DNA of 64,000 bases from Glomus cerebriforme (lineage: Eukaryota > Glomeromycota > Glomeromycetes > Glomerales > Glomeraceae). Positions 1 through 64,000 of this stretch are shown piece after piece. How positions within the stretch are numbered: the first letter of the stretch is position 1; every line of letters begins with the position of its first letter. A program made the translations under genes and the position numbers. The stretch is from positions 43,336 to 107,335 of the forward strand of contig QKYT01000113.1 in NCBI GenBank assembly GCA_003550305.1. Direction: 5' to 3'. The notes under the pieces are model-generated. The model was given only the letters and a program-made list of their open reading frames with translations, did no database searches and was not told where the DNA came from.

Positions 1-13
1 AAAAAAAAAAAAA

Positions 14-868
14 ATGCTTCCAAATACTATTGAAAATACCAATGTCTTTAACATTGATCAAAATGACAATGTTAAACAATTCGTTACACCCGTTCCACCA
101 CCATTACCAGAACCAAACAAGTCTTTTCGCTTTGATTCGAACATGAAGGACGAAAATCTTATTTATTCGTCCAATTATAGATTTACGATCGATATCGAAG
201 ACCTTTTGAATAACTCGACTAAAACAAGACGAGCGAAAAGATATGAAAAAAAAAGAATTAATAAGCCACCACGCCCTCAAAATGCTTTTATTATTTATCG
301 TAGAAATAAGGTGGCCGAACTTAAAATAATCTTTGAGGGCCAAAAATCCGCCAATATTTCTAGAATAGTAGGGGAATACTGGAGGGAAGAGGAAAAGGAA
401 GTGAAGGAGTTATTCGAGGCCATATCGAGAGTGGCCGAAAAACGTCATTCGGACAAATATAAAGATTATGTATATGAACCGAAAAAACCAAATCCAAATC
501 GTAAAAAAGCTAAAAAAGCTGCACCTAAACGACAAACCAACGATAAAAATAGCACCATTTATCCTAGTCCCACTCTCACCGATATCTCAAATTTCTCGCT
601 ATCGGATTCTAATTATTCTAATTCAGAATTCTATCCTAGTCCCATTAGCAATTCTAACAACTCTCCATTAATCGACAACGACGAAATTAATGATATTCAA
701 GAGATAGGTGATGTTGTTCCACTTGTTCCAAGTTTGAACGATATCCAAGCACAAATTATGATCAACGATCCCGTCGTAACTGAATCTTTATTGGAACCCG
801 TTGATATCAATTATGATTATTATGGAGCAACATCCAATCTTTTTCAAAATGATTTTTTTCCTAATTAA
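14..868 (+). CDS. HMG-box (MATA_HMG-type) DNA-binding protein, copy 1
   Basis: Single-exon ORF of 284 aa. A MATA_HMG-type HMG box lies at about residues 85-155: it opens with PRPQNAFIIYRRNK, has the central Trp in GEYWREEEKEVKE, and ends in a basic run (KKPNPNRKKAKKA). Before the box is a Pro-rich stretch (VPPPLPEPN) and an FRFD...DENLIYSS segment that recurs in the other two HMG genes; after it comes a Ser/Asn/Pro-rich low-complexity tail. Family knowledge: HMG boxes of this type bind and bend DNA and act as mating-type or related transcription factors. The first ATG sits 13 bases from the window edge behind an A-run that is open in frame, so the true start could lie outside. No function beyond DNA binding can be claimed. 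Confidence 0.85.
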   Translation: MLPNTIENTNVFNIDQNDNVKQFVTPVPPPLPEPNKSFRFDSNMKDENLIYSSNYRFTIDIEDLLNNSTKTRRAKRYEKKRINKPPRPQNAFIIYRRNKVAELKIIFEGQKSANISRIVGEYWREEEKEVKELFEAISRVAEKRHSDKYKDYVYEPKKPNPNRKKAKKAAPKRQTNDKNSTIYPSPTLTDISNFSLSDSNYSNSEFYPSPISNSNNSPLIDNDEINDIQEIGDVVPLVPSLNDIQAQIMINDPVVTESLLEPVDINYDYYGATSNLFQNDFFPN

Positions 869-919
869 TGGAATCAGACATCTTCTCTCACATTCTCTAG
901 AATATATATGAGAACTCAC

Positions 920-1640
920 TTATGTTTTTTTTGTTGTATTAGACAACACTCTCTGGTTTATGTTATTAGTAATTTTTGTTCCTTTTTTTTTTTTAAGGAC
1001 ACCCTTTTTGTTTATGTTGATTTTTTTTGTTGTATTTCTCTAGTTTATATTATTAGAAATTTTTGTTCCTTTTTTTTTAAGAAGGACACCCTTTAGTTTA
1101 TGTTAAATTTTATTATTATTTTTTTTTTTTGTCGTATTGAAATATATACTAGACAACATCCTCCAATCAATGAAATTGTTCTTTTATTTTTTAAGAAGGA
1201 CACCCTTTAGTTATGTTAAAATTTATTATTATTATTTTTTTGTTGTATTAGACAACACTCTCTGGTTTATATTATTAAAAATTTTTTGTTCCTTTTTTTT
1301 TTAAGGACACCCTTTTGTTTATGTTAAATTTTATTTATTTATTTTCTGTCGTATTGAAATATATACTAGACAACACCCTCCAGTCAATGAAATTGTTCTT
1401 TTATTTTTAAGAAGGACACCTTTTAGTTTATATTTGTTTTTTTGTCGTATTTAAAAAAAAAATACTAGACAACACCCTCCAGTTAATGAATGATATTAGA
1501 AATTGTTCTTTTTTTAAGGACATAAATTTTATTCTGGTTTTTTTTCTTTGGTTAAAAAAGAACACCCTTTAGTTATATTGAAATTTATCTGTTTTTTTTT
1601 TGTTAAAAAAACACCTTTATTGGAATACACAGACAGCAAA
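920..1640. repeat. Degenerate tandem repeat downstream of HMG copy 1
   Basis: About 0.7 kb built from recurring pieces: (T)n-AAGGACACCCTTT, TAGACAACACTCTCTGG or a close variant, and GAAATTGTTCTTTT. The GGACACCC piece, or a decayed form, recurs near 998, 1084, 1199, 1303, 1410 and 1560, a spacing of roughly 85-150 nt. The order of pieces is broadly kept while homopolymer lengths vary. Short open frames inside it simply repeat the unit and are not credible genes. Confidence 0.6.
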
Positions 1641-2273
1641 TCATGGTTTTTTTTAAAAAAACCGCATTTTTTTCTTTCAGAGAAAAATTTTTTCTAATTT
1701 TTTATTAGTGGTTTGGATTTACTATATATAGTAATAATAATTTATAATTTATATCATTTATGATTAAGCTTTTTTTAACCTTTATATGTATGACATTATG
1801 TTAAATAAAAAATTAAGATTTTTTAAGATTTATTTAAATGACGTAAAATTGTAATAAAAAAACAACTTTTTTTTTCAGTTTAAAAAAAAATTCTCGGATA
1901 TTAAAATAACAGGTTTAGTTCAGGGATAAATCGGAAAATTTCTGTTCGATAATTCGATTTATAAATTAAAAATAATAAATAAAAAAAAAAGAATTGTTCA
2001 TTTAAAAATTGTTTCTAGAATGAAATAATAATTATTATTATTTTTTTTTTTTTTCGCACAAAAATTACAATTTGGACAATTTGGTCATATTGTTATAATT
2101 AACAATCAGGTCATCATCCAAAAAAATCACGACCGCTAACCAAATGACAACCATTTATAATCAGGTCCCACCATATAAAAAAAAAAAAAGTTCCCGGAAA
2201 AACTGATTCTATAATCTATACAGTATAACTGATAAATAAATCTATTTAAACCTTAATTAATCAAATGGAATGA
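1641..2273. other. AT-rich intergenic DNA upstream of HMG copy 2
   Basis: Poly-A/T runs with no credible ORF. Many homopolymer tracts make it prone to assembly error. I see no RNA gene or mobile element in it. Confidence 0.5.
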
Positions 2274-2315
2274 TATATAAAGGCAGGTAAATAATACCTG
2301 AATAAAAATTCTTTG
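2274..2315 (+). promoter_or_regulatory. Core promoter of HMG copy 2 (TATA plus downstream element)
   Basis: TATATAAAGGCA begins at 2274 and AAAAATTCTTTG follows at 2304-2315, 147 nt before the ATG. The same pair, about 30 nt apart, stands before HMG copy 3, suggesting TATA plus an initiation-site element. Transcription start is inferred, not shown. Confidence 0.5.
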
Positions 2316-2461
2316 GGCTTAAAAATCCTCATCATCTCCTCGTTAAATATTTTTTGGAAAAATTTACCAAAATTTTTTTCCCACGTTCTTTTATTTTATT
2401 TATTTTTTTTTAAAGACTTTACTTAATATTTTTTTCCTTCCTTTTTTTTTTTCTTTTCAAA

Positions 2462-3295
2462 ATGTTTTCGCCAAACCAAATTAATAATCAACGAGGATAC
2501 ATTTACACTCTAAATGTAAATTATGACGGGGACAAAACCTTGGCCCCTCCACCACCGCCAGACCCTAAACAAACGATACGATTTGATGTTAAAAGTGATG
2601 AAGAGTTAGTATATAACTCAGGTTATAAATTTAATCGTGATATTGAAACATTAATAACTAATTCAAAGAGAAGGGCGAGAAAAGTAACCCCTCCACGTAG
2701 ACAAAATGCGTGGATTATTTATCGTAAGGACAAATCCAAGTTACCTGAATTCAAAGGAAAACATTCCTCTAAAGTTTCAGTGAAAATTCGTGAAATGTGG
2801 AACAATGAATCAAAAGAAGTTAGAGAAATATACACGGCACTTTCTAATTTGGCTGAAAAAAAACACATTGAAAAATACGGGAAGGATTATAAATATAAAC
2901 CTGACCCATTAAAAAAAACAAATAAAAACCAAAAAAAAGAGCCAAAAACCCCCAGGAAAAAAAAAGTGCAAACTTGTGAAACTGGACATTTCATGATCAA
3001 TTTTATCGATTTCTCAACCCCGACCACATCCCCAAACACGAATGAAACTATTACTCATCGTCCTCCGCATCCTCCGCATCCTCCGAATATCGACAATTTT
3101 CAAACCGCCACTTTTAATTTTCCCCAAATCGAACTTAATAACAATAAACCGAATGAATTCATCTGGCAGGAACATTTTATGTTAAACCAATTTCCCCTCA
3201 TCGATGATATCGATGACATGAATGAAGAAGTAGATTCAGTATACGAACTATTTTCCGAAAAATCGCCAAAGCAGTACATTTATTATGATTTATGA
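2462..3295 (+). CDS. HMG-box (MATA_HMG-type) DNA-binding protein, copy 2
   Basis: Single-exon ORF of 277 aa. The HMG box is at about residues 77-147, starting PPRRQNAWIIYRKDKSK, with the core Trp in REMWNNESKEVRE and ending HIEKYGKDYKYKPDP. An N-terminal NQRGYIYTLNVN motif matches NVN-containing residues of copy 3, followed by APPPPPDP and the IRFD...DEELVYNSGYKF block shared with copy 1. The region after the box is Lys-rich (possible nuclear localisation signal), then Pro/His-rich. The ATG at 2462 is preceded by a long pyrimidine tract and a TATA-type promoter. A paralogue of the flanking HMG genes but well diverged from both; the box has Arg and Trp (RRQNAW) where copies 1 and 3 have RPxNAF. 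Target genes unknown. Confidence 0.87.
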   Translation: MFSPNQINNQRGYIYTLNVNYDGDKTLAPPPPPDPKQTIRFDVKSDEELVYNSGYKFNRDIETLITNSKRRARKVTPPRRQNAWIIYRKDKSKLPEFKGKHSSKVSVKIREMWNNESKEVREIYTALSNLAEKKHIEKYGKDYKYKPDPLKKTNKNQKKEPKTPRKKKVQTCETGHFMINFIDFSTPTTSPNTNETITHRPPHPPHPPNIDNFQTATFNFPQIELNNNKPNEFIWQEHFMLNQFPLIDDIDDMNEEVDSVYELFSEKSPKQYIYYDL

Positions 3296-3850
3296 ATTTG
3301 TAAGTAATTACAGAATTATTATTATTTTTATTTATTGTTTTTTTTTTTTTTTATTCAAGTCTCATTTATTCAGAGAATTCTCTCTCTTTTTAATTTTTTT
3401 TTCACATATCATTTAGTTTCTTCGATTACTTATTTTACCTCATAAATACAATTAAGAATTTTTTTATTTTTAATCCGTTTAATTTTTTTTTTTTNTTTCG
3501 ACTTTTTTTTTCGGCTTCCAGGAATTTTTTTTTTTTTACAATATTATGATATAATAGGATTTCTCGTTGTACCGAAATATCATATTTTTCCGGTGTTGTG
3601 TAAATTACACAATCCCTTTTTTGTAAATATATGGCCATCATTTTTTTCGATTCGATATTTTTTCTCCGTAATTTTTTTTTTTTTTACCCGCAATCGATAT
3701 ATATTTTACTATTAATAATTATTAATGTAATCAAAAAAAAATTTTATTAATACATCACGTTACACATGTTAACTTTGTGATTTATTATCTGCTATTGTCA
3801 AATTTTTATTTTCTGTCGGTTATTGTAAGTTTACCAAACATTGGTTTTTG
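3296..3850. other. Low-complexity intergenic DNA with an undetermined base
   Basis: Poly-T tracts with an N at 3495 in a T run, an assembly ambiguity. I see no supported gene. Confidence 0.5.
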
Positions 3851-4219
3851 ATGATCATGGGACCTCTCCATAAAAGAGTTTTTCCGGATCGGGTTTATAT
3901 CTGCGATGGAGAACTTCTCCGTGCACGTGATAATCTTTTTGTTTCTGTATCTTTATTTGAACGTGATAAAATCGAAAATCATTTTAAAAATTTCCTAACG
4001 GTAAAATATAATAATAATAAAAAAAAAATTTTTTTTTTTCTAAATAATTGTTTTTTTTACTATATACTGCATTTAAATTATCCCCGCCACAAAGTAGCCA
4101 ACAAAAACCAAATTATCTACTCATATTACATAAAATGCATATACTACGGATTTATTAAAATTGTATATTTTTTTAATAAAAGAATAAAAACCATACCCGG
4201 AAAAACTTTGAATGAATAA
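3851..4219 (+). other. Short unassigned ORF, possible gene remnant
   Basis: An ATG-initiated frame of 122 codons. Only the first ~50 codons (3851-4002) look protein-like: mixed composition and less AT-rich than the surroundings, reading MGPLHKRVFPDRVYICDGEL then RARDNLFVSVSLFERDK. After about 4002 it runs into A/T tracts. CTAACG|GTAAAA at about 4001 could be a splice donor. I do not recognise it; it may be an exon of a lost or poorly assembled gene, or chance. Confidence 0.2.
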
Positions 4220-4353
4220 ATTCACTTTCAAAATGAATTTTTTTTTTATTAATCTAAAAATATCCTCAATTAATATTTAATCAAACACAATTATATAATT
4301 AATTTAATTATAGGAGAATATAATATTAATATATATATATATATATTTTTTCT

Positions 4354-4395
4354 TATAAAAAGGCATTATAATGGCATCCGATGAAAAATTCTTTG
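4354..4395 (+). promoter_or_regulatory. Core promoter of HMG copy 3 (TATA plus downstream element)
   Basis: TATAAAAAGGCA begins at 4354 and AAAAATTCTTTG lies at 4384-4395, with the same spacing and wording as at HMG copy 2, 91 nt before the ATG. An AT dinucleotide repeat directly precedes it. Confidence 0.5.
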
Positions 4396-4485
4396 ACTTA
4401 ATTTACTTCCTCGTTTATATTCCCTATACCTTTCGACCGATCCTTGATCTTATTATAATTCTTCATTCCCTTTCCTTTCGTAAAC

Positions 4486-5163
4486 ATGTCAAAAATAGGA
4501 TCAAAAAAAAATGCATATAAACAGAGAGGAAGTTATTACGTATTTAACGTAAATGAGATGGGAACGTCTAACAATAATAATATAAGTAAAAGGGATCCTC
4601 CACCTCCACCAAGTTACGATAACGTGATAGATTTTGATACCGTCGATGATGACTTGGTGTCTATAGATGGTATACTTTCTCTCGATGCGGAGTTATTATC
4701 GAATAACTCTGAAACTACTCGAGGCCATAAAAAACGAGGTATCGAGAGGGCTCCACGTCCTCCAAATGCTTTTATCATATATAGAAGGAGGATGAGACTT
4801 CAACTCCGCGAACAACAACCTTTAAGGTTTAAAGAATCCGAACTTTCCAAAGAAATAGGAAAGTTATGGAATGAGGAGTCCGATGAAGTTAAGGAGTTTT
4901 ACCACACCTTGGCTGAACATGCAAAGCAAAAGCATATGAGAAAATATAAGGGTTATAAATTTAATCCAAGAAAAAAACCCAAGGTGAAAAACAATAACGA
5001 TCCGAAAATTGATCAAACAAATTCGACCGATTCCTCGATCAATTTATCGGAATCCGATCCTGATACCCTTTTACCACAACCTGACCAATTCGATCTACTC
5101 GACCCATCCCCAAATCACGCGTTAAATATACTCTCCCCTACCTTCGCATATTATATCAATTAA
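4486..5163 (+). CDS. HMG-box (MATA_HMG-type) DNA-binding protein, copy 3
   Basis: Single-exon ORF of 225 aa. The HMG box spans about residues 90-160: APRPPNAFIIYRRRMR, then SKEIGKLWNEESDEVKEFY, AKQKHMRKYKGYKF and a basic PRKKPK end. This is the copy closest to the family consensus (RPPNAF). The N-terminus has KQRGSYYVFNVN, like copy 2, and a DPPPPP stretch followed by an acidic segment. The C-terminal tail is short, Asp/Ser/Pro-rich and possibly activating. Same strand as the other two copies with about 1.2 kb between genes, consistent with tandem duplication and divergence. DNA binding is a family inference; a role in mating is unproven. Confidence 0.9.
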   Translation: MSKIGSKKNAYKQRGSYYVFNVNEMGTSNNNNISKRDPPPPPSYDNVIDFDTVDDDLVSIDGILSLDAELLSNNSETTRGHKKRGIERAPRPPNAFIIYRRRMRLQLREQQPLRFKESELSKEIGKLWNEESDEVKEFYHTLAEHAKQKHMRKYKGYKFNPRKKPKVKNNNDPKIDQTNSTDSSINLSESDPDTLLPQPDQFDLLDPSPNHALNILSPTFAYYIN

Positions 5164-6171
5164 TTTTTTAAAATTTTACTGTCTTTACATGAAATTAAGT
5201 TAACTTAATCCTATTACTTTATTATAAGATTTTAATTAAGATTTTAAGACGTTAGCGATAGAGTACTCATTAAAGTAATATATTTCGGTCAATATATCTC
5301 GTTACGCGGATAATTTCGATTTTTTTTTTCATATTTTCAATTCATTTACATTTATAATACGACAAACCGGATTTTTTTTCGTTATTTTATTTTTATTATA
5401 TACTTCGTCTTTTGTCTTTTCGTATACGCCGGTCGATATTTCATTTTTTTTTTTTAATTTATAATATTAATCTTGTCAATATCTTCCAAAAAAGGGGGGA
5501 AATAATTTTTCGCGCGTTAGAAGTTATGTTATAATTCTTGTTGTTTTATTACACATACAGTATATAGAGATATATAATAAATTATATCACACTCTTTAAT
5601 AATTTTAAAACATTTAATAATACTTTATTAAAATTATTAAATAACATATATTTAATAACGAAAAACAAAAAAAAAAAAAGGCAAATATACGATACATAAT
5701 TAGTTAAATTAATTGCACATTTGTTCCAAGTTTCGATGCTTTGAAGAAATTTCGATTATTCTAGATTAGAAAATAATTTTTTTTTAAACATACCACTTAT
5801 CGATTTTTAATTTAGGCGAACAATTATTAATTGAATCATAATGAGGTCATTCACATCAATGGTTAAGCTTATTTAGTTTAAATAATATACCGATTTACAT
5901 TTTAGATGACGTATTTTTTACCGAATTAATGTATTTCATTTAAGTCGATTTATCTGAATATAAATAAGACATCTCCCCAATAAATTTTATTATCCTCCTT
6001 TTTTGTTGAGTTGGGAAATTTTTTTTTTGTGGTGTTTTGATTATAAATCATTTTCATCGAGAAAGAAAAAAAAAAATTGGGTCCAATAATTCTTTTTATT
6101 TATTTTTTTTTTTAACGAATTTTTTAAAAAAAAAATTTTTACATTAAAAAAATTTTAAAGTTTTTTTTTTA
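5164..6171. other. Intergenic DNA between HMG copy 3 and ICMT
   Basis: About 1 kb of AT-rich DNA with no credible ORF or RNA gene. The last 60 nt before the ICMT ATG are poly-A/T tracts. Confidence 0.5.
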
Positions 6172-6954
6172 ATGATGCCACCAGTGCCACCATCTGTAAC
6201 TGATTCATTATCATCTCATACTCCATTATTCGTGTCATATCTATTGTTTCTTTTAATTAACATATCATTCGATACATGCTTATCTAATTCAGATTCCACA
6301 TATTATTCTCTTTTATTTGATTATGATATCGATTCTACTTATGATTATTTATCATCAACCACCGCGATACAAAAATTGTCATCATCTTATTTGTTAATTT
6401 ATTTCATTCATTTATTTTGTTTTGGATTTCCTGTTATTATACTTATTTTATTAGGGTATAATAAAAATGATATTGGTGAAATAAATTATCCTTTTAACTT
6501 ATCAATCGCTTGGTTTGGTGTATCTTTAATGTTTATTGGAATTTGGTTAAGATGGTATGCTATGAAAATTAATAAATTTTTTACTAGAATTCTTAGAATT
6601 GGTGAAAGTCAATTTATAGTTACAGAAGGTAATTTTATTACAATCATTTTTTTTCTTTTTCCTTTTTTTTTTTAAAAAAAAAAATAAATAAATATAAACC
6701 TTTTTTCTTTTGTCTTTTTTTCAGGGCCATATAAATATATAAGACATCCGGGTTATTTAGGTCAATTGTTAATATGGATCGGCTTTGGTTTGTCTTCGGG
6801 AAATTATTTAATTTCTTTGATTATTTTTATTGTAATTACTTTAACTTATTTATATAGAATTAGAAAAGAAGAAGTTATTTTATTAAGAACTTTCGGTGTA
6901 GATTATTTGGAATATTCTACTAGAGTTAGTAAATTAATTCCTTACGTCTATTAA
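6172..6954 (+). CDS. Isoprenylcysteine carboxyl methyltransferase (ICMT/Ste14 family)
   Basis: Two exons (6172-6628 and 6725-6954) joined in frame across a 96-nt GT-AG intron; 228 aa. The join recreates VTEGPYKYIRHPGYLGQLL, the conserved SAM-binding motif of the ICMT/PEMT-like methyltransferases. The C-terminus has the expected RIRKEEVILLRTFG, then DYLEYSTRVSKLIPYVY. Several hydrophobic segments (about residues 15-30, 70-95, 105-125, 155-185) fit a multi-pass ER enzyme. Family role: methylates the prenylated C-terminal cysteine of CAAX proteins such as Ras, Rho and lipopeptide pheromones, using S-adenosylmethionine. Length is typical (yeast Ste14 about 240 aa). The ATG is doubled (ATGATG); either could be used. 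Three HMG-box genes lie upstream on the same strand. Confidence 0.88.
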
Positions 6955-7487
6955 AAAAAAAATTCGCTAGATGGAATAGATCTGTTTAAATAACATTCTT
7001 TTGTAGATATATATATATTAAGAATATGTATTAAGTGAAATATATACAATCTTATTAAATTTATTAATATAATGTATAATAAAATATATTCAAATTTATA
7101 AAAACATCAACCTTAATTCATTTCTTTTATTAAATCATAATATTGATTCAATTATTAACTCTACTTCATTCTTTTATTCTATTCTCGTTATCTTCGCTGT
7201 CCTATCATGCTCGAATATTAACTCCAATTTGATAGTGTTAACGTTTTCAGAGCCACAGCGTAATCTTGGTCGCTCTATTACTCGCCATATCACTTACGTA
7301 AGTGATTATCATAGGCGATTTGTCTTCGGATAAATATCCGTAGATAATTGAGTTATGATTAACATCTCTAAATTGGTTTATTTAATAAACTGCGATGTCC
7401 AAAAGAATAGACAATCAATTCAATTAAGTTGGTTGATTTTTGTTTTTAACATATAAACTCTCACATGTTCACGATAATTACTATTTA
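6955..7487. other. 3' intergenic region between ICMT and a convergent gene
   Basis: Contains the 3' ends of both neighbours. The only notable structure is an inverted repeat at 7283-7320, listed separately. Confidence 0.5.
7283..7320. repeat. Long imperfect inverted repeat with an 18-bp perfect palindrome
   Basis: ATCACTTACGTAAGTGAT at 7289-7306 is its own reverse complement. It is flanked by TCGCC at 7283-7287 and GGCGA at 7316-7320, which also pair, giving an imperfect hairpin of about 38 nt between two convergent genes. It could be a small hairpin in the transcripts or a bZIP-like site; nothing decides. Confidence 0.5.
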
Positions 7488-9686
7488 TCAAAACATTGTA
7501 TCAAAAAATGTGTCTTCTGAATCTTGAAACCATTGTAACTTTTGGGAAGAAATGGAATCATAATTCTCTTGTCCTTGAAATAAGGTGTTCATCTTATCTC
7601 TAAAAGGACTTCTCGGTTGTGAATGGGTCAAATTGTTTGAATCATATCGCTTGGTAAATGAAGATGATCCTTCCAAATCATTTACATTTGAATAATCGTG
7701 CATATCTTCATCAAGTGTACCAAAATCCAGCAAATCAACATTATCTAAACTATATTTTTTTGAGAACTCCGTGATATAGTCATTACATATGTTCATAGAA
7801 GTTGTCTCTGTTGGATCATCTTTGATTCCAAGAAGAAACTGTATATCTTCTTCGTCCCAAAAGTTTTCATAATTTTCGGAACTTGAAGAATACTCAAACT
7901 CTTCTTCAATCAAATTTTGGTTATCTTCATGCTCATTCTCAAACGTTGATTCGACATCATCTTCATTAACGAGCAAATCATCATCAGTATCAAATAATAA
8001 TTCATTGTCTTCAGATTCTAGAGCATAATCCAAATGCATTGGATTTGTATCTTTGGTTTGGTAAGAAACATCAAAACCGGCTTCGGATACATCATTTTGC
8101 GATTTAGCCGCGTCTCTCGCTTCAGCGCGGTTGTCTATTATCTCTTCGTCACTTGACGAATGCTATATAAAGGTCAAAGTACTGTACATTCCAAAATAAT
8201 AAATGACAACTAGATAACCTTACCTCAACATATGGTGCAACATGTACATTTATGTCTCTGGCGATTGTGTATAAGCCATTTTCCAAGATATTCCTGATCT
8301 GTTTCGAAGTCAGATCAGATTCTTCCTTGATATCTTGATGTAATGAGAACGATAAATTGACCCGATTACGCGTTTTCTAAAAAAAAAAAAAAAAGAAATA
8401 TATATATATATATATTTAAATAAAATCAATTATTAATTTTATTAATAGTATCAATGCAATCTTATTTTTTTTAAAAAAAACGGTATACTTGGACGAGTTT
8501 ATTAGCTTTCGACCGAAACTCATCATTAGGACTATCATTAATGATACGTGCGATAGATTTTGAGATTGTTGAAATATGCTTTGTTATAGATTGTAGTTTC
8601 TATAGCATATATGAAGAGACACAGATTCTGTTATACAAATAAAGGGTATATAAGGGTAAATAAAGGAACGCGATTTAATCATACCTCTTGGTAATTTGGT
8701 GAAAATATGAGCGGATACCGTTGCAACAATAAATTTTTTGTCAAACTTCGAAATGCCATATCAATTGCGGCAATTTCTAAAGAGTGTTCCCGCTTTTCTG
8801 TTGTTAATTTCTGTCGTAATGATGCTACGTGTGTGACGCGGGAATATCATCAAGGTCAAGGAAATGAAGAAAACGCGTAATTATTGCACGGTAATAATTA
8901 ACCGAGGAACCAAAAAGGATATCATCATTGATAGTAATCCAATTTAACATAAAAGTCAATTGAGTTAACGTTCCATGTGGTAGCTTGTTTGTCTGATCGT
9001 GAGAAATGTATGGCACAGAACATTGGCTTCCAGATGCGTATAGCCAATATTCTAATGGAACCAGTTTCAATGCGCGTATTAATATAAATCTTTTAAAATG
9101 ATTTGTAAAATATTAGAAAACTAACTTTTATTGAATTGTCGAGGTTTTATTATTGGTTCGGGTTCAATATGAGAAAATCCGAATTGTTTCCATATCTATA
9201 AATTTGAGTCAAATCCAAATTATATAATTCAAAGAAAATATATAGCGCATACCTCTATTCTACATAGACGCTTTAGTATTATACTTTCTTTTTTCGTATT
9301 AAGAGTAAATAATTTGCCGTCTATCTTGTTAATAAAGTGTTTTTAAGAGTCAAAGATACTTTTCAAACGCGTAATTAAATGTAAACCTTGGAATTTCTTC
9401 CAAAACAAGGTATTTTTAAAAAAGATATATTGACATTAAGTTTTCCCTCGGACAAAATTATGTCCATTTTTTGAATATCCTCTTCACTGAGCTGGTTCAT
9501 TGTTGGCAATAATTGTATGTTATAATCGATACTTTGAACACACGTTATTTTTAACATACTAAATGTCGACTGTTGAGTGGATTCGGCTGCTGTTTTTAGA
9601 CAGCTTGACGTTATACACAAAGTCGAAGTGCGTTCAATTGTGTGATTAGGATAGGTTTGCGTCGCAACACTTCTTCTGAAGGACAT
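7488..9686 (-). CDS. Unrecognised 551-aa protein with acidic C-terminal half
   Basis: I rebuilt eight exons on the minus strand: 9686-9387, 9324-9253, 9195-9126, 9051-8903, 8810-8685, 8599-8489, 8376-8224 and 8162-7488. All joins are GT-AG and in frame, giving 551 aa. The N-terminal half looks folded (WLYASGSQCSVPYISHDQ then FMLNWITINDDILFGSS), the middle is helical and Lys/Glu-rich (SITKHISTISKSIARIIND), and the last 220 residues are acidic and low complexity, rich in Asp, Glu, Ser and Asn. No signal peptide or membrane span. The acidic tail suggests a nuclear or chromatin-associated protein, but I do not recognise the family. It diverges from TMEM230 across a 285-bp shared promoter. Confidence 0.75.
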
Positions 9687-9971
9687 TGTTTTAAGTAAAA
9701 AAGTTTCGCGTGAACGGCTGACGGCTGGGAGCTCATGGCCAATAATAATATGTGATTCGCGATTGGCAATTTAGTCACATGACACATGTATGATAATTTT
9801 GTTATTAACTTAAATCGACTAACCTCTTTTACAAACTACATTTTTATATCAGGAGACGTGCTGTTTGCGTTTTGATTGAGCGTTCTGTTGTCAGTTTTTT
9901 GAATTTATTATACTGTATTAATAATAATTTCTATAATAGTACAATAGTTATATTTTAGTAATTTAAAGAAA
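9687..9971. promoter_or_regulatory. Divergent promoter with opposed CCAAT boxes
   Basis: It separates the starts of the 551-aa protein gene (minus) and TMEM230 (plus). CCAAT at 9739-9743 and inverted ATTGG at 9762-9766 face each other 18 nt apart, a common layout for NF-Y/HAP sites. Binding is inferred. Confidence 0.4.
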
Positions 9972-10558
9972 ATGCGAGGTTTAAGAGGTTTTAGAACATC
10001 AAGGAGATATATACAATTGGAAGACACTGGCTTTTCTGATGCACAGTTTCGAAGACCAGTTTATCCGAGTACGTATTTTTACTTTAACATCGAAGGATTA
10101 TTCATTTGAAAGTTTTTTAATATCTAATTTTCTAATTTAATTTGCTTTATTTATAAAGTTCCATGGAAATCAATTATTTTAGCTACAATTTTATTTGTGC
10201 TGGGCTCTTTAGGAATTATTCTGGGATCGCTTATTATAACTGGTATTATTGCTGACGAGGTATGAATGTTTATTAAAAATTTATGTTATCATGATAGTAT
10301 TTTTACTTATAAATCAAATAATTTAGGAGTGGCTTGATAGAGGAAAACCTTTCTTTTTCCTTGGGTCGTTATTATTTATACCTGGTAATTTAGAATAGAA
10401 ACAAATTGGTTTTTTTTGGCAATTTAATGATCGTTTAACTTTTTTTTATTAATTAATTCTTTTCTTTTTATTAAATAGGTGCTTATCATGTTGCACTTGC
10501 TTATTATGCTTACAAGGGATATGATGGGTATGATTTCAATCAAATTCCTGACTGGTAA
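9972..10558 (+). CDS. TMEM230-like two-pass membrane protein
   Basis: Four exons (9972-10068, 10159-10259, 10327-10384, 10479-10558), all GT-AG, giving 111 aa. Two hydrophobic spans (SIILATILFVLGSLGIILGS and FFFLGSLLFIPGAYHVALAY) are followed by the family's C-terminal signature YYAYKGYDGYDFNQIPDW, very close to animal TMEM230 (YYASKGYRGYSYDDIPDF). The N-terminus is short, basic and cytosolic. In animals TMEM230 is on endosomal and secretory vesicles and acts in trafficking; the fungal role is unknown. Length matches the short animal isoform (about 120 aa). Confidence 0.9.
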
Positions 10559-10785
10559 AATCAATATATATATATATAGGAAGATATATTAGATAAACCA
10601 CTTTATTAAGTACATGTAGTTTAGAATATCCCATCATTATTTTTCTTATAATTTATTAGTTTATGATGTGCATGTATTCATTTTTTTTCATTAGCTTAAA
10701 TCATTATAAATCATTATTCAAGTTTATAATCTTTTCAAAATTCTAGTTATAAAGGAATGAAAGGTTTTGCAATATTAAAGTCCAA

Positions 10786-11496
10786 TTATTCAATGAATCT
10801 TTTCTCCCTTAATAATAATTCATCTCCTGGAAATTCATGTGCGAAAATTTGTCCACTAGTTCCAAACATTATAGTCATAAATACTACTAATAAACCTAGT
10901 CTCGACCTTTGACTTTGTTTATAGTCTAATGAATCCCTTATACTCTTTTCCCTCTCTTTATGAACCTCAGATTTGGCCCTTCTTAGTTCTTCACCATAAT
11001 GTCTTTGAAAATGTTCCTGAAAATTAAAATTTTCCTTTTGTTTGTTATGAAAATTAAATCCTGATCTATTACGTCCAATTGTATCAGAATACACACCAGC
11101 ATTATTTCCACGACGTTTCGCACGAGATCGATATGAATAATAAGAATTTGAAGGATTATTTTTAAGTTGATGCCGTATTGACTGATCGTATTCTCTCCTA
11201 CTTTGTTCTTTACTTAAAATTGAATATGCTTCATTTATTCGAAGAAATCTTGAATGTGCTGTTTTATCACCTATATTAACATCTGGATGATATCTTTTAG
11301 ATAATTTATAAAATTGTGCCTTTATTAATTTGTGTTCAGCATCCGGAGGAACTTCTAAAGCATCATAATGCTGACGTGAAGTTAGAAGTGATTGTGAAAA
11401 GAAACGACGCTCTGCATAAACTGAATGGATCGACGAACCAAGAGAATTTAAAGAACAAACGCAAGAAGGTTTAGAACGAACAAACACTGTTTTCAT
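10786..11496 (-). CDS. Mitochondrial J-domain protein, DNAJC30-like
   Basis: Single exon, 236 aa. Residues about 43-106 are a J domain (HYDALEVPPDAEHKLIKAQF) with the HPD tripeptide at 70-72, needed to stimulate Hsp70 ATPase. The Arg/Ser-rich N-terminus (VYAERRFFSQSLL) looks like a mitochondrial presequence. Later comes FNFQEHFQRHYGEELRRAKS, which resembles DNAJC30 (FNFDAFYQAHYGEQLER), then a Lys/Arg/Glu helix and a single C-terminal membrane span (LGLLVVFMTIMFGTSG). Architecture and length (DNAJC30 226 aa) agree. In animals DNAJC30 is an inner-membrane protein linked to ATP synthase and complex I maintenance. Its start is 154 bp from that of the CutA gene, on the opposite strand. Confidence 0.82.
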   Translation of the reverse strand: MKTVFVRSKPSCVCSLNSLGSSIHSVYAERRFFSQSLLTSRQHYDALEVPPDAEHKLIKAQFYKLSKRYHPDVNIGDKTAHSRFLRINEAYSILSKEQSRREYDQSIRHQLKNNPSNSYYSYRSRAKRRGNNAGVYSDTIGRNRSGFNFHNKQKENFNFQEHFQRHYGEELRRAKSEVHKEREKSIRDSLDYKQSQRSRLGLLVVFMTIMFGTSGQIFAHEFPGDELLLREKRFIE

Positions 11497-11650
11497 ATTA
11501 AAATACTATATTAAAACTATATATATAATTCGAAATTTTCAGAAATAAAAACTATAAAAACTATGGAACAATAAATAAATGTGTATAGATTACGTAATTA
11601 TTGTTACTATTGGTTGGTTAAAAATCGAAAAATAGTCTAAAAAATTAAGC
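11497..11650. promoter_or_regulatory. Divergent promoter with ATTACGTAAT palindrome and CCAAT box
   Basis: The 154-bp gap between the DNAJC30-like and CutA starts holds ATTACGTAAT at 11589-11598, a bZIP-type palindrome, and an inverted CCAAT (ATTGG) near 11609. Both genes appear mitochondrial, so co-regulation is possible but unproven. Confidence 0.35.
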
Positions 11651-12426
11651 ATGATTCCTTCACTTTTACGACCACGTCGCTTTTATCAACCATTCCGTTT
11701 TTCAGAATCTCGACCTTTTACTTTACGCTTATTCACTTTTACTCTTCTTCTTACACATTTGTCGCCTCGTCTTTTTTCAACAACTTCTGGCTGTGCAGCT
11801 CCTTCATTAAAGTCAGTCATGGAAAGTGCTGCGGAATCACGTATTATATTTGTTACATGTCCTAACGAAGAACTTGCTTTAAAATTATCACGAGGTAAAC
11901 GATTTCTAATAAGCGTATTTTCAATTTTGTTTAATTGAAAGCATTAACTTACTTCGTCAAAGGTTTGTTACAAGAGAAACTTGTTGCTTGCGTCAAGATT
12001 ATACCGAAAGTTACTTCCCTTTATTGTAAGTGTAATTAGGTCACCTGTTTCATTTTTTTTCGTGTTCTTAAGTTCTGTTTGCAAATTATTCAGGGTGGGA
12101 AGGCAAAATTGAAGAATCCGCGGATCAACTGCTAATGATAAAAACTTTGGAAAAGGTAACTAAAAATAATCCTTAGAATTTGCTCTAAGATTTATAATTA
12201 ATGTCCTTCTTCTTTAGCATGTCGCCGAAATCACGGATTATGTAAATAAAAATCACGATTACACTGTTCCGGAAGTGCTTTCTGTTAAAGTACGAAATAA
12301 ATTTTTATTTATTTTTTTTTTATTATGTTGCCATAAAGTAATTAATTGTAAATCTTGCTTGTGTATTAGGTTGATGGGGGTAACGAATCATATTTAAAGT
12401 GGATCAAAGATAGTGTTAAACCATGA
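11651..12426 (+). CDS. CutA1 family protein with N-terminal extension
   Basis: Five exons (11651-11894, 11942-12025, 12094-12155, 12218-12289, 12370-12426), all in frame; 172 aa. The C-terminal ~110 residues are a full CutA1 fold: RIIFVTCPNEELALKLSRAL, EKLVACVKIIPKVTSLYWWE, GKIEESADQLLMIKT, DYTVPEVLSVKVDGGNESYL. The family hallmarks are present: ACVxI, YWWxGKIEE and the YxVPEV motif. The first ~60 residues are rich in Arg, Ser, Phe and Leu without acidic residues (MIPSLLRPRRFYQPFRF), which fits a mitochondrial or secretory targeting sequence. CutA1 proteins are trimers linked to divalent-metal tolerance in bacteria and to acetylcholinesterase anchoring in mammals; the molecular role is unsettled. 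The first two introns are under 70 nt. Confidence 0.92.
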
Positions 12427-12496
12427 GTTGCGGTTTATTTTTATGAGGAGATAATGAATTCTATATATATCTGTGTAAATAGTTGATGGCGATCAT

Positions 12497-12502
12497 CACG
12501 TG
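12497..12502. promoter_or_regulatory. E-box (ATCACGTGA) before Gemin5
   Basis: CACGTG within ATCACGTGA, 82 nt upstream of the Gemin5 ATG; fits the Cbf1/USF bHLH consensus RTCACGTG. The gap between the CutA stop and the Gemin5 start is only 157 bp. Confidence 0.35.
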
Positions 12503-12583
12503 AAAGTTTCATGATACAATAAAATAAATTTTCTTAAACGTGTCAATACCAAATTACCGTTGTTATTGAAAGATTTTCCAAAT

Positions 12584-15500
12584 ATGAGGAGTAATGCAAA
12601 AATTTTCCGTTGCATCCCTCCTTCACCAAATTGGTTCTTGTATAATATTGTTTCGTTATCTCCAGAAACAAACTTCCTTGCATATGCTGCTGCTACCACT
12701 GTGTTTCTTCTAAATGCAGAAACTTTACAGTATGTCGGGTATTTATCAGGGCACTCCAATAAAATAAACGCGTTGGATACAGCCGGTTATTTATGTGTTA
12801 GTGGTAGCTCTGATAAAACTGTAAGGTGCTGGGATATGGAAAGCCAAAAACAAGTCGCGTCCCTGACTTCTTTCAAGGTATTTGTGAATTATTTCGATAA
12901 ATAAACAAAATAGATTTATAAACTTGATGCGATTATCCAATTCATACTAGAGCGATATACAAGCTGTTGCATGGACTACGGATAGGCAATTAATTGTGTC
13001 AGGTATGATTTCAGTTTATTTATATAATTATTAATTGAATTCACATTAATCGCGCTTAAATGTGTAATTTCGTTTATTAGGTGACAAACTTGGAGATTTA
13101 ACTATTTGGAATCATAATAATAATAAGATGAACAAATGTTATTTTATTCAATCACCTGTCGATTACATTGCTGCATCGCCAACTCATCATAGATTAATTG
13201 CAGTCGCGTAAGTTTTCTTATTCTATATGTTATCCATTAAAATTATTGAATATTTATTATTCTATCTTAGCTTTCATAATGGAGCAATACTTGTTGTAAA
13301 CATTGATTCAAATTTGAATGGCCACATTACGCGCCGGTTAAATGGGCACGATCTTGAAATTCAAAGTTTATGTTGGGAACCAGGTAACCATTGTCAAGTG
13401 TCAAATCTTTCAGATTTGAATAATTTATATATTAGGACTGATTAATAACATAATAAACTAGGAAATGATATAACATCGGAATATACACATTTGGTTTCTG
13501 GATCTAGAGATAAAACGATACGCATTTGGAATGTTGAAGAAGAAAAGCTTGCAAGAACAATCACTATGCCAGGTCCTTCGCCTCACTTGACAGATCAACA
13601 AAAAGGAAGGCTATTCATGTCTACTGTATGGGTCCCTGGAAGAAATTGGCTGATTTCGGCTTCATATATGTAAAATATATTTTACACTTTTATAATATTA
13701 TAATGATTTTTTTTTTTACTATGCTTCCTATTTCAGAATCATGAATTCTTATGATGTTATTTTATATATAGGGGTGATGTTTATATATGGGACCTTGATA
13801 TTTTACCGGCAAAATTCCAAAAATTTAATATTCATCATCGGCCTATTTTTACAATGCAATTTTTTCCCCGTGGCACAAGAATGGTTACAACTTCAATGGA
13901 CCGTCAGGTATTTTCAGATTCATATGGATTTAAATTTTTATAAAGCATTATTAATTTAATTAATTTATCAAAGATAATTATATGGGATATTATCGAAAGA
14001 AAACCTATAATTACTGCGGTTACTAATTCTCAAACTATTAGTGATCTTGCTATTTCACCTGCGGATCCATATAAATTGGCAATTGGAGGCGGGGATACTT
14101 CAGTTAAGATATGGAAGTTTGCCAACCTTCAAAACCCATATGATATTTCATTATATTACAAGGGACTTAAAACCAAAATCTCAAGTGTAAGTGATTCAAA
14201 GTGTTCTAATTAATATTGTTAGTTATTTATTAAACTTAATTTCTTCATCTATATTATAATTTTTTATTCATATTAGTTAAAATATCACCCAACTAAAGAG
14301 GGATTGTTTGCTTATGGCACTGATATTGGTACAATTGGTTGGTTTGATGAGTTCCAGAATGATAAGAATTTTAAAACTTTTACTTCTTATCATAAGAGTA
14401 AAGTGTATTCTATTCAATGGTGTGCGCCAGAATGGTTAAATTGGTCAGTAAAAGAGACACCAGGAATGTTCATTCTCAGTTGTGGAGGCGATGGTCAAAT
14501 TTTGCTAAGTGACATTGCGAAACCTAAGGCACCTTCTATTTCCGTCAATGATATGATCAAAGAAGTTAATACAGATTGGATACAAATATTAAAGGTAAAA
14601 TCTTGGAAACACATTGTATTAAATTATTTTTTATTTGACTTAAAGTGCATTTATTTGTAGAATAAATCCGGATATTTACCAAAACGAAGCGAAATTGCTG
14701 TACACCCTACTGGAAAATATCTAGCTGTTGGTAATGTTGATGGACGGTTAGAAGTTTATGAATTACCTTCGTTAAAAATAATATATCATAATGTTGGACA
14801 TCGCGCCACGATTAATAAACTTTCATGGTGTCCTCCGGGTTTGTTATATGTCAAATATTTTGTGTTATATTTTGCTTATTTAAATAACTTATATTATTGA
14901 GATCATTTTAGATACCGAAGGAAATTCCTTTTTACTTGCATCTGGTTCGGATGATACTTTAATTACAATCCATAACTTAAGCGACCAGGAAAAATTAGCT
15001 TCCACGGGTATTTTTTTTAACTATTTGTAACATTAATTATGATAAATTTTGATTAATTCATATATGAATGTTATGTTAGTTTACATTCCGACATCATCAT
15101 GTATGCAAATTCTTCGAATGCATAAAAGAGGAGTAACTGACGTCTCATGGTGTCCAACTAATACTACTATGATTCTTTCTTCGTCGTTCGATGGAACAGC
15201 GATTGTAATTAAATCATATTAATTGTTTTATGAAATTTTAATGTATAATTATGTTAAATGATTTTTATTTATATTTTTAAGGTTTGGAATTTATCAGATG
15301 GCTCTCCAATTTCTCTATTCTGTGGACATCAACCTCACAGTCGGGTGTTTTGTACAGAATGGAGTTTGCATGATGAAGATTTAGTTTTTACTGCTGGAGA
15401 TGATGCAACGTGTTTTGCTTGGAGGCCCAGTGAAAATCTCTATAAACAGAAGAAAGGTATCATTTAATCATTCTTATGTCATTCTGTTTCATTAAATGGG

Positions 15501-17362
15501 AATCTAATAATGTTGAAATAATATTTAAAATGATAAAAAGATACACTAAGTGAAATCAAACCAGACTCAGTCTTGCCGAATGAAAAATCGTCATCTACGG
15601 CACAAAGTATTGCATCGACAGAAACTGTCATTGTTCATTCAACAGTAAAAAAAGATATTGGTTTGCCCACAGAAGTTGGACGCAAGCCAGACAATCGGTC
15701 ATCCAAAAAAATTAAAAAATTAAAAAATCTTCTTCCTGTTAGTTCTATTCCTGCTCGACGTAAGAATCTTCAATATAAGATATTCGAGCTCGCACATAAA
15801 TTACATGGCGGAGAATGGGAAAAGGCTATGAATTTGTGGGATGATAAGGAACTTGGTAAAGAAAATGTCGTTGATTCACAAAAGTCGACATTTGATCAGC
15901 TCTTCTTTGGAGAAAAATACATGGCAAGAAAAGTTATGTCTAAAGAAGGTATACTATATTTATATTTATTTAGTTAGCTCTGGTAATTAGGTAATTATAG
16001 CAAAGTATTAATTAATCCTTAATATATATTTTGGAAGTTGCGGCACATAATGAGACAGGTGCCACTTTCAATTTGGGTGGTTTAGAAGCAAATCCGGCAA
16101 TTTTATTGGATTTATGGTCCAGTAATTTTACATCATTGGTCAAACGTACTGAAGACAGTGAGGAATTTTATGAGCAGGATTGGATGATTCTCGCTCTTAG
16201 TCCTATTGGTAGGAATTTATAATTTTTCTTTCGTAGAATTAATATATATATAAATAGCAAATAAAATGTTTAATTCACAGCTGGACGAGATGTATGGTTA
16301 TCTATGATGCGCCGACAAGCTCAAAAACTAGCAGCAAAAAATGATAATCATGGAGCCGTTATGTGTTGGATTGCGTGTGGAGAGATACATGAAGCAATTA
16401 AGGTTTATTGTAAAGCTGAAATGTTTCGGTAAATCACTATAATAAAATTTTTTTTTTCATTATGAACATGTTATATATAGAAAGGAATATAGCTAAAACA
16501 CTTCTGTCTTTTAGTGAAGCTATTGCTCTGGCAAAGTTACGTCTTCTCGATGATGATCCTATTTTTTCAGATTTATATTGTTCGTGGGCGGTTCAATTAG
16601 AAAAGGAAGAGGCATATGAACAGGCTGCCTTGTGGTAGCTATATTATGAAATTTCATATTATTGTTTTTTCAAATTGCGCATATTTTGTTATACGTAAAC
16701 ATTAGTATTTTCTCTTTTTTTTTTGTTGAGCTATTCTTTAACTATATTATCTATTTTGGTTCAGTCATCTCATGGCAGAAAAAGAAAATTCAGTGCATCA
16801 CGTATTGAATACTTTAGCACGTCGAGGAGATCCTTCTTCACTTCGTGCTTCAGCAAGTTTAGCATTAATGCTTAGAGATGATTCTACCGAAGAACGAATA
16901 CGTCGCTATCATGAAAAAGCAGAAGAAAAGAAAGCATTAAATACGGAAGGAAATTCGTCTGAAATTCAATCAAATACCCAATCTTTAAGCATGCAACATA
17001 AGTCCTTGAAAACCGAAAGTGATGAGTCGACGTTTGATTCAAGTTCTACAAATAATTTCATTAAGATACTTAAGGCTGATGTAGAAATTAAGAATAAAGA
17101 TATTGACGAGAAAGATCTTGAATCGTCATTGGGATATGTAAATGACGAAAAGAATTCGAATATAAATTTAGCAGAGATAGGAAATGACTCTTTAGAGTTA
17201 TCTCAGGAAGTAACTACATCTCAAAATATAGAACTTGATAAACATGATCTTGAAATTAGATTGAATGATGATGTAGGCACGAGTACAACAAATAATAAAA
17301 CTGTGTTTGATTCTGGACAAATTGAAATTAATTTGAGTTCTGACGAAGAGGTTGAAATATAG
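12584..17362 (+). CDS. Gemin5 orthologue (SMN-complex WD40 protein)
   Basis: I traced 17 exons giving 1159 aa: 12584-12877, 12951-13002, 13081-13207, 13271-13383, 13462-13669, 13772-13907, 13974-14186, 14277-14594, 14661-14838, 14912-15007, 15080-15204, 15282-15456, 15541-15948, 16038-16208, 16281-16428, 16515-16634 and 16765-17362. Residues 1-~680 are two consecutive WD40 propellers (for example SGSRDKTIRIWNVEEEKLAR and GGGDTSVKIWKFANL). It opens with the Gemin5-like PPSPNW motif. The C-terminal part has the TPR-like dimerisation region (REAIALAKLRLLDDDPIFSD, LARRGDPSSLRASASLALML). Family role: recognises the Sm site and cap of pre-snRNAs and delivers them to the SMN complex. The last ~130 residues are acidic and low complexity. 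Shorter than human (1508 aa). Confidence 0.93.
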
Positions 17363-17672
17363 ATAATACAGATAAATCTGATTTGAGGGTGTTAGTTGTT
17401 ATAGAATTTATTAATATAAATAAAAATTTTTAAAATTTGACTATAGTATAATATACAAGTTAAATTTGTGTAACCGATTATTGTAATGTTCCAATCAAAT
17501 TCGTTAAAACTTATCAGTCACAGATGCGAGAAAAATATTTTCCCCAATTTCGTTTTTTTCGTCTTTGTATTAGACATTTCACCTCACTTCGACTTTCCTT
17601 CTCGGTTAAAGATAGTTCTTGACGCAAATTCTTTATTTATATTACAATAGCACGATAGCACAATCTATAAAT
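17363..17672. other. Intergenic region Gemin5 to Lys-rich gene
   Basis: 310 bp holding the 3' end of Gemin5 and the promoter of the next gene. No distinct motif stands out. Confidence 0.4.
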
Positions 17673-18998
17673 ATGAATCAAGTTTATAATAATCCTTTAA
17701 TTATCAGGAATGTTGAATTTAAAGAATACCTTACCGAGGAAGAAGCTTTAAAGAAAATCAATGAATTTAGATTTAGTGAAGCAGGACAAGTATTACCCGA
17801 TAATAAGAAAATTAGTTTAAAAAGGATCGCAAATTATTTTGTTACTCATCCAAATTTTGATGAAGTTTCTGATAATCATGTGCTTATTAGAGAAGGTTAT
17901 CCTATTATTTTTACCAGTAAAAATTATAAAAAAATAAAGTATGAAAAATCAGTTAAAAGGGATGAAACAGATGGAATTAGGAATAATCTACCTCTTGGTG
18001 GTGATGATGTTGGTGAGAATAGTTTTAACACTTTAACTAAAAGTGATCCACTTAGAAAAAGAAATACTTCAAATCCGAATCCTAGAATACGCGATATAGA
18101 TAATAAACCTCAAATATTGGTTCCGGATGAAGTCGAAATAATGACTACTCAAGAAAGTTACGTGAAAGAGGATATTTCTAAATCCAACAAATTAAAAATC
18201 GCTACAAAGAAGAAAAATCAGAGTAGCGTTACAAAGAATAAAGCAAGTGAGGACCATAATAGGTCAAATAGAGTTGTAATTTCGCCACCAAAGAAGAAGA
18301 AAAAGAATAAGAAATCTATAAATAAAGAAAGCAACGCTGCCATAGACAAAGGTATTCAAGGAATTGAGTTGATCCAGGAGATTAATGTGGAAAGAGTAAA
18401 TTTTGGCTCTTCAAAGCAATCTGCATTTAATGATGATGAGAAATGTGCCTTTAAAAAGAATGAAGCTGCAAAAGAAAGTGATAATAGTATTGTAAAAAAA
18501 GATAGAAGTGTCCCAACAGAGAAGAAATCTGAAAATGAAGTAATAATCAGAACTTCTAAGAAGAGAACTTCTCAGGAGGGTGATAAGATAAATGTTAAAA
18601 AGGTTAAAGTTGTTGACCCTTCAAATAATTCTATCTTTGATGAAGAAAGCGATGATATCAACGGCGAAGTCATTGGTGAACGTAGAATTCAGGGTACTCC
18701 AAAAGTTATTGATGAAACAGGATTAATCCAAGGCACTGCAAAAGTTAAAGGAGATCCTTTAAAGAAGAAGAAAAAGAAGAAATCTAAAGAAACTAATCTT
18801 AAAGCTATCCAAGGAATCGCATCATCCGCGGATAAGATTAGTAAAGTAAAGAATGATAAAAAGGAGAGTGGATCAAAAAACAATAAAAGCATTTCTCCTA
18901 AAGAGTCTATAAGTAAAGATAGTACTAATATTGATAACTCTGTTACTATAAATATGAAGAAAAAGAAAAAGAATAAGCTTAGAACTGAATTTGATTAA
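17673..18998 (+). CDS. Lys-rich protein of unknown function, probably nucleolar
   Basis: Single-exon ORF, 441 aa from the ATG at 17673; the frame stays open upstream without another ATG. Residues 1-~90 look folded (NPLIIRNVEFKEYLTEEEAL, then DNKKISLKRIANYFVTHPNF). The rest is disordered and very rich in Lys, Ser, Asn and Asp, with runs such as PPKKKKKNKKS and LKKKKKKKSK. A short motif (I/L)QG(T/I) recurs four times (GIQGIEL, RIQGTPK, LIQGTAK, AIQGIAS) between about residues 225 and 395. Composition resembles nucleolar or ribosome-biogenesis proteins, but I do not recognise a family. Convergent with GlnRS. Confidence 0.75.
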   Translation: MNQVYNNPLIIRNVEFKEYLTEEEALKKINEFRFSEAGQVLPDNKKISLKRIANYFVTHPNFDEVSDNHVLIREGYPIIFTSKNYKKIKYEKSVKRDETDGIRNNLPLGGDDVGENSFNTLTKSDPLRKRNTSNPNPRIRDIDNKPQILVPDEVEIMTTQESYVKEDISKSNKLKIATKKKNQSSVTKNKASEDHNRSNRVVISPPKKKKKNKKSINKESNAAIDKGIQGIELIQEINVERVNFGSSKQSAFNDDEKCAFKKNEAAKESDNSIVKKDRSVPTEKKSENEVIIRTSKKRTSQEGDKINVKKVKVVDPSNNSIFDEESDDINGEVIGERRIQGTPKVIDETGLIQGTAKVKGDPLKKKKKKKSKETNLKAIQGIASSADKISKVKNDKKESGSKNNKSISPKESISKDSTNIDNSVTINMKKKKKNKLRTEFD

Positions 18999-19407
18999 AA
19001 TCCAATTTTGTTTTATATAATAAGTCTCTTTAGTATTGCAAATTTCCAGGTTTATATAACTTATTTGATAGAAAATTTTAAATAATTAATGTATTATATT
19101 GTCCCGTTTGTTTTGGGATATAGTGTTGCAAACATTAAATCTTATTACAGAAAAAAAATCATCTTTATTATTATTAATGTCAAAGAATTGCTTAATTCTG
19201 CACGAATTTTATTTTTCAAAATATAAAGAAATCTAAAAAGCAATTTGTATAAGAAATCAGCTATTCAATCTTTTGGTAGCTAATGTTAAATAGAGCGCGG
19301 AATAAACAAAAATTCTAATTATTAAGTCCGCGTAAAAATCCAAGTTCCATAATTATTAATTTATCTATTTATTAACTAACTAAATTATAATAAGTATGGC
19401 CTTATCT
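18999..19407. other. Convergent 3' intergenic region
   Basis: 409 bp between the stops of the Lys-rich gene and GlnRS. AT-rich; nothing recognisable beyond likely 3' UTRs. Confidence 0.4.
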
Positions 19408-22362
19408 TTAATTTTTTTTAGGATCTTCTTTTAATGAAACAATCTTATTAAGAATATATTTATTCTCGATTTCATTATTTTCGTTAATAAAAGAATCTTT
19501 ATCAAGACAAAAATATCCAACGCGAATAGCTTGGAATCTAACAGTTTCAAAATATTTCTTCTCTAAATTGTCAAAACTTTTTGAGATGACTTGATTTAAT
19601 CCAATTTCAATTAAAGAATTAGTAGCTATTTTTAAACTATCAGGATAAATATCTTTTAAGAAACCTTCAGGATGTGCCAAAGGATTTTCTGATATAAAAA
19701 GATTATTATAAATTTTAACTTCATTTAAACGAATAGGGGATTTATGTTTTGTTGATTCTGACACCCATTGAATATATGTTTTAGGTTTTTTAACATCTAG
19801 TCCACTTTCATACTGACAAATTAAATATTCAATATTTCCTTCTGGATCTTTCTTTATGCTAGTACATGTAATACAATGGTTTACGTATAATAACCCTACT
19901 GTTTTGCCAACAGCAAGTCGAAAATAATCTGGAGAATCTTGTTCCCGAAAATCTGATTTATCGATATAAACGGTCTTACTAAATGGAACAACATGCTATA
20001 AATAAAAAAAAAGGCAATAATTATTAAATGGTAAAAATTCCTTGAAATTAGTTTTTACAATTATATTTCATATTTACCTCACCCATAGAAGGAACTTTTG
20101 GTTTGAAAGGGATTGTTAATTCCTCTATATAATCATCTGGTAAATTTTCAATTATTATCTTGATGGGATCCACAACTAACATTAACCTTGGTGCATGGGC
20201 ATCAAGATAGTCACGAACATATTTATCAAAACGTGACACTTGAATTGTAGAATTTGATGTAGTAACGCCAAGATCTTGAACAAATCCATTAATCGCTTCA
20301 GGAGGGACTCCACGTCTGCGTAAAGCTGGTAAAGTATATAATCTTGGATCATCCCATCCTTCAACATATCCTTCATTAACAAGTTTAGCAATTTTTCGTT
20401 TTGACGTTATAGTATTATTAATTTTTAACCTAGTATAAAAGAAGAAATTTAATAAAGTAGTATTCTAGTTAACGTAATTGATATTGAAATTACTTCCAGC
20501 AGAATAACAAACCTATTATATTCAAACTGAACAGGCTTATAAACTTCAAGTGCATCACAAAGCCAATAATATGATTCACGTGACATTCGAAACTCAAGAG
20601 TACAAAGTGAATGAGTGATATTTTCAAATGAATCACATAGACAGTGCGTATAATCATAGGTTGGATAAATACACCATTTATCACCAGTTCTATGGTGAGG
20701 GGTATATAAAATACGATATGCAACTAAATCCCAGAATTGAGGATTCCCACTTTGCATATCCATCTTCATGCGAATAGTAACTTGGCCTTCCTTATAACGT
20801 CCTTCTTTCATTTTCTCAAATTCAGTCAATGATTCATTAATTGGACGATTACGATGTATACACTCCCTACGTTCACCACCATCATCTCCTCCACGCATCT
20901 CATGCATCTCTTCAGGTGTACAACTACATGCATAAGCTTTGTCGCATTTTATTAACTCAATCGCCAATTCATATAGTTTATCAAAATAATCCGAGGAATA
21001 AGTGATCTTCCACGGAGAAAATCCCAACCATTCTATGGTTTCTTTAATGGAAGTAAAATATATTTCTTCTTCAGCTGATATTTTAAAAAGGAATATTCAT
21101 TAGAGTTCAAGTAGGATAAAATCAATTTTAAATTTTTCACCCAAATCAATCTCACCTTCTGGATTTGTGTCATCATATCTAATTAGATATTTGATAATTA
21201 TTAATAAGTCTATACATAAATTATTATATTATAAAATTTGAGTGCAAACCTGAGATAACAAAATCCGTTGTGAGTTTTTGCGTATCCGAAATTCACATTT
21301 ATTGCTTTAGCATGACCAATGTGCAAAAAACCATTTGGCTCAGGGGGAAACCGAGTAATTACTTTACCACCAGTTTCTTTTAAATGTTGTTCCATTAATT
21401 CAGGGTTTATTTGCTTATTTCCACCAGGCCTATGTAGTTTGGCTAATTCCCCTTCTAAGAACATATTTGGAACACTATTCCGATCGGATTTATTTGAACT
21501 AGACCCCGAAACTTTCATGTTTGGCTTTTTCTGATCAGTATCCTTTTTCTATATAAAGGAAAGAAAAAGGTTAAATTTTTGATTGATTAAACAACTCTAT
21601 CGATTTGAACACATACCTTTCCCTTAGCGAGCATATCTCTCTCATCTTTTGGTCCAATCAATGTAACAACTTGTTTTTCTAATTCCTCTTTAACTGTAAC
21701 GCCATTGGCCCATCTCAACTCAGGAATCTGTTTCGCTTGAGCTAATAATGGCCCAAGTAATTTGTACCTATCCTTTATGAGAGATTCCTTCTTAGATTCT
21801 AAAAATGAAGATATTGCATTCGAAATCCGCTCGGGTGTTACCATGACACCTAAATAAAAAAATAATTTAGACAGTGACAATTAGACAAAATTCCTAGATA
21901 TAATTTGTTAATAATAAAAAAAAAGTTTTCTACTTACCAACTCCACAAGCATTTTCAAAATCAGCATCAACTATTTCGTCTCCTGCATTTTCGGCGAATT
22001 TTATAGCGGCTATTCAATCCCTCACCATTTAGGTGAATAAAATTAGCCTATTAATATTCAAATATTCATTGGATCGTGTCGAAAAGTACCTTACCAGCAA
22101 CCTGTTCCGCAGTTTTTAACTTTTTATCGGTAATTGCGCGTGTAATATACCCCAAATGTGCGTTTGCATCTTTGGTAATAGTCGAGGCAAGTGTATAAAG
22201 TAAAGAACCAGTAGCTTTATCGCATCCTGTTTTACTAACGCCAGCTTCCGCGATCGTGGTTCGCAAAGTGGGTGCTAGCTTCTTATTTTTTGCTGTATCT
22301 TTGGCGCGTTGTTCTGTCAAACCAATTGATTGAAATAAGTTGACCAGTTCGTTATCAGCCAT
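19408..22362 (-). CDS. Cytosolic glutaminyl-tRNA synthetase
   Basis: Eight exons on the minus strand: 22362-22095, 22009-21938, 21849-21617, 21548-21250, 21178-21156 (23 nt), 21074-20513, 20429-20078 and 19995-19408; all joins in frame, 798 aa. The N-terminal ~200 residues are the eukaryote-specific GlnRS extension ([20 protein letters not shown]). Class I signatures follow: [20 protein letters not shown] contains the HIGH motif, and ITSKRKI is the KMSKS-equivalent. The C-terminal region ([20 protein letters not shown]) is the anticodon-binding domain. Function: ATP-dependent charging of tRNA-Gln. Length fits yeast (809 aa). It diverges from TMEM234, with a perfect Gcn4-type site in the shared promoter. 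Confidence 0.95.
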
Positions 22363-22591
22363 AATTTTTTCTCCGAGTGTTTCGTGAAAGTAAAATTCGT
22401 TTTTTATAGTGAAGATTTAACTGCGGTACGGAATTCTATGACGTAATTGTATAAACTGCGGCATATCTATCTCAGATAAATAATGGTATATAAAATGACT
22501 CACGTTGTATAAATTGTATAAATTGCATGTTTCAAAGAAATAATAACTACTTTATACATGACACACACACCTCCCATAAAACTTACAAATA
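22363..22591. promoter_or_regulatory. Divergent GlnRS/TMEM234 promoter with Gcn4-type site
   Basis: ATGACTCAC, containing a perfect TGACTCA at 22496-22502, lies 134 nt upstream of the GlnRS ATG. TGACGTAA, a CRE/ATF-like octamer, is at 22439-22446. Gcn4/Cpc1-type bZIP factors bind TGACTCA and activate many tRNA-synthetase genes under amino-acid starvation in other fungi; control here is inferred. Confidence 0.5.
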
Positions 22592-23376
22592 ATGGAAGAA
22601 GATTCTTCAATAACAAGTAAAATTATGTTTTAATATAAGTTTATTTTATTTTATTTATTTATTTAACACTTTTTTTATATTGTAAAGATAATATTCTCGG
22701 TTTTTTCCTAGGTAAACTTGTTACTTTGTGTTATAATGATTGTTATGATATTTTACTAATGTAAATTTGTTAAAGTGGCATTATGCTGGGGATTTACGAA
22801 TCCTTTTATTAAACAGGGAAGTAGAGGATTGGAGAATATTAAACGAAGTAGCTGGTTTAAGCAAACATTAGCAGAAATTTGGTTTCTTGTTACAAGATGG
22901 CAGGTAATATTAAACAAATCATACTGAATTCTCTTTTCATGCGATTAAATATTACGATTGTATATAGTACATTGTGCCTTTATTATTAAATTTAAGTGGA
23001 TCTATAGTTTATTATTATACCCTTGGCCAAGCAGGTAATTAAATTTGATTACAAATTTGATTTTAATTATATTGAAATTAATTTTAGATTTGAATAATTT
23101 TGATTTCAGATTTATCATTAGCGGTTCCCATTACAAATTCGTTAACATTCATATTTACAATTTTAGCGGCTAGTTTGCTTGGTGAAGAAGTTGGATCTAA
23201 AGGTAAAGTTTAATTATAAATTCATTGATTTTTTTTTTTGATTATTAAATTTTTTGGATTAGTATAATTTCTTAAACTTTTATTTTATTTATGAATTTGA
23301 AGAGTCTTGGATTGGAATGGCATTGGTTGTAATGGGGGTTGGATTATGTATTAGTAGTAAAGTTAATAATAATTAA
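22592..23376 (+). CDS. TMEM234-like (UPF0546) small multi-pass membrane protein
   Basis: Five exons (22592-22616, 22776-22903, 22968-23034, 23110-23202, 23303-23376), in frame, 128 aa. Intron 1 splits an ATG codon and ends with a TACTAAT branch-like sequence 28 nt before the acceptor. The protein reads MEEDSSITMALCWGFTNPFI, then YIVPLLLNLSGSIVYYYTLG, LSLAVPITNSLTFIFTILAA, and ends SWIGMALVVMGVGLCISSK. These match animal TMEM234 (ALWGGTQP, LAVPICNSLAIIFT, GISLCITS). Four hydrophobic spans give half of an EamA/drug-metabolite-transporter fold. No substrate is known. The first coding exon is only 25 nt. Confidence 0.88.
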
Positions 23377-23901
23377 TGACTTTACTAAATCAACCACTGA
23401 TATTCAGCATCACGTACCGAGCAAATTTACTAACTAAAATTGTTCAGTATTATGAAAATGATCAAAAAACAGTTTTTAAATTAATTTTATTAGTTTAAAT
23501 TGGATTAAAATATTATAAAATAAAATGAAATAAAAAAATAGAAAATATGTATGGTGTTGAATACCAGTGGTTGTGATTTATCAGCAAAAGTTGTTAATGA
23601 TTAATTGATCCCTTTTTATTTTAGCGAATTATTGACAGGCTAATGTTTTTAAATAAATCTTCCACGCAAAACCGAGAATTAAACACTTCGAAATTCTTTT
23701 TAATAATTGTGAAACACCATCTCATGATTAAGATTATTAATTTACTTTTCATTTTACCGTAAAAGTAAAGATGTTTTATAGTCATTCAAACACACCAGTT
23801 TCAAATAAAATTAACTATAAAGATAAAATATAAGAATACCATGCTATCATTGTTGCCTTTTAAACCGGATGACCCACCACAATCTAATTTCACTCAATAG
23901 C
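23377..23901. other. Convergent 3' intergenic region TMEM234/RAD51
   Basis: 525 bp of AT-rich DNA with no supported gene or RNA. Confidence 0.4.
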
Positions 23902-25436
23902 TTAATCATTTGCATCATTAATACCACCATCTGAAATAGCAAAGGCTGCATCGCCTTCGGGTAGACAAGGAGAGTCGTAAATTTTACAGATTCGGTTTTC
24001 ACCCTTACCTTTACGTAGATAAAGTCTAACCAAACAAAATAATTATTGTTAACATTGTAAAATTTAAACTATAAGGATTCAATAATTATTACCTTGTCGT
24101 GGAAGTGTGAGCAATTATATTTCCTCCAATTGGTTTCTTTGTGTCACCACCAAACATACTAGCAGCACCATCAACACTTGCCACAACTTGATTTGTTATG
24201 ACAACAGCAATTCCGAACTAAAAGTAAAAAAATAAAATTACATGCTATAATTGTATTACAGGTTTATAAGTAAATAAATACCTCATCAGCTAAACGCTGA
24301 AGATATCGCAAAAATTTAGCCAAATGCATCTGGCGCGCAGCAAGTTCCCCACGACCAGAGAAATCTGTTCTGTATAATGCCGTAACACTGTCGACAATCA
24401 ACAAAGAAAATCTAATTTTAAATAAAGTATAAACTCAGAATTAATGTGTATTATAATATTTTATGAAAAATGAAAAAATCATTTTATTTTACCTTGATTC
24501 CGCCATCATGGCAGCAGCATTTACCAAAAGAGTCATTTGATGATCAGTATTATAAGCTCTCGCAATAGCTACATTGTCCAAAGCTTCTTCGCTGACCATT
24601 CCAAACCTTTCTGCTATAGAAACCAATCTTTCGGGACGAAAAGTACCTTCAGTATCTATATAGATACACCTTCCTTCGGCACCGCCATAGTCAATGGGAA
24701 GCTTTTGTCCGTAAAAATATTTACATTTAAGTTATCAATAAATTATTTTAATAAATCGCGAAGCAATTCTTCCTTACCTGACATGTTACAGACATTGTAT
24801 GACAAAGTTGAGATTTCCCAGTCCTAAATTCTCCAAATATTTCTGTAATTGATCCAGTCTCAACACCTCCTAAATAATTCGTATTTTATTGATTAAATTA
24901 TTAATTGAAATTACGAAATGATTATAATTATACAATACCTCCAAGAAGTTTATCCAATTCTTTTGATCCAGTCGTTATATAAAGAGTTTCGCGTCTTTTT
25001 GCCTGAATTTCTGTTGCCGTAAGAAAACCCATTGGTGATAACTTGTAAGCTATTAAAACGACGGAAGAAAAAAATTAAATTTCAAACCATTAAATAACAA
25101 TAAAAAAAAAACTCATTATAATCTCAACCTTCTCCTTGGATTTTATCTACTTTGGCCTCAGAGATTCCTTTAACGTTTAGCAAGACTTTTCGTGGTGAAA
25201 AGGCTACGGATTGAACTGTATGAAACCCGTTCTCTGTAAGTTTTTTAATATCCGACGCGTTAATCCCAAATTCCTACAAAGAAATAAAAGAACATGTTAA
25301 GAATGAAGCAAGAAGTTACATGTTAAAAAATATTATAACACGAAACCTCAAGTTTTTGAATTGGAATATGACTAGATTCATTAGTTTCAGTTTCAGTTTC
25401 CTCTTCATAAGTATCTTCGTTAAGTTCGTGGCTCAT
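23902..25436 (-). CDS. RAD51: RAD51 recombinase
   Basis: Eight exons on the minus strand (25436-25347, 25273-25129, 25049-24939, 24869-24778, 24701-24493, 24411-24282, 24217-24093, 24025-23902), in frame, 341 aa. An acidic N-terminal tail is followed by the helix-hairpin-helix domain ([20 protein letters not shown]). The ATPase core has Walker [25 protein letters not shown], Walker [10 protein letters not shown], and the DNA-binding loop region [20 protein letters not shown] with [14 protein letters not shown]. The C-terminus is [20 protein letters not shown]. Function: strand exchange in homologous recombination. Length equals animal RAD51 (339 aa). The Walker A has Ser after Lys where most RAD51s have Thr, a conservative change. 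RAD51 rather than DMC1 or RadA is favoured by the [10 protein letters not shown] segment. Confidence 0.95.
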
Positions 25437-25982
25437 TTTAAAAATAATAAGTTTGCAAAATTGCAAAAAAACTTTTAAATTTCTTGAAACTTGCACAGTT
25501 GCACTTTAAAAAACGCGTGTTGAATGTTGATCTTTTATCTGGGGTCTTATTCTTAAATCCGACCAATAAAGTCAATTAATCAAAGACCAACGATAACGTG
25601 ACTAACACGTTATGTCATATGAATGGGATATGCGACAATAAAGTCCAGTTTTGAGTTTTGTTAAAGTAATTTTTCCATATTAAGTAATACAAATTGCTTT
25701 GTAACTTTGTTAACAGTTATATTATTCATTATATAAATGCTAAAGAAATATAATCAAATTTGATTAGACAGATGAAATTCAACTACTGTACAATCTTAAG
25801 GATCGACTGATATTTTTTATATGATACTACATATAGTTTTGATTTAAAGCCATGAGATAAAAAGACCAACTAGTCTTATAGACTTATACAATTATATATA
25901 TATGTCATTTTCTAATTTGAAAGAATATCTTTATTATTGACTTGTATTTGATTTTATTCATAAATAAATAAATATCTCGTTA
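25437..25982. promoter_or_regulatory. RAD51 upstream region with MluI cell-cycle box and inverted repeat
   Basis: ACGCGT at 25513-25518, 77 nt upstream of the RAD51 ATG, is the MCB element bound by MBF in yeasts, which drives G1/S expression of DNA-repair genes. Further upstream ATAACGTG (25593-25600) and CACGTTAT (25606-25613) form an 8-bp inverted repeat around ACTAA, next to a CCAAT. From about 25650 to 25982 the DNA is AT-rich 3' region of the ABCF3 gene. Regulation is inferred from motif identity. Confidence 0.45.
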
Positions 25983-28722
25983 TCAAGGTTCCTCTTTGGG
26001 AATGATCATATTTCTATATTGTTTGATGGTTTCGCCTTCAAATTTCTTAACTTTTCCACCCTCACAAACCCAAATCTCTGTACAAACCGAATCAATAAAT
26101 CTCTCATCGTGAGAAACAAGAATCACGCCACCCTTGAATTCCTTAAGAGCGTTCGTTAATGCATCAATTGAATCCATATCAAGATGATTGGTCGGCTATT
26201 TTACATAATAAGTTATGTGTAAAAGAATATTAGTAAATAAATTCACATGTTAATCAAAAGGAGAATTATGATTTACCTCATCAAGAATTAAAATATGGGG
26301 ATTTCGTAAACCCAAACAAGCAAAGGTAACTCTGCTTTTTTGACCTCCAGATAATGTGTCTAATGACTGTAAACCAGTCATTCCTGTAATACCAAAATTT
26401 CCTAATTGTCTACGATACTCTTCCTCACTTTTACCAGGAAATTTCTGCGCCATAAAACCTACTGGACTTGTACCAAGATCCAATTGATCTACGTGATGCT
26501 GCATAAAATGCGCAAATCTAAGACGTCCATGTCGATGCATCTGACCAGCTCGCGGCTCAAGTATACCTGTTAATAACTTGAGTAGCGTTGATTTACCCGA
26601 GCCATTAGGACCTAAAAAAATAAAATGACAAATATAAATTCGAATAATGATAAAGTATAAAGAGATCAAGAGTATAACTTACCAACAACTGCAATACGAG
26701 AATCCAATTGAACGGAAAGATTAACATTTGTAAGAATGTTATCGCCAGTTTCATATCTAAAATTGACATCATTTAATTGAAGAATAGGTGGACTTAGTGG
26801 ATCTGGGTTGGGAAATCTATACAATATAAATTAAAAATTTGTTAATCATCGGCAAGAATTTCAAGAACTTTATTTAAAGACTGACTTATTTGTTGATAAT
26901 TACTTAAAAGTTACAGTAGCTTCTATTTCCGGTGGATCCAAAACTGGAAGCTTTTCCAAAATTTTAATTTTACTCTGAGCTTGAGGGGCCCTTTTTGCAT
27001 TATATCTCCAACGATCAATAAAATCTTGTAAATGTTGTCTATATTGCATTTGACTTTCATATTCACGTTGATGATTCTTACGACGTTCTTCTTTATTAGC
27101 ATAGAACTGCGTGAAATTACCCTTGTAATAATCAAGCCGTCCTGAATGCTGATGTAAAATATCTGTCGCAACTTCATCAAGGAATTCTAAATTATATGCC
27201 AAATTCAGTGAATTATTAAACCCATCATAAAACATATTATATTGACTTAAAATGAATACCTCGATCGTGAGAAACAACAAGAAGGGTACTTGGCCATTTT
27301 TTTAAGTATTGCTCTAACCATGCAACTGCGGGAATCTTTTTTAAAAAAAAACATTCATAATTAAATTAATTATAAAAAAAAATATTTATATATTGTACAA
27401 AAGGGCCTTACATCCAACATGTTTGTCGGTTCATCCAATAATAATAAATCAGGACGACAAAACAAAGCTCTAGCTAGCGCAAGGCGCATACGCCAACCCC
27501 CAGAAAATGTCTTTGTTGCGTTGCGATGTTTATCTGCCGGAAATCCCAACCCAGATAAAATTGCTGCAGCACTTAAATTTAATTAACAAAATGAGAATAA
27601 TTAATTCATGAAACAAGTTAATACTTAATCATCAAGTAAAATTACCGTGCTTCTGCTTTATCGCTTTCAATATCTTCTAATTTTTGATATATTTCCTTAA
27701 GACTTGCATTTAAAGAAATTTTCTTTTGCTCAAGTTCATCATTATCCGTATCAGAATTTGATAAAATTTCAAGCTCATTAATTTGCGCATTTAATGATCT
27801 TTCTTCATTCAACAAATGTTCTCTCCAAACATCTGCACTTAATACAGCCTGAATGGCCTCAACATCATCACCAACCATCTACAATTTTAATAAGTTGATC
27901 CAAATAATTTAATAATTATAATATTTATCAAAATAAAATACTGATTGTCAATGTATGACCGTTTACCTCTTGTTCAACATGTAAAATACTAATATGTGTA
28001 GGTACGGCTATATCTCTTCTTGACATAGTTCTTAGTAATGTTGATTTACCAATACCATTCCTCCCAACTAATCCATAACGTCTACCATATACCAACGTTA
28101 AGTTTGTGTTCGACAGAATTATTTTACCGCCGAAGGAAATATCAAAATTTTCAATTTTAACATCTTTGACCTTTCCTTTTGTTGATGTATAGTCAAGAAT
28201 AGGATTAACTTGCATATAGAATTCATTATCATTATTTTTATTAATCAATCTACTAGCCTCGTAATTAGATCTACGTTCACGTTTTTCCATTTTAGCTCTA
28301 ATCTTTGCCTCCGCTTTTTCCAATTTTTTGGTATCTACTCTAGTACCAACTTTCCTACCACTCACAGATTCCAGATCTATAGATGAAGTAGCTAGGCGCG
28401 CAGTTGCCGAAATAGAATTGTTTGTGAGCATGTTTACTGGCTGTTCTAACTTAGCAAGTCCATTAATACTAGGCTTATCATTAACTTTTGCAAAAAGTTT
28501 TGTTAACTTTTCACAAAGTTGAAGAATTTCTTCTTCGTCACCACCAGCATCAAGTAAAATCGGTCGAATAAAATCGCTGATCGCATCTTCCCCGTCAGCT
28601 ACTGAAGGTGTTTCGTCTAAATAACCAACTACATATTCTACGATCGCATCGTCGACATCAGGAATTGACTGTCGTATAAGTTGAGATACTTTCTCAAGAT
28701 CTGTTTCGGCGACAATAGCCAT
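25983..28722 (-). CDS. ABC-F ATPase, ABCF3/Gcn20 type
   Basis: Eight exons (28722-27967, 27878-27646, 27571-27412, 27335-27260, 27186-26904, 26816-26683, 26611-26277, 26195-25983), in frame, 729 aa. The N-terminal ~180 residues ([20 protein letters not shown]) match the Gcn1-binding region of Gcn20/ABCF3. Two ABC domains follow with no membrane spans: Walker [10 protein letters not shown], signature FSGGWRMR, Walker [13 protein letters not shown]; then [29 protein letters not shown]. The second Walker B is created across an exon join, which supports the model. Family role: works with Gcn1 at ribosomes to activate Gcn2 under amino-acid starvation. Length matches yeast Gcn20 (752) and human ABCF3 (709). 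Confidence 0.95.
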
Positions 28723-28922
28723 AATGAAATAAGCTATACTACCGAAAACGAACAGTCAAACCAAATAGAAGACGTTTCAATTAGATGTTGATCCAACAAT
28801 TTTTTTTTTAAATAGATATGTTTGTACTACCGTTCTGTACTAAGTATTCCTTATTAGGGAATAAGATTTAATTGTAATTTTTTTTTTAATTTATTCTTTA
28901 TTCCCAATATAACCTTTTTAAA

Positions 28923-29494
28923 ATGTCTGAAAGAGTAAATATAGTCCTTATGTTTGTTAACATAATTTTTTTGTGTATCTAATGACTTTTTCTTTAAAAG
29001 GGTAGAGGAAGAGGAGCACCTCGTGGCTCGAGAGGAGGTGGTAGAGGAGGAAGAGGCGGTAGTACTTTTGCACAAGATACAAAACCGAAAAAAGAATCAA
29101 TACTGGATCTTTCGAAATATATGGACAAGAAAATACGCGTTAAATTCAATGGAGGACGTGAAGGTATATTTAGTTTATTTTTATATTAACTTTTCTATAT
29201 TACTTTTTAATCTTCAAATTGAACATTAGTAATAGGGTCATTAAAAGGGCACGATCCGTTATTAAACTTAGTTCTTGATGATACTGAAGAATTTCTTAGA
29301 GGTAATTAGCTGTACAATATATTTTCTTTTTAATTATTAACTAATTCTTAATTGTATTAGATCCTGACGATAATCGCTTGTTAAACGATACTAGATCACT
29401 TGGATTAATCGTTTGCCGTGGACCAGCTGTAATATTAATATCTCCAGTGGAAGGAACAGAAGAAATTGATAACCCTTTCGTGCAACAAGAATAA
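28923..29494 (+). CDS. LSM7: LSm7, U6 snRNP / mRNA-decay Sm-like protein
   Basis: Four exons (28923-28934, 29001-29163, 29230-29301, 29361-29494), in frame, 126 aa. The first coding exon has only four codons (MSER), followed by an Arg/Gly-rich stretch (GRGRGAPRGSRGGGRGGRGG), which is unusual for LSm7. The Sm fold follows: ILDLSKYMDKKIRVKFNGGR (Sm1), EVIGSLKGHDPLLNLVLDDT, and Sm2 RSLGLIVCRGPAVILISPVE; the end (GTEEIDNPFVQQE) is LSm7-typical. Role: subunit of the Lsm2-8 ring on U6 snRNA and the Lsm1-7 ring in mRNA decay. Its stop is only 69 bp from that of the convergent neighbour. Confidence 0.93.
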
Positions 29495-29563
29495 GAAATT
29501 CGATTTTAAAAAAAAATTATTTAAACATTTAATTCGGGTCACTTTTAAAAAAAGAGATTTGAT

Positions 29564-30441
29564 TCAATTTTTATTAGTATATTTTTCTTTTTCTAATTGC
29601 TGTTGTTCTTTAGCTTTCATAAGTTCTCGATATTGTTCTTCAGATAATTTTGTAACCGGTGACCATTTTATTGTAGCCAACCAATCTAAAAAACCGAGTT
29701 TCTTTTTTTTAATTTGAATATTTGTTTCTTTGATATCATTACCAGATACATTCAGGGGGATTGTATTAGAAGGTTTTTGGTCTTGGTTTGATGATTTAAG
29801 AATTAATTGTTGTCTGTAATTATATATAGTAGTATAACATATTTGTCCTGCACCACAAATAGTAGAGAATATAATAAATCCCGGTAGAGCTGCTTTTCGT
29901 CCATCTTATTTGAGTTTAAACGTAATTTTAACATACAAGAAATTTTAAAGAAGTGCGTGCAATCATTAAAACTTTTTTTTACTTACGGTTTAAAACTGAC
30001 AAAAATCCACCAGTTAAACCACCAGAAAATGTACTACTAATAAATTCATCAATATCTCTTGTTTGAGAATCTAATAATCCATAATCAGGATTTTTACTTT
30101 TTTGAAAAGACAAACAAGCATCTCTAATACCTATCAAATTCAGATTAAGAAAATTAAATTAAAAATTAATTAACCATTTTTTTTTCAAAACTTTTCGCTT
30201 ACTGAAAAATGTTAGCCCAAAAATTCCACAATTTATTCCTGTGAATATCGTATAATGAATTCTAGGCTTATTTTTTATATACGCTACTAAAAATCCGGTA
30301 GTTGCTCCCACTCCAGCTTAAAAAAAAATAAATTTATTTTAGTAATTACAATTATTTTTCTAAAGCTTAATTATTTTTTATACCTGAATACAAAGCTCCT
30401 CGTAAAATTTGATCGCGTGATTCTTTATCCGAAATTCCCAT
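29564..30441 (-). CDS. Tim17/22/23-like membrane protein, uncharacterised
   Basis: Four exons (30441-30384, 30316-30203, 30130-29987, 29904-29564), in frame, 218 aa. Gly-rich hydrophobic segments resemble Tim17-family helices: ALYSAGVGATTGFLVAYIKN, YTIFTGINCGIFGLTFFS, FSGGLTGGFLSVL and ALPGFIIFSTICGAGQICYT. The C-terminal 70 residues are soluble and Lys/Glu/Gln-rich. The likely setting is a mitochondrial inner-membrane protein, but I cannot assign a specific member. The frame is open for a few codons upstream of the chosen ATG without another ATG. Start is 150 bp from that of divergent GMPPA. Confidence 0.7.
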
Positions 30442-30591
30442 TTTTTTCGCTAATATATTCACCTTTAAAAAAACAAATCTTTATAAAATTACACAATCGG
30501 TGCACCGAGTTATGCAATATGTACGATCACATTAATTTGATTGAAAAATTGCTTTTTCAAAATCGTAGTTTTTTATTTTAAATTTATTAAT
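30442..30591. promoter_or_regulatory. Divergent promoter with 12-bp palindrome
   Basis: TCGGTGCACCGA at 30497-30508 is a perfect palindrome near the middle of the 150-bp gap between the Tim17-like and GMPPA starts. It could be a dimeric factor site; I do not recognise it. Confidence 0.35.
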
Positions 30592-32253
30592 ATGTATAAA
30601 GCTATTATTCTTGTCGGTGGGCCTTCTCGTGGTACGAGATTTCGACCACTTTCTCTTAATGTTCCAAAACCTTTGTTTCCAGTGGCAGGTCACCCAATCA
30701 TCTGGCATCATTTGGAAGCATTGTCTAAAATTGAAGGCTTGAAAGAGGTTTTATTGATTGGGTTTTATGAGGACTCAATTTTTCAAAGATTTATTGATGA
30801 TGCTGTAAGGGAATTCCCAAAAATTAATATTCGGTAAATAAATGAATCTAATTATAATGATAAATCGCGTTAATTCAAGATTGATTAACTCTTAAAAATT
30901 TGTATTTTAGGTATCTTCGAGAGTATCAGTCCTTGGGAACTGCTGGAGGACTTTATCATTTTAGAGATGAAATTCAACGAGGTGATCCACAACAAATATT
31001 CGTACTTAATGCGGACGTTGCTTGTAGTTTTCCATTGAATGAAATGATGGAATTCCATAATAAAAATCAAGGTTTATGTACGATATTAGGTACAAAGGTA
31101 ATGTATTATAAAAGAGAGTTTATTATTTTACATTCCAATTTATAAATAAATTGTTTTATTAGGTTGCTCGTGAAGTTGCAACAAGATACGGATGTCTTGT
31201 CGCTAACCCTGAAAATAATGAAGTTTTACATTATGTTGAGAAGCCAGAAAATTTTATTTCCGATTTGATTAGTTGTGGAATCTATTTATTTGACTGTGCT
31301 ATTTTCGATGAAATGAAAAAGGCCATGCAAAATAAACAACTCCGAGTCGAGTATCCTTTTATAGCTTCTCTTTTAAAGAATAATAGGATAGGCTTAAGAT
31401 TTCCTTAACTTAATTTTATAATTTAAAGCCCAGATCAGTTAGTAGATGATAAACTTCGATTAGAGCAAGATTTATTTCGTCCATTGGCTGTATCTAAGAA
31501 ATTATTTGTCTATGTTACAAATGACTTTTGGAGACAAATTAAAACTGCTGGGTAAGTAATTATAAAATTTTAATTATCGAGTTTTATTGTTATATTAAAA
31601 CATAACCTAATTCGGCAAGCAATTTATAAAAGTTCTGCAGTTCCTGCTAATGCATTATATCTAGAACAATATTTGAAAACAAATCCTGATCGACTATTAA
31701 AAAATGAATCTGGTGGACCTACGATTGTTGGTTGTGTTTATAAACATCCTACAGCATTTGTTGATCCCAGTGCAAAGGTTTATTTCTTAATAAAATGTTT
31801 TATTTTATTCTAATTATTATTATTAATATTATACTTTGATTAGATTGGACCAAACGTAACTATAGGTCCTCGTGCAGTTGTGGGTAAAGGGGTTCGTATC
31901 AAGGATTCAATTATCCTTGATAATGTAGAGATTAAAGCGAATAGTTGTATTTTACATAGTATTATTGGGTGGGGTTCAAAAATTGGAACTTGGGCTCGCG
32001 TTGAAGGTACACCAATAACGAATGATCAAACTGTTATTACACAAAATGGTGTAAAACTTCAATCAATCACTATTCTCGGTAAGTAATATTTCAATTAAGT
32101 TTTTATTCTAATTTAATTAAGAAAATTTAACCCTCTAAGCTTTTATTTATAGCCAATGAAGTTATGGTCAAAGATGAAATTATTATTCGTAATTGTATTG
32201 TATTACCTCATAAAGAATTGAGAACTAATTGTCATAATGAAATTTTGATGTAA
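30592..32253 (+). CDS. GDP-mannose pyrophosphorylase alpha-type subunit (GMPPA)
   Basis: Seven exons (30592-30833, 30911-31097, 31163-31350, 31429-31551, 31633-31777, 31844-32078, 32153-32253), in frame, 406 aa. The N-terminal nucleotidyltransferase domain starts [20 protein letters not shown] and has [12 protein letters not shown] and [11 protein letters not shown]. The C-terminal domain is a left-handed beta-helix of hexapeptides ([40 protein letters not shown]) ending [11 protein letters not shown]. The [12 protein letters not shown] motif and 406-aa length indicate the GMPPA type rather than the catalytic GMPPB/Psa1 type. In animals GMPPA is a regulatory partner of GMPPB in GDP-mannose synthesis, feeding glycosylation and GPI anchors; a mannosyltransferase gene (GPI10) lies nearby. 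Intron 3 looks U12-type. Confidence 0.92.
31351..31428 (+). other. U12-type (minor spliceosome) GT-AG intron in GMPPA
   Basis: A 78-nt intron with donor GTATCCTTTT, a full match to the U12 5' splice-site consensus, and TTCCTTAAC at 31401-31409, a perfect U12 branch-site match about 20 nt before the acceptor. The flanking exons join in frame to give [12 protein letters not shown]. Other introns of this gene lack these motifs. Confidence 0.8.
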
Positions 32254-32743
32254 ATGTATAGAATTTAGTTAAATCCATCCATTTTATTTAAAGGAAACAA
32301 GTATATGTATTAAAAAGATAAATAGATGTGGATGGACCATGATTTATTATATATACCTATTTTCTTATGAGTAAAATTTAATGAAAAAAATAGATATAAA
32401 AATATAATTTATTTCATTATAACAATTTAAAAATTATTATTAAAGATGAAATATTGCAAATATTTGAGGAAAAAATAAAATTGTTCGGTAACTGAAGTTT
32501 ATCTATAAATAAAGATGCCAGCCGAAATTCTAAACTATTAAACTAAGGATTCTATTATAAAAAAATTTTTTTTAGGTATAAGCGTTTAGGATTTTTGTAA
32601 AAGGGCGGGACATCTAAATCTATAACAAAATTATTTTATCTAAAATTGGAATAAATATAAATAAATAATCGGTCCTTCCACCGACCAAAAATTTTATTAC
32701 AATTTCCCCTCTTAAAAGAAGTCTACTCTTAAACGCGCTCTTA
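32254..32743. other. Convergent 3' intergenic region GMPPA/AP-1 mu
   Basis: 490 bp of AT-rich DNA; nothing recognised. Confidence 0.4.
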
Positions 32744-32844
32744 TTAAATAGGAGTCATTTTATTATTTTTAATACTTTCTGGTAAACGTAATTGATAGTC
32801 TAAAAAAAAAAAAAAAAAAAAATTTAGAATCAAAATATGCAGTA

Positions 32845-32875
<31 letters not shown>

Positions 32876-34693
32876 GACAATTACCTCCATTTTGAGTAAT
32901 ATACCTAACCCAAGGTAAAGCTTGATAACCACTTTTTTCAACAATTTTTAAATAACGTACTTGAATACCCGAAGTTGTAAAATATGGTATTTCAAACTTC
33001 ACTCCGATAGGAGGTTTTTTATCAGGATCATCAACTACAAATTAATTTATTTTTAATAATATATCAAAGTAACACCTGTTCCTCAAAGTTTTAGTACTTA
33101 CCATTTTTAACAGAAGGTAAACCAAAATGAGCTCTCATTAAAAATTCTTTACCACCTTGAAATTGTTTAATCTTCCATACAAGACATGATTTTTCTGGAG
33201 CATAATGAACAGATCCAATACTACTCTATAATAAGATAATATTTTAAAAAGAATAGAAGATTTAAATATAATTCTTTACTCTTAAAATAAAATACAAAGA
33301 TTAATTTACTCACTCTAAATTTTGGAGAATCAGCATCGTCAGGCACAGGAACATTTATTTCAACATTATTTGCAGTAGAACGTCTTTTAAATTGAGCTTT
33401 TGCTTTAATCATATATTCTATTCTAGATCCAGTATAACTTTCTACAAGAGCTTCAACCCAAATCAAAGGTTTAACCTAATAAATTATCCGATTAGTTCAT
33501 CTTCAACAAATATTCTTCAGAACACCCTTAAACTATCTTACCTGCGTATTCAAACGATAACTCATTAATTCAAATTCGCCATCAGGGGGTATAAAAGAAA
33601 TAGTACGATCATTTTCAAATCTAGATAATCTAACACATTGATGAAATTTAACATCTTCCATTTCAATAGCTTTTCCTCTTGAAGTAGAACGTCCAGTACT
33701 TTCAAACATAACTTTATCATTTAAACCTAATCTTAATTCTGGCATACCACTTAAATAACACTTCATTTTAATTACTCCGAGAATTTCACTACGTAATACA
33801 TTTCCATTTGCATTAACTAATAAATTTACTGATTCAATTACATCTAAAAATACTTCATTCTTCCTATATTTTATTCCTTCTGATCTCCATGATACTGCAT
33901 TTGTAACAGCCATTGGTGGTCTTACTTGAATTTCCAATTTGTGTGATTCTTGAGTTATATACCTAATTATAATTTTAAAATAAGTTAACCCTCTATTAAT
34001 AAAAAGAGACTCTATTTAATAATTTCTGACTTACTCTTGTAATATTTTTGTTTCAGTAGTTTGCGGGTAACCAAAGTCCATCATTTCATCTAAAAGTTCA
34101 TAAATAATTACAAAATTATCTCTAATTGATTCTTCCTCAAGTTCTTTAAAATATTCTGTAAAAACCTTTTTATAAAATTTCAAAGTTCAAAAATTGACGT
34201 AAATATTTTTCTTAGTAAATTGAAAGTTCAATTCAAATTTAAATTACCTCTGTCAATTTATGAAGGAATAAAAGAATTGTTGTAGCATTTGAATTTTTCT
34301 TTGTTAAAGCCAACACTGTTCAGAACAAAATTATAAATATGTGTGAAGGAAAACAATATTTATTTAATTATCTGTAAGGTGAATTTTATTATTTTTATTT
34401 TTCAACCTAAATCACGCTAGAATTTACAAATATACTTTTAAACAGGCAGATAAAAAATTTAAAAAAAAAAAAAATTATTTTCTCGAGAAAAGGATACAAT
34501 ACAAATTATTATGTCGTATATACAAATAATTTACACCTTCATATGTAAAACAAGGAGTCGGAGCTTGCTCTTCCTCAGCTTCTAACACAAGTGGCATAAA
34601 TTTCTCAACGGCAGACATTGGTATGTCTCCGCGATAATTTCGTGATATCAAAACCTTTCCTTTGAGATCTAATACAAATATAGCTGAAGCCAT
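32744..34693 (-). CDS. AP-1 clathrin adaptor complex mu subunit
   Basis: Eight exons on the minus strand (34693-34498, 34315-34248, 34165-34035, 33962-33542, 33475-33314, 33225-33102, 33034-32885, 32799-32744), in frame, 435 aa. N-terminal longin-type domain: [53 protein letters not shown]. The mu-homology domain starts at about residue 160: [80 protein letters not shown]. The [14 protein letters not shown] wording identifies AP-1 rather than AP-2. Role: binds tyrosine-type sorting signals in clathrin coats at the trans-Golgi and endosomes. The terminus ([14 protein letters not shown]) is slightly extended. Intron 1 has a U12-type donor. Confidence 0.95.
34316..34497 (-). other. Probable U12-type intron 1 of AP-1 mu
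   Basis: The donor on the minus strand is GTATCCTTTT, an exact U12 consensus. The frame is fixed by the conserved join HNNLY|LLALTKKN. TTCCTTCAC, 8 of 9 matches to the U12 branch consensus, lies about 28 nt from the AG, longer than usual, so the branch site is less certain than at the GMPPA intron. Confidence 0.6.
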
Positions 34694-34850
34694 CTTTAAT
34701 ATAAACGTTCTTTAAAATGAAAAAATTAATTTTTCCGAGATCTAAAAGTTTTTAACTCAATCTTTTCAATTTATAATTGGATGAGTTTAATATCTTGTAA
34801 CACCAAATTTATTTCATAAGTTCTATTCCCGTGACAATCATAAATTAAAC

Positions 34851-37022
34851 ATGTATCGTAAAAAAACCGACATAAATAAACAAAACGAAAATTTTATTGA
34901 AGAAAATGAAGAAAGTCCAAAAGAAAAGACATTAAACCTAATTAATAATCAAAATCGATTATTAAATTATTTAATTTTATTCAGGATAATAAATGCTATA
35001 TGTACGAAAACATATTTCAATCCCGATGAATATTGGCAATCAGTTGAAGTTGGTCATTACATAGTTTTTGGATATCCTAAACTACTTTATTGTTTTTCTT
35101 TGTCTTTGTATATTATATTATTTCTTAATAAATTTTTACATATGGATATTTGACCTGGGAGTGGAAGGAGAAAATAAGGAGTGTTGCTCATCCTTTATTA
35201 TTTGCAACTCTTTATAAAAGTTTGGCAATTCTTGGTCTCGACAAAGGAGACTTATTTGTAATATCATAATACAAAGAATTGATTGATATTTCAATGTGTT
35301 TTTATATTGATATATAATAACTCATTTTTAACTAGATATATGCTCCACGAATTTTTCAAGCAGTGTTCGCAGGTATAGGAGATTTATATACTTATCGATT
35401 AGCAAAAAAGCTATTTAATGAATCAATTGCAAATTGGGCTGTATCCTTTCTTTTCTTAGATAAAAAAAAAAAAAATTTCTTCATATTAAACTTTAATAAC
35501 ATAATAAATTTGATGCGTAATTTTTATAATAGCTTTTCTGTTCTATTATCTCTTGGTTTAATTTTTTTTGTTCAATAAGAATGTTATCAAATAGCATTGA
35601 AACAGTACTGACTACAGTAGCATTATATTATTGGCCATGGCCCTCTTTTTCAATGATTAGTTGGAATGATCGAATAAAGTATAACTTTTTTTCATGAACA
35701 TTACGACACGTATGTACTAATTACTAATTAAAAATTTATATTAATTATAAAGGACTCTACGCGTCTCGCTAACTTTAGCAGCGATTTGTTGTATTCTTCG
35801 TCCAACTAATGTTATTATTTGGGGTTTTCTCGGTATACAATTATTATGGGAAACAAAAGAACATTTTATCTCTATTATTTTGAACACGACGTTTATCACG
35901 TAAGTCCCCAAAGTATTTGTTATCTAAACCAGTATATAAATTTAATTTGTTATTTATTTTAGGATTATTGCGATTTTAACGATAGTCTTAATTGATCATA
36001 CATTTTATGGTGAAATAGTATTTGTACCGATTAACTTTTTGTATGTTAATGTAATACAATCAATTTCACTATTTTATGGTTCACATCCGTGGCATTGGTA
36101 TTTATCACAGGGTATACCATTTATCACAACCACATTATTACCGTTCATGCTTAAAGGCATATATGACATATATACCGATAAAAATTCTTTTTATCATTAT
36201 CAATCCATTAAAACGTTGGTTTGGTTAATGATACTAGTGGTATTTGGGTATAGTTTATTAAGTCATAAAGAATTTCGGTTTATATATCCGTTATTACCTA
36301 TTATGGTTATATGTGCAGGATATTGTTTACACGGAATTTCTTTGAGATATCAAAAGAAAATATTGAGAATAACAGTGATATTTTTGATAATTACTAATAT
36401 ACCATTAGCTTATTATGCGAATTTCGTACATCAACGTGGTGTTGTAGATGTTATGGATTATTTAAGAAATGAGGCCAGATTAGGAAAAGTTCGTGAAATT
36501 GGATTTTTGATGCCTTGTAACTCTACTCCTTTTTATAGTAATTTTCATTTTAATTTATCTATGTGGTATTTAACTTGTGATCCTCCTTTAATAGGGTAGG
36601 TAATTTATATAAACGACGCATTTTTTTTACACTTTTGAAATTCTAAAAATTTATTTATTTTAGTAAAGAAATTGATATTGAAAATTATGTTGATGAAGCC
36701 GATCAATTTTATGCTAATCCACATGATTTCCTTAAGAAATATTTCGAACCAATTAATTTAATATCATCTAAAGAGTCTACTATTTTAACACTTCGTAAAT
36801 GGCCAAATTATTTGATAATTTTTGAAGCATTATTAAACGATTTAAATCCTTTCCTAAAAGAATTAGATTACAGAGAGGTAAGTTGATAAAATAATAAATA
36901 ATTCTACATAATTCTACATTAATTAACTTAATCTAATAATTTAGTGTGCAAGATTTTTTAATTCACATTTTATTGATGATTGGAGAAGAAAAGGTGATGT
37001 AATAGTTTTTTGTAGAAATTAA
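34851..37022 (+). CDS. GPI mannosyltransferase III (GPI10/PIG-B)
   Basis: Eight exons (34851-35071, 35140-35257, 35336-35440, 35533-35678, 35753-35899, 35963-36595, 36664-36877, 36945-37022), in frame, 553 aa. It is a GT22-family, ER, multi-pass enzyme adding the third mannose to the GPI precursor. Signatures: KTYFNPDEYWQSVEVGHYIV with the catalytic-loop Asp-Glu, VFGYGYLTWEWKEKIRS, MLSNSIETVL, LFYGSHPWHWYLSQGIP, YSLLSHKEFRFIYPLLPIM, FVHQRGVVDVMDYL and MPCNSTPFYSN. The order and spacing align with human PIG-B, and two exon joins are only correct if introns 1 and 3 are spliced as U12-type introns. Diverges from AP-1 mu with 157 bp between starts. Confidence 0.94.
35072..35139 (+). other. U12-type AT-AC intron in GPI10
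   Basis: A 68-nt intron that starts ATATCCTAAA and ends TTTTTAC. The donor matches the U12 AT-AC core ATATCCT; TTTCTTAAT at 35121-35129 resembles the U12 branch site, with the branch A about 11 nt from the end. No AG dinucleotide occurs inside, so no ordinary acceptor is available. Removing exactly this piece gives VFGYGYLTWEW, identical in pattern to human PIG-B VFNYGYLTWEW. Confidence 0.85.
35441..35532 (+). other. Probable U12-type GT-AG intron 3 of GPI10
   Basis: Donor GTATCCTTTC follows the U12 consensus. The acceptor at 35531-35532 gives ANWA|LFCSIISWFNFFCSIR, which lines up with human PIG-B. The branch site is weak (GCGTAAT near 35514), so this rests mainly on the donor. Confidence 0.6.
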
Positions 37023-37430
37023 TATAGTAATATATTATAATAATATAATGTATAAAATATATTTATATATACTATTTTTGAGATATAAGAGTGATCCGTG
37101 AGATTGTAGGAATGTAAATATGATTAATATAAAGAAAGATATGAGAGATAAAATTAATTAAATTATTTTTTATTAAATCTCTAACAATTTCCTTTTTACA
37201 CGTAATTCTTATTAATTCGAAAGGAAACCAATTTTTAAAAAATGTGTAAAATACTATTATTATTATTTTATTATAAATGATGAGAAAGAAGGATATTCTA
37301 TTATGTTATAGTTCACAGAACTATGCACAATTTAATGATGAAACGAAATTAGTATCATAATGTCCAACAAAACATATAAATAAAAAATAGTATACATTAT
37401 TATCATATATATCCTTTTTTTTTACATAAA
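37023..37430. other. Convergent 3' intergenic region GPI10/LEA2-like gene
   Basis: 408 bp, AT-rich, nothing recognised. Confidence 0.4.
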
Positions 37431-39507
37431 TTATGGTCCACCGTTTGCGGGAGCAGGGTCGGTTGCAGGTGTGGTTGGTGGTGCGGCTCCCGGTGCAGGT
37501 TGCGCAGTAGGGTCAGTTGCTGGTGCGGCTCCCGGTGCAGGTTGCGCAGTAGGGTCAGTTGCTGGTGCGGCTCCTGGTGCAGGTTGCGCAGCTGGTGGTT
37601 GCGCANCAGGGTCAGTTGCTGGTGCGGCTCCCGGTGCAGGTTGCGCAGTAGGGTCAGTTGCTGGTGCGGCTCCTGGTGCAGGTTGCGCAGCTGGTGGTTG
37701 CGCANCAGGGTCAGTTGCTGGTGCGGCTCCCGGTGCAGGTTGCGCAGTAGGGTCAGTTGCTGGTGCGGCTCCTGGTGCAGGTTGCGCAGCTGGTGGTTGC
37801 GCANCAGGGTCAGTTGCTGGTGCGGCTCCCGGTGCAGGTTGCCCAGCTGGTGGTTGCGCAGCAGGGTCAGTTGCTGGTGCAGCTCCCGGTGCAGGCTGCG
37901 CAGCAGGGTCTGTAGGTGGTGCTATGGGTTGTGTAGGATCGACTCCCGGTGCAGGTCCCGGTGTTGGACGTGGTATATTAAATGGACATTGTAATTCTCC
38001 GAGTTGTACAGTTATTTCTGGTTTTTTAACCCAATCTAATCCCTTAATAAGCATTGTCACTTCAGCTCTAAAATTTAAAGTCGTTTTTTGCTCATTGTCT
38101 GGTGATTGAGTACATGCAGTTACAAAACTTTTAAGTAATGAATCAGTCGGCGCTGAAGCGGTATAATAGAATGAAGTAGGAATTGATACTGTCGATTTTG
38201 CTCTTCCTGGAATCGAAAAGCCTTTTTTGTTACCAGTAGCAATTGGATTGTTTGAATTAAGATTTGCTGCATCGAACACCTATATAGAGTAATAAAAATA
38301 AAAAAGATTAGAAATGCGAAGGAATAAATTCAAACTCAAAATTCTTAAAATTTCTTACATTAACATCAAATGAATTGAAATTATAAGGTAACCAATTCTC
38401 CGTATTGTCCAATTCAAATTGTAAACCCATTTGCATATTTACAACTGCAGGAGTTATAGTAATGTTTGCATCTCCCAATGCCGTTGGTTGTGATGAAAAG
38501 TTAACTACAGGAATGCGTGGCCATACAAAAAACATGCCAGCTGCCAAAAACACTAAAGTAGTAAAAGTTATTATAACACAGGTTTTTCTTGAACAAAAAG
38601 CACATCGTCGTTTTTTAGGGGGTACTACATAATGTTCTCCGGTCATTGATTGTCGAGCTGCCTTTCCATTACCCGAAAAATCCCTATTATCGGTGTAATC
38701 AATATTCATGGCATATGAATTGGGATCGTGTGCTCCGTCGGGTCCTGTAAGAGTATCATGACGTGATTCCTCATCATATTTTTCATCATTTTGATAATTA
38801 TTATTGAAATCATTATAAACATCAAATTGTGGTTGTGTATTTTGATAACGATTTCCTTCCATATTTTCCGGCATATAATTATTTTCATTTTGATCAATTA
38901 ATGGTAAGCCTATTTGGGATGAACCTGCTGTAAGCCCTGTTCCACTATTATGTGTGTTTGTAGAAGCAGCAAAGGGAGAAGGTGGAGGTGGATAATCACT
39001 ATATTCGTTATATAATAATGATTGGCGACGTGGTTCTGTCGTTTCTAAGGATTGTTCTTGGTAATATCGCATATTATCTATATTATTTGAAGGTGTAAAT
39101 CCGGCAACACTAGGCTGAGAATAAACAGAAGAACCTAATGATATGTTGTCATCCTCATCTGCTGCTCGACCACTTGATGTACCCATAGCCGAACCTAAAA
39201 AGTATACTCATTATTTTTATATTCATATTACCCCATTTCAAATTCCCTCAGATATTAAAAATTCTAACTGGTCTTTAGAAACATACGAAATAAAATTGAA
39301 ACCTTTTTTCACTTATCTCATTAGCATAGGATAATTCTAAATAACATATAAAAGTAGATAAATACCTATTATATTTGGATTTTGTGTTGAATAAGGGCCG
39401 CGATTTGGAATTCTATAGCCATCATTTGGCATTCGTGGATTAGATCCTTGTTGGTATCCACCAGCATACCCTCCATTATTGTAATATGGATCTTGACGGT
39501 AAGACAT
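37431..39507 (-). CDS. Single-pass membrane protein with LEA2-like domain and Pro/Ala repeat tail
   Basis: Three exons on the minus strand (39507-39366, 39194-38359, 38279-37431), in frame, 608 aa. About 250 disordered residues rich in Tyr, Asn, Pro and Gln are followed by a basic Cys-containing patch (PPKKRRCAFCSRKTC), one membrane span at about 252-274 (IITFTTLVFLAAGMFFVW), then a beta-rich domain of about 170 residues (NITITPAVVNMQMGLQFELD, WLPYNFNSFDVNV) that resembles LEA-2/NDR1-type domains. The last ~170 residues are a tandem PAPGAAPATDPTAQ repeat that would lie outside the cytosol if the N-terminus is cytosolic. Likely a cell-surface or vacuolar protein; substrate or role unknown. Three undetermined bases fall in the repeat but do not break the frame. 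Confidence 0.8.
37446..37925. repeat. Coding minisatellite, 42/57-nt units in a 99-nt higher-order repeat
   Basis: On the coding (minus) strand two units alternate: PAPGAAPATDPTAQ (42 nt) and PAPGAAPATDPxAQPPAAQ (57 nt). The three N bases at 37606, 37705 and 37804 are exactly 99 nt apart, at the same place in each copy. The most GC-rich DNA in the window. The opposite strand is open for 212 codons only because of the repeat composition. Confidence 0.9.
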
Positions 39508-40868
39508 GATTTTGATACTAAAGTATATATAACATAAAAGCTTAAATACTATAAGCTAATACGTTATGTAAAATTATATGATTGTCGAACAAGTTGGTAT
39601 AGGAAGAGCTTGCTTTCTCGTATTAACACTACGTAATAAGAAAAAATAAAGTTAATTTAAAGGTTGAAGTAACTTCCCAGAATTTTTAAAAAGAGCAGTT
39701 GGCACAAAGAAACTCTCGTGTAACTTAGACGTCTGGCACAGTTGCTGCAGAATCCCTGAGACTATCAGAACTTTAGATTGTCTTCTAAGTTGAGCTTAAA
39801 AAAACCAGTTCCCTACCTTTAAATTTACAAATAGTCTAGTGTTAATACTAAGAGAAATTAATGAGCTCTGAAGAATAACGGTATAAAATGTAAGTCGAGT
39901 CTATAAGGGATTAACAAAAGAAAGAACGTTAATTACTAGGTAATAGATAAAAGGCAAAAAGAGAATGTAGTTATTAGAAAGAAGAATACCCTCGCTTTGT
40001 TATTGAAGTTTTTTACGTGGTGCGACAATAAAAAAATATTAGACTATATAAATATTTATGCAAACTAAGCTAATGTGACTTTTATTTTATTTCAGTGGTA
40101 ATTATGTATGAGATGCAAAAATAGCGATGTGGGTAACTTATTTATATATGTCATTAAATTTAAAAATATATTTTTTTCCAAATTTAGTATAAAAAATAAA
40201 ACATGCACTTTTCACACATTGGGCGCCAACTTTGAAACTTGTACATATTTTAAGTTTGATTGCCGAATGAAGAAGGACCCCTGAAACATTATTTTGTCTA
40301 ACTTTGGTGAATTTATTATCTAACATCGCCAAGAATTCGTTCAGAAGGATTATCACTTTGTACTACGATTGTAATCGTTATAGCAACAATAAAAACAATT
40401 GATCAGGTGTTTTTTTCAACAAGTTGTACAACAAAATTTTGCCGCCTTCGGGCGGCATTAAGAAATCAACCATGGAATAGGAACTTAATACTTTTAAAGG
40501 TCATCACGTATATTTTTTCGCGTTTTTTTTATAACATGACCTGCATGTAGCACATTTACAAATTTTGAATGATCTTCGGAATTACAATAACAGGATTCAG
40601 AATTAATCCCGAACGTTTAGAAGAACAGTTAGGACAGTTGATATAAGCCAATTTCTTTATTTGGCTTAAAGGAGAGCAATTAATTTAACTTATGTTTCGT
40701 ATAAAATAAGTATGACATTCCATTAAAATAAAAAAGATTATGATAATCACGAAATTATACATAAATTGACCAATCAAATCGATTTCATAAAACTTTTAGT
40801 TCGCGTAAATTTTTTTTTTTTTTTTTTTTTTTTTNNAAAAAGAGGATCAAATTTTATAATTCATAAAA
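39508..40868. other. Long divergent intergenic region between the LEA2-like gene and importin
   Basis: 1.36 kb with no credible gene. It holds a GC-rich UUCG hairpin (40441-40456), an 8-bp stem (TAAGCCAA at 40644 with TTGGCTTA at 40661), a minus-strand frame of 72 codons at 40138-40356 with no recognisable features, and a T-run ending in two undetermined bases at 40835-40836. Confidence 0.45.
40441..40456. other. cUUCGg tetraloop hairpin
   Basis: GCCGCC-TTCG-GGCGGC: a perfect 6-bp all-GC stem closed by the very stable C(UUCG)G tetraloop, in AT-rich intergenic DNA. The same motif can form on the complementary strand only with a CGAA loop, so the plus strand is the likelier RNA. Could be part of an unannotated structured RNA. 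Confidence 0.45.
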
Positions 40869-43800
40869 ATGGATACACACACAGTATATCAACTCTTCAG
40901 CGCAACATATCACTCTGATCCCAATGTGCAAAAGCAAGCTGAAGGACAATTAAGACAGGTACATTTTCGAAGATTTGACATTAATAAGTAATAAAATATC
41001 TATATCTGATATTGAATATTTTCTTTCGAACAGGTGGAAGATACACCAGGCTTTATCTCGATACTTGTTCAGATATTAGGCTCGGAAGAAACTGAAGTAG
41101 AGACAAAACAAGCTGGTAAGGTCTATATTTTGTAATTTATTAAAAGTTATTTCTATTTTTTTTTTTTCTTGTAAGTTCATTTTTCTTTTAAATTTAAAAG
41201 TTTCAATATATCTTAAGAATCGGGTCAGAAGTTCATGGACTTCCGAAGATTTGCCGACACATAATATTACTCCAATTGATCAACAAGACCGCGAAACATT
41301 TAAAGCAAACATATTGCGTATTTTGGTAACAGTGCCTAATCCTGTGAGGTGAGATACATATTATTCATTGTGATATCTAATCATTTGATTGATTCTAACA
41401 AAAAAATTTACTTAGAGTTCAACTTTTGGATTCTTTGAATCGAGTTTTAGTATGTGATTATCCAAACAAATGGACTGACTATATGAATCAAGTACACGCC
41501 CTTTTGGGCACTAATGATGCTAAAATGGCATATGTTGGATTACTAGCTTTACAACAGGTCGTTAAAGTATATCAGTAAGTATCAATGATTCTAAAAAATT
41601 TTTTAATTTACTAAGCTTATTATTGAATTATATTACATTTTCTTTATTAGATGGAGGGGGACCGAAGATAATTCTCCTCTAGTTGAAATAATTCAGTCCA
41701 CCTTTCCGATCACATTACAAATGGCGCAATCACTGTATAATGAGAATAGTTTGGATGCTGCTGAAATGTTGCGAATAATTGTAAAGACTTACAATATAGC
41801 GACACAAGTAATTATTATATATTGTTTGAAATTAACTTTATCGTATGATAACTGAATCTTTTTTTTTTAGTATGAGCTTGCAAAACATCTTCAAGATAAT
41901 TCTTCTTTAGTTCCATGGGTTACTCTAATGTTACAAATAGTTGAGAAATCCGTTCCTCAAGAAATGTTACCCGAAGATCTTGAGGAAAGGCAAAAGTTTA
42001 TATGGTATCGAGTAAAAAGACGATCGTGTCAAAATTTGAATAGGCTTTTCTCAAGATATGGAAATCCAGCTCAACTTGGGCAATCTTCAAAAAAATATAC
42101 GACATTTGCAGAAAATTTTATTCAACAGTTTGGTCCTCAAATATTACGTGTTTATCTTCAACAAACTGAACGGTGGATTAAAAAAGAAATTTGGTTAAGC
42201 CAAAAAATGTTATTCTTTTTTGCCGAATTTTTCAGGGACGCGTAAGTGACTTGTTAAATTATTAACTTCCTTTTTTTTTATTAAAGAAATTTTTTTTATA
42301 TCTTTTTCGTTTTTTAGCCTTACACATAAACTTACTTGGCAAATAATGAAGCCATATGCTGAAACCCTCGTATCACATTTTATATTTCCTCAATTGTGCT
42401 TTTCTGAAGAAGATGAAGAATTATGGGTTGATGACCCTGTCGATTATATTCATAAGAAATTAGATCCTTTGGAGGACTTTTCTTCTCCAGTCGCTGCAAC
42501 CATAACTTTTCTTATGAATTTAGCAAAACATCGAAACAAATTTATATTTAAAAAGATTTTGAATTTTATTAATAATGTGCTCGACACCTATCGGGATGCT
42601 CCACCTGAATCTAAGAATCCACGTCAGAAGGATGGTGCTTTAAAAATGATTGGGTGCATCTCCGATTTAATTTTACGCAAAAAATCAGGAATAGCTCATC
42701 ATATGGAATCTTTTTTTACCGCTTATGTGTTTTCAGAATTTCAGAGTCAATATCCATACTTAAGAGCGAGAGTACGTTTGTTGTTAAAAATGATTCTATC
42801 ATTTGACTATTCATGATAATTTGGTTTTATATAATTAATTTTGTTAAAACTAGGCATGTGACATGTTGATAAGATTCAGCAAAATGGATTTCGAGAATAA
42901 GGCAAATTTAGGTACCGCTTTTCGAGGGGTTGCAACCTGCATGCGAGATACCGAGCTTCCTGTTAGGGTTCAAGCTTGCTTATCCCTTCAATATATGATA
43001 CAACACGAATCAGGTATGTTCTTTATTATTCAAATATCCTCTTCATTGCATTATATATAATGTTGTTAATATTTTCCATTATAGTAAGAAACGCGCTTAT
43101 TCCTAGTCTTCCGATGATCATGCAAGGTTTTTATTATATAAATATTCTTATAAAATATTTTTTATTTTTATTTATTTATTTATTTATTGAATGATATTAA
43201 TTTATAATTAGAACTCCTTAATCTTACCAATGAGATTGACGCTGATACCTTATCAGGCGTTATGGAAGAATTTGTCGAAGTATTTTCAGAAGAACTAACT
43301 CCATTTGCTATTCAGCTTACTGAACAGCTGGTATTGTTATAAATTCAATAATTCCTTTCCGTTTATAAAAGAAATATAATATAAATTTTATATTATATAT
43401 AGAGAAATACATTCCTACGTATTATGCAAGATTACCAGGATTCCGCAGCTGTTCCTGTGAGTGGCGAACTCTCAACAGAACTAGATATTAGTGATAAAAC
43501 AATGGCTGCTTCGGGTGTACTCAAGACCATTACTACTTTACTTTTGAGTTTGGAGAGGCCGGAGCTTTTATCTCAATTGGAAAATGCGTTACTACCTGTT
43601 ATAACGTTTTCGCTTGATAATGCAATTATAGGTGAGATTAATAACAATAAATAATGATTATGTAATAATTGTAATTCAATTCACCTTGTTTTTTTTTTAA
43701 TATCTTAGATTTGTATGAAGACATCTTTGATATTGTCGACACTTGTACTTTCTCCACGAAACAGATTTCACCAACAATGTGGGGAATTTTTGAATTAATT

Positions 43801-45471
43801 TATAAAACATTCAAAGATACAGGAATAGATTACATTGAAGGTATCTTAGAGTTACTTTTTATAATATGATTATTCAACTGTACATATTTAATAATTATTT
43901 GGTTTGATTAAATTCAGAAATTTTTCCATCCTTGGATAATTACATATCATATGGAACTCCATATTTCGTCCAAAATCCTACTTTACAAAGGATGGTTTAT
44001 GATATCGTCGAAACGGTAAATTAATACAATTTCAGTTTACTTTTTTTTTTTTTTTACTCTATTTGATTTTTAACAAATATTTTATTGTAGGTTATGACAA
44101 GTGATCGTTTAAATGAGAGCGAACGCGTCTGTGGTTGTAAACTTATTGAATCTGTATTATTAAATTGTCGTGGAAGTGTAGATCAGGTACGGATAGTTAA
44201 TATTTTTATTTTTCGAAAAATCATATAGACTCTTTATTCTAATATTAAAACCTTTTATTATTTAAGTATGTAGGACCATTTATTGATTTGGTCTTTAACT
44301 ATCTATCTAATACAGAAAATATATCTTTATCAAATTTTAAATTTTATTGTATTGAAGCAGTAAGTTACAAAGATTATGCTACACATTTTTAACTTTAAAG
44401 TGGTAATGTAACTAATTTTAATACTTTTCAGGTGATAAACTGTCTATACTATAATCCACTTTTGACTCTTCATATTCTTGAAGAGCGCAATTTAACTCAA
44501 GTAATCTTTAATATATGGTTTCATAATATCAAAAGGTTTTCACGTGTTCATGATAAGAAGTTAGTAGTTGTAACTTTATGTTCTTTAATGGAAATACCTG
44601 TTGAACAATTACCATCCATTTTACAAGCCGGTTGGCCCCAAGTTTTGGGAGTAATTTTGACTATATTTAATTCTTTACCAAAAGCTGAAGAAAGTAAGTT
44701 CTATAAAATCATCACTCTAGGAATACTCTATTGATTCATGATGAATATTGATAATCAATTATCTAATAATTTATTAGTTCGAAATGAAATGGAAAAGATG
44801 TACGAGAATGAAAGCGAAGAAGATGATGATGATGAAACTGAAGGAGAATCTAAAAACAAGGACGGTCAAGCAATTGGTGACGAGGATGGTTGGGAAGGTA
44901 TTCACATTTACAAAGAAAGTCTGTTTATATTTGAGATTATTTTTATTTAGTAATTTTTATTACATTTAAAGATGATGAAAATGTGCATGATGACGATACA
45001 GAATATTTGGAATTTTTGGCACAAGAGGTAAATTAATTTAATTAATCATTAATTAGCCAATTTTGTATTATTCTCTGCTGATCTTAATTATAATCTTATA
45101 ATTTTAGGCTGCAAGGAATGCACGTGCGACAGATAGTGACGAAGAAGAATTGGAAGAAGAAGTATTATATGAATCACCATTAGATAAAATTGATGTTTAT
45201 ATTAAATTCCATGAAGTTTTTGTTGGTAAGATATCAATGAGATCAAGGAATGTCATTAAATTAACATGAATTATAATTCTTAATCTAATTTTTTATTCTT
45301 TTAAAAACTCTGTTAGGCGTTCAACAACATTATCCAGCTTCATATAACCTTCTTACAAAAAATCTTGACACAGAAAAACAAAATTTTATAATGAAAATAT
45401 TTAGTATAGCTGATGAAAGAAGAAAGAAGTTGGAAAATCAAACTAATCAAACTAATGAAAATAATAATTAA
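40869..45471 (+). CDS. Importin-7/8 type karyopherin beta
   Basis: I traced 20 exons, all in frame, to 1046 aa: 40869-40958, 41034-41115, 41201-41348, 41416-41574, 41651-41807, 41871-42241, 42318-42771, 42854-43013, 43085-43126, 43212-43330, 43403-43631, 43709-43840, 43918-44015, 44091-44186, 44267-44359, 44432-44693, 44778-44897, 44972-45027, 45108-45225 and 45317-45471. The N-terminus is an importin-beta N domain ([36 protein letters not shown]), then HEAT repeats ([33 protein letters not shown]) and an acidic stretch near 890-960 ([14 protein letters not shown]). Length and features match IPO7/IPO8 and yeast Sxm1/Nmd5. Role: Ran-dependent nuclear import of ribosomal proteins and other cargo. 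The smallest exon is 42 nt. Confidence 0.94.
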
Positions 45472-45883
45472 AAAAAAAAACTTATTTTTGTATCATAAAA
45501 GTATCAATCATTTAATGTATTATAGTTTCATTGTTTTAGTTTTACAATGATATTCATATAATGATAAAATAAAGCGAATAAAAATGAATAATTAATTTAT
45601 CTATTATATTAAATACATTGGTTAACTTTTTGATGTGATTGACTATTGATCCGGAGAAACAATCAATTAACAGAAGCGTCATAATCCAATTCCATCTCTT
45701 ATGTATGAATATCGTGAAAAATAAACATTTTAGCCGTTAGCTTCTAAAAAAAATATTTGATATTTTGCTTAGTATTTACATATCTGATAAAATGTCCACC
45801 AATCATATTACGAGTTATTGAATTACTTGATAATCAGTCCTGCAAAAATAAATGATCTCAATTCAAAGATAGTTGTTTCATCT
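45472..45883. other. Intergenic region importin to uL4m
   Basis: 412 bp with the importin 3' end and the uL4m promoter; no strong motif seen. Confidence 0.4.
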
Positions 45884-46919
45884 ATGTGGGCGAAAGAATG
45901 GAGAACATTATTATTAAAACAATGGCAAAACCAACGGAGGTTGCACACCAAGTTTATTCCTGAGGTAATTATTGTACATATATAGTCGTTTATTCATTTT
46001 TTTATATTAATTCGCTTGAAACGTAGAAAATACTGACTAAAGAAAATTCAACACAACCGAAAGTTGTACTCAAAGGTGATTTTGACATTTCTGTCTTTCC
46101 AATTATTTCATTTATATAATTAACATAATTTTTTTATGTATTAAATTAAGCTGTCTCGCCTTTGCCAACGAATATTCAAGCATGGATTCATGATTTTGAG
46201 ACGAATACACCATTAGGAATAATAAATTTGGACCGAAAAGTATTTGCAGCACCAATTAGAAAAGATTTATTACAAAGAGCAATTGTATGGCAACGTGATT
46301 GTTTAAGACAGGGAACGCATTCATCCAAAAATAGAAGTGAAGTAAGAGGAACTACTAGAAAATGGGCACCACAAAAGGGAAGAGGAAAGGCTAGAGTTGG
46401 AAGTCACCGAGCACCTCAATTTAGAGGTGGTAAGTATCTTTTCCTTAATTGATGTGTTTTCGAATATATTTTATATGCATAAATTTTATTTATCTTGTTG
46501 GATAAGGTGGTGTCGCTCATGGACCTAAACCACGTTCGCATGCTAGCGATTTACCAAGACAAGTACAACTTTTTGGTTTACGATCCGCTCTTGCAACAAA
46601 ATTTGCACAAAATCAACTTTTTATTGTTGAAAATTTAAAATTAAAAACATCCAAGACACGAGATTTGTTGTCTATATTGAATAGAAATGCGTGGGATCCT
46701 CTTGCTGATGATAGAAAACAAGGTCATTCAATTTTGTTTTTGACTATGGATCATATAAAAGAATTGGATCTTGCATCAAGGAATTTGCAAAGAGTTCATG
46801 TTTTGACTGCCAATGAAATTGTTGAAACCGGTGATGTTTACAATATCATGGGACATGAGATACTTATGATTGATCATAAAACAGTAGGACTATTAGAAGA
46901 ATTACTTAGACCAAAATAA
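45884..46919 (+). CDS. Mitochondrial large-subunit ribosomal protein uL4m
   Basis: Four exons (45884-45964, 46027-46075, 46151-46429, 46507-46919), in frame, 273 aa. The L4 core is clear: [60 protein letters not shown] (the conserved Gly/Arg loop that reaches the peptide exit tunnel), then [20 protein letters not shown] and [20 protein letters not shown]. The basic, Trp/Gln/Arg-rich N-terminus ([20 protein letters not shown]) fits a mitochondrial presequence. The stop lies 40 bp from the stop of the next mitoribosomal gene, on the opposite strand. Confidence 0.94.
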
Positions 46920-46959
46920 TATATTAAATAATAATTTTTTTAAGGATTTATTATGAGAA

Positions 46960-47885
46960 TTAAATATCAATTTTTTCAGCCGGTAAAATATATTTATAAA
47001 TAAAGTTTTTTGCCGCATAAGCACCCTTAAATAAAACACATTTAAATGTTTAAATGAGAAAACAAATATGTGAATGAACAACTATTCAAATTTGGTCATA
47101 CCTTATCATGATATATTGCACCAACAAGAGCTCTCAATGCTTTTCCTGTAACACTTTCTTCTCCTGAAGGTGGTATTTCTCGCCCTTCTTCTTTTGCTTT
47201 AAAAATTTTCGCCTCATTAATCTAAAGAAAAATATGAATTAGGTTTATATATTTAAGACAATTTGTTTTTCAAGATTTTAATTACATTACCGGAGTCCAA
47301 TATAATAACTCATTTAATCCTAAATTTATTCCAATCTTCCCAAGTTTGTTCAAATCATATGTGTATAATTTAATTTGATCATTCAGGTTTTCCGGTGGAA
47401 TTTTGTCTATAAAATACTCTGCTGCATAAAGTTGAATGACCTTTTTACCTTAAAAAAGAGAGAAAGAAAAACTCGTTTATTAATGATTGAAAATAAAAAC
47501 TATCATCACTAAAACAAATTTACCAAGAAAATCTAATCGTTCATTTGTAGATGCAACTAATCTAACTGATTTATGTGTACAAACTTGATGTATCAAATTT
47601 GAATCGGAAAATTTTAAGTCAATTTTTTGACAAAATTCATCATGTTTATCTTTAACACGAGTTGCCTCAGTCGTAATAGGTTTAGTAACATTTTGTGTTT
47701 GTTTTATGTGTAATTGTCTTGCTAATTCAAAAGAGAAAGAGAGATAAAGAGAAAGAAAGAGAAAAAATATATAATTAATCGTTCAGAAACCTTTTATAAA
47801 TGAATAATATATATATAATTTTATTACCAAAATTCGTTAATGAATATTTTAAGGTGATTCTTGAATAAAGTGCTTTTGATAACAT
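46960..47885 (-). CDS. RNase III-fold mitochondrial ribosomal protein (mL57/mL44-like)
   Basis: Five exons on the minus strand (47885-47828, 47721-47524, 47448-47291, 47221-47102, 47025-46960), in frame, 199 aa. N-terminal presequence-like region (MLSKALYSRITLKYSLTNF), then an RNase III domain: QVCTHKSVRLVASTNERLDF continuing LGKKVIQLYAAEYF, and GKALRALVGAIYHDKGAYAA. Compared with active enzymes (NERLEFLGD and an acidic residue before ALIGAIY), the second-block Asp is Lys and the later Glu/Asp is replaced, so it is probably non-catalytic, as in fungal mL57 and mL44. There is no dsRNA-binding domain and the length is short, favouring mL57 (Mrpl15 type). Confidence 0.8.
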
Positions 47886-48026
47886 TCGGATTTTTTATAG
47901 CGGATAAAAAAAATTTAAATAGATTATTATAACAAATATTATTTATTTATTTCATGTGATCAGGGTGGCTTAGCATCTAAAAAAAATTTATCAACAAAAT
48001 TTTTTCGAAAATTATCAGCACAAATA

Positions 48027-49135
48027 ATGAATGCTCCTCGAATATCTTACTTAATACCTTCAGTTACTAAAACGAATTTTATTAAACATGTTAACATAGG
48101 GAAAATAAGAAGAATTTCTTCTTCGATATATTCTTATACTCAACCGGAACGACCGGAACCCAAACAAACAGAAACTGAGACAACGATAATTGACAATTAT
48201 AGATTAGTAAGCGGTATAGTATTAACACGACCACCTCAAATTCTTCGAGATCCACACCCATTTGAAAGAGAATATTATTTATATCAACAAAAATTAGAAC
48301 AAATTCATTCACCACCATTTCCTGAAGATTTTTATTTTAAAAAGGGCAGTATAGCAGAAAAGAGGTGGAAAGAAAAAAAAGTGCAAGATAAAAAAAATGC
48401 CTTATCGATTTTCAGTAGGTTTAATGATAAAATTAATACTGATAAGAATTCTGATGATATCGAAGAGAGAGATGAAAATATTAACGATGATAAAAGTTTT
48501 AGTGATGTTGAAGAAGAAGAAATTAAAATTGCCAGTAGAATAACACAAGATGATTTAAATAATAACTTAAAATCTTTGAATAGAGCATTACAAAGAACTT
48601 TATATCTTATAGTAAAAAAACCACGAAATGAATATTCTTGGCAATTTCCTCAAGGTGGTGTAAATTTAAAAGAAAACTTAGTACAGGTGAGATCTATAAT
48701 AAATTTATTAAATTTAATAAGTAATAAAAATAAAATCATCAATATTTACAATATATTTGTCTTATTATATTTAACAGGCTGCAGCTAGAGAACTGGAAGA
48801 GGAGTGTGGTAATAAAATGGATGTTTGGTTTGTAGGTAGAAGACCAATTGGATATTATAAATATAATTATCCAAGAGATTTTATTGCAAGAGATAAAAAT
48901 ATTAAAGGATCTATGGTATGATTTATAAATTTTAAAATTTACCTTAATGAAAAAAAAAATTTTAATATTTCTTTTTATTTAGGTATTTTTCATGAAAGCT
49001 CATGTATTTGCAGGACAAGTAAATGTAGATCAAAAAGAAATTGTAGATTTTGCATGGGTTACAAAACAAGAAATGATGCAATTTGTGCCAGAACCATATT
49101 ATATTGCTGTTAAAGACATGCTTTCAGAATTTTAA
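48027..49135 (+). CDS. Mitochondrial large-subunit ribosomal protein mL46 (Nudix fold)
   Basis: Three exons (48027-48686, 48778-48915, 48983-49135), in frame, 316 aa. Features of the mL46 family: YRLVSGIVLTRPPQILRDPH near residue 55, PFEREYYLYQQKLE, then a charged middle and a Nudix domain TLYLIVKKPRNEYSWQFPQG. The Nudix box reads GGVNLKENLVQAAARELEEE followed by CG and is complete, although mL46 is structural in known mitoribosomes. The end has VFFMKAHVFAGQVNVDQKEI and DFAWVTKQEMMQFV. The N-terminus is basic and Ser-rich, consistent with import. It diverges from the RNase III-fold mitoribosomal gene with 141 bp between starts. Confidence 0.92.
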
Positions 49136-49338
49136 ACTTTTTATTAGAGAGTATGTTCTCCTAGAAGTAAAAAACAATCTTATAATAAATTAAACAATTT
49201 TATTTAAAATTTATTTTTTTTTTTTCATAATGAGACATGTTAAAAACATTATGCCAATTACATCTGTCAAAATTATTACTAATAAAACATGTATTACATC
49301 TAATTAATGATAAGTATAATTTTATAATTATATTATTT

Positions 49339-51284
49339 TCAATTAATCTGTTGATATTCATTATCAATTTCTTCGTCGATTTTATGATGTACATTATATT
49401 TACTCAATAAATCAAATAAATCAGGAAAAACTGTCTTATGCACATCTGATGCCCAAAGAAAATCTAAAATAAAAGAATTTTAAAAAAAATTCAATAAACA
49501 TTAAAGATCCTTTTAAATATTCAAAATTATTTCTTACCTAGATGTTCATAAGGTGGAATTTCTTTCGTAAATACAGGTTTAGGCAATTGGTTCAAAAGAA
49601 CTTTAATATCAACTAAACTATCACTTCCACCATAAAATACTCCGATAGGTGTTTTAATTTGTTGAGTAGGAAATTTATGACAATAATGTCCCATTGCTGT
49701 AGTTGATGAATATGGTGGTAATTCATCATACATTTGAAAATTATTTGCTCTAATAATTTGAAACCAGTGCTAAATAAAAAATTTAAGATTTTTAATTAAT
49801 TAAATTATTTAATTAGAATTAAATAAGTTATTTACTTACTACTAAACTTTTAACACTTGTAAAACTATAAAGATGAAAATATGATACAGATTTTTGTTCT
49901 TTAGTCATATTCTTTCCATTCCAACCAAATAAGAGTTTCATACATCTATCAAGAAGTTCAGTGTAAATTAGTGGAGATAGAACTCTTTGCCAAAACAATG
50001 TCATTGTTAAAAATGCTTTACGTCCAAAGAAGAGAAATACAATGTTGGGTGAAGCTTTAATAAAAGCATCAACAATAGGATTTTGCAACCCTACATAAAC
50101 GAAAAAAAAAAATTTAGTAAGATAAGCATAAAAGTGCTCAAGAAATAAACTTTGATTTACTTTACCTGTTGGACTAGTAGCAGGAGCCAACGCAATAAAA
50201 AGATTAACCTTTTTGTTTAACGCTGGGTTAATTGAAAGAGCTGCAAAAGATTGTGCAGTTCCTTGTGAAAATCCAATATATGTAAGTGATGGCGCACCAG
50301 TTATCCCAAGAATATACTAGGAATAATAAAAAAAAAATTTTAATAATTTATCGTAATATATAAAGAACCATATTAAAATATTTACATCAATTGTATCTGG
50401 TAGATCGAAAAGAGCAAATTCATCCATAGAATATTCCCAGAATCGACTTTCGCCCGGGTTATATTTTGTGTGTTTCATGGAATACTTATTACCACGAGCA
50501 TTTCCTAACCAAACATCATAACTAAAAAAAAAAGAAAATTAATTTATTTAGGACAAATATAAATTCAGAACAAATTTAAAAGGTACATACCCTGCATTAG
50601 CTAATAAGAAAGGCAATTGTCTTTCCTCTTCCATATTACACATCCATACCTCACTACACATCATAAGTCCATGATACAATAATACCACCGGTTTTATCTC
50701 ACCTATTGAATGTGAATAATTCGTTCGAATGGCCGAAAGAGGAATACCACAATTATTGAATATAGATGTTATATGTGATTCTGTTGATTGACTATCACCG
50801 TAAGATCTTCCGATTGGTATACGATGAATTCCAAGGATATAATTATCTCGAGTCTTTACGATATGCTCTTCTATATTATATCCCCTAGTGAATTATCAAA
50901 AAAAGTATCGATTTTGTGATTTTAATAAAATTGTATCAATTGTATCAATTGAATGATTAAACAAGGTACATACCAATACTCGACCATCTCCCGAAAGGAG
51001 GTCGAACATTGAATGGCTTTAACAGGATCCGTTCGAGTATCTTTATGTTTCATCGAGTATAGTCTGATTAAGAGAATCAACTCATCAATAATTATACGAT
51101 GTGAAATTATGTTCGTAAGAAATGGAACTTACTTTTGACTTTGACTCTTAAAAAATTCTAGAGCGAAAGTAGGTAAACAATATGTAACTATACGAAGCAA
51201 ACGTTCAATAAACAAGAAAAACAACCCAACTACCAAAGCCTGGTAATCCCGAAAATTAAGTCGACTTATAATAGGAACTTGCAT
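49339..51284 (-). CDS. Acid lipase / steryl ester hydrolase (alpha/beta hydrolase, Tgl1/LIPA family)
   Basis: Eight exons on the minus strand (51284-51133, 51063-50974, 50884-50591, 50521-50386, 50316-50166, 50090-49840, 49769-49538, 49463-49339), in frame, 476 aa. An N-terminal hydrophobic span (ALVVGLFFLFIERLLRIVTY) is followed by the AB-lipase entry motif (FREMVEYWGYNIEEHIVKTR, DNYILGIHRIP). Catalytic features: oxyanion region LLYHGLMMCSEVW, YDVWLGNARGNKYS, nucleophile GFSQGTAQS, Asp in FYGGSDSLVD, His in PPYEHLDFLW. Membrane-anchored members of this family in yeast (Tgl1, Yeh1, Yeh2) hydrolyse steryl esters at lipid droplets or plasma membrane. Substrate here is inferred from family only. 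Confidence 0.92.
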
Positions 51285-52045
51285 TTCTTTTATAGGATTT
51301 AATAAAAAAGAAAAATTTTTCCTGTCTAAATTATACTAAATTATATTAGAGAAATAAAAAAAAAAAAATAAAATTGTTTGGAAGAAAATGATTAGATTAA
51401 TTACGGTTACATTATTTTTATACAACGTGCAAATGATACATTTTTGACATAATAAAGATCACTCGTAATTGTGAAAAAGTATCTACTTAAACCGCGCGTA
51501 CATTATCTTATTTAAATAAATGTCGCATTAAATAAAGATAAAGTAAAATCACCAAAGATCACATTTAAAGTGCTTCATTGAATCAGGTATTATCGCCAAA
51601 TTTTTTTTTAATTGCTCACAATTTGTAAAGTATATAAAGTATATCAAAATCCTTTTTTGATTTAATAGCGTTACAACTGAAATTATTTTGACATCAGTTA
51701 TTTTGCTGCGCATAAGATTAATTTGTCGGGCCTTTCCGACCACCCGTTATATATATATAATTATAATTACTTTATCTTTAAAAGGCTTAATTCGATTAAT
51801 ACGATTAATTCATAATTAGTCGAAACTTTAATTTATGACGAACAGCGTACAAAACGGCGTATGATGATCTTCATCAGCCATTCTAAGCCATTTATGATAA
51901 GCAAAATGATTGGTAGATTTGTTAGATTTAGTATGTATGCATTATATTATTTGTTTAAAAGGTAATTTTCCCACCGTAATCAAAAAACTTTAAAACTAGT
52001 AAAAAGATATGGGGATGACCATATTTTTTGAACAAATTCGCATAC
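51285..52045. other. Divergent intergenic region lipase/carrier
   Basis: 761 bp between the lipase and carrier starts. A TA microsatellite lies near 51750; a 64-codon minus frame at 51549-51743 has no recognisable features. No clear regulatory motif. Confidence 0.4.
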
Positions 52046-53668
52046 ATGAACACTAACAAAAAATTTGGAATCCTTCCTACCGAAACCGACAAAATTAAGC
52101 ATTCCATTGCTGGAGCTGTTGCAGGCTGTGTCAGCTCTATCGTAACATGTCCTTTAGACGTAGTAAAAACTAGGTTACAAAACCAAGGCAAATTTGTTGA
52201 TCATAACATACCCTTATATAATGGTACAGGAGGTATACTTGGAAACCTTTTTACAATTTTTTAGTATTTCTTTTTATATTTATTATATAAATTTAATTGA
52301 ATTATAATTAACTTAATCCATTAATGTTTATCTAGGAACTTTAAAGCGTATATGGGTAGAAGAAGGAATTCGTGGGTTGTATCGTGGGCTTGGACCTACA
52401 TTATATGGATATCTCCCAACGTGGGCTATTTATTTCAGCGCATATGATTATTTCAAATCAGCAATGGGTGCTCATACAGGTAATATTCGTATTCTCGAGA
52501 TATTCTTTAAGGAACAATATATTATAATTAATTTAGAGAGAAAAATATGAATAATGTACACAACATATCACTAGTTTATATAAATAAAAACGGTTAAATC
52601 GAGGTCAATTTTTTTAATAAGAGTGATTTATTATGATGGAGTTAAATTGTTGGAAGCAAATGAAAGGTGGACATTATAATTAGATGTATTGATTGATATA
52701 ATGTACGCGATTTGTTTATATTATAAACTTTTTATTATTTTTTTTGGAACTTTTTTTTTTTAAAGCAAGAACTTATAAGACAACATTATTATTACCTTGC
52801 TCTTGAAACCAATTTGTGATAGGACGAACCGGACATCACCAATGGGTTGTGCATATATTCGCGGCCATGGGCGCAGGTGCCACGAGTACTATAGTCACTA
52901 ATCCATTATGGGTGATAAAAACACGGTTCATGGTATTTGTTAATAATTAAGATAAAAGTGCCGCGCGTTTGGCGATTATTTTTTTCCTTTTTTTTTTTGT
53001 TCATTTTCGAAAAAAATTTCATAATTTGATTTATTATTTGCAAATTAATCTTATGAAAACTTTTCTTTTTTTTTTTTTTACATTAAAAATTATATATATA
53101 GACGCAAAATGAAAGAACGGCATACATGTACAAGAATACATTACACGCTTTTAAAACCATATATACAACCGAAGGAATTAGGGGATTTTATAAAGGTCTT
53201 GGTCCTTCTTTAATGGGTGTAAGTCATGTAGCTGTACAATTTCCTTTATATGAGAAATTGAAAGTTTGGCTAAGTAAGTTTAATTTATTGAATCATTACT
53301 TAAATTCAATCATGCATCTAATCTAATAATTAAATTATTATTATTGTTATTTTTTTTGTTTAGAACAACCTGATAAAGATCATTTAACTAATCTATCAAT
53401 TCTGTTCGCATCATCAGTTTCAAAAATGGCAGCATCAATAGCAACATATCCACATGAAGTAGTTCGTACACGTTTACAAAATCAAACGTGTAAACCATTT
53501 AAATATCTTGGAGTATTTCATGCTGTAAAAGTAATAAATCATGAAGAAGGTTGGTTAGCTTTTTATAAAGGAATGTCAACAAATTTATTGAGAACAGTAC
53601 CTGCAAGTGCTTTAACGATTTTAACTTATGAGATATTAGTTAGAAGGTTAAATGCAAAGGATGGCTGA
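52046..53668 (+). CDS. Mitochondrial carrier (NAD/pyrimidine-nucleotide/FAD-folate clade)
   Basis: Five exons (52046-52232, 52336-52479, 52823-52932, 53102-53273, 53364-53668), in frame, 305 aa. Three mitochondrial-carrier repeats with signatures PLDVVKTRLQ, PLWVIKTRFM and PHEVVRTRLQ, each followed by a GxRGxYRGLGP/GFYKGLGPSL-type segment. The Trp in the second signature (PLW instead of PLD/E) marks the clade of yeast Ndt1/Rim2/Flx1 and animal SLC25A32/33/36. GYLPTWAIYFSAYDYFKSAM in repeat 1 is close to the NAD carrier Ndt1. Substrate, NAD+ or another nucleotide, cannot be fixed by eye. Intron 2 is long for this window (343 nt). Confidence 0.92.
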
Positions 53669-54101
53669 TTTGGATAAAAGAATATTTATTTGGTTATAGT
53701 TTTATTTTTTATTTTTTTTTTTTCATAGTTTTTTATTTATTTCTTTAAAAGGTTGGTTTGTGTATAAATGAACAAAAAATGAACAAAAAAGGGTAAATTA
53801 TTGGAGGGTATGGACATTTTGATGGTATTATCTACTTGTAAAAGATTATATTGTTAAGGCAGGATGATAAATAAAATCATAAAAATATGCATTATTAATT
53901 GAAAGAGCTAAATTAATTTTATTTGTTATTATAATAGCAAGAAAATTTTTTAAGTTAATAAATTATAATAATTGCCTTTACGAAAATGATAATATTAAAT
54001 AAGATTCTTTTTCTACTACTTTCTAACATCATTTATTCATAAACCGGGAACATTTTACATGTAAGATAGACAAAACTTATAAATATCTAATAATAGAAAT
54101 T
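53669..54101. other. Convergent 3' intergenic region carrier/GET4
   Basis: 433 bp, AT-rich, nothing recognised. Confidence 0.4.
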
Positions 54102-55601
54102 TCAATCTAATTCATTTGGAGAACTAATTCTAGAATGAGATCCTCCAGACGACGATGATCCAGCACTTTGTGGAAATATAGTATTCATAAGTTGAAATAT
54201 ATTGAATTGTTGTGGTCGTTGCGGTCGTAAATTAAAGAATATTTCTCCAATTTTATTTAACAACTAAATATATTATTAATTTATATTAGTATCTTTTAAA
54301 AAGGGTATATATATATATATTTATTTGAAATTTACTTACATCATCAAAAGAAGGTTCAATGGATAAGTCATTTTTATATTTGGTTCTTAACTGAGTGAAG
54401 AGATCTGCAGCATCTCTTTGAACAGTTAAAATCAATAACTGCAAAAAGTTCAATAAAGGTAAAGCGTAAATTGTTATTTCAATTGTATTCCCGGTTATTT
54501 TTGGTTGATATGGTGCAGTCCCTGATTTTATACTAGGATGTTTTTCGTTAACTTCCGCGATAAAGGTATCGAATGAATTTTTTGCTTCACGAATGCTCCT
54601 AAGACATAAATATCTAAAATATTTTAAATAATTTCAGTTTAAAAGTATATTGATTATGCAAAAATTCATCTCTCATTAATAACATACTGCAACACTGCAC
54701 GGGCTATATAAGCCCCTCTCTTGGATGAAAGATCTTTTTCTGACCACTCAGCTAACATTTTTCCATATGATTTACTACTTTCTGCATTACCGGCAAGAAA
54801 ATGTGGTTCAGCTTCAGAATACATTTTGTCTAATAAAAAAATCAATGGAAATAAAATTTAATACATCACATGTTGAGAACAAAATTTTCAATATATCTAA
54901 TTTATTTATAATACCTTTCCAAAACAATTCACCAACATAATGATGCAATCCTGGATCTCCAGCAGGATTTTCACCAAATTTTACTGACCAACTGAATTAT
55001 ATATTGACAAATATTAGATTTCGAAATTTTGAAAAAAAAAGCGTATATATAAAGGGTAATTCGTGTTCACCTGACAGACGCATCAATAAATCTTTTTCGA
55101 CCAGGTTCGTCGGCCGGGAAAAGCTCTAGCAGCTGAATAATCCGAGCTTTATAAAATAAAATAAAAATCTAAATATAATAAAATACGCGGTAAAACGATT
55201 CAATCCGAGAAAACTAGTGTTCGTTGAAAAAATAAATATATTAAAGCTTAAATACCTCTCGATTCGTCTGTAACTGGCATTTTTTCTTCATTGTACGCGT
55301 CAATTAAATACAACGATAAATCTGAGCCACTGCCGGTTTGCTTATGTTTAAGTAAAGTTTGTGCGCCAGAGAATAAAAGATCGATGGCACTCTTGTATTT
55401 CTTTTGTTTGATATACCTATATTTAGAAGAAATGAATTAATGAAGTAGCAATAAAATAAATTCTATAATTTACTTATTTTGCGTCAAAACTTACCGTCTA
55501 CAGACAGTACGGTACATTTGATGGGCTTCATAATATTTTCCTTCTTCAACGGAAACTTTAAGTTTGTCAAGAACTTTATCTGTACCTTTTACGTTTGACA
55601 T
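54102..55601 (-). CDS. GET4 homologue (tail-anchored protein targeting)
   Basis: Seven exons on the minus strand (55601-55495, 55416-55256, 55146-55071, 54991-54915, 54829-54688, 54613-54340, 54263-54102), in frame, 332 aa. An all-helical, TPR-like alpha-solenoid: KVSVEEGKYYEAHQMYRTVC, RRYIKQKKYKSAIDLLFSGA, KFGENPAGDPGLHHYVGELF, AEPHFLAGNAESSKSYGKML, RAVLQYLCLRSIREA, LPLLNFLQLLILTVQRDAAD, YKNDLSIEPSFDDLLNKIGE. These match Get4/TRC35, including the H-F-L-G and Y-x-P-x-I-K-type segments. Role: with Get5 forms the complex that passes tail-anchored proteins from Sgt2 to Get3. The last 30 residues are Ser/Gly-rich. Yeast Get4 is 312 aa. Confidence 0.93.
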
Positions 55602-55781
55602 TTTTTCGCTTTATGTTAAAGTAGTTTCTACACCTATTAAAATGTCGAACATATGCAATTTTTTATAATTATCACAAAAAATATTAAACATATGAATTTT
55701 TTGGAATATCACTAACGTGGATCACTGCTTTTTACGTAACACTGAACTCTGCCTCATTTTTTGACAAATGTTTTTCTTTCA

Positions 55782-57086
55782 ATGGAGAACTTAGTCTTTG
55801 AACGTCCAAATCTTTTCAAAAGAGTAATACACGTGTTGTTATACAATGTTCGCATATTGAAGCGGCGCTTTTTAGTTGCATTAGTGCTTTGTATATTTAT
55901 TTTTCGAATTTTATCATTATTTCACATTTATAGCACGATTGTAGCGACAATAAAATACAAATCTAAGAATTATCTTTATAATCATGGTTGGCTGCCTTGT
56001 TCATTAAGAAAAGATCCAATTTTATTTATGATTGATACACAAAAAGTAATGGCAGTGTGGGAAACTAATTGTGTATTAGAGAACGTTAAAATTCAATGGT
56101 ATGAAAAATCAATTGTTAATAAAATCAACACATCAAGCATTTTAGAGCCATCAGAAATAGATAACACTCATTATGTGTATAAGGGTATAATAGGACCAAT
56201 CACATCAGTTGGACACTATGTATATGAGATTGTACATGCTGTAGACACAAAACTTATTTCTTCCTATTTCCAATTCTTTCCTTCTGTTCCTAATGATCCC
56301 AATTTAACATATCCAATTCAAATTGTTGCATTTGCAGATAATCAATTCGGATTAAGCGTCTTTAATCGACTCGCTCAATTAGCATCACAGCGAACCTCAC
56401 CAAATTTCATAATACACGCAGGTGATGGTGTACAAGAATATGACAATTTGCATCAATGGCAAACAGATTTTTATGATCCTTTGACAAATTATAATTTAGC
56501 ACAACACGCTCCAATAATTTACGCTCACGGTAATCATGATTTTGATCCAAAGTCGTCATATAAATACACGACGGATATACCTTGGTATTCACTTACGATC
56601 GCCAATACTCGTTGGATTGTGTTGGATAGTAATATCGATGATATGAATCAAGATTTATGGTTATCTCGTGAGCTTTCCTCTCCAGAAACACAAAATAAAG
56701 ATTTTAAAATAGTTATAGTACATATTCCACCTTTCATGGAATTTTGGGATCCTATTGCTTGGCATAAAAAAAAAGAAAAGCATTGGGGTGAATTCGTTCG
56801 AACAAGGTTTGCACCATTATTTCGTAAACATGGTGTAGATCTTGTAATTAGTGGACATCAACATAATTATCAACGTGGTCAATCGAATGGTACTGTCTAC
56901 ACCATTATCGGTGGAGCAGGAGGTGAATTAGATTTAGACAGAGTAGAAGATTGGTCTTTTTATAATGTCATAAGACAAACGCATCATTATATTTTAATGG
57001 AAATTTGGTCAGATAAAATAATTTGGAAAGCATATGATCTTGAAGGTTCTATAATTGATAATTTTGTATTAGAAAAAAGTTCATAA
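55782..57086 (+). CDS. Membrane-anchored purple-acid-phosphatase-like metallophosphoesterase
   Basis: Single exon, 434 aa from the ATG at 55782. An N-terminal signal-anchor (FLVALVLCIFIFRILSLFHI) is followed by a fibronectin-like segment and a metallophosphoesterase domain. Metal ligands are visible in order: the first Asp in FADNQFG, HAGDGVQEYDN, the GNHD motif in YAHGNHDF, HIPPF with its His, and ISGHQHNYQR (GHxH). This is the PAP-like arrangement. Likely an ER-lumenal, Golgi or secreted phosphatase; substrate unknown. It is the only large intron-free gene in the 6-58 kb block apart from the Lys-rich orphan and the DNAJC30-like gene. Diverges from GET4 with 180 bp between starts. Confidence 0.88.
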   Translation: MENLVFERPNLFKRVIHVLLYNVRILKRRFLVALVLCIFIFRILSLFHIYSTIVATIKYKSKNYLYNHGWLPCSLRKDPILFMIDTQKVMAVWETNCVLENVKIQWYEKSIVNKINTSSILEPSEIDNTHYVYKGIIGPITSVGHYVYEIVHAVDTKLISSYFQFFPSVPNDPNLTYPIQIVAFADNQFGLSVFNRLAQLASQRTSPNFIIHAGDGVQEYDNLHQWQTDFYDPLTNYNLAQHAPIIYAHGNHDFDPKSSYKYTTDIPWYSLTIANTRWIVLDSNIDDMNQDLWLSRELSSPETQNKDFKIVIVHIPPFMEFWDPIAWHKKKEKHWGEFVRTRFAPLFRKHGVDLVISGHQHNYQRGQSNGTVYTIIGGAGGELDLDRVEDWSFYNVIRQTHHYILMEIWSDKIIWKAYDLEGSIIDNFVLEKSS

Positions 57087-57229
57087 ACTTAAATTACAAA
57101 TATTCATATTTAAAGAATTTTAATGTCTGCAACGCGAATTTCATATGATTGTAATATTATTTTAATAAATTGAACTTGTGAAACTTTGTAAATTGATTTT
57201 CATAAAAATATTACATTATTGGTTTTGAC

Positions 57230-57235
57230 CACGTG
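57230..57235. promoter_or_regulatory. E-box CACGTG before QCR7
   Basis: CACGTGAT, 55 nt upstream of the QCR7 ATG. In yeasts Cbf1-type E-boxes occur in promoters of respiratory-chain genes; its use here is inferred. Confidence 0.35.
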
Positions 57236-57289
57236 ATAAATAATTCTTTGATCCTTTTTGGATTATCTTCAAAAGTAAAGAAAAAAACA

Positions 57290-57942
57290 ATGTCCTATCC
57301 GACGCTTTACAATACAGTCAAAAACAGTCGTTTCCTTTACGGTCTTTTGAAACCAGTTGCTAATTGGTATACAAATATCGCAGGGTATAGGCAACTTGGT
57401 ATGTTTTATATATCATGGAATATTTTTTGATTTCATTTATATTTTACATATATATTTTTTTTATAATTTAAACAATTAACAAATGTTTAATTAAAGGGAT
57501 GAGATATGACGATATTATAGCCGAAGAAAGTACAACTGTAGAGGAAGCACTGAGGCGTATCCCTCAACATGAATATGATCAAAGAACTTTACGTATTCGT
57601 CAAGCATATCAGCTTAGCACACGAAATGAACTTTTGCCTAGAGAAAAGTGGACTAAACCTGAAGATGTAAGTCTTTGTAATATAATATTGTTTTGACATT
57701 GTCACTGAGGTTATATTCACGAATTAAAAAGATTAGGATGACTCATAATTAAAATTAATGGGTTCATTTTTGCATTCACCCAAAAGTGTTTTTAAATGAA
57801 AAGTTGGAATTATAATAATTGTAATCTAATTTTTTGAAATTTATAATAGGATACAAGATATCTCTACCCATATGTTGAGCAGGTAGCCTTTGAAGAAGCT
57901 GAACGAAAAGCTTTTGATGCAGCTAAAGTTATACGAAAATAA
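57290..57942 (+). CDS. QCR7: Cytochrome bc1 complex subunit 7 (QCR7/UQCRB)
   Basis: Three exons (57290-57398, 57497-57666, 57850-57942), in frame, 123 aa. Sequence follows the family: NVYN-like start (LKPVANWYTNIAGYRQLGMR), YDDIIAEESTTVEEALRRIP, EYDQRTLRIRQAYQLSTRNE, LLPREKWTKPEDDTRYLYPY. Role: small matrix-side subunit of complex III that helps assemble cytochrome b. No cleavable presequence is expected, as in yeast. Length fits (yeast 127 aa). Confidence 0.94.
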
Positions 57943-59573
57943 AAATCCTCCAGATTATTGCAGGGTAAATAATTAATATATGTTATTTTGGTAAAGTCTA
58001 TTTTCTGTTATTTATTATTTCAATTAGTTTTTTATTTATTGCGTGAATGCATTAATGTATAATCGCAAAAAAAAAAGGAAATAAAAAATTAATTCGATCT
58101 TTGATCTTAATATATCTTAATATATAATAAATATTTGTACCTTGTCATTTGTATAAAAAAAAAAAAAAATCTGATTCAGTTCATTTAATAAATTTAATAA
58201 TTGAATTTGTTTTTTATATATGTGGAATTTTGTAGCCATGTGGTCATGATATGACCCACCACATAATTTTTCAATTCCATCTGTCTTAATAATTTTATGA
58301 GTTCGCAAGCATTTAGATTTATAATAACAATCCTTTTAAGTTGGTGAGATACTAAAATCCTTGTAGCTATTATACGAAATCATTATGTTTTTTTCAATTT
58401 ATTTCAATAAAGGAAAATTTATACTTTATTAGAATTTAATGAAATCTCATATACTGTAATAAATGCAATAATGTATACAATCAAAATATCTTACGATCCA
58501 TTATTTCGGCGTGGTTTAGTGTTCCCGTCATCACAATCATTAGCGAGAAGAAGTAAACGTGTCTTTGTTGGTGTCATTAAAAATTTTCCTACGCCATCAG
58601 AGTCATCTTTGAAAGGTTAAATCTGGATTGTGAGGGTCTAATTTATTAAAAAAGTATATTTAATCAAGGGTAATATTTTTAAAATAGCATTACGGTATAC
58701 GTCACTGTTTGGGAATCCTATATATATTTATTGTTTTAATTATAATAATAAATAAAATATATATATATATATATAAAAAAAGAGAGATACACAGCAGAAC
58801 GTTCTTACATTTCTTTAATTTTTTTTTTTCGATTAAAAAATAATCACGCCTATATATATGTGGGTTGTATCACTTTTAATGCTGCCTGTATTACAAGTTA
58901 AAAGGAAAACACCTCACTATGGGTCCATTAAAAGATCCAAAATTCAAATAACTTTTATTTTAGCAATACTGAAAATTTTTTAAAAAAACACAATAACATG
59001 ACAGTTCAATATTTTAAAAATTTCTGAAAAAAAAATATATATATTTCCTAGCAAGAAAGTATTAATTTATTATTTTTAAGATGGGGAATAGGTTTTTTTT
59101 TTGAAAAAGTGAACTGTTACATTAAAGAGATGATTATTCAGAAATCTTGAATAACATTTCAAAGTAAACCGATTTTAACCATGATCATCAAAAAATCTTT
59201 GACAAACAATAGGTAAATTTTAAACTACTGCTACTGTATAAATAGGATCGACAATGCAAACGTACCTTGACACTCGTACTGTATAATATTTATTTATATT
59301 ATGCATTGTTGTGGTCTCGAAAAGAACGAAAGAACCTACCATATAAATAAGGTGTGATGATTAATGCAGTGACAATTAATAAATAAATTTTGTAGTAAAA
59401 AAAAACAGAAACGTGCATAAAAAAAAACAGCCATGAATCATGGATAATCCATGCTTATTTATTTAAATGTTGTGTATAAAACATTTAATCAGTGTCCACT
59501 TATAGCAATGCATAGCTTGGGAGTGACCATATAAAGTAAAGTAAGTAAAAGTTATCAATCATGATTTTACGTA
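57943..59573. other. Gene-poor region with one short two-way ORF
   Basis: 1.6 kb, AT-rich. At 58471-58620 a 49-codon plus-strand ORF (MYTIKISYDPLFRRGLVFPS...) overlaps a minus-strand open frame containing GVGKFLMTPTKTRLLLLAND. Either could be a small gene or an exon, or neither. The rest shows no feature apart from a small ATGGATAATCCAT inverted repeat near 59438. Confidence 0.35.
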
Positions 59574-59581
59574 TATAAAAG
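59574..59581 (+). promoter_or_regulatory. TATA box of orphan gene copy 1
   Basis: TATAAAAG, 98 nt before the ATG; the paralogous gene has TATAAAAGG 88 nt before its ATG. Confidence 0.5.
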
Positions 59582-59671
59582 TCGACTGAAATTTTCTCCT
59601 CCGAAAAAAATCAAATTGTTTAAAATTTTTCAGTTATAAATAAATTCATAAATTTCGTTCAAGATTTAACT

Positions 59672-60226
59672 ATGGATCATATTTATTTACCAAATAATGA
59701 TAACTTCAATTTTACTGAAACCAATAATGTTCCACCGGAACAATCTTCTTCACATATTTCAAATATTAATTACAATGTCGACAATGCTGACTTTTCCGTG
59801 ATGAACGATGATATTGTTCATTACTCTGATCAACAACTCATGCCTAATGAAAATACCGTTTCGCCATCCTATCCTACGTTGTCTTATGCCCCGCATTGTG
59901 GTCATCCACCGCAGTCTATTGAAATGACAAACAATGATTCCAATCTGCCTAACGAAAATATCGCTTCAACGTCACCTACAAACACCTCGTCGTACGACCC
60001 GCAATATGGGTATCCGCCGCAGCAGCCCATCGAAAATACCTTTTTTCCGTTTAACGTGACTACTATTAACCCTTCTCATTCTGAAATCCTTAGTTTCGAC
60101 ATTCCTGGATTTAAAGTTATCATCATACCTACTTCTTCTCAACAAGATAATAATACTTATTTAAATTACCCTTCCTCAGCTATTACAGATAATTATCAAA
60201 CTCAATTTACTCAATTTCAACAATAA
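59672..60226 (+). CDS. Orphan low-complexity protein, tandem copy 1
   Basis: Single exon, 184 aa, rich in Asn, Ser, Pro, Thr and Gln, with no membrane span or signal peptide. The N-terminus MDHIYLPNNDNFNFTETNN and the C-terminal block NPSHSEILSFDIPGFKVIII, then PTSSQQDNNTYLNY and QTQFTQFQQ, are conserved in the second copy at 62478. Copy 1 has two related internal units ending SYAPHCGHPPQ and SYDPQYGYPPQQP; the second copy retains one. I do not recognise the family. The conserved C-terminal hydrophobic core (ILSFDIPGFKVIIIP) suggests a small folded or amyloid-like segment; that is speculation. Confidence 0.7.
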   Translation: MDHIYLPNNDNFNFTETNNVPPEQSSSHISNINYNVDNADFSVMNDDIVHYSDQQLMPNENTVSPSYPTLSYAPHCGHPPQSIEMTNNDSNLPNENIASTSPTNTSSYDPQYGYPPQQPIENTFFPFNVTTINPSHSEILSFDIPGFKVIIIPTSSQQDNNTYLNYPSSAITDNYQTQFTQFQQ

Positions 60227-60355
60227 AAATTATCTGTCATAACATCCAATTGCGCGTAATATTATCATGATGTTAAATTTTAGGATTCTTTATTTATTTT
60301 AATTTTTTATTTTTATTATTATTATTATTATTATTTTATTTATTTATTTATTTAT

Positions 60356-60401
<46 letters not shown>

Positions 60402-62389
60402 TCTTTATAGTGTATAACGAAAATTTATTGTAAGCCCGCTGTATTCATATTATATAAATAAAAATCATTAAATAAATCGACATTTTAAATAATTATATAA
60501 ATAATTTTGGTACGTAAGAATTTTCAATTTTAGGACGATTCATTTATTAAAAATTTTTGAAATCTATTCCAACTGACTAAAATTATTGAAATCCAAGGTA
60601 ACAATATAATTAATAACAAACCGAATTAGAGAATAAATTTAATTTCCCTGAACTACGAATTAATGAATTTCTTTTTTCAATTATCATGAAAGATCTCTTC
60701 GTAAGAGCTTAGCATCCTTAAATTTTTTATTGTCTCATATAATGTTTAGGAAGAAAAAATCATCATTATACAACCTGTTACTATTCGGATGATAAGAGTC
60801 CAATTTGACTGTATTTATGCTTTAAGCAGCATTCCCTTATTATTAAGTAAAAAAGTTTCACAATTTCTTTTTCTTACAATTGAGCAATCTTTTTTTTAAC
60901 TGGATATTTTTAAACTTAACTTTTTATGGGTTTGTTGGAACAAGCATGACCAGAGAAAAATTCGATATTTGGTCGTTCCAAAGATTGATTTTTTTAAAAG
61001 ATAGGTATTATACGACTTCCTAGATTTCTGCAGGTCTTAACTCAATAATTTCTCCTGTCATTAAATTCCATTGTTTCAGTGTCAAAAAAAAAAAAAATAG
61101 TCACATATAAAGTTTCAATCTATAAATTTTGTTCTTTTTTTGTTTGGAGTACTTTTTTAGCATAATCAAAATTGATGTCGGTTAAACATAATAAGCAGTT
61201 TCGACTAGATATAAATAAGTTTAAGGATAATTAAAAATCTTGCATAAATTCTTCCTTAGATATGTTTTAGAATATATAAATTATAAAAAAGAAATTATTT
61301 ATCTACTAATCTAAGACTTCAATCAATAAATAAGTTATTGAAAATTTTCCTAACATTAAATATAATTAGCAGTAATTAATAATTTAAAGATTAAATTGTA
61401 ATAAAGAATTTTCATAATGTTGTTGTTAGAGTAAAAGTGTGACATCGTTGAACACTCTCAAAGCCGTGGTAGTGTTTTCTTGCACCTATCGGACACAGTG
61501 AAAACCATTATTATTATTTTCTTTCTTATACAAATTTTTTATTACTTTAATAATGTTGTTATCCTATATGTTCTATGTACTTCACTGAGGGCACTGAGAA
61601 ATAAATGATTTGGATACAGCTTTCTAAGCTAGGTAATATTGACTTTGCTGCAAACCTAAAAGATATTTCAGTCATGCTAAAAGGATCTGATTTTTATAGA
61701 TTATGTTTTCATTTAAAAATGTAATGTTTGCAACAGCGAAGAAAGGAAGAATACGGTGTGAAATTGTTTATATAATATGTTGATCAAAAACCGCAGAGTT
61801 GGAAAATACAAAAAAGCATTTTCGAAGAGGTATTAAATATAGTGCAGTACTAGGGTGTCACGCGGACTAATTAAATCAACATTGATCATTTTACTATGGT
61901 CAGATTTAAAATTAAATTTGATCAATATATAATAAATAATTATTCAACTATAAAATAACAATAGTTTCTAAAAGATTCCCATGAGCATTGTGCTTTTCAT
62001 TCTTCTTCTCTTGGCTGGGAATCATTTTTAAAAACTATCTTAATGTAACTACGTTCTTGTTTATTGTAAGGAAACTCTATAAATATGATAGGTTCTTATA
62101 TTGAATATTCAAAGTTTTATATAAAAAAGTGAAATATTTAACGTAACTTTATCCTTTAATCATTTATAAACCTACTGTAAAAATTTAGAGATGAATTCTC
62201 ACTTTAATAATGGTTGAAACATTTTATTAAACAAAATTCATTTGGTGATACTAAAATTTGAGTATGTACACTACGTATAACTTTTTTGTACTAGTACGTA
62301 AACAAGCATATTTGATGAATTTCACTATGATCTTCACTTTCACTTTAATAATTTATATTGCGTTTACATATTTTAAACTTTTTTTTTAT
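60227..62389. other. Region downstream of orphan copy 1, partly duplicated after copy 2
   Basis: 60227 to about 61390 has a diverged counterpart after copy 2 (62976 to about 63880). Matching blocks include CGCGTAATATT near 60254, AACTTTTTATGGG near 60918, CCAAAGATTGATTTTT near 60978 and ATAATTTCTCC near 61047. A long T-run lies at about 60359-60398. From about 61390 to 62389 the DNA is unique and no gene is evident. Confidence 0.55.
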
Positions 62390-62398
62390 TATAAAAGG
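62390..62398 (+). promoter_or_regulatory. TATA box of orphan gene copy 2
   Basis: TATAAAAGG, 88 nt before the ATG, matching the layout of copy 1. Confidence 0.5.
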
Positions 62399-62477
62399 AG
62401 AATGGATTTCTCCACCACTATTTCAATATATTAAAACTTCCAGTTATAAATTCACAAATCTCTTTCAAAACTTAACC

Positions 62478-62975
62478 ATGGACCATATTCATTTACAAAA
62501 CAACGGCAACCTCAATTTTACTGAATCCAATAATGCACAACAACAATCGAATACTGCTATTCCACCAGAAAAATCATCTTCAAATACTTCAAATTCCAAT
62601 TACAATGTTGACAATATTGACTTTTCCGTAATGAAAGATGATATTTTTTCAACACCTCACGCAAATAACGACTACTCTGATCAACAATCCATGCACAACG
62701 AAAATACCACTTCTTCCTACTCTACAGTAGCCTCGTTGTATGACCCACAATATGATCATCCGCAGCAACCTATTGTAGATACTTCTTCCCCACTTAATTC
62801 ATTTAACATGACTACTATTAATCCTTCTCATTCTGAAATTCTTAGTTTTGACATTCCTGGATTTAAAATCATCATCATACCTACTTCATCTCAACAAGAC
62901 AATACTTACTTAAATTATTTTCCTTCAGATGTTACAAATAATTATCAAGCTCAATTTACTCAATTTCAACAATAA
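62478..62975 (+). CDS. Orphan low-complexity protein, tandem copy 2
   Basis: Single exon, 165 aa from the ATG at 62478, which aligns with the start of copy 1 (MDHIHLQNNGNLNFTESNN). The frame is open upstream but without homology to copy 1 protein. It shares NYNVDN.DFSVM.DDI in the middle and the C-terminal block NPSHSEILSFDIPGFKIIII, PTSSQQDN and QFTQFQQ. It lacks one of the two internal Pro/Tyr units of copy 1. The two copies are clearly paralogous with in-frame indels only, so both look functional. Confidence 0.7.
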   Translation: MDHIHLQNNGNLNFTESNNAQQQSNTAIPPEKSSSNTSNSNYNVDNIDFSVMKDDIFSTPHANNDYSDQQSMHNENTTSSYSTVASLYDPQYDHPQQPIVDTSSPLNSFNMTTINPSHSEILSFDIPGFKIIIIPTSSQQDNTYLNYFPSDVTNNYQAQFTQFQQ

Positions 62976-64000
62976 AAAATTCTCTGCCATAGTATCCATA
63001 TTACGCGTAATATTTTCATGATGTTACACGGATTTTTTTTTATTTATTTTATTTTTATTTTATTATTATTTCTTTTTTTTTCTATATTGTACCTCTTTTA
63101 TACTTATTTATATTTTATACGAAAGCATATATAATATTATTTATCCCTTCGAACGAAATAAATTGATTTTGATATAAACATAATAAATGGGACTATTCGG
63201 AAATTTTAAAAACTCAATCTGACTAAAAATAATGAAAAATCCAAATTATTATTGATCACATTCCAATTAAAGTATATAATTTTTCTTCCTAAACAACAAT
63301 AAAAAATTGAGGATGATACGAGTCTAACGCATCTTAATATTTCTTTCAGTTTCCCTTAGCATTAAATCCGATTATCAAGTAAAGTTTCACAACGCCTTTT
63401 CTCTATAATAATCGAGCAAACCTTTTTTAACTGAACCTAACTTTTTATGGGTTCGGAGTAAGCACGGCTAGAGAAAAATTTCGAGACGTGTCACTCCAAA
63501 GATTGATTTTTTTTAAAAGATGGATATTATATGACATTTAGAATCTAGATTTCTGTAAGTCCTAACCCAATAATTTCTCCCGTCCATTTTTCAGTGTCAA
63601 ACTGAAAAAAATTGGGTTGTATATGAACTATAAGATTCAATTTATAAATTTAGTACCTTTTTAGCATAAACAAAATTGATAAGCAGTTTGGACAGATACG
63701 AATATTGTAAGGTATAAATTTAGATCATTAAAAATCCTCGCATAAGTTCTTTTTTAGATATTTTTAGAATATATAAATAATGAAAAAAATTTATTAAATC
63801 TATTAATTTAAGACTTTAATCAATAATCAATAAAATAAGTTATTGAGTAAATCAAGAAATTTTCCTAACATAAATATTTTTAATTACCATGTTATGTGAT
63901 CTCACAATTAAAGTAATCAATACAATATACAAGGAAATGAAGAGGGAATTCTAATCTCATACCAAACCAGCCAGTTAGGAGATATTCAACTTTCTGACCG
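62976..64000. other. Region downstream of orphan copy 2
   Basis: About 900 bp match the DNA after copy 1 in scattered conserved blocks: AACTTTTTATGGG near 63440, CCAAAGATTGATTTTT near 63497, ATAATTTCTCCCGTCC near 63571. No ORF. The window ends in unannotated DNA. Confidence 0.5.

Follow-up and report, generated by a model that had tools for sequence, protein, structure and literature searches.

Minor introns in fungi

The closest described system is that of Rhizophagus irregularis, for which the main text of a broad survey reports 205 minor introns (0.272%) along with all four minor snRNAs (Larue and Roy 2023, PMC10639083). The same text reports 249 minor introns for Basidiobolus meristosporus, and states that Ascomycota and Basidiomycota are without convincing minor introns, with some other fungi having them. 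This agrees with the earlier note on this DNA, in which minor introns were described as rare in fungi and present in some early-diverging ones. By its own statement, the survey relies on existing annotations. That arbuscular mycorrhizal fungi (AMF) have many minor introns is already known from it, and the present finding is less surprising because a Glomeromycete had already been recognized as minor-intron-rich. Glomus cerebriforme, the root-dwelling soil fungus studied in this work, is like R. irregularis in belonging to the same fungal class and in its four minor snRNAs, with the R. irregularis consensus lying near those of animals and plants, but it is of another genus, and the main text of PMC10639083 contains neither "cerebriforme" nor "PIGB".

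U12-type AT-AC introns were described in 2010 from Rhizopus oryzae and Phycomyces blakesleeanus, with 1 and 8–9 per genome, respectively (PMC2846911). Like the intron described here, these occur in early-diverging fungi, but Rhizopus and Phycomyces are of other lineages than Glomus cerebriforme, and their introns were found from ESTs. GPI10 is unmentioned in the part of PMC2846911 drawn on here. In human cells, splicing of A-type minor introns is promoted by CENATAC (PMC8280824, 2021). The Glomus intron resembles the CENATAC-dependent introns in its AT-AC termini and predicted removal by the minor spliceosome, and differs in that the CENATAC family is unmatched in this genome, as it is in every control genome. 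Among the papers listed and passages covered by a literature search, there was no mention of this intron, of Glomus cerebriforme, or of these gene-model scars, nothing joining PIGB with "minor intron", and nothing joining CENATAC, "A-AN" and fungi.

The GPI10 gene and its AT-AC intron

The window, meaning the whole 64-kb stretch of Glomus cerebriforme DNA that was analyzed, contains a gene with the following features.

34851..37022, plus strand: GPI10/PIG-B gene (GPI mannosyltransferase 3), 8 exons, 553 aa, stop included
34851-35071, 35140-35257, 35336-35440, 35533-35678, plus strand: GPI10 exons 1-4
35753-35899, 35963-36595, 36664-36877, 36945-37022, plus strand: GPI10 exons 5-8
35072..35139, plus strand: AT-AC intron 1 of GPI10, very probably U12-type, phase 2, 68 nt
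35072..35079, plus strand: predicted U12-type 5′ splice site ATATCCTA, 7/8 to RTATCCTT
35121..35129, plus strand: predicted U12-type branch site TTTCTTAAT, 8/9 to TTCCTTAAY; branch A probably 35128

The 553-aa protein has one Alg9-like mannosyltransferase domain (Pfam Glyco_transf_22, PF03901; E 2.7e-104), and its name is supported by relatives from R. clarus and Gigaspora margarita, called "GPI mannosyltransferase 3", that stand among its six best matches. Its sole sequence match among solved structures is ALG9. The closest homologue among the matches listed is a 538-aa protein of Glomus cerebriforme itself (P0001), and a 15-residue deletion in the latter is the only difference visible in the alignment.

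U12-type branch sites usually lie about 10–13 nt from the 3′ end of the intron. In the 68-nt intron, which begins ATATCCTAAA and ends TTTTTAC, the putative branch A at 35128 is 11 nt from the 3′ end; the 5′ site deviates from the usual at +8, with A in place of T. All of what the earlier note had read here, namely AT-AC termini, a length of 68 nt, the start ATATCCT, the end TTTTTAC, the absence of any internal AG, and a U12-like branch site about 11 nt from the end, is present in the sequence.

The junction itself is fixed by the protein. Excision of 35072–35139 yields VFGYGYLTWEW inside an otherwise intact 553-aa frame. When all GT-AG, GC-AG, and AT-AC pairs were enumerated (first base 35030–35139, last base no later than 35174, length at least 40 nt), 15 kept the frame free of stops, and just one of these, 35072–35139, brought back the conserved DE.WQ-to-TWE distance. 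This distance is precisely 20 in 111 of the best 120 homologues (of 1474), the set on which conservation of spacing was judged. The earlier claim of a regained conserved motif is borne out by this spacing. Its stronger form, that only exact removal restores VFGYGYLTWEW, stands insofar as this is the sole fit of the 15 pairs and falls at the level of single nucleotides, since ATAT is present at both ends of the intron and five equivalent registers (shifts 0 to +4) of the excision consequently yield the same protein. Shift 0 is the only register of the five with known splice termini. That a single pair fits the conserved protein is a direct observation, and 35072–35139 is very probably a genuine AT-AC intron, predicted from its sequence to be removed from GPI10 pre-mRNA by the minor (U12-dependent) spliceosome.

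Chance expectation and genome-wide searches

The frequency of the motif was estimated from 150 first-order Markov simulations, searched on both strands for ATATCCT followed by the branch site (no more than one mismatch) and AC. Per 64 kb, 0.33 occurrences are expected, and the window has two, at 35072–35139 and at 8922–8833 (minus strand), which makes the motif alone weak evidence. What raises the case above chance is that protein and motif independently fix the same ends. The candidate at 8922–8833, with one mismatch, was set aside since the frame there is open throughout. Also set aside was a GTATCCTTTTT match at 21538 (plus strand), which has no branch site within two mismatches and lies opposite a minus-strand gene that we take to encode glutaminyl-tRNA synthetase.

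In the genome as a whole, a strict AT-AC pattern gave 5 matches vs 2 in a reversed control, and a strict GT-AG pattern gave 5 vs 1. The frame is open across the join in all ten strict matches (5 AT-AC, 5 GT-AG). For half of the ten, the joined peptide matches a Pfam family, and in four cases the match extends across the join (importin-beta, protein kinase, Nup133-like, and Nup85). Random places in the same gene-rich loci have a median open frame of 45 codons, so that an open frame across the join is weak evidence and no proof of single cases. A loosened AT-AC pattern, one that includes 35072–35139, gave 17 matches in the genome vs 20 in the reversed control, and in view of this lack of excess no genome-wide count of AT-AC introns is claimed. 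At least two of the loosened matches (L031 and L032) were rejected as introns, as by eye they resemble uninterrupted coding sequence from a BTB-type gene.

Disturbed GPI10 models in related fungi

New in this work is the observation that public GPI10 models are disturbed at the position of the 35072 intron in 7 of 9 proteins from Glomeromycotina vs 2 of 111 others (best 120 of 1474 homologues, with proteins lacking an organism name counted among the 111). Fisher's exact test gives p = 2e-8, a value that is only a guide because three of the nine proteins come from one species. The disturbances are of several kinds. Exon sequence is skipped in P0001 of G. cerebriforme, P0005 of Funneliformis mosseae, and P0007 of Geosiphon. 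The intron is read into (YPKL...) by P0002 and P0008 of R. irregularis and P0003 of R. clarus, and the Ambispora model P0016 starts just before the intron position. Undisturbed among Glomeromycotina are P0004 of R. irregularis and P0006 of Gigaspora. The two departures among the other 111 are P0025 of Basidiobolus meristosporus, which skips sequence, and P0080, which has one extra residue.

The inserted residues are informative. For instance, P0002 and P0008 of R. irregularis hold YPKLF..., as reading into ATATCCTAAACT yields. In R. clarus, the 26 extra residues of P0003 (YPKL...IIFFT) correspond to 78 nt, starting with YPK and ending with T before YGYLTWEW (AC + A), as an AT-AC intron would give; Ambispora likewise has T before YGYLTWEW. 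As a separate observation, P0016 of Ambispora leptoticha joins a GPI10 without its N-terminus to PF17832, PF01472, and PF26292, which is perhaps an annotation fusion.

P0001 points instead to an ordinary GT-AG intron at 35049–35161 (113 nt), whose use would shorten the protein by 15 residues. The pair is present in the sequence, preserves the frame, and reproduces the P0001 sequence across the region, but it removes VGHYIVFGYGYLTWE, whose spacing holds in 111 of the best 120 homologues (of 1474), and its donor, GTTGGT, is unlike those of the five ordinary GPI10 introns, which begin GTAATA, GTATAA, GTAAGT, GTAGGT, and GTAAGT. Moreover, the breaks in the remaining disturbed Glomeromycotina models share this one position and take several forms, as would be expected of gene finders that have no AT-AC model. 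The ordinary intron is therefore very unlikely.

Returning to the AT-AC intron, the protein models of relatives suggest that it is old within Glomeromycotina, since the models of several other species skip, read into, or begin at the junction. It is somewhat more probable than otherwise that the intron is ancestral to this group and has been hidden by gene finders without an AT-AC model, which would pass over it, extend an exon into it, or begin the gene there. Perhaps it is older still, given that the Basidiobolus meristosporus model breaks at the same place.

Minor-spliceosome components in the genome

A search of the genome assembly (112.5 Mb, 1117 contigs) recovered all four minor snRNAs that the earlier note had proposed looking for, each above its Rfam gathering score: one U12 gene (70.8 bits, cut-off 53), two U11 genes (77.0 and 69.2 bits, cut-off 39), one U4atac gene that passes by a narrow margin (55.9 bits, cut-off 53), and one clear U6atac gene (77.2 bits, cut-off 33). 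Three further U6atac candidates fall under the cut-off (20.7–22.3 bits). At a lax E <= 1, U11 matched 1 of 14 control genomes, U4atac 1 of 14, and U6atac 8 of 14, none of them over the cut-off. Key elements are evident in the genes, including AAGGA in U6atac, GTAAGGA in U12, and AAGGG near the 5′ end of U11. Sm-like sites occur in U11 and U4atac, with a weaker one in U12, and the predicted U4atac–U6atac duplex is strong (-43.6 kcal/mol).

The U12 gene (L001 1411-1672) and U6atac gene (L005 1411-1640) have a AGGGTTATATAA element in common, comprising a TATA-like box at -27 and -30 and a TCCCA 34 nt before the TATA-like box. The U12 gene is followed by nine T, and the two U11 genes and U4atac show TCCCA and other TATA-like boxes with the T run absent. 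The upstream TCCCA resembles the plant upstream element. In Glomus cerebriforme, RNA polymerase III may be responsible for U12 transcription. The 5′ end of U11 is part of its pairing with the 5′ splice site, and the two U11 genes (L002 1501-1646, minus strand; L003 1501-1644) differ there, one having TAAAAGGG and the other TACAAGGG.

An origin of the snRNA genes in plant-host contamination was considered and is unlikely, because their base composition is near that of the window (25.5–28.7% GC around the five genes vs 28.1–31.1% in the window) and because the named relatives of the protein beside U12 are all from Glomeromycotina. This protein has 73 relatives, eight of them with an organism name, and we take all eight to be placed in that group; its G. 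cerebriforme match shows 65% identity over half of the query and represents a multigene family. The homology search of neighbors covered the U12 locus, and the other four snRNA loci were judged by composition and a look at their ORFs.

Five families of minor-spliceosome-specific proteins were sought (U11-48K, U11/U12-25K, CENATAC, SCNM1, and PDCD7), likewise following the earlier note, and two were found. The U11-48K CHHC finger is matched at 36.1 bits (cut-off 21.1) and carries less weight because one archaeal control genome also scored over the cut-off. The ubiquitin-like domain of U11/U12-25K is matched in two neighboring pieces (50.9 and 30.1 bits, cut-off 22.8), the second of which contains one stop. 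Searches of the genome for CENATAC, SCNM1, and PDCD7 gave zero matches, as did those of the control genomes, and intron-split genes may escape such searches. These three families are unmatched in a genome that nevertheless seems to use AT-AC introns.

Proposed mechanism of splicing

Established knowledge of minor splicing suggests how the 68-nt intron would be removed, presuming transcription of the snRNA genes. U11 would pair with the ATATCCT 5′ site and U12 with the TTTCTTAAT branch site, with the branch A bulged. U6atac would then take the place of U11 at the 5′ site, and joining of the exons at 35071/35140 would produce VFG-YGYLTWEW.

Some pairing potential for these steps is observed. The UCCU core of the 5′ site is pairable with both the U11 5′ end and the AAGGA of U6atac, and U11 pairing with this site is predicted at -8.1 kcal/mol vs -3.2 to -5.4 kcal/mol for two ordinary GPI10 introns. 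U6atac pairing does not discriminate (-4.3 for the 35072 site vs -2.8 and -6.2 for ordinary sites), and the predicted pairing of U12 with TTTCTTAAT is weak (-3.6 kcal/mol).

Major-class AT-AC introns occur in human cells according to PMC8280824, so the same 68 nt might be removed by the major (U2) spliceosome. This is most improbable, since the 5′ site, ATATCCT, carries CC at +5/+6, TTTCTTAAT is positioned 11 nt before the intron end, the five ordinary introns of the gene start differently, and the genome has all four minor snRNA genes. It is scarcely credible that the 68 nt come from misassembly, or from an insertion breaking the frame of a gene that has decayed: the length is not a multiple of 3 and the unspliced frame stops 27 codons past the junction, but elsewhere the 553-aa frame is unbroken and conserved, and relatives carry residues beginning YPKL at the same place.

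Further minor introns nearby

Besides the AT-AC intron of GPI10, two other introns in the window have U12-type features.

35441..35532, plus strand: probable second U12-type intron of GPI10, GTATCCTTT...TAATAG, phase 0, 92 nt
31351..31428, plus strand: U12-type GT-AG intron of GMPPA-like gene (a strong call), GTATCCTTTT...TTTCCTTAAC...TTTAAAG, phase 2, 78 nt

The intron at 35441–35532 is considered probable and not certain because its branch site (TGCGTAAT) is weak, with a predicted U12 pairing of -1.7 kcal/mol; it is absent from the places in the window that have a branch site within two mismatches. The R. irregularis model P0004 is without the stretch around this intron.

The minor-intron call for 31351–31428 is strong. 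The intron has a perfect TTCCTTAAC branch site and is one of the five strict GT-AG matches in the genome, and the combination of such a 5′ site with a perfect branch site occurred zero times in 150 simulated windows. The joined GMPPA-like peptide has 24 relatives, several of them named mannose-1-phosphate guanylyltransferase. Because these relatives have slightly different lengths at the join, by a few residues, and the Pfam match of the peptide stops before it, the protein cannot place this junction with single-residue precision. A 104-residue GMPPA-like fragment from an 831-nt contig (P0143, ENA) turns to YPLID... after NKHQVG, a change that could reflect read-through into a GTATCCTTTA-type intron close to where the 31351 intron lies. 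Counting the probable intron at 35441–35532, three minor introns lie within 4.2 kb.

Implications for arbuscular mycorrhizal fungi

Arbuscular mycorrhizal fungi now have a second genus in which an AT-AC minor intron, very probably genuine, is described together with genes for all the minor snRNAs. At this intron, several public AMF gene sets carry a disturbed model of a conserved GPI-anchor pathway gene, and surveys based on annotation can consequently miss AT-AC introns. If the same is true for other genes, such surveys would undercount the AT-AC minor introns of early-diverging fungi, and the scars left in deposited proteomes could be used to find them.
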